Of a stretch of 48,191 nucleotides of DNA, positions 1-48,191 are shown one piece after another (position 1 is the stretch's first letter; every line of letters begins with the position of its first letter). Origin of the DNA: a virus. A program made the position numbers and the translations under genes. The notes beneath the pieces are model-generated. The model was not told the origin of the DNA. It was given only the letters and a program-made list of their open reading frames with translations, and did not search any database. The stretch is taken from the IMG/VR virus record IMGVR_UViG_3300022932_000154, positions 1 to 48,191 of that record, one strand, 5' to 3'.

Positions 1-456
1 ATGGAAAAAAAAGACAACAGCATAGGGCCGAACGGCAAGCATAGGAATGGGGTAATTGCGCTATCGATCAAGCACAACTTGACGGCTGCTCAAGCCATTG
101 ATCTGCTAATGTCGATTAACTGTATTGCGTATGACACGGATGAAAATGCCATTACCCCAACCCCATTTGGGTACTACTTTGGTTTTTTCGACAAAACAGG
201 CGCAACAACAGGGGCCCAGGTAATCAGCATTACTGATGATCATAACATACTGATCGGCTATTGTAATGGAATCTTAATGAGGTATTATGAGGATCGTTCA
301 ACAGGTTATTTACAATGCAATCTCGATGATATTGCTAAAGTGCATGGCTTTGAAGATACAGACGAATATCTAAGCCAGGATGACACCCTTGATATGCTTA
401 ATGAACTTAAAAACAAGTTAGGTGCATGGCCGATTACACCAATTAAATTTAACTAA
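1..456 (+). CDS. Hypothetical phage-type protein, 151 aa
   Basis: The reading frame opens with ATG at the first base of the window, so an upstream start or leader cannot be excluded. The product is soluble and acidic with no signal peptide or membrane segment. Residues 1-35 are polar and likely helical. The middle is rich in Gly, Tyr and Phe, and the last third carries many Asp and Glu. I recognise no family. It is followed closely by two other small rightward genes (467-721 and 718-1032), an arrangement typical of phage early or accessory operons. Confidence 0.6.
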   Translation: MEKKDNSIGPNGKHRNGVIALSIKHNLTAAQAIDLLMSINCIAYDTDENAITPTPFGYYFGFFDKTGATTGAQVISITDDHNILIGYCNGILMRYYEDRSTGYLQCNLDDIAKVHGFEDTDEYLSQDDTLDMLNELKNKLGAWPITPIKFN

Positions 457-466
457 CTATACACAG

Positions 467-721
467 ATGGACCAGGTAAAAAAGAACGGATTTGTGGTTA
501 CTAATCCAATAGAGAAGAGAGATCTTTCAACGGACAAAGATTTTAATCTTGAAAAATGTATCAAGTTTGAAATGAAAGCGGTTAGGGGTAATATCCTGAT
601 GACAGCAGACGAAAAAAATGCAAAGATTGTTCACTTAAAAAGGATCGTCCCTCACTGTAAAGACTGGGGAGGCCTGGATAGCATTATGGTGGACAAAGTG
701 AAGCGTAATATCCGGATATGA
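467..721 (+). CDS. Hypothetical small basic protein, 84 aa
   Basis: I chose the ATG at 467 (MDQVKKNGF). The frame is open back to a GTG at 422, but that start would overlap the upstream gene by 35 bases. The product is soluble and Lys-rich, with no clear motif. Its stop codon overlaps the start of the next gene (ATGA at 718-721), so the two are probably translationally coupled. The function is unknown. Confidence 0.6.
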   Translation: MDQVKKNGFVVTNPIEKRDLSTDKDFNLEKCIKFEMKAVRGNILMTADEKNAKIVHLKRIVPHCKDWGGLDSIMVDKVKRNIRI

Positions 722-1032
722 GCAAACAGCAAATACAGCTTGAAGCCATAGAGCGAGACAGAATATTGAAAAACTTCTTAGAGGAGTTCTTTGATTTCTA
801 TACGCTTCGAAAAGTCGGCTTCTTCCCAAAGGAAATGAAAAAGATAGATATACACGGGCAGGCCAAAAGGATATGTCAGTGGTTCGGATTTAAAACAGTA
901 TTCGAATATGGAGTTGATAAGGTTAGATGCCATATTTCGTGCGCCGATGGTCACAGACCGCATCATGTTGATCAGGATGGGAAGTTACAACAGGAACCAT
1001 TTATAACTGAAATAGGAGGTATTTATAAATAA
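718..1032 (+). CDS. Hypothetical protein, 104 aa
   Basis: The gene starts at ATG 718 in a four-base ATGA overlap with the preceding gene. The product is a small soluble protein with a helical, charged N-terminal half. The C-terminal half carries Cys and His residues (HISCADGHRPHH), which could bind a metal, although no standard zinc-finger spacing is visible. The downstream 70 bases before the convergent gene at 1438 show no clear terminator. The function is unknown. Confidence 0.6.
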   Translation: MSKQQIQLEAIERDRILKNFLEEFFDFYTLRKVGFFPKEMKKIDIHGQAKRICQWFGFKTVFEYGVDKVRCHISCADGHRPHHVDQDGKLQQEPFITEIGGIYK

Positions 1033-1102
1033 TACAATGGTCTGGTTTATCGTGCAAAGAATGGGACAGTAGTGAAATCCGACCCATTCTTAAACTTGTT
1101 AA

Positions 1103-1438
1103 TCATTCAAATTCGTCTTGGAGGCAGACATTTATTTGGGTTAGATTACCGACAGAAACAAGGACAGACCTCATGCCTATAAAACTGAATATTAGACTAG
1201 CATTATTCGGTACAATAATTGAAAAATATCCACCTGAATCAGTTGTTGTACCTACCGTTGTCCCATAAATAATTACAGTAGCTCCTGGAATTTCAGCTCC
1301 ACCATCACATGCTGTTACCCGACCAGTTACAAGATGACTTTGTTTATTTTTTATCCATTTACCATCTCCTGCTGTTGTAAAGCTGTACATGGTTAGCATG
1401 CCTACTAGCATCAATAGTAATAAAAGTGACTTTTTCAT
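1103..1438 (-). CDS. Secreted protein with carboxypeptidase-regulatory-like domain
   Basis: The 111-aa product starts with a signal peptide (MKKSLLLLLMLVGML, then hydrophobic to about residue 22). The mature part is one CarboxypepD_reg-like (Ig-type beta-sandwich) module, residues about 38-100, recognisable by VTGRV, the PGATVIIYGT strand and the GGYFSI turn. In Bacteroidota this module usually forms the N-terminus of SusC/TonB-dependent receptors. Here it stands alone with no plug or barrel, so it is either a small envelope protein or a remnant of a larger receptor. It is monocistronic and opposes the rightward genes on its left. A host gene or a phage-carried surface gene are both possible. 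Confidence 0.7.
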   Translation of the reverse strand: MKKSLLLLLMLVGMLTMYSFTTAGDGKWIKNKQSHLVTGRVTACDGGAEIPGATVIIYGTTVGTTTDSGGYFSIIVPNNASLIFSFIGMRSVLVSVGNLTQINVCLQDEFE

Positions 1439-1572
1439 AATTTCAAGATTTAGGTTGATATAAGTTACTCAAAATCTTGTTGATAACCAATGTGTTTTGA
1501 TGATCAAAGAAATAAAGGCGGGAATAAGCGCATGCAGGGTTATCGTAATAAACAACGCTGGTAATGATTTAA

Positions 1573-2151
1573 TTAATCAATGTTCTGTGTTTCTCTGTCA
1601 AAAATCGTGAAAGTGCCAAAATTGAGGTGTATACTGGCTGTATGCTGACATGGATTGTTGGATGCATCAGTAAAATTAATGATGACTTGTATTTCAAGAA
1701 AAGCTTTGAAATGTCCTTTAGTATCGGAAATATTAAGCGGACCTTCTAGCTGAACAGAGGTTGTTCTTCCTGGCAATACTTCATTAACCAGCTCGCCAGT
1801 TCCATGCTGTTTAGACCAACCCTGATTAGATATTTCCATGGATACATTTTTTGCTTTGTAATTTGATCCATTTTTAAAAAGAAGTGACAAACGTAGGGAC
1901 TTTGGAGCCTCTTCATTGGGGATATATTGAGGAGATCCATTCATTGATGTTATAAAAAAAGGTCTAATTTCCATTTTATGTCTCTCACGCTCGATATCTG
2001 CCATAGTTTTGGTGTCTTTACCGGCATTAAATTGAGCGCGTAACGTCCTCCAAATTAAATATAGTGAAATAGATGTAACAGCAAGTGTGAGGTAGCTAGA
2101 AACGTTGCCCCATACAGCAGCGTCATATGGTCCGAAATTGTTGATATCCAT
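1573..2151 (-). CDS. Membrane-anchored hypothetical protein, 192 aa
   Basis: One N-terminal transmembrane segment (about residues 17-38, VSSYLTLAVTSISLYLIW) is followed by a short charged helix. A beta-rich C-terminal domain (about residues 60-190) contains alternating hydrophobic strands such as LRLSLLFKNGSNYKAKNVSM, a pattern seen in Ig-like or TRAF-like sandwiches. The topology suggests a single-pass protein. Proteins of this shape are common as orphan genes in Bacteroidota accessory DNA. I cannot assign a function. Confidence 0.65.
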   Translation of the reverse strand: MDINNFGPYDAAVWGNVSSYLTLAVTSISLYLIWRTLRAQFNAGKDTKTMADIERERHKMEIRPFFITSMNGSPQYIPNEEAPKSLRLSLLFKNGSNYKAKNVSMEISNQGWSKQHGTGELVNEVLPGRTTSVQLEGPLNISDTKGHFKAFLEIQVIINFTDASNNPCQHTASIHLNFGTFTIFDRETQNID

Positions 2152-2256
2152 GAGAGAGTAATTTAGGACAATATACTATAAATAAAAAATTCCGGAGCAA
2201 TGGTAGCTCAAGAAAAGGTGTGGAATATTGTTGAACCTAAATAATTATATTTGAGT

Positions 2257-2586
2257 ATGGAAGTGAATAAGCATAACCAACAAGATCTTATAAGTGTATT
2301 AAATGACCAGTATTCTGATGATAATGTTTCTGAAGCAAATAGATTTGTAATCCAAATTTCTGATACCAGACCATAAAGTATCGCTGATTTTATTTTTGAT
2401 GATAGCACAATTGGCACTTACAGGTGTTATATTCCTGAAACTTTGGATGTAGTATTCCTGTATATTTATTTGCATGGTATTAAAGAGAAAATTGTAGTTA
2501 AATCTGATATTGAAGCATTCGGAAGTGATGAATTCAATCAAACAGTCTGTGACTATGTCGAACAAGGTCTTAATCAAATAAGTTAG
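2257..2586 (+). pseudogene. Broken gene, about 109 codons, one in-frame TAA
   Basis: An ATG at 2257 opens a frame that reads 39 codons to TAA at 2374-2376. It then continues in the same frame with protein-like composition for 69 more codons to TAG at 2584-2586. The second part (for example VVFLYIYLHGIKEKIVV) is too regular to be chance, and its end lies one base before the next start at 2588, as expected for an operon member. A single C-to-T change (CAA to TAA) would explain the break. The family is unknown. Confidence 0.5.
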
Positions 2587-2587
2587 T

Positions 2588-3100
2588 ATGGCACAGGTAA
2601 AAGTAGAATATGGCGAGAATGAAATAAGGGATATGTATTTCCAGATTAAGCCAAATGAAATGTTAACTGATGTGGATCAAAAAATGATCGATAATGCATT
2701 GGAGCGACATCCTTGCTTTTACTTTGTGGAAGCTATTTCTTTTATTGACCCATATAAAGTAACGATAATATTGAGCGATAAGCCGGAATTGTCAAATGAT
2801 GAAATGTATATGCTGAATAGCATTTTCCGAGTGGGCAGATACAACCGGGAACACTGTGACAACTTAAAATACGTTTTTCTGACGATGAAAATACAAGGGT
2901 CTGCTTTTAAAACTGATATCGCTCAGTTCATGAACTTAGGTATTCCGATGTACACTACTTTGGCTGGTGTATTGGGCATGAGCTTATCTGAGATCGATGC
3001 GCTGCTGAACAGCAGTTCAATTCCTTTTAACGATGTCAAAAAGGCTATCGAACATTTAACTTCAGAAGGAGGTCTTTACTATAATTCACAAATATCATGA
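2588..3100 (+). CDS. Small protein ending in a tape-measure-type helical motif
   Basis: The 170-aa soluble protein has an unassigned N-terminal part (residues 1-100). The last 60 residues match the pattern of phage tape measure domains of the TMP_3 type: GIPMYTTLAGVLGMSLSEI, a spacer with IPFNDVKKAIEHL, then TSEGGLYYN. In real tape measure proteins this block sits inside an N-terminal domain of a protein many hundreds of residues long; here it closes a short one. It could be a truncated, exapted or recombined piece. Its stop overlaps the next gene by four bases (ATGA), indicating coupling with 3097-3516. It differs from this window's own tape measure protein. Confidence 0.6.
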   Translation: MAQVKVEYGENEIRDMYFQIKPNEMLTDVDQKMIDNALERHPCFYFVEAISFIDPYKVTIILSDKPELSNDEMYMLNSIFRVGRYNREHCDNLKYVFLTMKIQGSAFKTDIAQFMNLGIPMYTTLAGVLGMSLSEIDALLNSSSIPFNDVKKAIEHLTSEGGLYYNSQIS

Positions 3101-3516
3101 AAGCAAGCGAACTAAGATTAGGTAATTATCTTGCCGTTAATAGTGGAATCCAAGAGGTTAAGGAGATAGGTATAAATGAGATCAGTACAGGAAAAAAATA
3201 TAGCTACAGTGAGTTTGCAGCATACTATCCACATGTAATTAAACATTCAGAACTTGAGGTTGGAAGTTACGCTATCCCCTTAACCGAAGAATGGTTGTTG
3301 AAGTTTGGCCTAACCACAGCGCACTACAGCGACCGTGATAGTCCAAGGTATGAACTACCTGGATATGGATATGAAATACGTTTGGGTGATGACGGTGAGC
3401 ATGGGGTTTATTTTGAAGGAAATTGTATGACCTATATTAAGTTCGTGCATCAGTTGCAAAATTTAACATACTCCCTAACAGAGGAAGAATTAACCATTAA
3501 AGAACCTGCAGTATGA
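3097..3516 (+). CDS. Bacteroidota phage-type protein (MKASELRLGNY family)
   Basis: The 139-aa protein begins MKASELRLGNYL, contains IPLTEEWLLKFG in the middle, and ends with VHQLQNLTYSLTEEELTIKE. These three blocks mark a widespread family of small proteins in Bacteroidota phages and prophages whose role is not known to me. It is translationally coupled to 2588-3100 upstream and to a short frame at 3513 downstream. It is useful as a marker that this left segment is phage-derived. Confidence 0.7.
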   Translation: MKASELRLGNYLAVNSGIQEVKEIGINEISTGKKYSYSEFAAYYPHVIKHSELEVGSYAIPLTEEWLLKFGLTTAHYSDRDSPRYELPGYGYEIRLGDDGEHGVYFEGNCMTYIKFVHQLQNLTYSLTEEELTIKEPAV

Positions 3517-3635
3517 AAAACGCCTACAATATGTTACCAGAAGATTTCAGAGAAAAAATTATGCAGCTAGATTCGGTAAAAGCTGCATGGGTAACTACCG
3601 ATAGATCCAGAAGTGTAATGAAATGCTCATTGTGA
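3513..3635 (+). CDS. Small ORF, 40 aa, possibly a truncated gene
   Basis: An ATG at 3513 overlaps the previous stop (ATGA). The product is MKNAYNMLPEDF followed by a charged helix, ending at TGA 3633-3635. Protein-like sequence reappears in another frame near 3665-3740 (GSFQGESVAAAAMYTY). The short frame may therefore be the 5' part of a gene broken by frameshifts, as its neighbours at 2257 and 4121 are broken. Support is limited to the overlap and composition. Confidence 0.3.
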   Translation: MKNAYNMLPEDFREKIMQLDSVKAAWVTTDRSRSVMKCSL

Positions 3636-3774
3636 TTGAACATACAATTATCTCTTTTATAAAGTAGGATCTTTTCAAGGAGAAAGTGTTGCTGCTGCCG
3701 CAATGTACACATATATCATTTCAGTCATGAGTCTGTTATGAATTTTAAATAAGCTGTTAAAATAAAATTAAAAG

Positions 3775-3841
3775 ATGAAATCACTAAGTATTAAAATACT
3801 CGAAATCGATTACCTGCCTTATTAATACTTAGTGATTTCAT
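3775..3841. repeat. Perfect 20-bp inverted repeat, 27-nt spacer
   Basis: Positions 3775-3794 and 3822-3841 are exact reverse complements (arm ATGAAATCACTAAGTATTAA). The pair lies between a rightward gene cluster and the leftward gene ending at 3869, so a bidirectional transcription terminator is possible. The arms are AT-rich, the spacer is long and there is no clear U-run. An inverted-repeat relic of a mobile element is an alternative. Confidence 0.6.
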
Positions 3842-3868
3842 ATCTTCTAATAAACGAAGGAAACTATT

Positions 3869-4081
3869 TCAGGCAAATCCGCCAACGAACTCTAAATTGT
3901 TAGATTGTTCTACATAGTGCTCCAATTCATTAGTAAAAAACTCATTAGTATAAAATTGTTCATCTCTAAAGTACCTTGTGACAACTTTATTTCCTTCACA
4001 AAAAACTACCAATAGCTCCTTATGTGTACCGATGAATTTATGGTTTACCACATCACCGAATTTGAATTGTATTTCATCCAT
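3869..4081 (-). CDS. Small hypothetical protein, YodC/DUF2158-like
   Basis: The 70-aa protein has the layout FKFGDVVNHKFIGTHKELLVV, then a short beta hairpin (VVTRYFRDEQF), then an acidic end. This resembles small SH3-like YodC/DUF2158 proteins, which carry a G-D-x-V start and a conserved strand pair. The similarity is weak and based only on pattern. It is a single leftward gene between the 20-bp inverted repeat and a broken gene. Confidence 0.5.
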   Translation of the reverse strand: MDEIQFKFGDVVNHKFIGTHKELLVVFCEGNKVVTRYFRDEQFYTNEFFTNELEHYVEQSNNLEFVGGFA

Positions 4082-4120
4082 TAGCTTAATATTAGTTAAG
4101 TGTCAAATATAAAAGTTAAA

Positions 4121-4437
4121 ATGAAATCAGTCGATATTTATAAGCCTATTACAAATATTGCCTGCATAAGGAGTATGTCCTTATCGGTGATTTCTATTCT
4201 CCTGATCATGAGGCAGTACTGGGTATTTTTAACCCTAAAAAGAAGCTCAGGGCAACTTCTCATAAAACTGGATGGATCGATGATGAGCGGAACATCTAGA
4301 ATAAAGCAGGCCAGCTTCTTATGGATAAAAATAATGTAGCTAATGCTCAGGACTGGCTGATTGTTAGAAGAACGCCTACCGATCTGTGTACCAGCGAAAC
4401 AATTGAATTAATTAAATCGGTGGTAAATATTCGTTGA
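4121..4437 (+). pseudogene. Decayed gene with one frameshift and one TAG
   Basis: The frame starting at ATG 4121 (MKSVDIYK) is protein-like for about eight codons and then becomes nonsense. The +1 frame takes over near 4145-4170 and reads YKYCLHKEYVLIGDFYSPDH and onward to TAG at 4297-4299. It then continues in the same frame (NKAGQLLMDKNNVANAQDWL) to TGA 4435-4437. Two lesions in one roughly 105-codon gene make decay the simple explanation. The nonsense codon fits CAG to TAG. The original function is unknown. The longer frame at 4100-4339 is not the real one. Confidence 0.55.
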
Positions 4438-4444
4438 AAATAAG

Positions 4445-4870
4445 TTAAGCAGCTTTATCGCTAATACAAGGCACTCCCTCCTTATGAAAGTACTCTTTTA
4501 AAGATTTAAGGAGAATAACACAATGCAAATAGTTATCACGTTGAATTTCGTTTTCCACTTCAGGATCTAAGAAAACTTCATATCTAGCATGTTCTGAGTA
4601 TTTTTGTAACTTGCTGTAACATTCCCAAACAAATTTTGGCATTTGAGTTAATGGCTTATTATTGCATCTTTTGGGATCAAAATTACAAGCAATATCATAA
4701 TGAGTAGCACCAGGATAAACCCCTCTTTTCTCACAAAATGCCCTAAATAAGTGTAAGGCTATATAAAATGTTGCTGTAACTTTCCAATCAAAATAGGTAT
4801 CTGGGTAATTTATACAACATTCTTCAACAAACTTCTCGTTATGTAACGCTTGATTAATATGAGCCTCCAT
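4445..4870 (-). CDS. HEPN-like protein, probable RNase toxin of a two-gene module
   Basis: The 141-aa all-helical protein has the pattern of HEPN-fold proteins: DWKVTATFYIALHLFRAF (about residues 28-45), a His following the first helix pair (H57), YSKLQKYSEHARYEVF (85-100), and R111-D-N-Y-L-H116. The last element matches the catalytic R-[polar]-x3-H signature of HEPN ribonucleases. In known systems such proteins cleave RNA when released from an antitoxin or sensor partner. The start ATG shares one base with the upstream stop (TAATG at 4870), so it is tightly coupled to 4870-5343. This gene would be the effector; the toxic activity is inferred. Confidence 0.6.
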   Translation of the reverse strand: MEAHINQALHNEKFVEECCINYPDTYFDWKVTATFYIALHLFRAFCEKRGVYPGATHYDIACNFDPKRCNNKPLTQMPKFVWECYSKLQKYSEHARYEVFLDPEVENEIQRDNYLHCVILLKSLKEYFHKEGVPCISDKAA

Positions 4871-5343
4871 TAATTTAAGATAACTTCATCCTTGAGATTA
4901 GCTTTGTCCATTACTCTTTCTGGTAAGAACTTTATCATTACAGGTAAGTTATCTTGAATACCTAATTCATCATAGAGATAAAGAAACTCAAAGAAAACAT
5001 CTCTATTGTCAGGAGTATCATTTTTAAGCACGATAAAGTAGATTAGCTGATTTTGCTGTTCTTGTTGAAATGCCTTGAGAATTAAATCACTTTTAGTATA
5101 GAAAAAAGCTATTGTAAGTTGGCTTACTAGCTTTTTTAAGTTATGGTAGGAACTCCTGTGTGTATCAACTAGGCCTCGAATAGGATTAGTTATTAGCCCA
5201 TAAAGAGTTGCAGACAATTTAGTATTAACACCAATAGAATGCAGATCACTAGTATGGTCTACTTCACATCTTAAAATAGTCAAGATATCCTCGACCCTTT
5301 TTGATATATCGTCTTTATTTTCTAATGATGTCAACATAATCAT
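4870..5343 (-). CDS. Unrecognised partner of HEPN protein, 157 aa
   Basis: This is the first gene of the leftward two-gene operon. The product has a helical N-terminal half and an alpha/beta-like C-terminal half (LIYFIVLKNDTPDNRDVFFE, then PVMIKFLPERVMD). It lacks the GSx(10)DxD motif of MNT nucleotidyltransferases, so this is not a classical HEPN-MNT pair. By position it may be an antitoxin or trigger-sensing subunit. The one-base stop/start overlap with the HEPN gene supports joint function. ATG at 5343 is used; a second ATG lies two codons downstream. Confidence 0.55.
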   Translation of the reverse strand: MIMLTSLENKDDISKRVEDILTILRCEVDHTSDLHSIGVNTKLSATLYGLITNPIRGLVDTHRSSYHNLKKLVSQLTIAFFYTKSDLILKAFQQEQQNQLIYFIVLKNDTPDNRDVFFEFLYLYDELGIQDNLPVMIKFLPERVMDKANLKDEVILN

Positions 5344-5736
5344 GTCCGAGTGTTTGTTTTTTTAAGGGAGCGCAAAAGTAGTGTTTTTTTTTAACAACAT
5401 TTTGGGGTATAAAAAATATGTCTTTCGACATATAATCGGTAACACCCATACTTTGTTGTATTGTACAACACAACAGCTAAAGTACTATTATGTTTGTAAT
5501 TAACAAACATAATTACATTTAAATTTACAAATACATTTACAAATACATTTACAAATATACATTCAATTATATTATCACGAATAGTCCAAATGTCATATTC
5601 AAATTGTTATGTAGCATGTGTATTGTCTTTAAAGTGGGAATATGAATTAACATTACATTGAACTCCACTAACCTTACATTAAGTTATTCTCGGAAAAAAA
5701 TGGGCAAAATAATTATATGTCGGTATGAAATGGATA
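5344..5736. promoter_or_regulatory. AT-rich control region with three palindromes and 12-bp repeats
   Basis: This 393-nt non-coding stretch lies upstream of the leftward HEPN operon. It holds three palindromes: 5416-5433 (ATATGTC, 4-nt spacer), 5454-5470 (TGTTGTA-TTG-TACAACA) and 5488-5512 (TTATGTTTGT-AATTA-ACAAACATAA). Three tandem copies of a 12-bp unit follow (TTTACAAATACA at 5524, 5536 and 5548, the last with one change). Such stacking is expected of an autoregulated promoter. I see no gene in the stretch. Confidence 0.5.
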
Positions 5737-5979
5737 TCAGTAATAGCCAAACAAATCATTAGGCGTAACGTCCAGTATTTCGCAAAGTACTTTTATTGTA
5801 GATACGGAAGAATTAATAAGACCGTGTTCAATGTTGTGTAACGAAGTGGTGCCGATCCCAGATTGATAATGAAGCTGAACAATGGTTAATCGTTTTTTCT
5901 TACGGAATTTACGCACGTTCTCACCGATCCGTTTTATTAGATCATCATCTCTTCTAAGCTTGTGATTGGTGTCCTCCAT
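5737..5979 (-). CDS. XRE-family HTH transcriptional regulator
   Basis: The 80-aa protein is almost entirely one Cro/C1-type helix-turn-helix (residues about 16-77): IGENVRKFRKKKRLTIVQLH, then a recognition-helix region GIGTTSLHNIEHG, then TIKVLCEILDVTPNDLF. There is no ligand or oligomerisation domain, so it is a minimal DNA-binding repressor. It is paralogous to the XRE protein at 16511-16759, and both genes share a conserved upstream leader. It could control the HEPN operon 400 bases downstream in the same direction, the GHKL operon, or itself. Confidence 0.85.
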   Translation of the reverse strand: MEDTNHKLRRDDDLIKRIGENVRKFRKKKRLTIVQLHYQSGIGTTSLHNIEHGLINSSVSTIKVLCEILDVTPNDLFGYY

Positions 5980-5986
5980 TAATGGA

Positions 5987-6008
5987 CACTAAAGAAGATA
6001 ATAATTTT
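5987..6008 (-). promoter_or_regulatory. Conserved leader upstream of XRE gene (copy 1)
   Basis: A 22-base block just upstream of this XRE start matches 20 of 22 bases with 16767-16788, which lies just upstream of the other XRE gene. Read on the coding strand it contains TTATTA, CTTCTTT and GTG. The shared position suggests a promoter or autoregulatory operator. Confidence 0.5.
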
Positions 6009-6302
6009 CCGATAAAAAACACCTGATCAGGTAGATTTATGATTTTTATTTTTTATACTTATTTACTAAATATGCATCACATGAAGGAATACAAGGTTCA
6101 CACCTACAAAGAAATAAAGCCAGAATTGAGTATGATCAAGGGATCAGATAGATCGACGGTTCAAAGAAGAACTACTTCACCCGGTCCGGGATCAATATGG
6201 TAAGGTTAAATAAGGATATCCCCTATTATCAAATTAGATGGTGGTTACTTAAACGTTCTAAGTTAACTTTTACTCGCCCGGGGGTCAAAGGAAGTAAATA
6301 TT
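6009..6302. other. Intergenic stretch, no confident gene
   Basis: About 290 bases lie between the XRE leader and the stop of the leftward membrane-protein gene. A 43-codon rightward frame (6072-6203, MHHMKEYKVHTYKE) has plausible composition at its start, but turns low-complexity and ends without any context. Another frame (FKEELLHPVRDQYGKVK) follows at 6162-6215. Together they may be a frameshifted remnant. I do not call a gene. Confidence 0.35.
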
Positions 6303-6938
6303 TTAAACCATAATATTTTTATCATCCGCATATGAATCTTCAGAATATAGTTTTCTTGATTTTTTAAGTAATAATGCGGGCCTTGATAAGTTTTTAATAA
6401 GTAATGCTTTTAGAGTTGTAATCTCAGAAAGGTAAATAAAAAACCGATCGCTCTCAATAGCGATGTCAAGTTTACCGAAGACTGTGGTACCAGCGTCTTC
6501 GAATTCATTTAATAATTCCTCTATCATCAACGCCTCATCTTTATAAGATATTTTCAAAACATCCACAACTTCAATCAAGAACCGTCTCTTTTTTGAAGCT
6601 AAGTTAGCTAAAGCTAATGTCACCATCCTAATTCGATCTTCCATATTAACATCATCCTCATATGATTTATTAAATGTTTCTATAGCCTCGCTCATAAGAG
6701 CTGCCGAATCATCAAAGAATATCTCAACCTTCTTAATACTCGGTTCAAAATAAGCTTTGAAGTACCACGCTCGCTTAGCCTCTTTCCTTTTATTTTTCTT
6801 ATCTTTTTTATAGTTCATCCAAAAAGTCGCGATAACTATAGTGGGACCTACAAGTGGCAAAAAATATTGAAAAAAAAGATCCTGCTTAATAGCAGGACCA
6901 ATAACTAAAATATTATTTGATATAATCGCGATTATCAT
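6303..6938 (-). CDS. Two-TM membrane protein, last gene of GHKL/STAS operon
   Basis: In this 211-aa protein, two hydrophobic segments near the N-terminus (about residues 2-16 and 24-43, IVIATFWMNY) place it in the inner membrane. They are followed by a very basic stretch (KKDKKNKRKEAKR) and a cytoplasmic helical domain with coiled-coil character (about residues 60-200). The start ATG overlaps the preceding stop by four bases (ATGA at 6935-6938), so it is translated with the STAS-like protein. In defence-type operons a membrane protein next to an ATPase sensor is often the effector. Here that is inference. I recognise no named family. Confidence 0.65.
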   Translation of the reverse strand: MIIAIISNNILVIGPAIKQDLFFQYFLPLVGPTIVIATFWMNYKKDKKNKRKEAKRAWYFKAYFEPSIKKVEIFFDDSAALMSEAIETFNKSYEDDVNMEDRIRMVTLALANLASKKRRFLIEVVDVLKISYKDEALMIEELLNEFEDAGTTVFGKLDIAIESDRFFIYLSEITTLKALLIKNLSRPALLLKKSRKLYSEDSYADDKNIMV

Positions 6939-7291
6939 TTGAAGACACTTAGTCCAGATCTGCTATTTAAAGAGTTATTAGCATTACGAATGCCATCCTC
7001 AATATTCATACGCAGGACTTTTTGTAAAGAAATGTTATCAGTTTCAAATACAAAATTATACTTCTTTCTAAATTTATCGATCCCCAACTTAGATATGCTA
7101 TTATAAAGTAATCCAAGAAAAAATGACGGATTGAACGAGGTAGTGTCGTTTGGAACTATTAATTCTACTATTTCTTCAGACGTATCGAGCCTATCTAAAT
7201 CCAGAGTCTTACGTGCATGCTGCCCTTGCTCCCTACCAATGAAGGCGAAACTATTCGGCGGGCGATAGCTCCTGAGGTTAAATATTGCCAT
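6935..7291 (-). CDS. STAS-like (DUF4325-type) protein
   Basis: I chose the start at 7291 (MAIFNLRSYRPPNSFAFIGR). Upstream in-frame ATGs at 7306 and 7378 would overlap the ATPase gene further. The 118-aa product shows the STAS-like layout: a strand with VELIVPNDTTSFNPSFFLGL, where the SF-x-F/L element begins a helix, then a helix and strand pair (FRKKYNFVFETDN). Proteins of this kind are commonly found next to GHKL ATPases and are thought to act as regulatory partners, as anti-sigma-factor antagonists do. Overlap with both neighbours (14 and 4 bases) argues for a fixed-ratio complex. Confidence 0.6.
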   Translation of the reverse strand: MAIFNLRSYRPPNSFAFIGREQGQHARKTLDLDRLDTSEEIVELIVPNDTTSFNPSFFLGLLYNSISKLGIDKFRKKYNFVFETDNISLQKVLRMNIEDGIRNANNSLNSRSGLSVFK

Positions 7292-8654
7292 TTGCAGGTC
7301 CTCCATATTTTTTATCATAATGAGCTTTGTTAATATAGATCTTAACGCTAAGTAACGTTCCGGGAAATTTCTCACCAAGTTTCATTAAATGCGACTCGGC
7401 CGGTGGCTGCTTTAGATCCTGCTCAGCGTTCAAAGATAAACAATAAACCGTTTCTTTTGGAAAAGGTTTGTAAATGTTGTCACATTTTAAATGAACCTTT
7501 CCTGAAAAAATTGACAGGTTTGGAACGAAATTTTTTTCTTTATTTTCAAAATCACCTAGTTTGAGGAATGAATTAATAAATCGCATAGTACCAGTTCCTC
7601 TACTCGGCTCAGCAAACTTCAATCGACTAATCTGATCTTGCATCGTAGCTAACACCATTAGTCCTTCCTCTGAAAACCGTCGGCCCGCTTCAGTCGAATG
7701 AATGTCTTCAACATAACCGCAAACGTCAGTATAGGTTTTCATATTGTCATTTTTGGTATTTACAAATGCTTCATATATCGTGTTTCCGAAATTCATAATT
7801 GTCAAATTTAATTCCCCAACTTCCTCATCACCTGTATCGAATAATTCTTTGGAAAAGTTAGCGGTCATAAACCAGTTATTTTTCCCACTATGATCTTCTG
7901 CATTATTTAAAACCTCACCTATAATGCCGTCGATATCTTGCTTTTCATCATCAGTTAACATGTATTCGTGATGACCCAAGCAAGAGTCTAAGTAAGTTAC
8001 GACTTTTGTAGAATATACACTTTTTTTATTTTCTAAATAATGCTTTTGAGACTTTGTACCCTTATAATATCCCATAGCATTAATTGGTTCCAGTGTAGAC
8101 TCACCTTCAGTATCAGCGATAGGTTTTTTGTTTGGAAATCCTGATACGATTAGCAATCTTGATACATCTCTATCTTTTGGAGGCAATACATCTAGCCTAG
8201 GTAGGACTGAAATAGTCTTGATCCGCCCCTGCAGAACGATTAGCCTTTCTTCTATTTCAAGCCTGACAATCTGCATTACAAACAGAGCAGCCGAGTCGGC
8301 TTTTTTACATGAACTAAAGTCCAAAGTAATTTCCTGTCCAGGAAACTCATACAAACTAGTGGCAAATTGTTTTATTGTTCGAATCGCTGTGTTATAACCT
8401 GTGACAAAACTAAAGTCATCAGGTATTATAACTTTGAGATCTCCAGTCCCGGGCTCAAGAAAAGGTTGCAGGTCTTTAAAAAAAGATTCCCCGATGTTCT
8501 TAAGTAGCTTCCTATCTTTTTTCATAAGATATTTCTGATATTGAAACCGGCTTTTGTTCAACTGTACAAATTTTAACCTCCGGCGCACTGACTTTATATG
8601 TGCCTTTTCGCGTTTCAATTGATAACGAAGATCGTCAATTCTGGTGGAACCCAT
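7278..8654 (-). CDS. GHKL-type ATPase with N-terminal STAS-like region
   Basis: The 458-aa protein begins with a basic coiled-coil helix (residues 1-60). An alpha/beta region with STAS-like pattern follows (about 75-170; QEITLDFSSCKKADSAALFV). The GHKL (histidine-kinase-like) ATPase comes next: N-box GEVLNNAEDHS (247-256), a G1-like loop IMNFGNT (287-292) and G2 SRGTGTMRF (351-359). The G1 box reads N-F-G rather than D-x-G, so nucleotide chemistry may be altered. No phosphoacceptor His (HisKA) or transmembrane sensor is visible. The gene leads a three-gene overlapping operon and has its own upstream terminator and probable promoter. A cytoplasmic sensor or switch ATPase is the likely role. 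Confidence 0.7.
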   Translation of the reverse strand: MGSTRIDDLRYQLKREKAHIKSVRRRLKFVQLNKSRFQYQKYLMKKDRKLLKNIGESFFKDLQPFLEPGTGDLKVIIPDDFSFVTGYNTAIRTIKQFATSLYEFPGQEITLDFSSCKKADSAALFVMQIVRLEIEERLIVLQGRIKTISVLPRLDVLPPKDRDVSRLLIVSGFPNKKPIADTEGESTLEPINAMGYYKGTKSQKHYLENKKSVYSTKVVTYLDSCLGHHEYMLTDDEKQDIDGIIGEVLNNAEDHSGKNNWFMTANFSKELFDTGDEEVGELNLTIMNFGNTIYEAFVNTKNDNMKTYTDVCGYVEDIHSTEAGRRFSEEGLMVLATMQDQISRLKFAEPSRGTGTMRFINSFLKLGDFENKEKNFVPNLSIFSGKVHLKCDNIYKPFPKETVYCLSLNAEQDLKQPPAESHLMKLGEKFPGTLLSVKIYINKAHYDKKYGGPANGNI

Positions 8655-8675
8655 TAATGTAGTCTATTTGGTCAA

Positions 8676-8706
8676 AAACTGTATGTAATAATGTATGTAG
8701 ATCAAA
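8676..8706 (-). promoter_or_regulatory. Possible promoter of GHKL/STAS operon
   Basis: On the minus strand, TTTG (8703-8706) is followed after exactly 19 bases by TACAGTTT (8676-8683), a partial match to the Bacteroidota -7 box TAnnTTTG. The spacer holds two direct copies of TGTATGTA 12 bases apart (8680 and 8692), possible operator half-sites. The match is weak. Confidence 0.35.
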
Positions 8707-8742
8707 AAAAAACCTTGTAAGTGTTTAATTTACAAGGTTTTT
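8706..8742. terminator. Bidirectional intrinsic terminator
   Basis: AACCTTGTAA (8711-8720) pairs perfectly with TTACAAGGTT (8730-8739) around a 9-nt loop, flanked by an A-run on the left and a T-run on the right. It follows the leftward HTH gene (8851-9255) and insulates the GHKL/STAS operon from the phage switch. Confidence 0.85.
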
Positions 8743-8754
8743 ACATTCCAAATT

Positions 8755-8771
8755 GTACCCGGTGCCGGGGG
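8755..8771 (-). other. tRNA-3'-end-like sequence, possible attachment-site remnant
   Basis: On the minus strand the sequence reads CCCCCGGCACCGGGTAC, similar to the acceptor/T-arm 3' end of a leucine-type tRNA, and is followed downstream by the terminator at 8706-8742. There is no proper T-loop, so at most about 16 bases of tRNA sequence are present. This is the pattern left at the far end of an element that integrated into a tRNA 3' end, but the evidence is thin. Confidence 0.25.
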
Positions 8772-8850
8772 TTTTTCGGTCGCGCTATCTATTTGATTGC
8801 CAGTTTTCTATAAATTCATGTTAAAGCCAGGTTGAAACGTAATTAAATAA

Positions 8851-9255
8851 TCATATTATTTTGAATCCCACTTCATTCGCCTCTTTACTCACTTTCACAA
8901 GCAAGTCAGGGAAATTTATATAGGAAGATATTGATGCTGTTAGTGTCAATGTTACCGATATCTCACCATGATTTACCGATGGAGCCGTGTTCTCAGATAA
9001 AAAATTGATCTCGTTTTTACCGACTCTTCGGTAATACTCTTCAGGGATATTAAAGTTGAGTATTTTAGATGCTGTAACTACCTGATCAAAATCAAGATAG
9101 CTTTTACTTTTGGTTACGTTATAAAGCGTTTTAACCGATATACCAAGCATTCCAGAAAAGTCTTCTTTAGAGGGAGCTCCCTCCTTTTGCAACAATTCTT
9201 CCAGAATTTTACCGATTAAATCTTTCATTACGCAAAAAGAAGAAATTTTTTTCAT
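8851..9255 (-). CDS. HTH repressor-like protein, probable prophage switch repressor
   Basis: The product is 134 aa from ATG 9255; an internal ATG at 9228 (MKDLIGKILEELL) is an equally good start. Residues about 20-65 form a helix-turn-helix (KEDFSGMLGISVKTLYNVTK) with a following helix typical of XRE/Cro-like folds. The C-terminal part is beta-rich (GEISVTLTLTASISSYI), perhaps for dimerisation. It is divergently transcribed from the Cro-like gene at 9406 across a 150-base region holding TTACCGAT operators, the classic geometry of a lysogeny switch. No LexA-type Ser/Lys protease domain is visible, so induction is probably not by RecA-stimulated cleavage. Confidence 0.65.
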   Translation of the reverse strand: MKKISSFCVMKDLIGKILEELLQKEGAPSKEDFSGMLGISVKTLYNVTKSKSYLDFDQVVTASKILNFNIPEEYYRRVGKNEINFLSENTAPSVNHGEISVTLTLTASISSYINFPDLLVKVSKEANEVGFKII

Positions 9256-9292
9256 TTGAAAATCAATTAGTTAGTACATAATTTACCCGACA

Positions 9293-9330
9293 ATCGGTAA
9301 ATTATTACCGATACACTTTGTTTTACCGAT
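9293..9330. promoter_or_regulatory. TTACCGAT operator array of the genetic switch
   Basis: A perfect palindrome, ATCGGTAA-ATTA-TTACCGAT, occupies 9293-9312. A third TTACCGAT half-site lies at 9323-9330, and another TTTTACCGATT lies inside the repressor gene near 9209-9219. The sites sit between divergent regulators and the last lies inside the rightward promoter spacer. They are likely bound by the repressor, the Cro-like protein or both. Confidence 0.65.
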
Positions 9331-9347
9331 TTTTAAGTAAATATTTG
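9317..9347 (+). promoter_or_regulatory. Rightward early promoter (TTTG-N19-AATATTTG)
   Basis: TTTG at 9317-9320 is followed after exactly 19 bases by AATATTTG at 9340-9347, one base off the TAnnTTTG consensus. The operator half-site at 9323-9330 lies in the spacer. Downstream, AGTGTCAA (9349-9356) and TTGACACT (9383-9390) form an 8-bp inverted repeat in the leader. Confidence 0.6.
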
Positions 9348-9405
9348 CAGTGTCAAATCAGTAACAAATTAATAACAAATAGTTGACACTAAAAACCGCA
9401 TAAAA

Positions 9406-9630
9406 ATGCCAAAAGTCAGTAAGGAAACACTCGAAAAAATAAGGAAGGCTTTGCCTCAAAATGCAATACAAATGATTGCCGAAAAAACTGGTCTAAAAGC
9501 AAATACAGTTAGACAAATTTTATTTAAGCCAGAGCGCTTCAATAAGAGTGTAATCGAAGAAGCTATAAAGCTTGGAGAATCCAATGCAGCTGAGGTAGAG
9601 GAAATGATAAATCGTGCTAACGCTTTATAA
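9406..9630 (+). CDS. Cro-like small HTH protein
   Basis: The 74-aa protein has one helix-turn-helix (residues about 17-45: NAIQMIAEKTGLKANTVRQI, then LFKPERFNKSVIEEAI). It is the first gene of the rightward early operon, opposite the repressor. This matches the position of Cro in other temperate phages. Its stop and the next start share one base (TAATG at 9628-9632), so the LuxR-type regulator is co-translated. Confidence 0.75.
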   Translation: MPKVSKETLEKIRKALPQNAIQMIAEKTGLKANTVRQILFKPERFNKSVIEEAIKLGESNAAEVEEMINRANAL

Positions 9631-10181
9631 TGGATTTCTCAAATAACATCCCAGCCGGATTAGTAGATAACAATAGTGAGTTCTTTGGAAGTTCAAATAA
9701 CATACATCACTTGTCGAGTGGAACAGTTGAAATAGCTCAAACACTCTATAAGCCTTTCTATAATCTAATTCATCAAGAAATTACTCGTAATAAATCAATC
9801 TCAAAATGCCTCGATCTACTAGGCTTGGACCAGGAAGAGCAGCGTGTCATGAAATACTACGACTGCAATTATTCAGGATTTGATAATAATCCTGATATGA
9901 TTGATCACTATACGCTTGGTGAAAGGGAATATGTGCCATGTGAATTTAGAGAGACCTGTGAACATGAAGGGATCTTATGTAAGCTTCCCTATAATTTGAC
10001 AGTTAAAAATGGCAGGGTACTTAAGCGAATTGCACTTGGTCATCTTGATAAAGAGATATGTGATGAGTTATACATGTCACCAAGTGCCCTCAGATATCAT
10101 AAAGATATTATTTCAAATAAAACTAATACAAATCGTAAACCAGCGCTAGTGAGAATTGCGCTTCAAATAGGATTAATATGA
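9630..10181 (+). CDS. LuxR-type HTH phage regulator with Cys cluster
   Basis: The 183-aa protein has a LuxR/GerE-like helix-turn-helix at its C-terminus (about residues 128-180): VLKRIALGHLDKEICDELY, then MSPSALRYHKDI. A Cys cluster sits just before it (C-x5-C-x6-C in PCEFRETCEHEGILCKLP) and could bind metal. There is no receiver or autoinducer domain, so it is not a two-component response regulator. Regulators of this shape are common in early operons of Bacteroidota prophages. It probably activates a later phage operon. Confidence 0.7.
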   Translation: MDFSNNIPAGLVDNNSEFFGSSNNIHHLSSGTVEIAQTLYKPFYNLIHQEITRNKSISKCLDLLGLDQEEQRVMKYYDCNYSGFDNNPDMIDHYTLGEREYVPCEFRETCEHEGILCKLPYNLTVKNGRVLKRIALGHLDKEICDELYMSPSALRYHKDIISNKTNTNRKPALVRIALQIGLI

Positions 10182-10411
10182 TAGACATATTTATTGTAGA
10201 GGAAATGATCCTCCAATCGAACCAAAATGAATTGAAAAGAAAACAGCTGCTTTTGAGAATAGAATCAGAAACATCCTATTTAAAGAGAAACAATTTCCTT
10301 CAAGAAGTACAGCACATTGAAGAGACAAATAAAGAAATACACGCTATGCTGGTGGAAGAATACCTACAAGGTATGAGCACCCATCAGTTATTTGAAGAAA
10401 TCAACGGTTAG
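10178..10411 (+). CDS. Small coiled-coil protein, 77 aa
   Basis: The start overlaps the LuxR-type gene stop by four bases (ATGA). The protein is almost wholly helical and charged (NELKRKQLLLRIESETSYLK, then EVQHIEETNKEIHAML), consistent with a coiled coil. The function is unknown. It is the last gene of the first early transcript, before a hairpin at 10506. Confidence 0.6.
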   Translation: MIDIFIVEEMILQSNQNELKRKQLLLRIESETSYLKRNNFLQEVQHIEETNKEIHAMLVEEYLQGMSTHQLFEEING

Positions 10412-10505
10412 CAGTTCAAGAAGAAGTTTGGCGACTCTCCCGATACCGTTGTCGGGAAAAACATACGGGTGCTTCCTCCCTACTTGAATTGAAGCTCGCT
10501 CTTTA

Positions 10506-10554
10506 TTAACCCCTAGTACCAATTACTCCTGCACCTGGCCGTGCAGGGGTTTAA
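10506..10554 (+). terminator. Nested hairpin after the first early operon
   Basis: The inner stem CCTGCAC (10528-10534) pairs with GTGCAGG (10541-10547) around CTGGCC. The outer segment TTAACCCCT (10506-10514) can pair with AGGGGTTTAA (10545-10554), competing for two bases. The short T-run makes it a weak intrinsic terminator or a regulatory structure. Confidence 0.45.
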
Positions 10555-10565
10555 TTCTAAATCAA

Positions 10566-10739
10566 ATGAAACAACTTCAAAAAATAAACAACAAAAAAGA
10601 TGCCTCAATGTCACTGTTCAGTTTCATTCTCAAAGGCTTATTCATATTTCTAGTGGCAATAGCTGCAGGTAAGGTCTTGTCAAAACTAGCTGAACCAGCA
10701 TTTGAATACAGCTTAAGGTCTAAAACTCAATCTAAATAA
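10566..10739 (+). CDS. Small single-TM protein, 57 aa
   Basis: ATG 10566 to TAA 10737-10739. A hydrophobic helix (residues about 17-38, LFSFILKGLFIFLVAIAAG) lies between a basic N-terminus and a charged tail, so it is a small inner-membrane protein. It starts 12 bases after the hairpin and ends just before the gene at 10743. Small membrane proteins in early phage operons often act in exclusion or host takeover, but nothing here identifies a role. Confidence 0.5.
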   Translation: MKQLQKINNKKDASMSLFSFILKGLFIFLVAIAAGKVLSKLAEPAFEYSLRSKTQSK

Positions 10740-10742
10740 TTG

Positions 10743-10973
10743 ATGGCTCGACTTGTAAAAGGCATAAGTAAATTAAATGCCCAACTAGCCAAATTGAAAT
10801 GTGAAGCCGGGGTAATAATGGATAACTGGATCATTGATAAAGAATGGTATGATGAACAAACGATGGATTACAAAGCTTGCGATGAAGGAATACGATTTTT
10901 GAATCATCTAACAGAAGTCAAAACCTTTATTACTGAAATCACCAGGATATATCCTGTTGATCTTGAAAATTAG
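10743..10973 (+). CDS. Hypothetical protein, 76 aa
   Basis: I use ATG 10743; a TTG one codon upstream is in frame. It is a soluble mixed-charge helical protein (VKGISKLNAQLAKLKCEAG). It is followed after 30 bases by the primase-helicase gene, so it probably shares its transcript. No family is recognised. Confidence 0.55.
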   Translation: MARLVKGISKLNAQLAKLKCEAGVIMDNWIIDKEWYDEQTMDYKACDEGIRFLNHLTEVKTFITEITRIYPVDLEN

Positions 10974-11003
10974 CCTCCATCTAAAACTCTCTACAACCAA
11001 ACA

Positions 11004-13988
11004 ATGCCATATATAGAAGCAAAAGACATTCTTGACGCAACCAACGGAGGACTTGAAATCATTTTAAGCCTTTATCCGGAAGCTGCTAAATCTGTATCAG
11101 ATCCCAACCGAAAGTTCAAAACGCGCGATGAAAAATCCGCTTCCGCAAAATTGAACAGAACCACTGAGGGCGTTTACCTGGTGATTGATTTCGGGAATGA
11201 TCAGGAAAACCGAAACGGGATCATGTGTTACGCACTTGAAAACAAGTGTACATATGTTGAGGCCCTGAACGAACTGGCCATAAAATATAATGTAGCCGGT
11301 GCAGATCACAAAGCAACGCTGATCAAAGCAGCTTACTCTGAAAAACCTGCAGCTGCAGATGATCAGGAATTAACCTGGTCATTCGACCTTAGCACCAGGA
11401 CTGGTTTTACTGATTTTGAAATTGAAACCATTATTAGTAAAGAGATCCTGCAGTATAAAGGATGGTTCAATAAGGATAAAAAGACGGCAGCATATTCAGA
11501 AATCGCCAGTAAGTTCAAATACTACCGGTGGCACCCAGTAACAAGTTATTCTATCGTCAAAGATAGAAAAGTGATGACCTTCTCTTCCACTGATCAGTAT
11601 CCAATCTTCCTGATCGATGAAGGAACACACAAGAAAGTTTACCAGCCTAAGCATGCTGATAAATCTAAAAGATTCATGTATGCACCAGGTGAAGGCAAAA
11701 AACCTAAAGATTTTATTCACGGCCTGGAGCAGCTGATCAAAGCATATCAGGATAACATGGCCATCATTGATGAACAGGACCGGGAAGGTCAGGATGAAGA
11801 TGGAAAAAAGGGCAAAAAGAAAAAGCTAAACTATAAACTTAAAGATGTCATCCTGGCTACCGGAGCATCTGATGCAATTAACCTCGCACTGTGTGGCCAT
11901 CATGTAATATGGCTTAATAGTGAGTCAGCAAAACTGCAGCAATATCAGTATGATAAAATATCTACCATGGTCGAAATCTTTTTTCAGTTGTTTGATATTG
12001 ATAATACCGGCTTAAAACAGGCGCATCACCTGGCTATGACATATTTGGATATTTTCAATATTGAATTACCCAGGGAACTTCTCAAGCTCCGGGATCAACG
12101 GGGCAACCCATGTAAGGACGTGAGGGATTATTTTAATCATTATAAGGTCAAAGATTTTCGCTTGCTCGTTTCCACTGCCATGCCTTATCGTTTTTGGGAA
12201 AGGAAAGCAAATTACAACAGATCCGGAGAATTTCAGGGTCATGATTATGTATTCGACAATGAGCAGGGTTACAACTTCCTGCAGAAAAATGGATTTTACC
12301 GGTTACCTATAGGCGATAAGGATACCGATTTTGAGTTCATCCGGGTAGAAGGAAATACTGTAAAATTTTCCTCTGCAGTGGATATCAAAGAATATATTAA
12401 AAACTTTATGCGTAACCGGTACCTGGATAAAGATCTCCGGAATGCAATCTACCGGAGCGCTCAGCTTAACGATAGCAGCTTGACTAACCTGGACAAGATT
12501 GATATTGATTTTTCAGACTTCGATAAGGATACTCAGTTCATGTTTTTCTTAAATAAAACACTCGAAATTACCGCAAAGGGTATTACCGAGCATAAGCCTG
12601 GTGCAATTGATCGGTTTATATGGGAAGATGAAGTTTATCAGCATCGATACGAAAAGCCGGAAGTGGATCCATTCGTGATCACGAAAGATGACTTAGGAAC
12701 TTATGATATTCATATCAATAACCAAGACTGCTTATTCCTAAAGTTCCTTATCCAAACGAGTCGAGTTCACTGGAGAGCAGAATTAGAAGAGCGTTTGCCA
12801 ACTTCTGATATGACGCCAGTTGAAAGGGATCAGTACCTGGTTGAACACAAGTTTGACATAGCCGGTCCGCTATGTACTGCAGAAGAAATTGAAGAGCAAA
12901 AGCGCCACCTGGTAAATAAGATCTTCACAATTGGATATCTGATGCACCGGTATAAAGATCGCTCAAAGCCTTGGTTTGTTTTTGCTATGGACGGGAAGTT
13001 TTCGGAAGATGGGCAGTCGCACGGTGGATCTGGAAAGTCGATTATCTATGACATGGCCATGAGAGCATTACTTAAGAGAAACTTCATGTTGAGTGGTCGT
13101 AATCCAAAACTGACTGATGATCCGCACAAGTATGATGGATTGACCGAACACCACCGGTACGTATTTATAGACGATGCGCATGAGTACCTGAGACTGGATG
13201 TGTTTTATACTGATGTAACTGGTGATATCAAAGTCAACCCAAAAGGTAAACGACCATTTACGATACCTTTTGAGAAAGCTGGTAAATTCTCCTTCACCAG
13301 TAATTATACTCCGAAGAACCTGGGGCCATCTACAGAGAGACGTATGATATATAACTCATTCTCTGATTACTATCACAATGCCGGTGAAACTACTGACTAT
13401 AAAGAAAGTAGGGATCCTAAGACAGAATTTGGAAAAAGTATGTTTACTGATTTTAATCCTATTGAATGGAATAACTTTTATAATACAGCTGCTTACTGCC
13501 TACGGTTTTACCTGAGCGCGACTGAAAAGATTAATCCTGCAATGGGTAATGTAAATAAAAGGAACCTTACCAATGCGATGGGTCAGAACTTCCAGGACTG
13601 GGCAAATGCATTTTTCTCCGAAATCGGCAATAACCTGGATAAAAAAATTATTAGGGATGTAGCATTCAAAGATTTCACATTCAATGTACCAGGTAAGTGG
13701 ACACCTCAGTCATTCCTTACTCGCTTACAGGCCTTCTGCAGACTGAATGGATACATACTTAATCCCAAAGAATTGCTTGATAAGAAGGGTAAAATCATTG
13801 AGAAGGTTGAGTCATCATATTATGATGCAAAAACGAATAGCTGGACAAATACCGGAGGTGCTAAAATAGCGAAGGAGCTGTTATACATACAAACCCTTGA
13901 CTCTATCCCAGACGGTATCAATCCTCCGGAACTGGATACCCCTCCTGAATTGAATATTGATAACCAGCAACCAGAATTCCCGCTATGA
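11004..13988 (+). CDS. Phage replication primase-helicase
   Basis: The 994-aa protein has three parts. Residues 1-100 resemble the CHC2/DnaG N-terminal fold (FKTRDEKSASAKLN, then YLVIDFGND) but without the zinc-binding Cys set. Residues about 280-320 carry a TOPRIM-like segment (VILATGASDAINLALCGHHV). Residues about 640-830 form a superfamily-3-like helicase: Walker A GGSGKS (about 673-678), Walker B YVFIDDAHEY (about 717-726), a sensor motif FSFTSNYTPKN and an arginine pair STERRM. It would prime and unwind phage DNA. Its stop overlaps the next start by four bases (ATGA at 13985). Confidence 0.85.
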   Translation: MPYIEAKDILDATNGGLEIILSLYPEAAKSVSDPNRKFKTRDEKSASAKLNRTTEGVYLVIDFGNDQENRNGIMCYALENKCTYVEALNELAIKYNVAGADHKATLIKAAYSEKPAAADDQELTWSFDLSTRTGFTDFEIETIISKEILQYKGWFNKDKKTAAYSEIASKFKYYRWHPVTSYSIVKDRKVMTFSSTDQYPIFLIDEGTHKKVYQPKHADKSKRFMYAPGEGKKPKDFIHGLEQLIKAYQDNMAIIDEQDREGQDEDGKKGKKKKLNYKLKDVILATGASDAINLALCGHHVIWLNSESAKLQQYQYDKISTMVEIFFQLFDIDNTGLKQAHHLAMTYLDIFNIELPRELLKLRDQRGNPCKDVRDYFNHYKVKDFRLLVSTAMPYRFWERKANYNRSGEFQGHDYVFDNEQGYNFLQKNGFYRLPIGDKDTDFEFIRVEGNTVKFSSAVDIKEYIKNFMRNRYLDKDLRNAIYRSAQLNDSSLTNLDKIDIDFSDFDKDTQFMFFLNKTLEITAKGITEHKPGAIDRFIWEDEVYQHRYEKPEVDPFVITKDDLGTYDIHINNQDCLFLKFLIQTSRVHWRAELEERLPTSDMTPVERDQYLVEHKFDIAGPLCTAEEIEEQKRHLVNKIFTIGYLMHRYKDRSKPWFVFAMDGKFSEDGQSHGGSGKSIIYDMAMRALLKRNFMLSGRNPKLTDDPHKYDGLTEHHRYVFIDDAHEYLRLDVFYTDVTGDIKVNPKGKRPFTIPFEKAGKFSFTSNYTPKNLGPSTERRMIYNSFSDYYHNAGETTDYKESRDPKTEFGKSMFTDFNPIEWNNFYNTAAYCLRFYLSATEKINPAMGNVNKRNLTNAMGQNFQDWANAFFSEIGNNLDKKIIRDVAFKDFTFNVPGKWTPQSFLTRLQAFCRLNGYILNPKELLDKKGKIIEKVESSYYDAKTNSWTNTGGAKIAKELLYIQTLDSIPDGINPPELDTPPELNIDNQQPEFPL

Positions 13989-14215
13989 TCAATCCGGCAT
14001 TAAATTCAAGATGGGCCACTGAGAAAGGTGGTTTACTTTTCCAATTCACTATTGATGGACTGTGGTCATCTGGTGCTGGCGATCGGTTTAGGGTTATCTC
14101 TTATGATATTAAGTATGATCATTTGGATCAGATCCAAACGATCCCTGCCGATAAGATGGAACAATTTATAAATGAAAAAATAATAAATCCTTTAACAGAA
14201 CAATTAAACGCTTAA
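13985..14215 (+). CDS. Hypothetical protein, 76 aa
   Basis: This small soluble protein overlaps the primase-helicase stop by four bases. Its pattern is N-terminal beta-rich (GGLLFQFTIDGLWSS) and C-terminal helical (MEQFINEKIINPLTEQL). Translational coupling suggests a role in replication, for example as an accessory factor, but no motif shows this. Confidence 0.6.
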   Translation: MINPALNSRWATEKGGLLFQFTIDGLWSSGAGDRFRVISYDIKYDHLDQIQTIPADKMEQFINEKIINPLTEQLNA

Positions 14216-14217
14216 AA

Positions 14218-14721
14218 ATGGAAAGATTTCAGTTCGAATTTGCAGTCGTTGCAGCATGCATCATAATACTAATGGGAACATATCTGTATCCCAGGAGAAA
14301 AAAGAAAAAACAACCGTATATCCACTCCGGTTTCCGTATGGTTCAACAATCGGGTGTTGATGGATCCCCTTGTATGATCGTTGGTGACCACCCCTTTGCA
14401 AAACAAGCCGGGAATGTGATCGGATACACCGAAGATGGAGACCGTTGGGGACTTGTTATTGCATTGAAAGACTTAGAGAATGTGACCATTTATGTGTTTG
14501 AGAGTAGTCATCTGGTATGGACCAGACCTACACCTTCAACTTTGGAAGAAAAAACTAACGTAATAGCTAATTATATCAATCAAGAGACACAGGATCTATC
14601 CGACGATGAACTGTTCAAGATCTTTAGCATGTTAAGGTATAGATGCGAGTCTGCTCTGGAAAATCTTGAAGATAGGCAGCAGACGGTTTATAATGAGGAA
14701 CTTCTAAAACCTTATCACTGA
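14218..14721 (+). CDS. Single-TM hypothetical protein, 167 aa
   Basis: An N-terminal membrane helix (about residues 8-25, FAVVAACIIILMGTYLY) is followed by a strongly basic stop-transfer patch (PRRKKKK) and a cytoplasmic domain. Its middle is beta-rich (WGLVIALKDLENVTIYVF) and its end is helical. The gene lies three bases after the preceding stop and overlaps the next start by one base, so it is an operon member. The function is unknown. Confidence 0.6.
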   Translation: MERFQFEFAVVAACIIILMGTYLYPRRKKKKQPYIHSGFRMVQQSGVDGSPCMIVGDHPFAKQAGNVIGYTEDGDRWGLVIALKDLENVTIYVFESSHLVWTRPTPSTLEEKTNVIANYINQETQDLSDDELFKIFSMLRYRCESALENLEDRQQTVYNEELLKPYH

Positions 14722-14888
14722 TGGAAAAGCATCCATCACATTTATACTACCAGGTCAAAGATGAAATTCTTTATGAATGGTATAAAAAGAGCAGAGACAT
14801 CAACTGCATTATCCTGGGCGAAGTCGAGGGTGCTCCTGATCAGCTCAGATGTCCGGATGAAATAGTCAACAAATTAAAACTAATATAA
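14721..14888 (+). CDS. Small hypothetical protein, 55 aa
   Basis: The ATG at 14721 shares one base with the preceding TGA. The protein (MEKHPSHLYYQVKDEILYEW at its start, two Cys further on) ends at TAA 14886-14888, eight bases before the next gene. Overlap and operon position support it. No family is known. Confidence 0.45.
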   Translation: MEKHPSHLYYQVKDEILYEWYKKSRDINCIILGEVEGAPDQLRCPDEIVNKLKLI

Positions 14889-14895
14889 AAGCATA

Positions 14896-15315
14896 ATGAA
14901 GTATTTTTCTTTAATAATTCACAACTACGTTTGCAAAAATAAATTGCAGGAAGCGGTATATCAATTTTTAAAAAGTCAGGATCGGGTTATATGGGCCAAT
15001 TTAGAAACTACCAAAAAGATGATACTATATCGAATCGGAGAAATAAACAAGGAGTTTCCTAGATGCAAACCGATTATTGTAAGCTGGTATACCGGCATGA
15101 AACAAGATTGGAGTTTATCGAATGTCGGTGTATGCTCATTTACATTGTATGAAATTGATCCAGATAGAGAAGTAGAACATGAGAAAATAGTAATCAGCGA
15201 CGACGAGATAAGGATTAGATCACAACAAAATGACTACATATGGCCGGAATCTATTGCATTTGAGGAAGGATTTACTGAGGGTGTGGCCTGGCATAAAGAT
15301 AAAACTGACAAATAA
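14896..15315 (+). CDS. Hypothetical protein, 139 aa
   Basis: This soluble alpha/beta protein has a beta-rich core (KPIIVSWYTGMKQDWSLSNV, then VCSFTLYEIDPD) and an acidic C-terminus (EEGFTEGVAWHKD). I do not recognise it. It is part of the early rightward run that ends at the hairpin near 15565. Confidence 0.6.
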   Translation: MKYFSLIIHNYVCKNKLQEAVYQFLKSQDRVIWANLETTKKMILYRIGEINKEFPRCKPIIVSWYTGMKQDWSLSNVGVCSFTLYEIDPDREVEHEKIVISDDEIRIRSQQNDYIWPESIAFEEGFTEGVAWHKDKTDK

Positions 15316-15380
15316 AAAGGCTTCCCGTAAATAACAGACATTCCCATCAGATAAATTAGCAACATCGTTGATCTACCATT

Positions 15381-15530
15381 ATGAATATAAAAATAAGTGA
15401 ACAGGAGAGAGAGGATTTAAGACAAGTCCTCTATGAAAAAGTAAAAGCATTGGATGAAGAAATCGAGAGACAAAAACGCCTCGCTAATAGACTAAACTTG
15501 ATTTTAGAGAGATTAGCGAACATAAAATAA
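15381..15530 (+). CDS. Small coiled-coil protein, 49 aa
   Basis: ATG 15381 to TAA 15528-15530. The product is one charged helix with heptad-like spacing (LRQVLYEKVKALDEEIERQK). It is short and could be chance, but it sits in the operon direction just before a terminator. Confidence 0.4.
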   Translation: MNIKISEQEREDLRQVLYEKVKALDEEIERQKRLANRLNLILERLANIK

Positions 15531-15564
15531 TTAAAGATACCGCATAGCAACGGTTAATTGGAAG

Positions 15565-15605
15565 AACCCCACCGCCCTCAGCCCGTACAGCTGGGGGTTT
15601 GTGGG
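15565..15605. terminator. Hairpin between convergent genes
   Basis: CCCTCAGC (15575-15582) pairs with GCTGGGGG (15590-15597), including one G-T pair, around a 7-nt loop. Outer CCCAC (15568-15572) pairs with GTGGG (15601-15605). It lies between the rightward early run and the leftward gene ending at 15618, so it probably ends transcription from both sides. Confidence 0.6.
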
Positions 15606-15617
15606 TAATTATTAAGG

Positions 15618-15914
15618 CTACATGAACGACAGTGATTCAGGAGGAGAACTACCGTTCATACTATTAATTTCGGCCTGATGCTGCTCAACGATCTCAATCA
15701 GCACCATTTGATCCTCATAGGTCAGTTTTTCATTAGCGGAATGGTTGAGACATACATCCCACCCGCTCTTCCTTTTAATTATCTGGCCGTAGACAAACCT
15801 GTCAACATAGATATGGTATAATTCACTGCCGGTACCACCAGGAATAGAGAGCTCAACTCTACTATCACGATTACCGAAGGAAGCCCAAAATTCAATTGAA
15901 TCCATTTTAAGCAT
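15618..15914 (-). CDS. Hypothetical protein, 98 aa
   Basis: The second gene of a leftward pair, it overlaps 15907-16116 by eight bases. ATG 15914 is used; MDSIEF three codons later is an alternative. It is a mainly beta protein (RVELSIPGGTG, YHIYVDRFVYGQII) with a helical end. The tight overlap suggests that the two small proteins work together. No family or function is recognised. Confidence 0.55.
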   Translation of the reverse strand: MLKMDSIEFWASFGNRDSRVELSIPGGTGSELYHIYVDRFVYGQIIKRKSGWDVCLNHSANEKLTYEDQMVLIEIVEQHQAEINSMNGSSPPESLSFM

Positions 15915-16116
15915 AATGATCCTCTATCAAACCACCTATTGACCGAAGTAAAGATTCGTCTACGTCATCAGATTTCCATTCAAAACCATTGAGATCTTCC
16001 GGTACAATTTTGATAGATCCAAGATACCTGGTTTCTTGAAATAGCTCGAAATTCTTATCATCTATAGGCTTAACTGTGATTAAATTATTTTGATACGTGA
16101 TGTTAAATGGCTCCAT
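15907..16116 (-). CDS. Small hypothetical protein, 69 aa
   Basis: This is the first gene of the leftward pair. A beta-rich start (FNITYQNNLITVKPI) and an acidic helical end characterise it. Small proteins with this look are frequent in Sphingobacteriaceae genomes, but I know no role. Only about 60 bases separate it from the rightward gene starting at 16174, so divergent promoters must overlap there. Confidence 0.55.
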   Translation of the reverse strand: MEPFNITYQNNLITVKPIDDKNFELFQETRYLGSIKIVPEDLNGFEWKSDDVDESLLRSIGGLIEDHYA

Positions 16117-16173
16117 AATCTTTTTTATTAAAATACACTTGCAATAGTACTAAATTTATTAGTAAAATTGTGC

Positions 16174-16488
16174 ATGAAAATCGCTTACATTCTTAACGAT
16201 CCCCTAATTATTTCTGCAGAGAAGTACCACGCCCTTAAGGAAGAAATAGAAAAATGCCTTTTAGCCTTTTTTGATCAGGTTTCTTGTAAAGATGCAGATT
16301 CCAGTGATGCATACATCTCCTTTTATGGCACGAAGAATAATCCAAAGTGGGCAGCAGTGGCTGTATTTCATTGTGCAGAATCTTATGAGCAACAGAAGTC
16401 TGGAACTCTTCAGGAGGAATTAAAAAAAAGGCTTTCTGTGCTTATGCATAGTTATAATCACGCAATAAGTGTAAAAAATAAGGTATGA
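16174..16488 (+). CDS. Hypothetical protein, 104 aa
   Basis: I use ATG 16174 (MKIAYILND); a TTG two codons upstream is in frame. It is an alpha/beta protein (KWAAVAVFHCAESYEQQKSG) with a helical C-terminus. Single gene, convergent with the XRE gene at 16511 with 22 bases between them. The function is unknown. Confidence 0.55.
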   Translation: MKIAYILNDPLIISAEKYHALKEEIEKCLLAFFDQVSCKDADSSDAYISFYGTKNNPKWAAVAVFHCAESYEQQKSGTLQEELKKRLSVLMHSYNHAISVKNKV

Positions 16489-16510
16489 TGTAGATATCAA
16501 TAAATGCTTC

Positions 16511-16759
16511 TTATTTATGCGGTTCTTCGAAAAGCTGTCCAGGTTTAATCCCCAGGTGCTCAGCAATTAGACACAGCATTGTAATATTTGTGTCAACCTT
16601 ACCATTCTCGTACTGACTGATCATACGAGTTTCTATATCGCAAAGATGTGCGAGCTTCTCTTGACTTAAGCCTTTTAGCTTTCGGTATTTACGAATATTT
16701 TCCCCAACGATCGTTATCATTCTGTCGTTCCGTTTATATCTGTTACTCGTTGTGCTCAT
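16511..16759 (-). CDS. XRE-family HTH regulator (second copy)
   Basis: The 82-aa protein is a minimal Cro/C1-type DNA-binding domain: VGENIRKYRKLKGLSQEKLA, then CDIETRMISQYENGK, then MLCLIAEHLGIKPGQLF. It is paralogous to the protein at 5737-5979 in domain limits and length, and shares its leader. It lies immediately left of the promoter and structured RNA at 16821-16970 and transcribes away from them, so it may regulate that divergent unit. Confidence 0.85.
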   Translation of the reverse strand: MSTTSNRYKRNDRMITIVGENIRKYRKLKGLSQEKLAHLCDIETRMISQYENGKVDTNITMLCLIAEHLGIKPGQLFEEPHK

Positions 16760-16766
16760 ATTTAAG

Positions 16767-16788
16767 CACCAAAGAAGGTAATAATTTT
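16767..16788 (-). promoter_or_regulatory. Conserved leader upstream of XRE gene (copy 2)
   Basis: Twenty of 22 bases match 5987-6008 in front of the other XRE gene, at the same distance from the start codon (about eight bases). It is likely a promoter or operator shared by the two regulators, which would allow cross-talk. Confidence 0.5.
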
Positions 16789-16820
16789 GTACGGGATAAT
16801 ACCTCGGGAGGCAAATTTTA

Positions 16821-16851
16821 TTTGAATATTTACTATTTTAGTGTACCTCAT
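16821..16851 (+). promoter_or_regulatory. Probable promoter of the structured RNA
   Basis: TTTG (16821-16824), 19 bases, then TACCTCAT (16844-16851) fits Bacteroidota promoter spacing exactly, although the -7 box matches only in TA and one T. The predicted start, five to eight bases downstream, falls at the first base of the closing stem of the RNA (16857). Confidence 0.45.
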
Positions 16852-16856
16852 CAGTA

Positions 16857-16970
16857 AAGTAAGCGACCTGGGTGCGAATGGTGTGTGGAGCGGGGACACT
16901 CGACATATGGTAGTAGCAGGCATTTAGGCAATGGCCTGTACCTCTGGTAAGGGAAGCCAGGCGCTTACTT
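16857..16970 (+). ncRNA. Putative structured non-coding RNA of unknown class
   Basis: The ends form a long closing stem: AAGTAAGCG (16857-16865) pairs with CGCTTACTT (16962-16970), and after one bulged A, CCTGG (16867-16871) pairs with CCAGG (16957-16961). This gives 14 base pairs. Inside, GTA-CAGGC-ATT (16913-16924) pairs with AAT-GCCTG-TAC (16930-16941) with two bulged G residues and a TAGGC loop. CTGG at 16944-16947 can alternatively pair with CCAG at 16957-16960, giving a mutually exclusive fold. A promoter precedes it and a terminator follows. No open frame longer than about 11 codons starts inside. I cannot match it to 6S, SRP, tmRNA or a known riboswitch. Confidence 0.6.
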
Positions 16971-16996
16971 ATATCGTAGATTAAGTATTACATCAA

Positions 16997-17027
16997 ATAG
17001 GCCGTGTAGAAATGCAAGGCCTTTTTT
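16997..17027 (+). terminator. Intrinsic terminator after the structured RNA
   Basis: AGGCC (16999-17003) pairs with GGCCT (17018-17022) around a 14-nt loop and is followed by six T residues in a row from 17022. It would end the short rightward transcript that starts near 16857. Confidence 0.6.
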
Positions 17028-17252
17028 GTACGCCTTAGAATTAGATATTCTGAACATAGGACTCTCACAAAATATACAGGCGATTGTCAGGCTCTTGGTC
17101 TTCCCTCATCCGGAATTAATAAAGGGTATCTGTACTGATAAAAACTCGTGAAGTGAGGTACGAACTGAACACCTAATAAATCCCGGCCTTGGCCGGGGAT
17201 GCCTTTCCCTTTCAACCCTTAATAATTTGGGTTTAGATATTTTATTAACTTC
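17028..17252. other. Non-coding stretch with a GC-rich hairpin
   Basis: I see no gene here. The one clear element is a strong near-palindrome at 17180-17200 (ATCCCGGCC-TT-GGCCGGGGAT) without a U-run. It could be a protein site, a pause hairpin or a packaging signal. Confidence 0.4.
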
Positions 17253-17472
17253 TTAACCAATATAAATTACAGACTTAAACAGACTGAGAAACAGGCCGTT
17301 TAATGGTTAAAGAAATAATTCTATTTTATTAACCAAATAAAGAAGTTAATAAAAGTTATTAACCATTATACCGGTTAATAAAATCGAATTGACTGGTTAA
17401 CAAAAAATGATGAGTTCGGTTAATAATTAAAATGTTGGATATCAGGAGATAGACCACCGGTTAAGAAGTTAA
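17253..17472. repeat. Array of GGTTAA/TTAACC boxes (iteron- or operator-like)
   Basis: Eight exact GGTTAA motifs occur on both strands at 17253, 17305, 17329, 17359, 17373, 17395, 17418 and 17459, plus two AGTTAA variants at 17344 and 17467. That is ten boxes in 220 AT-rich bases, in a non-coding stretch just before the late operon. Candidates are a replication origin, sites for a late activator, or a packaging region. Confidence 0.6.
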
Positions 17473-17628
17473 CGAATTTTCTGAGGTTTAGCCTGGTAAA
17501 AAATTACAACTGTTTTCTAATTGCACAGATCTTCACACATTATTGATGAATATTGCTCGGAATTTCTTTATTTTTACGCTGCCAATCAGAAAACCTTCTT
17601 ATTAAAACTGCGTCCTTAATCTAAATTA

Positions 17629-18138
17629 ATGAGCGCTAGAATTCTATTGCCTTTACGGCCCTACATCAAACGTTATCTCACTATCCAGTATGGAAAAGAA
17701 TTATGTATCTCTGATAGAGGTATGGTTTCCTTTTTATTGCTCAATATGCTGGAAAAACATCCAAAGTCCGATCCATCGACGATCAGGCCATCAGCTAAGT
17801 TGATCGACGATGTGGAATTTGTCGGATACCCAATTTTTATAGGTGACAAGTACCAAAAATCCCGGGGTTTGTATCTTACTCAGGAGAAGATCCTTGAATT
17901 CAATGACAGCCTGGATGATATGATACGGGAAGAGATGTACCGCTGGTGCAATCATCCTGGTTCAATAGATGGCAAAGTAGATTTTGATATTGTCCGCTTC
18001 CGTGATATATATGGGATTACGGAAGATGAACTTCCTTTCGATAATCTTAAACGATGGTATTACCGAAATAGGGAGCGCCTGCAAAAACGCGGAACGGTAG
18101 AAAAGCGCCTTGAACCTCAACTTACACTCAATTACTAA
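17629..18138 (+). CDS. Hypothetical protein, first gene of late operon
   Basis: The 169-aa basic protein begins with ILLPLRPYIKRYLTIQYGKE. Its C-terminal region (RFRDIYGITEDELPFDNLKR, then WYYRNRERLQKR) looks like a small DNA-binding helix bundle. Its place between the GGTTAA array and the structural genes suggests a regulator or DNA-packaging factor rather than a capsid part, but this is inference. About 155 bases of AT-rich sequence separate it from the last box. Confidence 0.6.
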   Translation: MSARILLPLRPYIKRYLTIQYGKELCISDRGMVSFLLLNMLEKHPKSDPSTIRPSAKLIDDVEFVGYPIFIGDKYQKSRGLYLTQEKILEFNDSLDDMIREEMYRWCNHPGSIDGKVDFDIVRFRDIYGITEDELPFDNLKRWYYRNRERLQKRGTVEKRLEPQLTLNY

Positions 18139-18143
18139 TTTAT

Positions 18144-18575
18144 ATGGAACATTACCAAGGTGATAATATTGGCAGCATCGCTAAATTTGAAATCACCAAT
18201 CACTATTCGTTATCCGGATTTAATCCTCTGACCTTTTCCCCTGGTGGATCATGGATGAGTGTCCCATTTAAGGAACAGTCCGGAGAACTAAGGGAAACAA
18301 CTGAAAATACAGAAAATGGGCCTTTATATACGTACACTGGATCTATCTTCCTTGCAAATCAAAGGGATGAAGTTGACCTGATCATGCGAACGTATTTGGG
18401 ACAGAGATCTGTGATCAGGATTACTGACATGAACGGTCGGGTTTACATCATCGGATCCCCAGTGCTCCCGGTCACCTTGACCTCATCAGGGGAAACCTCA
18501 AAAACCTATACTGGTGAAAACGGAAAAGAATTTCAGTTCAAAGTTGAGCAGAATTTTCCAGCGCTAAAAGCGTAA
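18144..18575 (+). CDS. Phage structural-type protein, beta-rich, 143 aa
   Basis: The protein is dominated by short beta strands and polar turns (SIAKFEITNHYSLSGF, VIRITDMNGRVYIIGSPVLP, TLTSSGETSKTYTG). This pattern is usual for small virion proteins such as tail-tube, tail-completion or decoration proteins. It lies between 17629-18138 and the prohead protease. The exact role cannot be given from sequence alone. Confidence 0.5.
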   Translation: MEHYQGDNIGSIAKFEITNHYSLSGFNPLTFSPGGSWMSVPFKEQSGELRETTENTENGPLYTYTGSIFLANQRDEVDLIMRTYLGQRSVIRITDMNGRVYIIGSPVLPVTLTSSGETSKTYTGENGKEFQFKVEQNFPALKA

Positions 18576-18577
18576 TT

Positions 18578-18632
18578 GCCTGTCCTTTCGGAGACATCTT
18601 TTAATAGTGAGTTTTGGGTTCTTAAATATTTG
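18578..18632 (+). promoter_or_regulatory. Shared intergenic motif and partial promoter before head genes
   Basis: GCCTGTCCTTTCG (18578-18590) recurs exactly at 26313-26325, and its core CCTGTCCTTTC recurs at 23050-23060; all three lie in gaps before late genes. Further on, TAAATATTTG (18623-18632) is the same -7-like sequence as in the early promoter, but a TTTG 19 bases upstream is missing. Confidence 0.35.
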
Positions 18633-18662
18633 AAAAAATAGAAAAGCACCTAAAACTTTACT

Positions 18663-19724
18663 ATGAATAAACTTCCCTTCCGGCTGATCAGAAACGAAGC
18701 CAAGAAATCTGCACAAATATTCCTTTATGGGACAATCGGTGATTCTTGGTATTACGACAGCCCTATCACTGCAAAAAACTTCCAAAGGCAATTATCTGCT
18801 GTCAATGATGTAGATAGAATCGACGTTCATTTAAATGGACCAGGTGGTGATGTGCACGAAGTACTGGCAATGATCAGTATTAGCCAGGCATCCAAGAAAG
18901 ATATTCACTTCTATAATGATGGTGTATGTCTCAGCGCCATGGCTGTATTGCTTGCAAGTGGAAAAGACGGAAATAGACATTCTGCTAAAGGTACCCTAAC
19001 GATGTTTCACAGTGCATCAACTGGATGTTGGGGTAATGCTTCGGAAATGAGAGAGTCAGCAGACATGTTAGAAAAACATGATGATGTTCTCGCTGAATAT
19101 ATTGCAGAAGGTCTGTCTATTACATCTGAGGAAGTAAAAATCACCTATTTAGATGGCAAAGATCACTGGTTAACAGCAAAAGAAGCTGAAGCATTAGGAT
19201 TGGTAACTATTGAAGACTATGAAGCTCAGGACATTCCTGACAATGTAAGAACTGCACCGATGGATCAAATCGCTGCCTTTTACAATCCCAAAAGTAAATC
19301 CCAAAATACAGATATGTCAATTCTTAATTTTAACAACTTCAAAAAAATCTCCGCTCTGGGTAAGGTACCTGTAGCAGAAAGAACAGCTGATCACCTTAAA
19401 GATGCCAACGCCGAGTTGGAAGCTGAGGGTGTAACAGGCGTTACCCTTGTGTCTGATAAAGACTTGGAAGAAACAATAACAGAGGCTGCAAAGGTTCCTG
19501 ATCTTGAAAAAAAAGCCGAAGATCTGGAAAAAGAAAAAGTTTCTAACCTGGCTAAAATCACCGAACTGCAAAAGGTGGTAGATCAACAAAAAAAGGAATT
19601 AGGCAAGCCGGCTGAAGAACTAACAGTTCCAATTACTGATGCACTTGATTCCACAGGAAAAAAACCAGTGGTTAACAGCTACGAAACTTCGTTCGACCGC
19701 GAGTTCAATGCAAGATTCAAATAA
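18663..19724 (+). CDS. ClpP-like prohead protease fused to scaffold-like domain
   Basis: In this 353-aa protein, residues 15-205 form a ClpP-fold serine protease: nucleophile Ser in DGVCLSAMAVLLASG (S91), catalytic His in LTMFHSAS (H116), and an Asp in YLDGKDHWLTAKEAEALGLV (D164 or D167). LNGPGGDV (58-64) forms the oxyanion loop. Residues 218-353 are acidic and coiled-coil (about 275-325), as expected of a capsid scaffold that is removed during maturation. The next gene is the major capsid protein. An internal ATG at 19314 may start a free scaffold. Confidence 0.85.
   Translation: MNKLPFRLIRNEAKKSAQIFLYGTIGDSWYYDSPITAKNFQRQLSAVNDVDRIDVHLNGPGGDVHEVLAMISISQASKKDIHFYNDGVCLSAMAVLLASGKDGNRHSAKGTLTMFHSASTGCWGNASEMRESADMLEKHDDVLAEYIAEGLSITSEEVKITYLDGKDHWLTAKEAEALGLVTIEDYEAQDIPDNVRTAPMDQIAAFYNPKSKSQNTDMSILNFNNFKKISALGKVPVAERTADHLKDANAELEAEGVTGVTLVSDKDLEETITEAAKVPDLEKKAEDLEKEKVSNLAKITELQKVVDQQKKELGKPAEELTVPITDALDSTGKKPVVNSYETSFDREFNARFK
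19314..19724 (+). CDS. Nested scaffold protein from internal start
   Basis: In the protease frame, ATG 19314 begins MSILNFNNFKKISALGKVPV and would yield 136 residues with the coiled-coil region and a C-terminal tail. Nested scaffold genes in the 3' end of a protease gene are known, as for lambda C/Nu3. Here the linker before it (KSKSQNTD) is polar, matching a domain border. Independent translation is inferred. Confidence 0.4.
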   Translation: MSILNFNNFKKISALGKVPVAERTADHLKDANAELEAEGVTGVTLVSDKDLEETITEAAKVPDLEKKAEDLEKEKVSNLAKITELQKVVDQQKKELGKPAEELTVPITDALDSTGKKPVVNSYETSFDREFNARFK

Positions 19725-19759
19725 TCATCCTATAATTTAAAAACAACACACACACTCAA

Positions 19760-20854
19760 ATGAAATCAAAATTCATTAAATTATTTTCAGGCCCTCTTTT
19801 ATGTATCCTAATGGGATACGTTGTGGGCGTTTTATGTGCATCTCCAATGGTTGGATTGATTGCAGGCTCCGGCTTGATGATAGCAGGTTCATTTCCTAAA
19901 GAAGTTGGATCGTTATTCATGGCCACTCCTGATACATCTGCATTAGGCGCTTATGCTGGTGCACATGAAATGGCATTATTTAAAACTTTACAGTCAAAAC
20001 TGACTATCCTAACTGATCTGATGATGTTGCCAGGTATTAAAAATACATTAAGGCTAACAAAATTGACCGTTAAAGATGGTGTTCGTGGGTATCGTGAAGA
20101 TTTCGATTCATCTGATGACGATCTTTCCTACAGCGGTCAGGACTTAAGCACGACTTTATTAAAAAGGGATATTAAAATTAATCCTTTAAAATATCGTCCG
20201 ACTTGGATGGCTGCTAAAATGAAGCCTGGTGTAAATCCAGGCGATATCCCTTTTGCGCAATTTGTAAATGAGGCTATCATGCTGCAGGTTGCTTCTGAAA
20301 TACAGCGTGGTTCATATCTCGCAGTAAAAGGTGACGAATCAACATTGCTGAAAAGTTTTGATGGTATTGGTACACTGATTAGTAAAGCTATTGCAGCTGA
20401 AACAGCAGTTGCAGGATCAGGCATTGTTCCTGTTGCAACAGGAGCTATAACCAACACAAATGCAGTCGCTGCATTTGAAAGCATGGTATCTGCAATGCCA
20501 TCTGATTTTGTAAAAAATGGTTTTGAGGTTAAGGCATCAATTGATTCAGCAAGAAAGTATAACAAAGATTACCGTGAGCGTTACGGCAAGTATGCAGATA
20601 AGGACGATATGAATCGGACAATCATCGAAGATACTGCAGGAGTTGTAACGATCAAACCTTGTGACTGGATGGGTACATCAGGAAGATTGATTGCCACCCC
20701 TTATGAGAATGCTCTGGTTGGTGTGGATGGTATCGGTGACCAGGACAAAATCATCACTGATGTTGAGTTGGAAATCATCAAATACAGAATCCTGTTTGCA
20801 TTGGGATTCCAGTTTAGAGATCTTAAGGCACTTAGAGTTAACGATCAGGCATAA
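19760..20854 (+). CDS. Major capsid protein (HK97-fold type)
   Basis: The 364-aa protein lies directly after the protease. After an unusual hydrophobic N-terminus (residues about 8-50) comes MATPDTSALGAYAGAHEMAL, a helix and an E-loop-like segment with RGYREDFDSSDDDL, and then the P-domain helices (FAQFVNEAIMLQVASEIQRG). The end TDVELEIIKYRILFALGFQF is typical of HK97-like capsid proteins in Bacteroidota phages. The hydrophobic leader is either removed by the prohead protease or bypassed by starting at ATG 19919. A hairpin follows the gene at 20872. Confidence 0.75.
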   Translation: MKSKFIKLFSGPLLCILMGYVVGVLCASPMVGLIAGSGLMIAGSFPKEVGSLFMATPDTSALGAYAGAHEMALFKTLQSKLTILTDLMMLPGIKNTLRLTKLTVKDGVRGYREDFDSSDDDLSYSGQDLSTTLLKRDIKINPLKYRPTWMAAKMKPGVNPGDIPFAQFVNEAIMLQVASEIQRGSYLAVKGDESTLLKSFDGIGTLISKAIAAETAVAGSGIVPVATGAITNTNAVAAFESMVSAMPSDFVKNGFEVKASIDSARKYNKDYRERYGKYADKDDMNRTIIEDTAGVVTIKPCDWMGTSGRLIATPYENALVGVDGIGDQDKIITDVELEIIKYRILFALGFQFRDLKALRVNDQA

Positions 20855-20871
20855 TTAATCGATTTTAAAAT

Positions 20872-20893
20872 ATAGTACGGGAAGCCGTACTAT
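20872..20893 (+). terminator. Hairpin after the capsid gene
   Basis: ATAGTACGG (20872-20880) pairs perfectly with CCGTACTAT (20885-20893) around a GAAG tetraloop. Only a broken T-run follows, so it may be a partial terminator or an mRNA-stabilising 3' hairpin that lets capsid mRNA accumulate. Confidence 0.5.
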
Positions 20894-20905
20894 TAATATT
20901 TTACA

Positions 20906-21346
20906 ATGAATTTAGAAGAAATCATTCAGGATCTGCTGGCTCAAAAGGCAGCAGGGACGAATAAGGAAAAAATGAATATTGTGCTTGATAATGCTATTGA
21001 GCATATCAAAGCTTTGGCAGCATTGACACCTGATCAAAAGGTGAATCTGCAGATCGTCAAACTGGAAAGTTTAGTTGATCAGAAAGATGATGTCATCATC
21101 CAGCTTCAACAAGAACTACAGGAAGCGCAGGAAATCGCAGCTGATGCCCTGGCAAAGTATAATGAAACTGCCGAAAGACTACCTGTGAGTTTGGAAGTTT
21201 CAGTTTCGGGCAAAAAAGTGAAAATAAATCACGGTGTTCATTACAAAGGTGATGAGTTTACTGCAGCTGAATTAGCTAAAAATAACCTGGTACTCGAGGA
21301 ACTATTGAAAATAGGTTCTGGTGCCTTAACAATCTTGGAGGATTAA
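20906..21346 (+). CDS. Small head-region protein, 146 aa
   Basis: The N-terminal two thirds are coiled-coil (KVNLQIVKLESLVDQKDDVI, IQLQQELQEAQEI). The last 45 residues form a small beta motif (VSVSGKKVKINHGVHYKGDE) followed by a helix. The position next to the capsid gene suggests a head or head-tail joining protein. No family is named. Confidence 0.55.
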   Translation: MNLEEIIQDLLAQKAAGTNKEKMNIVLDNAIEHIKALAALTPDQKVNLQIVKLESLVDQKDDVIIQLQQELQEAQEIAADALAKYNETAERLPVSLEVSVSGKKVKINHGVHYKGDEFTAAELAKNNLVLEELLKIGSGALTILED

Positions 21347-21350
21347 TAAG

Positions 21351-21914
21351 ATGGCAGGACAATACGATAACATCACAGACATGGGCCTGAGCTTCGGCGA
21401 CGGTAATGATAACATATCAGGTGTAGCTGAGCAAGCCTTTTTGATTCCGATATCGTGGATCAAAACAATGGCTAAAGCAACAGCAGCACTAACATCCGGA
21501 TCTCTTGTTACGATCTCTGGAAATCACCTGATGATAGTAGGTAAGGCACCCATTCCTGTGGCTACCTTATATGATAAATCTGGTATCACCTGGAAGCTTG
21601 CCGGTGAAAAGCTTTCAAAGATCTTCGAACAAGGTGTTGAGCTCTTTATCCCCGAAAACTCAGTTAAATCACTTGGTACACTTGCAGCTGTGAAAAACTA
21701 CAGATATATCTTGTTGATTGGTAAAATTGATGGTTCAGGAACTTTCTGGCAAATAGGATCTGAATTAATTTCAGCAACCATTACTGATATCGCTGGTGGA
21801 TCCGGTATAGGTCCAACAGGAGAGGTTGGAAGTAAGGTGACATTGCAGTCATATGCTACTGCTCCTGTTTACTCATACGAAGGAGATGTCCCACCGGTGG
21901 GCGTTGCAGGGTAA
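21351..21914 (+). CDS. Virion protein, possible tail tube or decoration protein
   Basis: The 187-aa product is beta-rich and Gly/Ser/Thr-rich (LTSGSLVTISGNHLMIVGKA, YRYILLIGKIDGSG), ending in SYATAPVYSYEGDVPPVG. Such composition fits an abundant virion protein such as a decoration or tail-tube subunit. Its place between capsid and terminase genes favours a head role. The stop shares bases with the next start (TAATGG at 21912). Confidence 0.5.
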   Translation: MAGQYDNITDMGLSFGDGNDNISGVAEQAFLIPISWIKTMAKATAALTSGSLVTISGNHLMIVGKAPIPVATLYDKSGITWKLAGEKLSKIFEQGVELFIPENSVKSLGTLAAVKNYRYILLIGKIDGSGTFWQIGSELISATITDIAGGSGIGPTGEVGSKVTLQSYATAPVYSYEGDVPPVGVAG

Positions 21915-22117
21915 TGGATCTGACTTTTACACCGAGTCCTGCTTTGGATGGTAAATTCAAAATTGTAAATACCACAGTTCCGATTTATCATTCCAAGATT
22001 GGAAAGTTCGATCTCAGGACAATTTCTGCAGAAGATGCGCTTAGGTTAGTAAAATCAGGATCTAATTATATTAAAGCAATAAATCAGACATTTAAAACTA
22101 AAAAAGCAGTGAAATAG
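21914..22117 (+). CDS. Small virion-region protein, 67 aa
   Basis: The gene starts in a one-base overlap with the previous stop. The short protein (LDGKFKIVNTTVPIYHSKIG, then helix ISAEDALRLVKSG) has a basic end and looks like a small connector-region protein. It is followed by a strong terminator, so it ends the capsid transcript. Confidence 0.55.
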   Translation: MDLTFTPSPALDGKFKIVNTTVPIYHSKIGKFDLRTISAEDALRLVKSGSNYIKAINQTFKTKKAVK

Positions 22118-22138
22118 GATCATTTTTAGATTGGTTAG

Positions 22139-22168
22139 AAAGTCCCTGAGTGTTCAGGGACTTTTTTT
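22139..22168 (+). terminator. Strong intrinsic terminator inside the head block
   Basis: AAAGTCCCTGA (22139-22149) pairs perfectly with TCAGGGACTTT (22154-22164) around GTGT, followed by a run of T to 22168. It stops the capsid-gene transcript just eight bases before the start of the trypsin-like protease gene. Confidence 0.9.
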
Positions 22169-22175
22169 ATATTGC

Positions 22176-23021
22176 ATGAAAAAAGATATGTTAACCCAAA
22201 AAGAACTTTTAAGTTATTCAACTGTAAAGATTGAGACTTTTGATGTAGATGGTAACAAAAGTACCGGAACTGGTTTTATAGTAAATTTAGCGGTATTAGC
22301 TGATAAAGAACAAATAGTACCCATTATCATTACGAACAAACATGTTGTAGAAGGAGGGGTTAAATTCAGAATCAATTTTTGTCTAGCAGGTGCGGACCAT
22401 CAACCGATAGATGACCAACATTTCCCAATTGAATTCACAACACAAATTCTACCTTGGGTAATGCATCCTGAACATGATGTAGATCTATGTGCCATTCCAA
22501 TCGCGCCACTTGACGGAGCAGCAGTAAAAAATGGTAAACGACTTTATTATGTACCACTAGGATTAGAATGCATTCCGAATGCTGAAACAATAAGTCATTT
22601 CGATGCTATTGAAGATATTCATATGATTGGATATCCAATTGGACTTTCGGACGAAATAAACAACAAGCCTATAGTCAGAAAAGGTATCACTGCTACTCAT
22701 TTTATGAAAGACTATAATGGAAAAAAAGAATTTGTAATTGATTGCGCATGTTACCCAGGATCTAGTGGATCTCCTGTGTTTGTTATCAATAGTGGTAATT
22801 TTACATCAAAAGAGGGGAAGTTCATGTATGACACTAGCCGATTGTTTCTATTAGGTGTACTGTGGGGAGGTCCTCAGTTTGATGCTGGAGGTGAATTGCA
22901 TGTAGTGGATATACCTACTGCACAAACGGCATTTGTTTCATCGAGTATACCAATGAATTTGGGTTTCGTCATTAAGTCACAAAAGATACTTGATTTTTTA
23001 CCACTTTTCGGGATCCAATAG
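22176..23021 (+). CDS. Trypsin-like serine protease (S1 fold), cargo gene
   Basis: The 281-aa protein starts at ATG 22176; the open frame extends upstream but that part is the terminator. The chymotrypsin-fold triad is visible: H56 in ITNKHVVEG, D103 in HPEHDVDLCAI and S197 in CYPGSSGSPVFV, with TGTGFIV before the His. There is no signal peptide, so it acts in the cytoplasm. Similar cytoplasmic trypsin-like proteins occur as effectors or accessory subunits in defence loci. It sits alone between head genes behind a terminator, the pattern of a moron rather than a virion gene. A virion-processing role is possible but less likely. Confidence 0.75.
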   Translation: MKKDMLTQKELLSYSTVKIETFDVDGNKSTGTGFIVNLAVLADKEQIVPIIITNKHVVEGGVKFRINFCLAGADHQPIDDQHFPIEFTTQILPWVMHPEHDVDLCAIPIAPLDGAAVKNGKRLYYVPLGLECIPNAETISHFDAIEDIHMIGYPIGLSDEINNKPIVRKGITATHFMKDYNGKKEFVIDCACYPGSSGSPVFVINSGNFTSKEGKFMYDTSRLFLLGVLWGGPQFDAGGELHVVDIPTAQTAFVSSSIPMNLGFVIKSQKILDFLPLFGIQ

Positions 23022-23049
23022 CCCCCGGACATATTCAAGATACAGTTTC

Positions 23050-23060
23050 CCTGTCCTTTC
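23050..23060 (+). promoter_or_regulatory. Second copy of the CCTGTCCTTTC intergenic motif
   Basis: This 11-base core matches 18579-18589 and 26314-26324 and lies 31 bases before the start at 23091. Function unknown; a transcription or processing signal is possible. Confidence 0.3.
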
Positions 23061-23090
23061 CCTCTTTCGCTGTTTTGAACATCTTGCGCA

Positions 23091-23729
23091 ATGCAGGATA
23101 TCAATGCGTGGCTACTAAGCGATAAGAACTTTGAAGTTGGTAAAACACTCTATTTAAAACACGGAGGCAATTCCTTTTTTAAAACCTTACTCGCATCAGG
23201 TCCCACGCCATATAACATTAAAAAGCTGGATGCCGAACTTAAAAGTTTGGCACCAGCTGCACCTGCCATTCCAGATAAAACTGCAGTACTTCCTTCTGAT
23301 CAGCGAAGCGTCGAACAATATGAAGTTAAATCCATTCCTAAAGATCCGGATGATTTCGCTCGGTACCTTGACCTAAAGGAATTATTAAAATCTACATACC
23401 GGCAGTTGGAAAGAAATATGATTGAGCTGGACCTGGAGTCCAAGCAGAGCATGCTCCATCTAATCTCTAATAACATTCTTTCATTACATCAAAAGATTCA
23501 GGACATCTACAAGTTACTGGATCATTTCGATGAACATGAAACTTTCCCTACATCAGGTAAGATTGATATTGTCCGGACGCCTGCTGCACAAATTCAGCTG
23601 CTCAGGGTAAGTAACTGGAAAGCAAGAAAACGCCTGCAGGCCGGATGTCGTGATAAAGAAGTTACCGAAAAACTTATCCTGGATAACAACGCAAAAATTA
23701 TTGAATTAGGAGGTAAAGTTAAAATATGA
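23091..23729 (+). CDS. Hypothetical packaging-region protein, 212 aa
   Basis: The N-terminus (INAWLLSDKNFEVGKTLYLK, HGGNSFFKTLLASG) is a pattern I associate with proteins found next to terminase genes in Bacteroidota prophages. The remainder is helical with a proline-rich linker (APAAPAIPDKT) and long coiled coils. It overlaps the next gene by four bases (ATGA). It may assist DNA packaging or be part of the terminase complex. Confidence 0.55.
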   Translation: MQDINAWLLSDKNFEVGKTLYLKHGGNSFFKTLLASGPTPYNIKKLDAELKSLAPAAPAIPDKTAVLPSDQRSVEQYEVKSIPKDPDDFARYLDLKELLKSTYRQLERNMIELDLESKQSMLHLISNNILSLHQKIQDIYKLLDHFDEHETFPTSGKIDIVRTPAAQIQLLRVSNWKARKRLQAGCRDKEVTEKLILDNNAKIIELGGKVKI

Positions 23730-24400
23730 ATACAATTCCATCATTAGCAGGGCTGCTTAAGCCCAGGGATATTAAAGCGCAAACAAATTATGATGTCATC
23801 TTAAAAGCCTGGCTTGATCACAAGGTCGAGGATCTTCCTGCAGATATGAAAAAGATGCTGGATCGATGGCGTAAAGCTAATGACTTGTTGCGCGACGGTA
23901 AACTGGTCAAAATGGGAAAGAAATCAGTTACTGCACCATATACTTTTAATAAGATTGCTGATTACCTGGTGGAAGAATACAGGATTTCATATCGAACAGC
24001 TTACGATGATATTGCCAATGCGAAAAAGTTCTTTCTATCTACCTATACCAAGGATGATAAAGATTTTGCTCGTGGTGTGATGATCGAATGGGGTGAACAA
24101 TTCATGTTTGAAGCTAGGGCAAATGGTGATCATAAAAGTGCTGCTGTTTATTACAAAGCACTTTTAGAGGTAAAAGAGTTGCTTAAAGACACTCAGGATA
24201 AACCCGACTATGAAAATATTCATATTCCTTCATTTAATCTGGTGTTGGATCCGTCTGAGATTGGTTTTCCTAAAGTGGATAATCCGGATGAAGCAGTAAA
24301 ACGTATCCTAGCTAAAAGGAAGCGAAGCAAGATTGATCAGATCATCATCGAAAGTGAGGACATTGAGTTCACCGATCTTATCTCGAAAAATGGAAACTAA
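23726..24400 (+). CDS. Probable terminase small subunit
   Basis: The 224-aa basic protein lies directly upstream of the large subunit and overlaps it by 11 bases. An HTH-like segment (about residues 70-105: YTFNKIADYLVEEYRISYRT, AYDDIANAKKFF) fits DNA recognition at the packaging site. The following helices (MIEWGEQFMFEARANGDHKS) could mediate oligomerisation. Assignment rests on position and the HTH pattern. Confidence 0.6.
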   Translation: MNTIPSLAGLLKPRDIKAQTNYDVILKAWLDHKVEDLPADMKKMLDRWRKANDLLRDGKLVKMGKKSVTAPYTFNKIADYLVEEYRISYRTAYDDIANAKKFFLSTYTKDDKDFARGVMIEWGEQFMFEARANGDHKSAAVYYKALLEVKELLKDTQDKPDYENIHIPSFNLVLDPSEIGFPKVDNPDEAVKRILAKRKRSKIDQIIIESEDIEFTDLISKNGN

Positions 24401-26072
24401 GGATATTTGGTTAAATAAACCTCAAAAGCTTTCCCGTTTGATCATGGCACCTGAAGAATATGGAGTATGGGGACGTGCTACAGGTAAAACTGATGAACCT
24501 ATTGCGAACAGATCATCCCACGGTGCGAATCAAATGCCCAGGGGAACTACAGGAGTCATTGCACAAACCTATATGCAGCTGCTTGACCGGACCTTACCTC
24601 CATTGTTCAAAGCATGGGAAAAAATGGGGTACATCCGGAATAAGCATTATTGGGTTCGGGAAAAACCGCCAACGAAGTTTAAGATATCGGATCCTATTTA
24701 TAAGGCGCTGGATCCATCGCATTATATCTATTGGTATAATGGTCATGTTTTCTATTTAGTTAGCCAGGATCGTCAGGGATTGGCAAATGCGAAGTCTTTT
24801 GATGCTATCGTCAATGATGAGAATAAGTTCCTGAACAATGATCAGTATTTGGAAGAAGTTGTACCGGCAAATCGCGGTAATGATGAATTGTTCGGGCATA
24901 TGTGGGAACATCATATGGTAACGATGTATACCGATATGCCGACCTCGAAAAAAGCAAGGCATATCTTGGAAAAGGCACAATATGTTGATTTTGACAAAAT
25001 TGGGCTGGTGATCACCCTGCAGATCGAATACAATAAAATGAAGGCCGAATATGATCTTAAAAGAACCACTGAGCCCCGTAGAAAGTATCTATATCGGAAA
25101 TTATGTAATTATTACCTGGCCATCAATGAAATCAAGATTGGTGAGATTAATGAAGAAGGAGACCGCGAAAGCCTGCTCTGGTATTCCGAAGCATCTACAC
25201 TAGATAACATACAGATACTTGGAGAGAGAAAGTTCCATCAATGGCTACGTGAGTTAAAGGAACATGTTTTTGATACCTCTATTCTCAATCTGAAAAACCT
25301 TTATGTAGAAGAGGGATTCTTTCACCTGCTGGACACGCAATATCATTGCTATCATTCATACAATTACGATCACATTGAAAGCTTAGGCTTATATCTTCCT
25401 GATGGAGTTGTAAAGGATTGCAGAAAGGATGGGGATATCATTAAGCATAAGCCACTCGATATCGCCTTTGACTACAACGCATCTATTAAGTCCCTGGTAA
25501 TTGGTCAGGATAGTGATAAGCATTACCGGATACTAAAGTCGATGTACGTGCTCGGTAAGGATAAGAAGGTATTGAGTGACCTGGTTGATGACTTCAAGAA
25601 GTATTATGAATACCATCCGTGCAAGGAAGTACACTACTACTATGACCACACTGCTACAGCTGAGGATGCAACCCGGTTAAAGTCGTACTCCCAGATGATC
25701 ATCGATCAGCTGAAGAGTACCGATGGTGGGCACAAGGCTTGGAAGGTATATGGCCACCACATTGGGCAGCAGCCTAAGCAGAGCATAAGGTATCGACTAT
25801 GGGAGATCGTGTTCAAGGAGACAGCTCATAAGTTCAAGCCGGTACGGTTCAACCATGACAATGCTGAACAGCTGATCACATCGATGCAGCTTACTGGTGT
25901 AAGGCAGATAGGCAACAATCTATTTGAAAAAGATAAGACACCTGAGCGATCCAAGAAGGTTGCTCCTGAAGATGCACCTCACTTAGGTGATGCATTTGAA
26001 ACCTTATACATAGGTAGATTCAAGGAAGAATATGGTTATAATGACCATGATGTCGACCTGATCATCGGTTAA
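24390..26072 (+). CDS. terL: Terminase large subunit
   Basis: The 560-aa packaging motor is read from ATG 24390 (METKDIWLNK); the frame is open upstream to 24333. Walker A-like GRATGKT appears near residue 27 of this start. Walker B-like AIVNDENKFL lies near residue 141. The nuclease domain begins with DIAFDYNASIKSLVIGQD (about residues 355-372) and continues through VHYYYDHTATAED and APHLGDAFETLYIG. It cuts phage DNA and pumps it into proheads through the portal. It ends at a perfect terminator (26091). Confidence 0.8.
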   Translation: METKDIWLNKPQKLSRLIMAPEEYGVWGRATGKTDEPIANRSSHGANQMPRGTTGVIAQTYMQLLDRTLPPLFKAWEKMGYIRNKHYWVREKPPTKFKISDPIYKALDPSHYIYWYNGHVFYLVSQDRQGLANAKSFDAIVNDENKFLNNDQYLEEVVPANRGNDELFGHMWEHHMVTMYTDMPTSKKARHILEKAQYVDFDKIGLVITLQIEYNKMKAEYDLKRTTEPRRKYLYRKLCNYYLAINEIKIGEINEEGDRESLLWYSEASTLDNIQILGERKFHQWLRELKEHVFDTSILNLKNLYVEEGFFHLLDTQYHCYHSYNYDHIESLGLYLPDGVVKDCRKDGDIIKHKPLDIAFDYNASIKSLVIGQDSDKHYRILKSMYVLGKDKKVLSDLVDDFKKYYEYHPCKEVHYYYDHTATAEDATRLKSYSQMIIDQLKSTDGGHKAWKVYGHHIGQQPKQSIRYRLWEIVFKETAHKFKPVRFNHDNAEQLITSMQLTGVRQIGNNLFEKDKTPERSKKVAPEDAPHLGDAFETLYIGRFKEEYGYNDHDVDLIIG

Positions 26073-26090
26073 CATCAATACTTTCCCTAT

Positions 26091-26124
26091 AAACCGCCTC
26101 TAAGTAGTATTAGAGGCGGTTTTG
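26091..26124 (+). terminator. Intrinsic terminator after terL
   Basis: ACCGCCTCTAA (26093-26103) pairs perfectly with TTAGAGGCGGT (26110-26120) around GTAGTA and is followed by TTTG. It closes the capsid-packaging half of the late region. Confidence 0.9.
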
Positions 26125-26355
26125 TTGTAAATAGGCCAAATCATATATCAGCAAAATCGGTTCAAAGGCTTTCCCTCAAGGTTAGTGCGTGACGTGGTCT
26201 TCATCGTGACGCTGTCAGCGTTTTTATCTCGAATCTGATTTTTCTTATTGATTTATAGCTTTTTAACTTTTTTTTCACTGCAATGAATTGCGTCATGCAA
26301 AGTACAACGTTTGCCTGTCCTTTCGCGCACACGTATATGTGCGGATTTTTGGAAT
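26125..26355 (+). other. Non-coding gap with a second hairpin and shared motif
   Basis: CGTGACG occurs twice (26188 and 26205). ACGCT-GTC-AGCGT (26209-26221) forms a small hairpin followed by TTTT, possibly a second terminator. GCCTGTCCTTTCG at 26313-26325 is the exact 13-base match to 18578-18590. A new promoter for the portal-to-tail genes should lie here, but no clear TTTG-N19-TAnnTTTG pair is visible. Confidence 0.4.
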
Positions 26356-26655
26356 ATGGAGATGATAAGAATTCCTGATCTGCTTAACGTGATGCATTCA
26401 AGAAGTGAGAATGGAGAATTTATTCCCTTCTCAATAACCTTTGTGACCAATAATAAGAAGCTAAATACTGGTGGCGAAAAAATAACGCTAACAAGTGCCC
26501 AGCTGGTCGGTGGCCCAAAGAGTAAAGCAGAAAAGAGCAATCCAAATCATTACACCCATTACACACGAAATATAAAAGCCACTGAGGGTGACCGGATCAT
26601 AAAAATCCATGTGCTGCTCATCACAAGATTTAACCAGGATAAAGTTATACTATGA
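26356..26655 (+). CDS. Bacteroidota phage-type small protein, 99 aa
   Basis: I chose ATG 26356 (MEMIRIPDLLNVMHSRS); upstream codons overlap the shared motif. It carries FIPFSITFVTNNKKLNTGG, NPNHYTHYTRNI and KIHVLLITRFN, marks of a small protein family recurring in Bacteroidota prophages near portal genes. The function is unknown to me. It overlaps the portal gene by four bases (ATGA). Confidence 0.65.
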   Translation: MEMIRIPDLLNVMHSRSENGEFIPFSITFVTNNKKLNTGGEKITLTSAQLVGGPKSKAEKSNPNHYTHYTRNIKATEGDRIIKIHVLLITRFNQDKVIL

Positions 26656-28019
26656 ATATTGATAAGAAAGTTGAATTCCTAAGCGATTCAATGGCAATTG
26701 TTAGTGATATCATCATCAACATGGAAACGCCGGATCCGGCCGTGCCTATGGATTCACCTCGACCTAAAGAATCCGGAAGTTCTGATGTTTCATTTTGGGG
26801 ACCAGAGAATAAGTTTCCTCAGGAGGTAATTGAAAAAGTAGAAAATGATACTGAACTGGGAGCATTGCTGGACTGGAAAGGCCGTCTGCTTCAGGGGAAA
26901 GAAGTAATCGCTGTTCAGCTGGTATATAACCCTGATAAAAAAGACTTTGATACACAAAGAATTGATGATGATGAAATCAATGACTATCTGGCTAGTATCC
27001 CCTTCCAAAGATATTGGAGAGAGGCTTGCATCGATTTCACCTGGTTTCACAATATCTTTCCTGACCTGATCAAATCTAAAGATGGACAATCAATAGCCAC
27101 AATTTCATGCCATCATGCTGCATGGACACGCCTGGCAAAGATGGATAATACCGGCACTGTAACTAAAGCATATGTTTCTGCTAACTGGCCAGAGGCAAAG
27201 CCAGGTGATGAATACACGAAAGATTATACAGTTGTAGATCCATACAATTCAAGTGTGATTGAAAACACTAAAAATAAAAAGGGCCTTAAAAGATTTATTT
27301 ATCCGGTTAGTTATCATTCACCAGGTAAAGCATACTATTCTTTGGCTCCCTGGGTAAGCTTTATTAATTCAGACTGGTATGAAATTAAAAAGTTGATACC
27401 GCAATGGAAGTTGAAGTTTATGAAGCGGATCCTTTCTGCCAAGTACGTACTATCTATCCCTATTAATTATTGGAAAAGCGTCAATAAAGACTGGGACAAC
27501 TTAACTAAAGAAGCCCAGCTGGATATCAAAAAAGCAAAAGTTAAGGAGATAAGTGAGAAGCTGACAGGTATTGAAGGCGTAGGTGCAACAATTCTTTCTG
27601 AGGTAGGGTTTGACAATGAGGGCAAAGAACTTCCAGCAATTAAATTGACTCCAATTGAAAGCGGTTTCCAATCTGGTGAACATCTTGAAGATAGTCAGGA
27701 AGCTTCACAGCATCTGATGAGGGCGCTGAACGTCGATCCGACATTAGTAGGCAATGGACCTGGTCGCGGTACTGACTCTGGATCCGGATCTGACAAACGC
27801 ATTGCTATGAATATCGCTACAGCAATTTTAACTCCCTATCGCAACATCATTTTAGAACCTGCTTATTTCAAAGCAAAGTATGATGGCTGGACCGAACGCG
27901 TCAAAAACTTAAGATTCGTAGTTGTGGAAGTTGAATTGGGAACATTAGATGAAGGTCCGACTGCTGTAATTAAAAATCCTGTAACTCCTAATCCAAAAAA
28001 GAATGAACCTGCTAAATAG
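26652..28019 (+). CDS. Portal protein
   Basis: The 455-aa protein has the portal pattern: an N-terminal FWGPENKFPQEVIEKVEND, ELGALLDWKGRLLQGKEVI and a central helix-rich stem. A late segment HLEDSQEASQHLMRALNVDP TLVG is followed by a Gly/Ser loop and a C-terminal helix RIAMNIATAILTPYRNIIL. It forms the dodecameric ring at the capsid vertex through which terL packages DNA. It overlaps the next gene by 17 bases. Confidence 0.7.
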   Translation: MNIDKKVEFLSDSMAIVSDIIINMETPDPAVPMDSPRPKESGSSDVSFWGPENKFPQEVIEKVENDTELGALLDWKGRLLQGKEVIAVQLVYNPDKKDFDTQRIDDDEINDYLASIPFQRYWREACIDFTWFHNIFPDLIKSKDGQSIATISCHHAAWTRLAKMDNTGTVTKAYVSANWPEAKPGDEYTKDYTVVDPYNSSVIENTKNKKGLKRFIYPVSYHSPGKAYYSLAPWVSFINSDWYEIKKLIPQWKLKFMKRILSAKYVLSIPINYWKSVNKDWDNLTKEAQLDIKKAKVKEISEKLTGIEGVGATILSEVGFDNEGKELPAIKLTPIESGFQSGEHLEDSQEASQHLMRALNVDPTLVGNGPGRGTDSGSGSDKRIAMNIATAILTPYRNIILEPAYFKAKYDGWTERVKNLRFVVVEVELGTLDEGPTAVIKNPVTPNPKKNEPAK

Positions 28020-28971
28020 TATCGATGAAATTAAACTGCACAATAGTGCAATATCCAATCAATTGGATCTGGAAAATCTTCAATCCTACATTGATGACGC
28101 GATCAATCAAAAAATAGTACCTGCAATTGGACATAGCCAGTTTGTAGATTTAGAAAACTTACGGGATTCCGGTACGAATCCAAAACAAGCAAGATTAATC
28201 CAGTTGCTTCAAAAAGCAATAGTAGGCTTTATGATTTTCAATTGGGCTGATCAGGGCGCTGTAGAGTTTAGTAACCTTGGAATACATGTGGCGAAAAGCG
28301 ATAAGAAGCTTCCTGCTTCCGATAAGAAGATTATTTCTTTGAAAAAGCAAAATGTACAGGCTGGATTCTTTAATCTGGAAATGGCAATTACTTTCTTAGA
28401 AGAGAATATTGATGATTTTCCTATTTACAAAGTAGGATCCGAACATTTAGAAAACAGATCTTTACTGATCAATACTTCAGCAGAATTCCAGCGCTCAGGA
28501 GTAAATATCAATAATGACCCTCGCTTGTACCAAACATTAAGGGTTTACCAGTCTGGAATGGAATCGACATTCATTGAACCATTATTAGGATTCACTATTA
28601 AGGAATCGCTACACACGGGAATCCTAAATAATTCACTGGACCAGATACACCGGGAACTTTTACGGAGGGTTCAAAAAGCTGTTGCCTACTATACTATTTA
28701 CGATGCCATTCCTTTCATGGCCATCAGCATTGATTCTTCCGGTATATTCCAGCTGAGCGATTCCGTAGGTGGTATCTCTGGAAACGTAGAAAATAGAAGT
28801 GCTGCAACTGACCGAAGCCTAGCCAGAGCAATGAGTAGCTATTACCAAAAGGCAGAGCAGGAAGTAGAGCGCATCCGCAAATATCTAATTGTAAACAAAC
28901 ATCAATTCACATACACCGTACCTAACGAGGTTAAAATTAACGACGGTGAAAGCAACACTTATTTTTTTTAA
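28003..28971 (+). CDS. DUF6712-like connector protein with internal duplication
   Basis: The 322-aa protein shows two similar halves: residues about 25-150 (YIDDAINQKIVPAIGHSQFV) and about 180-310 (YQSGMESTFIEPLLGFTIKE). In each half a helix-strand unit is followed by a long helix carrying LLQKAIVGFMIFNWAD or LRRVQKAVAYYTIYDA. This pattern occurs in Bacteroidota phage proteins after the portal and is plausibly a head-tail connector. It begins inside the portal gene. Confidence 0.55.
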   Translation: MNLLNSIDEIKLHNSAISNQLDLENLQSYIDDAINQKIVPAIGHSQFVDLENLRDSGTNPKQARLIQLLQKAIVGFMIFNWADQGAVEFSNLGIHVAKSDKKLPASDKKIISLKKQNVQAGFFNLEMAITFLEENIDDFPIYKVGSEHLENRSLLINTSAEFQRSGVNINNDPRLYQTLRVYQSGMESTFIEPLLGFTIKESLHTGILNNSLDQIHRELLRRVQKAVAYYTIYDAIPFMAISIDSSGIFQLSDSVGGISGNVENRSAATDRSLARAMSSYYQKAEQEVERIRKYLIVNKHQFTYTVPNEVKINDGESNTYFF

Positions 28972-28973
28972 CC

Positions 28974-29489
28974 ATGACCATAGTAGAAAACTTCATCGCG
29001 TATGCCAGCTGGTATATCGGACAAAAAGAGAAACCAGGGAATAGCGGATTTTATGATGCTGCCTTTGAGAAGGAAATGATAAAAGCCGGTTGGCGAGTTA
29101 AGGATCCCTGGTGCGCCACGTTCATCAAAATGGTTTTCAGAAAACTCTTCACTGGTGAATTGCTGGATGCTGTCAACCTGCAATTCAATGCAAGCGCAAA
29201 GCAAACTTTTGACCGCGTAAAGAAGGCTGGTGTATTTGCCACCGGTACCGTTCCTGAACCCGGTGCGATTGTGATTTGGCTGCATGGTAACGGGCCAGCC
29301 GGTCATGAAGGAATGGTGGTATCTGTAAATTTTAAAACCAATACCATGACCACCATTGAAGGCAATACCAATGATGCCGGTAACCGCGAAGGTGAAGTCG
29401 TTGCCAAAAAACCAAGAACTATTACACGTCCATTTAATCCAAAAGGATTGAATGTGTACGGTTACATCTATCCAAGATTATTAAAATAA
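28974..29489 (+). CDS. CHAP-domain endolysin
   Basis: The 171-aa enzyme fits the CHAP amidase/endopeptidase fold. C47 in DPWCATFIK is the nucleophile, H111 in PAGHEGMVV is the base, and the IEGNTND turn (128-134) supplies the third residue. There is no signal peptide, so release needs a holin. It opens the lysis cassette, with the holin-like gene overlapping its stop by one base (29489). Confidence 0.8.
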   Translation: MTIVENFIAYASWYIGQKEKPGNSGFYDAAFEKEMIKAGWRVKDPWCATFIKMVFRKLFTGELLDAVNLQFNASAKQTFDRVKKAGVFATGTVPEPGAIVIWLHGNGPAGHEGMVVSVNFKTNTMTTIEGNTNDAGNREGEVVAKKPRTITRPFNPKGLNVYGYIYPRLLK

Positions 29490-29791
29490 TGAGTGACGCA
29501 AACGACAAGGAAATGACCGTATTCGGTCTGGCTAAAGGAATGCGAGGTGGTCTGATCACCTTTATAATGGCCGGTCAATGGATTGCTATCGTTGTTCTTT
29601 TCTACCTGGTGATCGGTGCTAAAGATGACAAGGCAGATAGCCAGGCTGCAGTATATGAAAAGATGATTGAGTACATCAAGCCTACAAAGGAAAAAATGAA
29701 CCAGGCTGCTGAGAAAGTAATCATCTCTTCCAATAACCTTGACAGCGCAACCAATTACATCATCGAAAAGCAAAAACCACAATCAAAATAA
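29489..29791 (+). CDS. Holin-like single-TM protein, 100 aa
   Basis: One membrane helix (about residues 20-43, GLITFIMAGQWIAIVVLFYL) separates a short N-terminus from a polar helical domain with coiled-coil spacing. This fits a class-III-like holin or a lysis accessory protein. Its start shares one base with the endolysin stop, the usual endolysin/holin coupling. The assignment comes from topology and position only. Confidence 0.55.
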   Translation: MSDANDKEMTVFGLAKGMRGGLITFIMAGQWIAIVVLFYLVIGAKDDKADSQAAVYEKMIEYIKPTKEKMNQAAEKVIISSNNLDSATNYIIEKQKPQSK

Positions 29792-29792
29792 T

Positions 29793-29990
29793 ATGAAAAG
29801 ATTCATCGCCTGCCTGGGCATCATTGTTTTTTTGTCCGGAGCAAATCCCGTTCATCCAGAGAGCCCAGTGATCAGGGCGGATGACCAGTTCAAAAAAGAC
29901 ATCATCAGCAGCACTGAATCAATGGATGCCACTTCGGTTACCATTGATGCAGCTTCTGCTAAAATTCAAAACCTGAAACATGAGAAATAG
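29793..29990 (+). CDS. Small secreted protein of the lysis cassette
   Basis: The 65-aa protein starts at ATG 29793 with a signal peptide (MKRFIACLGIIVFLSGA). The mature part is short, polar and helical (FKKDIISSTESMDATSVTID). No lipobox Cys follows the signal. It resembles the tail of the preceding holin-like protein (SSNNLDSA versus SMDATSVT), so they may interact or be duplicates. It overlaps the next gene by 11 bases. Confidence 0.5.
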   Translation: MKRFIACLGIIVFLSGANPVHPESPVIRADDQFKKDIISSTESMDATSVTIDAASAKIQNLKHEK

Positions 29991-30540
29991 AATGTTATTC
30001 ATCGGAGCCGGTGCCTTATTGTTTTCCGGCTGCAGCCTGCTGCAGAAGAAAACGGAAAACAAAACCAGTCAGCTGTCTGAGGTAAATACCGGGACACAAA
30101 AAAGTAATGTTGAAGTTGATAATTCAAACCTGCAGAGTTCGGAAAAATGGAAATTAACAGTACCAGGTATTTCATCTGCAAAATTGAACGACTTTCAAAG
30201 TAAGCCTTTGCCGGACATGACCGGTATGACTGAGGATCAGAAACGATCCTTCCTTGATTTGAGAGGTTTAGTGTCAGATTTATACAATAATCAGCGAAAT
30301 AGTACTGGCTGGACATTGGAATGGGAAAAGTCTATAAAGGATCAATTAGCTAAGCTGAGCAGCTCGCAATCAAAGGATACCAGTTCCACAAAAAACAAGA
30401 ACAAAGCAGATTTGACTGTCAGAGAGCCATTGAAGATTCCGTGGTTATATATCATACTGGGTGCAGCAGCAGCTGGACTCATTGGCGGATTAATTCCTAA
30501 ACTGTTTCCGATGATCATCAAAAAGATATTCAACCGGTAA
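29980..30540 (+). CDS. Unimolecular-spanin-like lipoprotein
   Basis: The 186-aa protein has a lipoprotein signal at the N-terminus (MRNRMLFIGAGALLFSGCSL; Cys at 18) and a transmembrane helix near the C-terminus (about residues 152-172, WLYIILGAAAAGLIGGLI), ending in a basic tail (KKIFNR). A lipid anchor at one end and a membrane helix at the other is the topology of u-spanins such as T1 gp11, which bridge and fuse the two membranes after endolysin action. Its place in the lysis cassette agrees. The 130-residue periplasmic part is polar and partly helical. Confidence 0.6.
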   Translation: MRNRMLFIGAGALLFSGCSLLQKKTENKTSQLSEVNTGTQKSNVEVDNSNLQSSEKWKLTVPGISSAKLNDFQSKPLPDMTGMTEDQKRSFLDLRGLVSDLYNNQRNSTGWTLEWEKSIKDQLAKLSSSQSKDTSSTKNKNKADLTVREPLKIPWLYIILGAAAAGLIGGLIPKLFPMIIKKIFNR

Positions 30541-31298
30541 TGCATAAGATCACACTGGGTAAAAAAGATTATTCAGCCCCTTCATCCTGGAATGAGCTTA
30601 CCGGTGAGCAGCTGATCACCTGGATGAAAATATGTGCGAAGGATATCAAAGAAAAGGATGCGCTCAGGCTTGCTACAATCTGTTTTTATAACATCAACCA
30701 AAAGGATTTTTTTAAACTTAATGGAGCGCAGGAAATTCAGTTACTTGATACGCTCACTTTCCTTTTTGATCCAAAACCAAAACTGAATAACTGGGTAATC
30801 CCTGTTATAAAAACATTGTATTTTAAAAAGTATCACGGTCCTGCAGGCAGGTTTTCTAATATCACAATTAAGGAATTTAGGTACACTGAGCTGCTTTATA
30901 ATGCATACCTGGTTAAACAGGAGCCTGAACTTTTAAACCGACTAATAGCAGCCCTTTACAGGCCGAAAGGGAAAACGAGTACCGATAACGATGTTCGTAT
31001 CGCTTTAACTGATTTGGGTGTCTCAGCGCGCACGGAATCGGTGAATAAGCTATCTTCTGAAGTAAAGGATGCAATAGTATTCAATTATGAGGGTTGCCGG
31101 AATTACGTCATCACCAGGTACCCGACCATTTTTCCTAAAAGTGACAAAAGTCAAAAAGGGCTTTCAGATCTGATTGTACAAATTAAAGAGATCGCCGGTG
31201 GCAAGTTTGGAAACTTTGTCGAGACCGAACGGACCGGACTTTACTTGTTCCTTGATCACGTTCGGGATGAGATGGCAGAAAACGCTAAAAAGAAATAA
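30540..31298 (+). CDS. Late protein between lysis and tail genes, 252 aa
   Basis: The start shares a base with the spanin-like stop. The protein opens with MHKITLGKKDYSAPSSWNEL and is then helical, with a conserved-looking NITIKEFRYTELLYNAYL. In related Bacteroidota phages a similar helical protein with an N-x-x-x-x-E-F-x-x-x-E element precedes tail genes. A tail assembly chaperone or connector role is possible but unproven. Confidence 0.5.
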   Translation: MHKITLGKKDYSAPSSWNELTGEQLITWMKICAKDIKEKDALRLATICFYNINQKDFFKLNGAQEIQLLDTLTFLFDPKPKLNNWVIPVIKTLYFKKYHGPAGRFSNITIKEFRYTELLYNAYLVKQEPELLNRLIAALYRPKGKTSTDNDVRIALTDLGVSARTESVNKLSSEVKDAIVFNYEGCRNYVITRYPTIFPKSDKSQKGLSDLIVQIKEIAGGKFGNFVETERTGLYLFLDHVRDEMAENAKKK

Positions 31299-31300
31299 GA

Positions 31301-31882
31301 ATGAATGAAGATCAGTTTATCGAATACTTTGAGAACCTTGCCACCCAGAGCAGGGATATCAACCACGACCAGGAGAAAAAGAAATCATTCTTTTACATTG
31401 AGGATGCATTTACCCTGGATGAATTTGATGAGGCCCTGCGAAACGCTGCACAAACTCCGGTAATGATACTCGTGGCTGATGATGGATCTTTTACTGATAA
31501 CAATTCGGCCAACTATACTCAGGAAGTTGAAGGTGAGATACTGATCCTTGCAAGAATACAGCCTAAGAAGAATATCAGGCAGATCAGGGCGATGTGCCTG
31601 CCAATTGTCCTTAGTCTTTTGGCAAGGATGAAATTGGATTCATCTAAAAACAAAATTCTGCCTGATCCAAAAAAAAAGGTGTTTTTCCGGATTGAAGATA
31701 TTCCATATCGGAAGATCGGACCAATGAACTTGGAATGGTATGGATATGCGTTCAATTTCAAATTTATCTGTCCTTTCGGGTTTTCGGTAACATCCGGATC
31801 TTGGCGTGACATTGATGCCGTGGTGGTTCCGGTCACCATTGACGGATCACTACCCTCAGAAATACCAATGACTTTATCTTAG
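31301..31882 (+). CDS. Probable tail-completion or connector protein, 193 aa
   Basis: The alpha/beta protein has a helical start, then strands VEGEILILARIQP and FFRIEDIPYRKIGPMNLEWY, and an end with FKFICPFGFSVTSGSW. This resembles tail terminator-type proteins that cap the tail tube. It has close spacing to both neighbours (3 and about 8 bases). The role is inferred from order and secondary structure. Confidence 0.5.
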   Translation: MNEDQFIEYFENLATQSRDINHDQEKKKSFFYIEDAFTLDEFDEALRNAAQTPVMILVADDGSFTDNNSANYTQEVEGEILILARIQPKKNIRQIRAMCLPIVLSLLARMKLDSSKNKILPDPKKKVFFRIEDIPYRKIGPMNLEWYGYAFNFKFICPFGFSVTSGSWRDIDAVVVPVTIDGSLPSEIPMTLS

Positions 31883-31889
31883 ATTGCAA

Positions 31890-34166
31890 ATGAGAAATTT
31901 AAACATACCTACCAAACTGCCCACTAAAGATGTTCCTAAAGGAGATCCGCGGGGGCTTGTTGCAGCTTCAGAGATTAATACAATCGTAAAAGGAATTGAA
32001 GCAAGCGAGCTTGAAGGGGTTGCAAAGTCTTTGGTTGATGAAGCAAAAATTATCACTGATCAGCAGCTGCTTTCAAAAGCAGATTTAATTGATGAAAAGG
32101 TAGATCCTGATCAATTGCCGGATATTCGTTTTTCCGGACAATATCACATCAAAGAGGTGATTACCGAAAACGGGGTTCAAATCGAAAGGTTGACGCTGAA
32201 TATTGAAAATCTAAAAATTGCATTAGGGCTGACCGGATCCGTACCTCAGCCTGCTCCGCCTATCTGGGAATTTACTTCCGATCGAAAACTGATCGCTACT
32301 CATGTTCTGGGCGAAAGTGAGATTGTGATATCTTCTGATGGCATTAATTATGCTCCTTATGCGCCTATTCAGGTTGATGACCTGGCACATCTAGCAGGGT
32401 TCCGCAAAGCTAAAACAAAAGCTTCAGGGAGCCGACCAGAAAGTGATGTCGCTCAAAGTCCGGAAATAGCTGCTAAAGCCGTAGAATCTGGAATTGTGCA
32501 GCAGCTGGTGTCAACTACCAATTACAACAATCACAAGTACGGAATGCAAGGCGAAGCTTACGAAAACTTAAGTTTTTTCGAAGTAAAAAAGGTACTGGTA
32601 TCATCAAAAGGTTTTCAGTTTGAGTTTTCAAATAATTCAAATGCAATCATAGATGAAATTGCCCAGGATACTCTTTTGGATAATATTGTCAACTACAGAG
32701 GTTCATGTGAATACAATGGGGTAATTACACCTTTGCTTTTTAACGGCTTAAGAGATGTAGTGTTTGAGCCAGGAGATATCATCAAATGCGATTTGATTCC
32801 TGATTTGACAGTTTTATCCGGACAAGATATTTCCCTGGTGCATTATATAACTCTCCCACCTGGAGGAGCTATTCCGGTTAACAGGGTTGGTGTTCCTGAA
32901 CTAGGTGAAGGTTATGGTGAAGGTCCAAGAAATAAAGATTACACGGATGGCAGTACGCCAAGTGCAATTGTACTGGGGCCAATTTTTGCCACAACAGGTG
33001 TTTATGCTACTCCTTTAGAAGCGAATACTGATGTGGCTCTAATTGTTGCCGACTCTATTGGAGTTGGCGAAGGTGGCGCTGAGCCAGCGCGTTCACATTA
33101 TGACCTGGCTTGTATGAGATCTAACATACCATCCTTCAATATTGGACTCCGAGGCGATCAGGCTGGTTATTTTAATCAGCCTCAATACAGTACGCAAAGA
33201 AGAAAATATCTCATTCCTCAAAAATTCACATTAGGCTTTTGTGGGAAAGGGACCAATGATATTCAAAATGGTGGAGATCCGACAGGACAAACAACAGCAG
33301 CACTTCATATAGTTCATCAATACCTTGCTGGATTAGGCATGAAAGTATATCAAAGTACGCTCATCCCTAAAACGTCAAGTAGTAATAACTGGATTGACCT
33401 GGCAGGTCAGGAGTTTTTAAATAGAGAAGCCATCAGAAATGAGGTGAATACATGGATTAAGACTACACCTGCACCTTTAGAAGCCTTTATCGATTTAAAT
33501 TTAGTCATTGAAGATCAGAGTAGATGGGTGACTGATGGAACTGAGTTTTATGCAACTGTAGATGGTGTGCACCCTTCTCAAAATGGTTACGAAATAATGG
33601 CCGAAGAGGTACAAAGTAAAGTATTCAACGGTACCGGTGTGATACAGCTACAACCGCTTATAATTGAATCTAGTTTTCAGTATAACACTGGATTTGCGGT
33701 AGAACTGGAAACTGGAACAATTTATCGAACTGGTGTAGATGCTAATGCAGCGTTTTTAAAAAGAGTTACACCAGCATCTATCGTAGCAATAAGTCAAGAT
33801 TACAAATTCCCTTACACTCATAATGGTGAAAGTGCAACTGCTGCGATTTCTTGCGGTGTAGGTGTAGATCCTCACTATGGTGGCAATGATTCAATTATAA
33901 TTTTCAGAATACAGGATCAGGGATCAGTTAGATACCGACTCAATGGAGAGCAGGAAGAAAGAAACACCGGGAATATACTTCAACCAGGTGCCCACGTTCA
34001 GGCGCGTACTGATGGGGAATTGATTCATTTAGAATACGCTAATCCAGGGGATGATGTATGGACTGAAATTGCTAATGTATCGTATTCTGCAGTTGCCACT
34101 TTGGGCTTTAAAATAGGTGCAGTAGGTGACCGTTTTGGAGCCTATGGATTAAGAATTACAAAATAA
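31890..34166 (+). CDS. Tail protein with SGNH-hydrolase domain
   Basis: I use ATG 31890 (MRNLNIPTK); a TTG two codons upstream is in frame. The 758-aa protein has an N-terminal virion-attachment part (1-370). An SGNH esterase domain follows: block I VADSIGVG (Ser about 389), block III CGKGTNDI (Asn about 456), block V VDGVHPSQNG (Asp about 558, His about 561). A beta-rich C-terminal part (610-758, sandwich-like) probably binds glycans. It likely deacetylates or trims surface polysaccharide during adsorption. A second SGNH protein follows directly. Confidence 0.75.
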   Translation: MRNLNIPTKLPTKDVPKGDPRGLVAASEINTIVKGIEASELEGVAKSLVDEAKIITDQQLLSKADLIDEKVDPDQLPDIRFSGQYHIKEVITENGVQIERLTLNIENLKIALGLTGSVPQPAPPIWEFTSDRKLIATHVLGESEIVISSDGINYAPYAPIQVDDLAHLAGFRKAKTKASGSRPESDVAQSPEIAAKAVESGIVQQLVSTTNYNNHKYGMQGEAYENLSFFEVKKVLVSSKGFQFEFSNNSNAIIDEIAQDTLLDNIVNYRGSCEYNGVITPLLFNGLRDVVFEPGDIIKCDLIPDLTVLSGQDISLVHYITLPPGGAIPVNRVGVPELGEGYGEGPRNKDYTDGSTPSAIVLGPIFATTGVYATPLEANTDVALIVADSIGVGEGGAEPARSHYDLACMRSNIPSFNIGLRGDQAGYFNQPQYSTQRRKYLIPQKFTLGFCGKGTNDIQNGGDPTGQTTAALHIVHQYLAGLGMKVYQSTLIPKTSSSNNWIDLAGQEFLNREAIRNEVNTWIKTTPAPLEAFIDLNLVIEDQSRWVTDGTEFYATVDGVHPSQNGYEIMAEEVQSKVFNGTGVIQLQPLIIESSFQYNTGFAVELETGTIYRTGVDANAAFLKRVTPASIVAISQDYKFPYTHNGESATAAISCGVGVDPHYGGNDSIIIFRIQDQGSVRYRLNGEQEERNTGNILQPGAHVQARTDGELIHLEYANPGDDVWTEIANVSYSAVATLGFKIGAVGDRFGAYGLRITK

Positions 34167-34168
34167 TT

Positions 34169-34855
34169 ATGGCGCGTAAAGGACTAATTCACGGGGATTC
34201 TATCACTCAGGGATCAAATGCAACTACTCCTCAGTTAGCATATCCTGCTTTGTTAGGCGGTATTTTAGGAATTGATATCCTAACAAATGCTTCATCAGGA
34301 AGAACCGTGCAAGAAAGCGTTCTCTCATGGAATGCGACCAATAGTTTAGAAAACGTTATTTACAATCCTACGATAGCCCAACAGTTATATAATCCAATTA
34401 TTGAATATGATTCAATATTCGATTTTTTATTGTTTCGGCTTGGAGTCAATGATTGCCTGCAGAAGCCTGGGAGTTCCACTTCGGTTATGACCTTCAAAGA
34501 CACCTATAAACGATGTTTAAAATTTTTTATTAATTCAGGATGGCCAGCGAATATAATTCACCTGGTAAACATTGGGTCTTACTTAGGTTGGACGGATGAA
34601 GTAAAGGATGCAGTAATTGTCTATAATACTGCCATCTCAGAACTTTGCCTTGAATTAGGTCTCACATTGATTGACCTAAATTCATTTGACAAACAGCATG
34701 TAATTGCGGAATTGTACAGTGATGATGTCCATCCTAATAATTTGGGACATATGGAACATGCTCAGTTCATAGCATCAGAATTACAGAAGGAAGTTAATCC
34801 ACCTTCAGGAAACCAAACATTATACATCAAACACGGAAGATTCACCATATCATAA
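34169..34855 (+). CDS. SGNH/GDSL hydrolase
   Basis: The 228-aa protein is a compact SGNH hydrolase: HGDSITQG (Ser 11), RLGVND (Asn 94) and SDDVHPNNLGH (Asp 185, His 188). There is no signal peptide, so it is likely a virion part or a cytoplasmic enzyme. Two bases separate it from the larger SGNH tail protein and one from the fibre gene. Paired esterases next to a fibre suggest capsule or O-antigen deacetylation. Confidence 0.8.
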   Translation: MARKGLIHGDSITQGSNATTPQLAYPALLGGILGIDILTNASSGRTVQESVLSWNATNSLENVIYNPTIAQQLYNPIIEYDSIFDFLLFRLGVNDCLQKPGSSTSVMTFKDTYKRCLKFFINSGWPANIIHLVNIGSYLGWTDEVKDAVIVYNTAISELCLELGLTLIDLNSFDKQHVIAELYSDDVHPNNLGHMEHAQFIASELQKEVNPPSGNQTLYIKHGRFTIS

Positions 34856-34856
34856 T

Positions 34857-37800
34857 ATGAGCGTTTTACTTACAACACCACCTCCTCTGTTCGCATTTAG
34901 CTCTGACTTTATCAATGCTAAATTTACATGCCAGAATTACCTGAGCCAGGCAGCGGTGTTTTCTGTTAATACTGTTGAGGTTTACAATGCAGTGATCACT
35001 TTAAAGTATGGCGTAAAACAAGTGATCATGTCACCGGTTGCTGTACCAGATGATTCAGGTTTTCAATACGCCTCAGCTGGAACCCTCGAAGAGAAGCTGG
35101 TTAACTTCCAGAACAATTATCAATTAAATCAAGATTTCAATATTACGATATCGGGCGGTAAACTTTTACTTACGGCTAAAAAGGCAAATATTGGCTTTGA
35201 TATCATCGGTTATAATACAACGCCTGGACTCCCTGAAAAGGAGAAGCCAAACTATACGCTATCTCTAAACTTGTATTGCGAAAATATCGACAATTCAGGT
35301 TTTGAACTGATCTATTCCAGTAATTTAAACTTACTGCAGAATGAAAAAGGAATGATCTCTGCATCACTGGGGGATAAATTGGATGATTACATCTCGAAAA
35401 ATCTTAGAGAGAACTATCCGGATATTCCTGCCGGCAATTCAATCCTGTGCAAGAAGAGCTGCAGGAGATATTATTTTGAATATGCCGAACGATCAGGACA
35501 AACCATCCAGGTGAATAAAGTACAAAAGTCACCGGTTTATACTGTACTGCATGGTGGCCTTTCCTATACTGCACGATTCAATAGCTCGTTACAGGGCTTA
35601 ATTGCCCCAGGTGCAGCACCTGCGGACCGCTTCCTGAAGCAGGGAAACAATGCTATTACCACCAGGACAAATCAGCCCCAATATTTATACTATTTCAATT
35701 CCAGAGAAACCTTTAATGGAGGCTTGGAAGTTTTGATTCATTATAAAGATGGATCAGCGGAGTATAAAAATCAATACTTTGGAAACTTTGAGAGCTTACG
35801 CAAATACGCGTTTGACGTGAGCTATGACCAGCTGATCGCCCCTAAGGTACCGGCTGGTAAAATTGTCACCAGGTACGAAGTAAGGATGTTTGGTCTTGGA
35901 GCTAATAGTGGCGATAAATCTGAGGTAAGAAGTTATTATTTGAATTATGAGTATAAGGAATATGTTCGGTATTTTTTATCCTGGTCATCGTTCGGATCTA
36001 TGGACACTCGCTTGTGCTACGGTAAAGGAAATAGCGATTTTGAACTAAATCAGAAAGAAGCCGGTGTAATACTGCAGAAAGGTTACGATATCAAAAGAGG
36101 TAACTCTTATGCTTATGATTTATCACTTAAATCAGGATTTAAAGTCGCCACTGGTTGGATGAGCAGAAGAGAGCTGATTGCCAATCGTGATTTCTTTCTA
36201 TCTGCTTTCAAGTATAGATTCACCAGGGGACTCATGCTCCCTATCAGGATTGATAGCAAAACTGTTCCGGAGATTGAAGATGGTAAGAACTTATTTGCCC
36301 AGGTGTTTGAGTATAGTTACCAGTTCGATGATCATAATTTCACGGAAGGTGACGATGAGGAATCCGGAGTAAGCTTCGGGGATTTTTTTTTTAACTCCGA
36401 TCCTGTAGGAAATCCTACACAGGGTATTACGGAGCGGGATCCCACAGTGCCATCATGGGTAAAGTCAATTACACAAGCTGACATTGATAAATGGAATGCC
36501 GGTGGATCCGGAGGGAATGTTGATTTATCCAATTACTTTACAAAGCTTGATATCCAGAATTTCTTTTCCGGATCAGCCTCTATTGTTGGTTACCATAATG
36601 TAAACTGGGATACTGCTTTCACCTGGGGAAATCATGCCGGCTTATATAAGCCTGTGAGTTATGTTCCTGCATGGAGTGAAATTACTGCTAAGCCTACTTC
36701 CCTTGCTGGATATGCCATTTCTGATGCATACACCAAATCTCAGGTTGATCAGGGATTTATTAGAAATCAAATGGTTCTGCAGGTGAGCGCTGCCTTCAAT
36801 GTTAAAGGTGGAAGGTTCGATAACTATTTGACCGTACCGTTAAATGTTCCGGAAGCGAAGGTGCCCGGATCGTTATGGATAGGTGAAGGAGTAACCGCAG
36901 GCACTCCAGGGTCCGGAGGCGGATCTTCTTATTTGTCTACTTTGTTGGACGTTACACTTACAAGTCCTGTAGGTGGCCAGTCACTGGTATTCAATGGGCA
37001 GAAATGGATAAACCAAAACGTTATCTCAGCTGAACAGGATCCTACGGTTCCGTCCTGGGTAAAGTCCATTACCCAGGCTGATATTAATAAATGGAATCTT
37101 ACAGCAGGCGGACCTGCTGGTTATCATAATGTAAACTGGGATACAGCTTACTCCTGGGGAAATCATGCAGGATTATATAAGCTTTTGAGTTATGTTCCTG
37201 CATGGAGTGAAATTACTGCTAAGCCTACTTCCCTTGCCGGATATGCCATTTCTGATGCGTACACAAAGGCTCAGGTTGATCAGGGATTTATTAGAAATCA
37301 AACGATCTTGCAGGTTAGTGCAGCCTTTAATGTTAAAGGTGGAAGGTTCGATAACTATCTAACCGTTCCGTTGAATGTTCCTGATGCGAAGGTGGCAGGT
37401 TCATTGTGGATCGGAGAAGGAGCCAGTGCAGGCACTCCGGGATCAGGAGGAGGATCTTCTTATTTATCTACTTTGTTGGATGTTACACTTACGGGTCCAG
37501 CAAGTGGCCAGGCGCTTGTCTACAATGGTACGAGATGGGTAAATCAAAATGTAGTAACTGATTTGTCTCAGTATTATAACAAGAGTCAAAGTGATGCACG
37601 TTTCCTGGCAATACAAGGAACTGCAACGAACTCGACTTTATGGAATGGCAGGGCTAATGACTTAAGTAGTATTTATGATGTTGCACCAAGCGGAGGCGCA
37701 TACTTAGGTATAAACAGTGCCGGCATCATCATGCCATATACAGCTGCTTCGATGAAAGCTTTTTTAGGATTAGGCTCAGGGGCATATAATGATAAAACAA

Positions 37801-39098
37801 AATTATGGTCAGTTTCACATCCAAGTGATTTCTATATATCAAATACCTGGGACGGTACATACTGGCAATTAAGCTCCAATCATGGAGCTGCTGTGAACGT
37901 GGGCCACTCAAATAATTCTGAATTATTGAACGGATATGTTTCTGCAGTTACACCAACAGCAAATACCATTGCACGTAGAGATGCCAGCGGATATATTGAA
38001 GCTGCATTTTTTAAATCTGCTGTTTCAGCGCAATCGGCTAATGGTAGTACACCTGTCTCACTTTATGGCAATTTAGGAGCCGATGGATATCACTATTCAA
38101 TTAGTGCAACAGGTGTTAAAGCATTCTTAGGGTTAACGGGAAATAATTATGTGTCAAAGAATGCAAACAGTATATCAGCAGCAGGTACAGCTGATACCTA
38201 CTTCGGTAACGTGGTTACCTTTGCCTACAATTCAAGTGGGTCGCTATTCAATGGAACATTACTATCAGTTGGCGGTTTTGATGGAGGTTATGATCTACAG
38301 ATTAATGGTAGTTACGCTGACAATAAAATTGGTTTTAGAAATCGAAATGGTGATTATAATGGTTCTGGATCTAAATGGCATGGATGGCAGGAGATATTTC
38401 ACAGTGGAAATCTAGCAACCGTAAAAAACTACTTAAACGAAACACTGGATAGTGTAACAACCAGGGGAAATGCGACACCACAAACAATGTGGGTAACTGG
38501 TGTAAATCGCCCTGTTGGTCGTCCATCTGGGAAAGGCTTGTATATACAGCAAGAACCATCGGGTGCAGGCACATTAGAAAGCTATGATTATGCTACTTCG
38601 GCAGGCAATCCTTTAAATATCAATCCAAATGGAGGATTAGTTACTATCGGCAACAATTTATTGGCTAATGGATCAATACAAGGTCAACGCGGAAACTTTG
38701 GATATGATAGTGGGGTGGCTAATTCGGTAAATTCAAGTGATTGGTTCAGAACCATTGGGGCAAATGGTTGGTATAATGCAACCTATCAAGGCGGAATCCA
38801 TATGTCTGATACAACATACGTTCGAGTATATGGTGGTAAACAGTTTCTGGCAGCCAATGATATTAGAGTGTCTGCAGGATATGGTGTCGGGTTCACGATG
38901 GAAGATGGATTTGCTATCCTAAGACAAAACGGATATACACAATTCAGTTATGGTGGTTTATCAAAAATGGCATTACATTCAGGTGGTTTGGATGTAGTGG
39001 CTCAGCTTCAAGCACATACTATAAAAGCAACTAATAATTTAATCATGCCAACGGCCAGACCATCAAGTCCGGTACCTGGCTCAATCTGGATAGCATAA
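34857..39098 (+). CDS. Tail fibre protein with internal duplication, 1413 aa
   Basis: The N-terminal part (about 1-515) is a beta-rich attachment region ending near YSYQFDDHNF. A fibre shaft follows in which a roughly 175-200-residue unit occurs twice (about 525-725 and 726-900). Each unit has DPTVPSWVKSITQAD, YHNVNWDTA, AYTK, NVKGGRFDNYLTVPLNVP and a GSGGGSSYL hinge. The C-terminal 500 residues hold knob-like segments (FHSGNLATVKNYLNETLDSV) and end with PTARPSSPVPGSIWIA. It is the likely receptor-binding fibre. No S74-type auto-chaperone Ser/Lys dyad is obvious. Confidence 0.75.
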   Translation: MSVLLTTPPPLFAFSSDFINAKFTCQNYLSQAAVFSVNTVEVYNAVITLKYGVKQVIMSPVAVPDDSGFQYASAGTLEEKLVNFQNNYQLNQDFNITISGGKLLLTAKKANIGFDIIGYNTTPGLPEKEKPNYTLSLNLYCENIDNSGFELIYSSNLNLLQNEKGMISASLGDKLDDYISKNLRENYPDIPAGNSILCKKSCRRYYFEYAERSGQTIQVNKVQKSPVYTVLHGGLSYTARFNSSLQGLIAPGAAPADRFLKQGNNAITTRTNQPQYLYYFNSRETFNGGLEVLIHYKDGSAEYKNQYFGNFESLRKYAFDVSYDQLIAPKVPAGKIVTRYEVRMFGLGANSGDKSEVRSYYLNYEYKEYVRYFLSWSSFGSMDTRLCYGKGNSDFELNQKEAGVILQKGYDIKRGNSYAYDLSLKSGFKVATGWMSRRELIANRDFFLSAFKYRFTRGLMLPIRIDSKTVPEIEDGKNLFAQVFEYSYQFDDHNFTEGDDEESGVSFGDFFFNSDPVGNPTQGITERDPTVPSWVKSITQADIDKWNAGGSGGNVDLSNYFTKLDIQNFFSGSASIVGYHNVNWDTAFTWGNHAGLYKPVSYVPAWSEITAKPTSLAGYAISDAYTKSQVDQGFIRNQMVLQVSAAFNVKGGRFDNYLTVPLNVPEAKVPGSLWIGEGVTAGTPGSGGGSSYLSTLLDVTLTSPVGGQSLVFNGQKWINQNVISAEQDPTVPSWVKSITQADINKWNLTAGGPAGYHNVNWDTAYSWGNHAGLYKLLSYVPAWSEITAKPTSLAGYAISDAYTKAQVDQGFIRNQTILQVSAAFNVKGGRFDNYLTVPLNVPDAKVAGSLWIGEGASAGTPGSGGGSSYLSTLLDVTLTGPASGQALVYNGTRWVNQNVVTDLSQYYNKSQSDARFLAIQGTATNSTLWNGRANDLSSIYDVAPSGGAYLGINSAGIIMPYTAASMKAFLGLGSGAYNDKTKLWSVSHPSDFYISNTWDGTYWQLSSNHGAAVNVGHSNNSELLNGYVSAVTPTANTIARRDASGYIEAAFFKSAVSAQSANGSTPVSLYGNLGADGYHYSISATGVKAFLGLTGNNYVSKNANSISAAGTADTYFGNVVTFAYNSSGSLFNGTLLSVGGFDGGYDLQINGSYADNKIGFRNRNGDYNGSGSKWHGWQEIFHSGNLATVKNYLNETLDSVTTRGNATPQTMWVTGVNRPVGRPSGKGLYIQQEPSGAGTLESYDYATSAGNPLNINPNGGLVTIGNNLLANGSIQGQRGNFGYDSGVANSVNSSDWFRTIGANGWYNATYQGGIHMSDTTYVRVYGGKQFLAANDIRVSAGYGVGFTMEDGFAILRQNGYTQFSYGGLSKMALHSGGLDVVAQLQAHTIKATNNLIMPTARPSSPVPGSIWIA
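36430..37553 (+). repeat. Tandem duplication within the tail fibre gene
   Basis: Copy A (about 36430-37032) and copy B (about 37033-37553) are clearly homologous at DNA level. The best block is 51 identical bases at 36656-36706 and 37187-37237, starting GAGTTATGTTCCTGCATGGA. Copy A carries about 72 extra bases near its start. The identity shows recent duplication or ongoing homogenisation. Confidence 0.8.
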
Positions 39099-40255
39099 TG
39101 AGCGCGCCAAATACAGCATACCGAACAAAATCGGTAACAACAAGAAATATTGCCAATACAGCGGACCTGGTTACTCTGGTTGCAATACTGCAGAGTGACA
39201 AAGCTACTATGAAATCCCGCTTTTATCTGGACGGGATTACTTCGATAACACTTTCTGATGGCGATGGTGTAATTGGATATTGCCTAATTGGCTCAGCCAA
39301 TTATAGGATGCACAATACAGCACGAATAGGTAATATAAGGACTTACGATGGTGGCGATTGTGTTTTATTCAATGATGCTGGCTTAAACACTTTAGGATTT
39401 GTTGGCATGCCGGTGATCACCAACAGTAGGGTTGGGCAGCTTGCCGGATCCGTGCCTGCAAAATCTGCCTACTATGTGACCTCTGACATGGTAAAATGGC
39501 AATTTAGTATAAACTATGGTGCATGGAGTACGCCTGCTGATATCAGGCCATTAGCACAAGGCGTTGAGGAATCCGTAGCGTTTAACCATACAGATCTGTT
39601 TCAGGCTGGTAACCTGGTCCGGTTCCGTGGGGTTATCGTTAATGCTGAAGGAACTTTCACTGGTATTGAAACCGATGTGATTGAAATAAGATTAAGACTC
39701 GTTGTTTTAGCTTCAAATAATGCAGCTTCTGCAGCATTTTACAATTGGGTGGATGGTGAGCGTGAAAATTACTATACAGATTCACTTCCGTTGACTTTTA
39801 GTGTCGGAAGCAGGATTTTCGTTGATGATCCAGTGCCAATCAGTAATGCACAGTATGCACCTTCAGTATATTATTCAGATGGAGTTTATTGGTATCAGGT
39901 AAATTACGTTGCTGACAGAGATCGAAATGAAATCGTGGCTCGTGGCCTTGTGACCTCGTCATCCGGATATCCAAACAATTGGCCATCTAATGATCCTGCT
40001 TACGATAACCTGGTATCTAATACGCAACAGGCTACCTGGTACGAAGGCACAACTTATGAAGGTGCATGTACAGCTGGGCAGAATCAGGAAAATTCAATTA
40101 GAGTTTGGCTCAGGACTATGCAAAAAGGTAGTCAAACCTATTATCGCGATCAGGCTGGTACCATACCGTTAACAGGCTATTTCCAAATAGGTGGTGGTGT
40201 TTATCAATACGTTTCAGGTGCCAGATCCGGCAACGTTTATTTATGCGCAAATTAA
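39098..40255 (+). CDS. Tail-associated protein, 385 aa
   Basis: The start shares one base with the fibre stop. The protein is beta-rich with two zones: an N-terminal part (about 1-170) with repeated aromatic strands, and a C-terminal domain with TWYEGTTYEGACTAGQNQEN. The latter continues through Cys-containing strands to GNVYLCAN, reminiscent of C-terminal adhesive modules in Bacteroidota secreted and phage proteins. It is a probable fibre partner or tip. Confidence 0.6.
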   Translation: MSAPNTAYRTKSVTTRNIANTADLVTLVAILQSDKATMKSRFYLDGITSITLSDGDGVIGYCLIGSANYRMHNTARIGNIRTYDGGDCVLFNDAGLNTLGFVGMPVITNSRVGQLAGSVPAKSAYYVTSDMVKWQFSINYGAWSTPADIRPLAQGVEESVAFNHTDLFQAGNLVRFRGVIVNAEGTFTGIETDVIEIRLRLVVLASNNAASAAFYNWVDGERENYYTDSLPLTFSVGSRIFVDDPVPISNAQYAPSVYYSDGVYWYQVNYVADRDRNEIVARGLVTSSSGYPNNWPSNDPAYDNLVSNTQQATWYEGTTYEGACTAGQNQENSIRVWLRTMQKGSQTYYRDQAGTIPLTGYFQIGGGVYQYVSGARSGNVYLCAN

Positions 40256-40265
40256 AATAGAATAT

Positions 40266-40361
40266 ATGAATACACAGGATTTAGTATGGTTAGTGTTTTT
40301 GGCAGCTGCAAGTCTGCTGGTTGGTTATGGTATTGGTGTTAGAAGAAAAAAGAAAAATTAA
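40266..40361 (+). CDS. Tiny membrane peptide, 31 aa
   Basis: ATG 40266 to TAA 40359-40361. It is one hydrophobic helix (LVWLVFLAAASLLVGYGIG) followed by a basic tail (VRRKKKN). It has the form of a small membrane-active peptide and lies two bases before the next gene. Short, but its clean topology and spacing support it. Confidence 0.45.
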   Translation: MNTQDLVWLVFLAAASLLVGYGIGVRRKKKN

Positions 40362-40363
40362 TT

Positions 40364-40669
40364 ATGGAAATTATCACAGTAAAAGACGCTTCAGGCGCAA
40401 CGTTAGAAAAAAACACAGTAAGAACTGTAACTATTGATGTACTCACCGGAGCGATCACGCTGCAGGGTGATCACGCGATCGTTCGCAAAGATGGGAAGGA
40501 AATTACGACCAGCACTATGGGTGGTTTTAATGTACAGCCGGCTACTTCCACGATGCCGAGCAATCCTGCACTGCCTGCAGAAGATATTACGGCAATCATG
40601 GAATCGAAGCTTGATTTTCTGACTGAGCTGGAAGCAATGTTAACCTCGAAAGCCCAAATCACAGCCTAA
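40364..40669 (+). CDS. Small tail-region protein, 101 aa
   Basis: A beta-rich N-terminal half (VRTVTIDVLTGAITLQGDHA) is joined by a proline-rich linker to a C-terminal helix (AIMESKLDFLTELEAML). Its stop overlaps the next start by one base. It is possibly a tail assembly factor, given its place upstream of the tape measure gene. No family is known. Confidence 0.55.
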   Translation: MEIITVKDASGATLEKNTVRTVTIDVLTGAITLQGDHAIVRKDGKEITTSTMGGFNVQPATSTMPSNPALPAEDITAIMESKLDFLTELEAMLTSKAQITA

Positions 40670-41070
40670 TGAAAACAAAAGCTAAACAAACGAAAGTTGA
40701 CGATCAGGCTATTCAGTTTGGTATCGTGATGATGTTATCTCAGTTATTGCCACGTTTTAAAACACCTACATATGGGGACATGAAGCTTGTTGATGCTGTA
40801 TTTGAGAAACTTGAAGCTGTGCAAAGTGATCAGCAAGCTTTCACAATGGATCTATTTAAAACTTTAAATGTTCCGGAGACAGAAGTTATTGATCAAACGC
40901 ATCCACAGTATATGGAAGTCACAGGAAAGATCATGTCCGGAGAAAGCAAAGTAACCAGGACACAGCTTGCTCTGTTTAGCCTGGATCAGTTCAACCGACT
41001 GACAGATGGCGTGGATCTGACTTATGGTGAACGCAAGCAATTACATTTTTGGTTAGTTAAATCAGTATAA
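40669..41070 (+). CDS. Hypothetical tail-region protein, 133 aa
   Basis: The helical soluble protein (FGIVMMLSQLLPRFKTPTYG, DAVFEKLEAVQSDQQAF) resembles the all-helical tail assembly chaperones that precede tape measure genes, but no frameshift partner is visible. It is three bases from the next gene. The role is unproven. Confidence 0.5.
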   Translation: MKTKAKQTKVDDQAIQFGIVMMLSQLLPRFKTPTYGDMKLVDAVFEKLEAVQSDQQAFTMDLFKTLNVPETEVIDQTHPQYMEVTGKIMSGESKVTRTQLALFSLDQFNRLTDGVDLTYGERKQLHFWLVKSV

Positions 41071-41073
41071 TCA

Positions 41074-42975
41074 ATGTTGGAAATCATCAACCAGGATGGA
41101 TTAACACTTCAACCGGATATCGAAACAGTTATTCCGGTTGAAGTCTATAATCCATTATTCGGCGACTCAAATGAGCTATTTCAGGAGTTGGTCTATAGTG
41201 CTCAGGCAGGACTGACACCGATCAACAAGGCTTTTATTAATAATGGGCACCTCATTGAATCATCCAATGATGCTTATGAGTTTCCTGTGCGTGTTTTGTA
41301 TAAAGGATCTTCCTTTTTTCAGGGTTTATTCCGCTATAAAATTGTTGATGAGACCATCAGTTTTGATTTAAAAGTGAATTTCGGAACGGTCGCCACGAAG
41401 GTGAAGACCACTATGTTACGTGATATCGTTACGATGGATCCATATGCAATTCCACCAGGGGAAACTGCAGAGTCGATGATGAAAAAAACATGTGTTAACC
41501 CGGGGGATTATCCATTTGCTTTTTTTCCGATAAAAAATATGCATTGGCGTGATGATTCGGTTCAGGCGATATCTTATCCCTGGATGAATTACTGGGATCA
41601 TGCTGCACAAAAGTTTACGATCGTAACTGGTGGTACACGGCCTATTGACGTTACACTGCAGATCCCATTTTTTAAGCTTTCCTATATTTTGAGTCTGATC
41701 TTCAAATACCTGGATTTCTCCCTGGAAGGAGAAATATTATCAACAGAAGATTTTAACTCAATTTATGTTTTTACAAAACGCCTGGGAGGTCTTCCGCTGT
41801 TATCGACGATGAATTATTTGCCTGCAGAGCTGACCATTGGGGAATTCTTAAAGCAGGTATCTGCTAGGTTAAAGCTTAATTTTAATTACAATCTAGCTAA
41901 CAATTCAGTATACGTAGGAAGCGTTGTATCCTCGCTTAACTACACGGATGTAGACGATATCAGCGCCTACGTTGAAAAAGTAAACGAATTGTCTACCAGT
42001 GAGAAAAAAGGGTATACCGTAACCCTGAAGGTTGATACAGATGATCAAGCGCTTGACAGTGCTCCTGAAGGTTCAGACAAAGAAATTTTCAAACCTCTCT
42101 CAACTTTGATCGTCGGATCTGGTGAAACTCCAGTTGAGATGGAAATCGGGACATTAAAGGAATATCAGGATACAGATTACTCTTATCCAATTACGGATCA
42201 ATTGACAAATCTATTCGATGCCAGTGCAAATGTGAACTGGCCAATCAGGTTGTTAAAGTATACCGGTATGAAAGCTTTACCCGGAGGAAAGGTTTTTCCA
42301 CAAGCGAGCGCTTATGACCTTGGCGAAGATGATGCGACATTTTACCGGTTTTCGAATGATTGCAAAAAAGTAGTATTGACCGCTAAGGTACCTCCTGGTG
42401 TTCTGGCTGCTTTTACCCCAACGACAAAGTTCGGTTTCATTTCCAAGGAAGGAACTTATGTGAGAGCGATGAATGTTAAATATGCCTATAGTTTGCCTGG
42501 ATACAACACAGAACGTGTGACCGTTAAAATCGAGTGCTTGACCATTGTTACTGATTTTAAAACACCATTTTCTATTGAAAAGGTAACAAGCAATACACCT
42601 GGTAACGGAACAGATCCGGACACTACTGGTTTGACAGTAAAGCTTCGATACAAATTCTGTTATGCCGATGGAAGTCAACCAGCTGGAGCATTCACTTTGC
42701 AGGCATTCTCTCAACCAGGAGAAACAGCAGAGTTTGGACTTATCGCAGCAGCAGCTCCATCCGATAATGCCGGTGTCGGTGGTAAAGTTGGAATAATTCA
42801 CAAGATATCCGGAGACAGATACTCTACTACCTATTTCAATATCCGTGTTTATGATAAAGTACCAAAGCATTTCATTGTAAATGGCACAATCTACTATTTC
42901 GCCAAGGAAGGAAATTATTACACTTCACCGGTAGTTTATCCTCTGGATGACCGACCATTATTAGTTGTTTTTTAA
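41074..42975 (+). CDS. Distal-tail/baseplate hub-like protein, 633 aa
   Basis: The large beta-rich protein opens with a strand pattern (LTLQPDIETVIPVEVYNPLF) and contains SYILSLIFKYLDFSLEGEIL. This continues into FLKQVSARLKLNFNYNLANN, a layout like the hub domains of tail proteins with split barrels. The last 120 residues form an Ig-like module after a TGLTVKLRYKF strand. It lies just before the tape measure gene, an order seen in Bacteroidota siphoviruses. The role is inferred. Confidence 0.55.
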   Translation: MLEIINQDGLTLQPDIETVIPVEVYNPLFGDSNELFQELVYSAQAGLTPINKAFINNGHLIESSNDAYEFPVRVLYKGSSFFQGLFRYKIVDETISFDLKVNFGTVATKVKTTMLRDIVTMDPYAIPPGETAESMMKKTCVNPGDYPFAFFPIKNMHWRDDSVQAISYPWMNYWDHAAQKFTIVTGGTRPIDVTLQIPFFKLSYILSLIFKYLDFSLEGEILSTEDFNSIYVFTKRLGGLPLLSTMNYLPAELTIGEFLKQVSARLKLNFNYNLANNSVYVGSVVSSLNYTDVDDISAYVEKVNELSTSEKKGYTVTLKVDTDDQALDSAPEGSDKEIFKPLSTLIVGSGETPVEMEIGTLKEYQDTDYSYPITDQLTNLFDASANVNWPIRLLKYTGMKALPGGKVFPQASAYDLGEDDATFYRFSNDCKKVVLTAKVPPGVLAAFTPTTKFGFISKEGTYVRAMNVKYAYSLPGYNTERVTVKIECLTIVTDFKTPFSIEKVTSNTPGNGTDPDTTGLTVKLRYKFCYADGSQPAGAFTLQAFSQPGETAEFGLIAAAAPSDNAGVGGKVGIIHKISGDRYSTTYFNIRVYDKVPKHFIVNGTIYYFAKEGNYYTSPVVYPLDDRPLLVVF

Positions 42976-42976
42976 T

Positions 42977-43432
42977 ATGAGCAATTTATCACAAACGCTG
43001 GATCTGCGTATAAAACTCGAAAAGTGGGCCAAGATCACAATTAAAAGATGGCAGGAAACTCTTGAAAAAAGAAAGATTGGTGAAAGCGGAGATCTGAGTA
43101 AGTCATTTGAGGATAAGGTATACGGTGAGACTGCCGATACATTGGCTGTAACCCTAAAGTTCCTGCAATACGGCCGATATCGCGATATGATGGTCCATAA
43201 AGGAGTAAAAGCCTATGAAAGGAATCAAAATGATGCAAACAGGAAGGCAGCTACCCGATTTGGTGCGAAGGTGAGCTACATAAAAGGTCCAAAGGGTAGA
43301 TGGTATAATAAACCGAAGATGTCCCAGATCCATAAAATGAGGGAAATTTTAGGCATAGATCTCGGACATGCAATGTCAGAGCAAATGGATCAAATCGCAA
43401 ACGAAATCAGCAATACTAGCGCAATTTATTAA
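42977..43432 (+). CDS. Small basic tail protein, 151 aa
   Basis: I chose ATG 42977 (MSNLSQTLDLRIKLEKW) rather than an in-frame ATG at 42965 inside the previous gene. The protein is basic with a central strand (ETADTLAVTLKFLQYGRYRD) and a helical end, similar in build to gp10/HK97-type minor tail components. Its stop overlaps the tape measure start by one base. Confidence 0.5.
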   Translation: MSNLSQTLDLRIKLEKWAKITIKRWQETLEKRKIGESGDLSKSFEDKVYGETADTLAVTLKFLQYGRYRDMMVHKGVKAYERNQNDANRKAATRFGAKVSYIKGPKGRWYNKPKMSQIHKMREILGIDLGHAMSEQMDQIANEISNTSAIY

Positions 43433-46400
43433 TGGCAAATCAAAGAACAGATACACAATCGGTCATTAACCTGGTCATCAATGGCAAGCAGGGAATGACC
43501 TCACTACGCGAGTTAACCGATGCGCAGCGCAAACTGAATGCTGAGGTTAGAAATATGAAACCTACTGATCAGGGATATGCTGAAAGGTTGAAAGAACTTC
43601 AGGCCATCAACGCTGCATTGGAGGAGCAAAGGCGTGTGATCAGAGGTATTGATGACGATAGCGACGATCTTAAGACAACCTGGAAAGATATTGCTGCAGG
43701 AATTCTAAGCGCTGATATGTTTGAGAAAGTTGCAGACTGGGCAGGTGAAGCAATCAGTAAAATAAGAGATGCCTTTCAGGAAACAGAAAAGTTCAGAGCG
43801 GTTCTTACCGTTGCTTTCAGTGGCAATGCAGATCTAGCAGAGAGTTCGTTAAAAATGCTGGCAGAGTTCGCTGCTAAAACACCATTTGCTTTAAATGAGG
43901 CGACCGAAGGGTTTATTAAGCTAGTGAACAGGGGCTTTATTCCTACTCAAAAGGAGCTGATCAAGATGGGCGATTTAGCATCATCGCAGGGTAAAAGCCT
44001 GGACCAATATATTGAAGCGCAACTGGATGCTCAGACAGGTGAATTTGAACGACTAAAAGAATTTGGTATCATCGCTCACAAAAATGGCGATGTGGTATCT
44101 CTTTCCTTCAGGGGAATTACCAAAGAAGTTGAGAATTCGGATAAGGCCATCAGGGATGCACTGTTACAGTTTGGAGAGATGGATGGTATCAAAGGATCAA
44201 TGGAAGCCGTTAGTGCTACGCTGGTTGGTATCAGATCAAATATCGATGATACCTGGGATCAAATATTTACGGGAATCGGAAAAGGTTCAAGTAACATGAT
44301 CACCGGCTTTTATAAATCTTACGGTGCACTTTTGTCCTGGTTCAAGGAAAGTTTTATAGATGTTAAACTTTCAGAGGCAATGGAGAAGGATCGTTTTGAG
44401 CTTGTAAAACTGGAAATGCAGCTTAATTCTTCCAATACCAAGCAGGAAGATCGGTTGAAGATCCTCAATAAATTAAAGGAGCAATACCCTGACTATTTTA
44501 AAAATATTGATGCTGATAAAATTGGCACTGCTCAACTGACTAAAGCATTCAAAGATCTCAATGCGCAATACCTAAACAGGATTGTTTTGCAAAAACAGAA
44601 TGAATCGCTCGAAAAATCTGAAAATGAACGTGCAGAAACAAAGTTGAGCCAGTTCAAAGCGGAAGGTGCTATCCGTGATTATTTAGCCAGGATAAAAGAT
44701 AAGGCGCCAAACTTACAGCTGTATGGAAAAAATGAAATTGACCAGGCTAAATCACTTTTATCTCAGTTGCAGGCCAATGGTGATAAAGCGATTGCCGGCG
44801 TATCCCGTTTTGCAAAAAATGACTTGAAAAACTTACTTGCCGATTATCAGTTTATCGATGACAAGTTCCTGAGTCAAACCAATGCCACAACTAAAATTGC
44901 AAATGAGCGCCAAAAACTAGCGAAATCTCTTGGATTGAATCCTGATGAATCACTGGATCCTAAAGTAGTGGCAGCCCCTGTGATCCCGACATTAGCACCA
45001 AAAGTTACTGAGGATAAAAAGGCTGAATCCGCAAGGAAAAAAGCCCTGGCTGAATTTAATAAGCTGGATAAAGAATATGCAAAATTAGGGCTTGACAGAC
45101 TGGATGATCAACTTACTAAAAATGCAAAAGAGGTTGAGCAGGAAGGCAGGAAGTATGATGATCTGATTAAAAAGGAACAGGCATTCATTAAAATGAAGGG
45201 TGCGACTGCTGCCCAGATCAAAGCTGCAGAGGAAAAAATTGAACTGATTAAAGCTGACAAGAAAACTGCACTGGATAATCTGGCAGTTAGGCAGGAAGAT
45301 GAGCTGCAGAAAAAAATCACAAATCTCAGACAGTCATTCACTAAAATACAGGCAACGGAATACAATAAGCAGCAGATCAACATCAATACCTTTTACGATG
45401 GATTGGAGAAAGATAATGCCGGGAATGAGGAAAAACTTGCTGACCTAAAGATTGCCAGAGTACTTGACTTGTCTGATGCCGAGATAAGGGAAAAGGAACG
45501 ACTTGAAAAGGAAAAAGCCCAGATCGAAGAGGAATATAAAACTTTGACAGGCAATAAGGACGACACCAGCCTTGCTAAACTGAATAAAAAGTATGATGAT
45601 GAAATTGCAGCGCTCCGGGAGAAGTTTAGTACCGAGCTGCAGGCAACTCAGGAATTTAAGGACGCTGTAGATAGGATCAATGGCAAAAGAGATGCTGAGA
45701 TAGCGAAAACTGAAGCACAATCAAAAAAAGAAAATAAGGATCTGGCTCTGCAGGCTGCTCAGCAAGTCTCGGATGCTACTTTCCAAATCATCAATGCCAA
45801 TCGAAAACGGGAAACTGATTTAAAACTCAGTGCCCTGGACAAAGAACGAAATGATGAGCTGAGCAAGAAAAATCTATCTGAGAAACAAAAAGAGGCCATC
45901 AATAAAAAGTACGATGAGAAAGCCAAGGCTATAAAGTTAAAAGCCTGGAAAGCTGATAAAGCAGCTGCTGTTGCACAAGCCGTGATCAGTGGAGCCTTAG
46001 CCGTTATTAAAGCGCTTCCAAATATACCATTGGCCATTGCATCCGGAATAGCTGCTACTGCTCAGATCGCGGTGATACTTGCTCAAAAACCACCTGAGTT
46101 TGGTGTGGGTGTCCGGAACTTCAAAGGTGGTAAAGCTCTGGTGGGTGAGAAAGGTCCCGAAGCAGTAAACGAAAATGGTAAATGGTGGCTTGCTCAGTCG
46201 GCTACCCTTGCAGATCTGGAACCTGGGACCGATGTGTATACGGCCTCGGATACTGCTAGTATGATGAAAGGAAAACCACTCAGTGAAAAACTTTATTCTC
46301 CGACATCTTATTCAGTTGACAGTACTGCCATCAGAAGTGCTGAACGAAATTACCGCTCTGCAGGTAACGGAGGTTTTGTTTCAACTAGTACTGCTCCTGC

Positions 46401-46575
46401 CACCTCACCAGGTGCAGCACCTGCAGGATCTGATCTTGATGATATGAAAAATATGCTGTCTCAAATGATGGAATTACAAAAAGCTGAGATGGCAAAACCA
46501 GTGAAATTATCCTACCAGGCATGGGAGGAATTTGATGCCAATGTGAAACAGGTTAGAATTTCCCAAACAGGATAA
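43432..46575 (+). CDS. Tape measure protein
   Basis: The 1047-aa protein has long helices and heptads throughout. Residues about 100-290 form the tape-measure domain (LKMLAEFAAKTPFALNEATE, GFIKLVNRGFIPTQKELIKM, IKGSMEAVSATLVGIRSNID). Coiled coils run from about 300 to 830. A hydrophobic segment (about 840-885, AAAVAQAVISGALAVIKAL) is followed by the C-terminal signature GGKALVGEKGPEAVNENGKW. Length usually sets tail length; at roughly 0.15 nm per residue, about 150 nm. This supports a long non-contractile tail. Confidence 0.9.
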   Translation: MANQRTDTQSVINLVINGKQGMTSLRELTDAQRKLNAEVRNMKPTDQGYAERLKELQAINAALEEQRRVIRGIDDDSDDLKTTWKDIAAGILSADMFEKVADWAGEAISKIRDAFQETEKFRAVLTVAFSGNADLAESSLKMLAEFAAKTPFALNEATEGFIKLVNRGFIPTQKELIKMGDLASSQGKSLDQYIEAQLDAQTGEFERLKEFGIIAHKNGDVVSLSFRGITKEVENSDKAIRDALLQFGEMDGIKGSMEAVSATLVGIRSNIDDTWDQIFTGIGKGSSNMITGFYKSYGALLSWFKESFIDVKLSEAMEKDRFELVKLEMQLNSSNTKQEDRLKILNKLKEQYPDYFKNIDADKIGTAQLTKAFKDLNAQYLNRIVLQKQNESLEKSENERAETKLSQFKAEGAIRDYLARIKDKAPNLQLYGKNEIDQAKSLLSQLQANGDKAIAGVSRFAKNDLKNLLADYQFIDDKFLSQTNATTKIANERQKLAKSLGLNPDESLDPKVVAAPVIPTLAPKVTEDKKAESARKKALAEFNKLDKEYAKLGLDRLDDQLTKNAKEVEQEGRKYDDLIKKEQAFIKMKGATAAQIKAAEEKIELIKADKKTALDNLAVRQEDELQKKITNLRQSFTKIQATEYNKQQININTFYDGLEKDNAGNEEKLADLKIARVLDLSDAEIREKERLEKEKAQIEEEYKTLTGNKDDTSLAKLNKKYDDEIAALREKFSTELQATQEFKDAVDRINGKRDAEIAKTEAQSKKENKDLALQAAQQVSDATFQIINANRKRETDLKLSALDKERNDELSKKNLSEKQKEAINKKYDEKAKAIKLKAWKADKAAAVAQAVISGALAVIKALPNIPLAIASGIAATAQIAVILAQKPPEFGVGVRNFKGGKALVGEKGPEAVNENGKWWLAQSATLADLEPGTDVYTASDTASMMKGKPLSEKLYSPTSYSVDSTAIRSAERNYRSAGNGGFVSTSTAPATSPGAAPAGSDLDDMKNMLSQMMELQKAEMAKPVKLSYQAWEEFDANVKQVRISQTG

Positions 46576-46606
46576 AAATTTAATTATATTAGACGAAATT
46601 ATTTAT

Positions 46607-46981
46607 ATGAAAAACACTCTATTTATTTTAATCGCCCTCGTTTTCGCTTTCACAGCATGCAAAAAAGACAATGACTTTAACGACAATCCAATTAAAATGG
46701 CTGATCCATTTGAATTCACTGTCAATACTACCAGAGAAGAGGTTACCAATTACGATGTTACTGTAGTTAATTTTACGGCACAAAGTAAACTTACTGCTGC
46801 TAACTTCAATTTCGAAGGAACGAATGCTGCTTTTAAATCAGCAACAATCAGTTATCCAACGGAGCATACTGCTTTGATAACAGTGAAAAGTTTAGGAATC
46901 ACCACATTTGCCATTTATTTCATTAACAGTGAGGGCATAAAGCATGTTTTATATATGCCGGTCGTGTATAAAGTAAAATAA
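46607..46981 (+). CDS. Surface lipoprotein, probable lysogenic conversion gene
   Basis: The 124-aa product has a lipoprotein signal (MKNTLFILIALVFAFTACKK; Cys 18). The residues after the Cys (K-K-D-N-D) fit the Bacteroidota surface-export signal. The mature part is beta-rich and Thr-rich (YDVTVVNFTAQSKLTAANF). It follows the tape measure gene by 31 bases but is not a tail protein type, so it is likely expressed from the prophage to change the host surface, for example to block superinfection. It converges with the integrase with seven bases between them. Confidence 0.7.
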   Translation: MKNTLFILIALVFAFTACKKDNDFNDNPIKMADPFEFTVNTTREEVTNYDVTVVNFTAQSKLTAANFNFEGTNAAFKSATISYPTEHTALITVKSLGITTFAIYFINSEGIKHVLYMPVVYKVK

Positions 46982-46988
46982 ACACATT

Positions 46989-48191
46989 CTAAGAAACCAT
47001 TCTTTTTACAAAGGAGACCTTCATAAACGCATCGGACATCTTATCCATTCCGGTGCGTTTGTCGTTTTCACTTATCCGGACATAAATCATTGTTGTTTCT
47101 ATTTTTGAATGTCCCATTATTTTCTGAAGAGAAACAACATCTTTTGTTTTTCTGTAATAATGCGTACCAAATGTTGTTCTTGAAACTTTGAAGGATAATA
47201 CTTTGGAAAGGTGGATCATATTAGCAATATCCTTTAGTGATCTATTCACCTGCTGTTCTGTTGGCAGATCGAAAAATAAACCACGCCTACGATCATTAGG
47301 GATCAAACTTAGTGCAATCCCTGGTAAAGGAATTGTAACTTCCTTTTTAAACCTTCTGTTTTTCCAAGGAATAAAAGTCATCTCATTTTTTGAGTTGACC
47401 CACGACCAATTTGCCAAAAAGACATCAGACAACCGGATTGATGCAAAGCAGGAAAATAAAAACGCTTTAAGCACTTCATGTCTCATTGGATCCAAATTCT
47501 TTGAATTAAATAACCGTACCAAATCATGGATCTCTTCGTCTTCCAGATATACTGGATTAGACTCCGGACGAGAGTTGCTAAAATTCTCATAATCAGGATT
47601 AACTTGTATTCCTTCAGATTTCCCAAAATGAATGTAAGTCTTGATATCCTTTATTCTTCCCCATATCGTTGAATCTTTGTTCCCTTTTCTTGTTAGAAAA
47701 GCAACAAATCGAGCTAATAATTTCCGATCCACAGCATAAAATGGTAGACTTTTTATAAACAATTTAAGCCTATTGGCTGTGCCACGGTGATTCATTCTAG
47801 TTCGCTTAGTTATCTCCTTCTGTTTATATCGCTCTTCAATTTTTGCATGCATATACACAATAAGATCCTTCCTCCTATCCATATTCGCCCAGTCTTCCAA
47901 AAAAAGTTCCATAGTGAGCAGCTTATCCTGGATCCTATACAATTTAAAAATTTCATCAATCTTATTACGTTCGTTATTGATGATCAATTGAAAGTCGTTA
48001 AAATCTTTATCCTGCTTTGATCTGGGATGTATTACCCCAGCTTTGTTGTCTACCAATTCTATTGGCCACGAAAGATTAAGTGGTATCGGCTTAGGTTTTC
48101 GATTTATGATAACCTGTAAATAAAGAGACACATTGCCGTTGGATTGAGGTCTCGCCTTGTTTCCGATGAGTTTTACTGAATAGCTTACCAT
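46989..48191 (-). CDS. int: Tyrosine recombinase/integrase
   Basis: The 400-aa enzyme reads leftward from the last base of the window. Residues 1-100 form an arm-type DNA-binding domain, 105-195 a SAM-like core-binding domain, and 215-390 the catalytic domain. Catalytic residues seen: R253 in SIRLSDV, K282/K283 in RRFKKEVTIPL, R338 in KVSRTTFG, H361 in MGHSKIE and nucleophile Y370 in TTMIYVRI. The usual H-x-x-R His is Lys here (K335-V-S-R338). It would integrate and, with helpers, excise the element. The attachment site is likely to be just right of the window. Confidence 0.85.
   Translation of the reverse strand: MVSYSVKLIGNKARPQSNGNVSLYLQVIINRKPKPIPLNLSWPIELVDNKAGVIHPRSKQDKDFNDFQLIINNERNKIDEIFKLYRIQDKLLTMELFLEDWANMDRRKDLIVYMHAKIEERYKQKEITKRTRMNHRGTANRLKLFIKSLPFYAVDRKLLARFVAFLTRKGNKDSTIWGRIKDIKTYIHFGKSEGIQVNPDYENFSNSRPESNPVYLEDEEIHDLVRLFNSKNLDPMRHEVLKAFLFSCFASIRLSDVFLANWSWVNSKNEMTFIPWKNRRFKKEVTIPLPGIALSLIPNDRRRGLFFDLPTEQQVNRSLKDIANMIHLSKVLSFKVSRTTFGTHYYRKTKDVVSLQKIMGHSKIETTMIYVRISENDKRTGMDKMSDAFMKVSFVKRMVS

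Follow-up and report, generated by a model that had tools for sequence, protein, structure and literature searches.

Small RNAs have been described in several temperate phages, including PreS and OOP of lambda, sar of P22, VpdS of VP882, and STnc6030 of BTP1 (PMC12197685). These RNAs act by base pairing on known targets, several of them with Hfq, and several influence lysogeny or superinfection (PMC12197685). Bacteroides has no obvious homologue of Hfq or ProQ, and its small RNAs average ~35% GC and often have little structure (PMC7366714). Mycobacteriophages possess RNA-based replication origins that include a noncoding RNA (PMC7157519). The literature searched for this analysis yielded no small RNA characterised from a phage of the Sphingobacteriaceae.

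The candidate described here is, like the lambda, P22, VP882, and BTP1 RNAs, a short noncoding unit in a temperate phage. Unlike those RNAs, which have known targets and act by base pairing, it is known from sequence alone, and no relative of it was found in the genomes and records searched. It shares an intergenic site, an intrinsic terminator, and a Bacteroidota setting with intergenic Bacteroides small RNAs such as GibS, but those RNAs are chromosomal and average ~35% GC (PMC7366714), whereas this RNA is phage-borne, has a GC content of 54%, and is closed by a long stem. In kind it is similar to the phage small RNAs already known; it fits no described family and is still an orphan.

The window, meaning the whole 48,191-nt stretch that was analysed, is an IMG/VR record of 48 kb that encodes an integrase and a head maturation protease. 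Judged by its first late gene (17629-18138, 169 aa), the window is closest to phage records and prophages of Pedobacter, Mucilaginibacter, and Sphingobacterium, and it appears to be a temperate phage of the Pedobacter type (Sphingobacteriaceae). The early genes point rightward and reach ~15.5 kb; the late genes begin at 17629, and the interval holds small genes, an XRE gene, the RNA, and noncoding DNA rich in repeats (Table 1). The small genes at 15618-16488 matched no described defence gene family. Elsewhere, among the head genes, a trypsin-like protein (22131-23021; Pfam Trypsin_2) matches the PADLOC candidate defence family PDC-S45 with an E value of 1e-102.

Table 1. Features of the XRE and RNA unit, in window coordinates
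Feature	Coordinates	Strand	Evidence
XRE helix-turn-helix regulator, 82 aa, divergent from the RNA	16511-16759	-	Pfam HTH_3, E 5e-14; PHROGs transcriptional repressor
Candidate XRE operator TACCTCGGGAGGCA	16800-16813		Only TRCCTCNNGAGGYA match in 48 kb; homologues have repeats at similar distance
Weak promoter region, TTTG-N19-TAcctcat or -7-like TATTTTAG (16834-16841)	16821-16851	+	Neither element better than chance
Structured RNA, three hairpins inside a closing stem	16857-16970	+	Fold, shuffles, GC peak
Intrinsic terminator, AGGCC/GGCCT stem then six T	16999-17027	+	Sequence and fold

The initial annotation proposed a 14-bp closing stem with one bulge and an internal hairpin, and folding recovered this architecture. 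The stem has 14 pairs, formed by 16857-16865 and 16867-16871 with 16957-16970, and leaves A16866 bulged. It encloses three hairpins, at 16873-16915, 16916-16939, and 16942-16953. The folding energy is approximately -49 kcal/mol (z -4.5), and none of 500 dinucleotide-preserving shuffles was as stable. In a coarse scan of the whole window this was the lowest-energy 120-nt window; when mononucleotide shuffles served as the control in the same scan, it was not the most extreme. No 114-nt window of the phage is richer in GC than the one that begins at 16851 (55%; mean 39%). A separate low-GC region at 5401-5520, outside the RNA unit, folds strongly on both strands.

The reverse complement of the RNA is equally significant (z -4.7). 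The inner part alone reaches only z -1.9, so the closing stem, a terminal inverted repeat, accounts for most of the folding excess. With both strands equal and the weight in the terminal stem, folding alone cannot tell RNA from DNA. The inverted repeat could accordingly be a DNA element, either a small mobile element bounded by terminal repeats or a site of recombination or binding, and its place in an accessory segment suits this reading. However, the phage holds one copy only, the flanks carry no clear duplication, and no copy was found in the host-type genomes searched; the several copies and target-site duplication of a MITE-like element are thus not seen here. Moreover, the terminator and the GC peak suit an RNA gene better and favour one on the + strand, which makes a DNA element unlikely. 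Inverted repeats of 9+5 bp with at most one bulge and arms within 170 nt occur at only three places in the 48 kb: near 3775, at the RNA stem, and in the repeat region at 17240. The first place corresponds to a long perfect inverted repeat at 3775-3841, outside the RNA unit.

The terminator with a T-run that had been annotated downstream is present; one terminator scan missed it because its loop is longer than the scan allows. The unit was also said to lack a coding frame, and indeed no + strand frame of at least 40 aa lies inside the RNA. One 17-codon frame (16931-16984), ATG GCC TGT ... GAT TAA, is open in the sequence and might be read as a short peptide gene in place of a noncoding RNA. This is very improbable, as the frame starts within a hairpin and has no obvious ribosome site, its peptide lacks a hydrophobic segment, and no homologue is available to compare for conservation.

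The promoter assignment fared less well. For Flavobacterium johnsoniae promoters, the -7 motif alone was confirmed, and a -33 motif was not detected (PMC7366714). The annotated TTTG-N19-TAcctcat promoter depends on TTTG-N19-TA at 16821-16845, a pattern found 65 times in the window with both strands counted, and its TAcctcat part matches three of the six fixed bases of TAnnTTTG. The best -7 match is TATTTTAG, with five of six, and sites of such quality occur at ~4 per kb. Given this weak match, the start site is uncertain by about 10 nt, and its annotated placement on the first base of the stem amounts to a guess. A TACCTC half-site is present at 16844-16849, and TACCTC also occurs at 16939.

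The initial annotation matched the RNA to no known class, and a scan of 4227 Rfam families agreed, with no covariance match at the gathering score. ARAGORN found no tRNA or tmRNA. A covariance model, R1, was built from the single window RNA, which was its only positive control; its larger searches ran with stricter filters that are able to lose weak matches. At E 0.1 or better, R1 found nothing in 400 Sphingobacteriaceae genomes, in 395 Bacteroidota genomes, or in 150 and 145 genomes of two Sphingobacteriaceae genera. It gave no credible match in related phage and prophage records and none near XRE homologues, which served as possible markers of the RNA. In IMG/VR, four sequence patterns and one stem pattern returned only chance or coding matches, and one sequence pattern was not found in GTDB contigs.

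Against phages and plasmids, blastn gave nothing but short matches, at E 0.4 or worse. In 145 genomes of the genus of G005, its short matches lay in unrelated protein genes. Ten of these were fetched, and in nine the RNA strand was opposite the gene, a count made with no shuffle control. They were set aside because the genes differ and composition is a likely cause. Well-folded noncoding windows in related phages (L022 at 4291 and L025 at 7291) proved to be unrelated hairpins. In L022, positions 4285-4370 form a long hairpin made of AGGGGTTAGCA-type repeats, where an early gene ends.

The lack of any relative in the material searched, together with the weak promoter, would suit a chance or decaying hairpin of no function in a variable intergenic region. 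Against this, the GC peak, the z of -4.5, and the terminator coincide within 170 nt, and such a hairpin is considered improbable.

The RNA was annotated as diverging from an XRE regulator, and the gene is found there on the opposite strand. PADLOC matches its protein only to generic helix-turn-helix regulators. Homologues in Sphingobacteriaceae genomes are 37-51% identical, and many have an inverted repeat, judged by eye, ~30-60 nt upstream of the start, e.g., AGGGATTTTAATCCCT. In the window, TACCTCGGGAGGCA sits between the promoter regions of the XRE gene and the RNA, and it is reasonable to infer that the two are under shared control. Upstream of the homologues L033-L053, the inverted-repeat operators are clear but differ (AGGGATTTTAATCCCT, ATGTGATTTGTCACAT, GACATGTCGTGCATG, and others); these Sphingobacteriaceae regulators form a ready set for work on operator specificity.

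The nearest relative (L002/L019) and L022 retain early genes, late genes, and the repeat-rich leader but have no RNA/XRE unit at this junction. L019, the closest phage, is 75% identical in DNA to the window from ~17104 onward and has no RNA there; a different terminator closes its early genes. In L022 the repeat region is present, and both the RNA and an XRE gene are missing. None of the related loci yielded an XRE homologue at the junction. The RNA and its XRE neighbour, which relatives lack at this place, are therefore an accessory unit. Just downstream, window 17118-17200 and L002 4495-4570 share a conserved noncoding TATCTGTACTGAYAAAAA...GTGAAGYGAGGYACGARCTGAACACC stretch followed by a GC-rich hairpin, with an overall identity of 75% between the two phages here. 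This stretch was not found in ten host-type genomes.

The lambda pR' 6S RNA, with Q, and the HK022 put RNA are structured leaders that act in antitermination control. The present locus is similar in placing a structured RNA and a terminator upstream of phage genes, and the order of promoter-like region, structured RNA, terminator, and late genes would fit a promoter-proximal leader of the late operon. It differs in that a separate promoter-like element serves the late genes and that relatives with the same late genes have no RNA. A -7-like TATTTTTA (TATATTTA in L011) precedes the first late gene by ~55 nt; seven phages keep it at a similar spacing, and this conservation suggests that the late genes probably have their own promoter. 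In addition, ~600 nt of noncoding repeat region separates the terminator from the first late gene. The leader role is thus quite doubtful, and the control of late genes proposed in the initial annotation is not borne out; a role in superinfection or on host RNA, which it also named, may apply. The probable late promoter is TATTTTTACATCAGCC-like and lies at 17566-17580 in the window; it and an AACTGCG in the leader are both kept in the seven phages.

The repeat region that adjoins the RNA resembles a replication origin. At 17238-17470 it is noncoding and holds a 7-nt word in numerous copies, both direct and inverted. Comparable regions lie upstream of the late gene in L011, L012, L014, L019, L022, and L023. 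The word at this place is GTTAATA in the window, L019, and L022, CTATCCA in L011, TGTCCAA in L012, L027, and L028, TGTTCCT in L014, and CTGTAAT in L023. These words look like iterons that would change along with their binding protein.

As this repeat-rich region starts ~200 nt downstream of the RNA, the RNA could help to start or control replication there, for which mycobacteriophage origins offer a precedent (PMC7157519). Both cases have a noncoding RNA region near phage replication functions. Here, however, the phage encodes an integrase, and L019 and L022 have this repeat region but not the RNA. It is consequently very unlikely that the RNA serves in replication.

The best explanation is an accessory, XRE-controlled, stand-alone small RNA gene that acts in trans, a reading given about an even chance; its transcription, control, and action in trans are all inferred. 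Counted for a small RNA gene are the fold (z -4.5), the GC peak, the lowest-energy 120-nt window, the terminator, and the lack of a coding frame, along with the divergent XRE gene and its operator-like repeat, the absence from relatives, and the promoter-like element of the late gene itself. Counted against it are the missing homologues, the weak promoter match, the equal terminal-stem significance of both strands, and the GC content of 54%. A small RNA gene is thus believable but unproven.

The transcript would be a stable RNA of ~170-180 nt, made up of a closed four-way 114-nt structure, a short tail, and the intrinsic terminator. The closed stem may protect the RNA from decay. The XRE protein probably binds the candidate operator and would thereby regulate the RNA as well as its own gene. 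Most likely, the RNA would act in trans on an RNA or protein of the host or of a competing phage. More speculatively, and with a rather low probability, it could be the first member of an undescribed family of Bacteroidota phage RNAs. Such RNAs would be closed, XRE-switched, and chaperone-independent, and would work in trans against a factor from the host or a competing phage, in superinfection exclusion or counter-defence.

At present this is a single candidate known from its sequence and with no relatives found, and its value is that of a good lead. If true, the pairing of a phage RNA with a dedicated regulator would provide a compact handle on the use of RNA by Sphingobacteriaceae phages.
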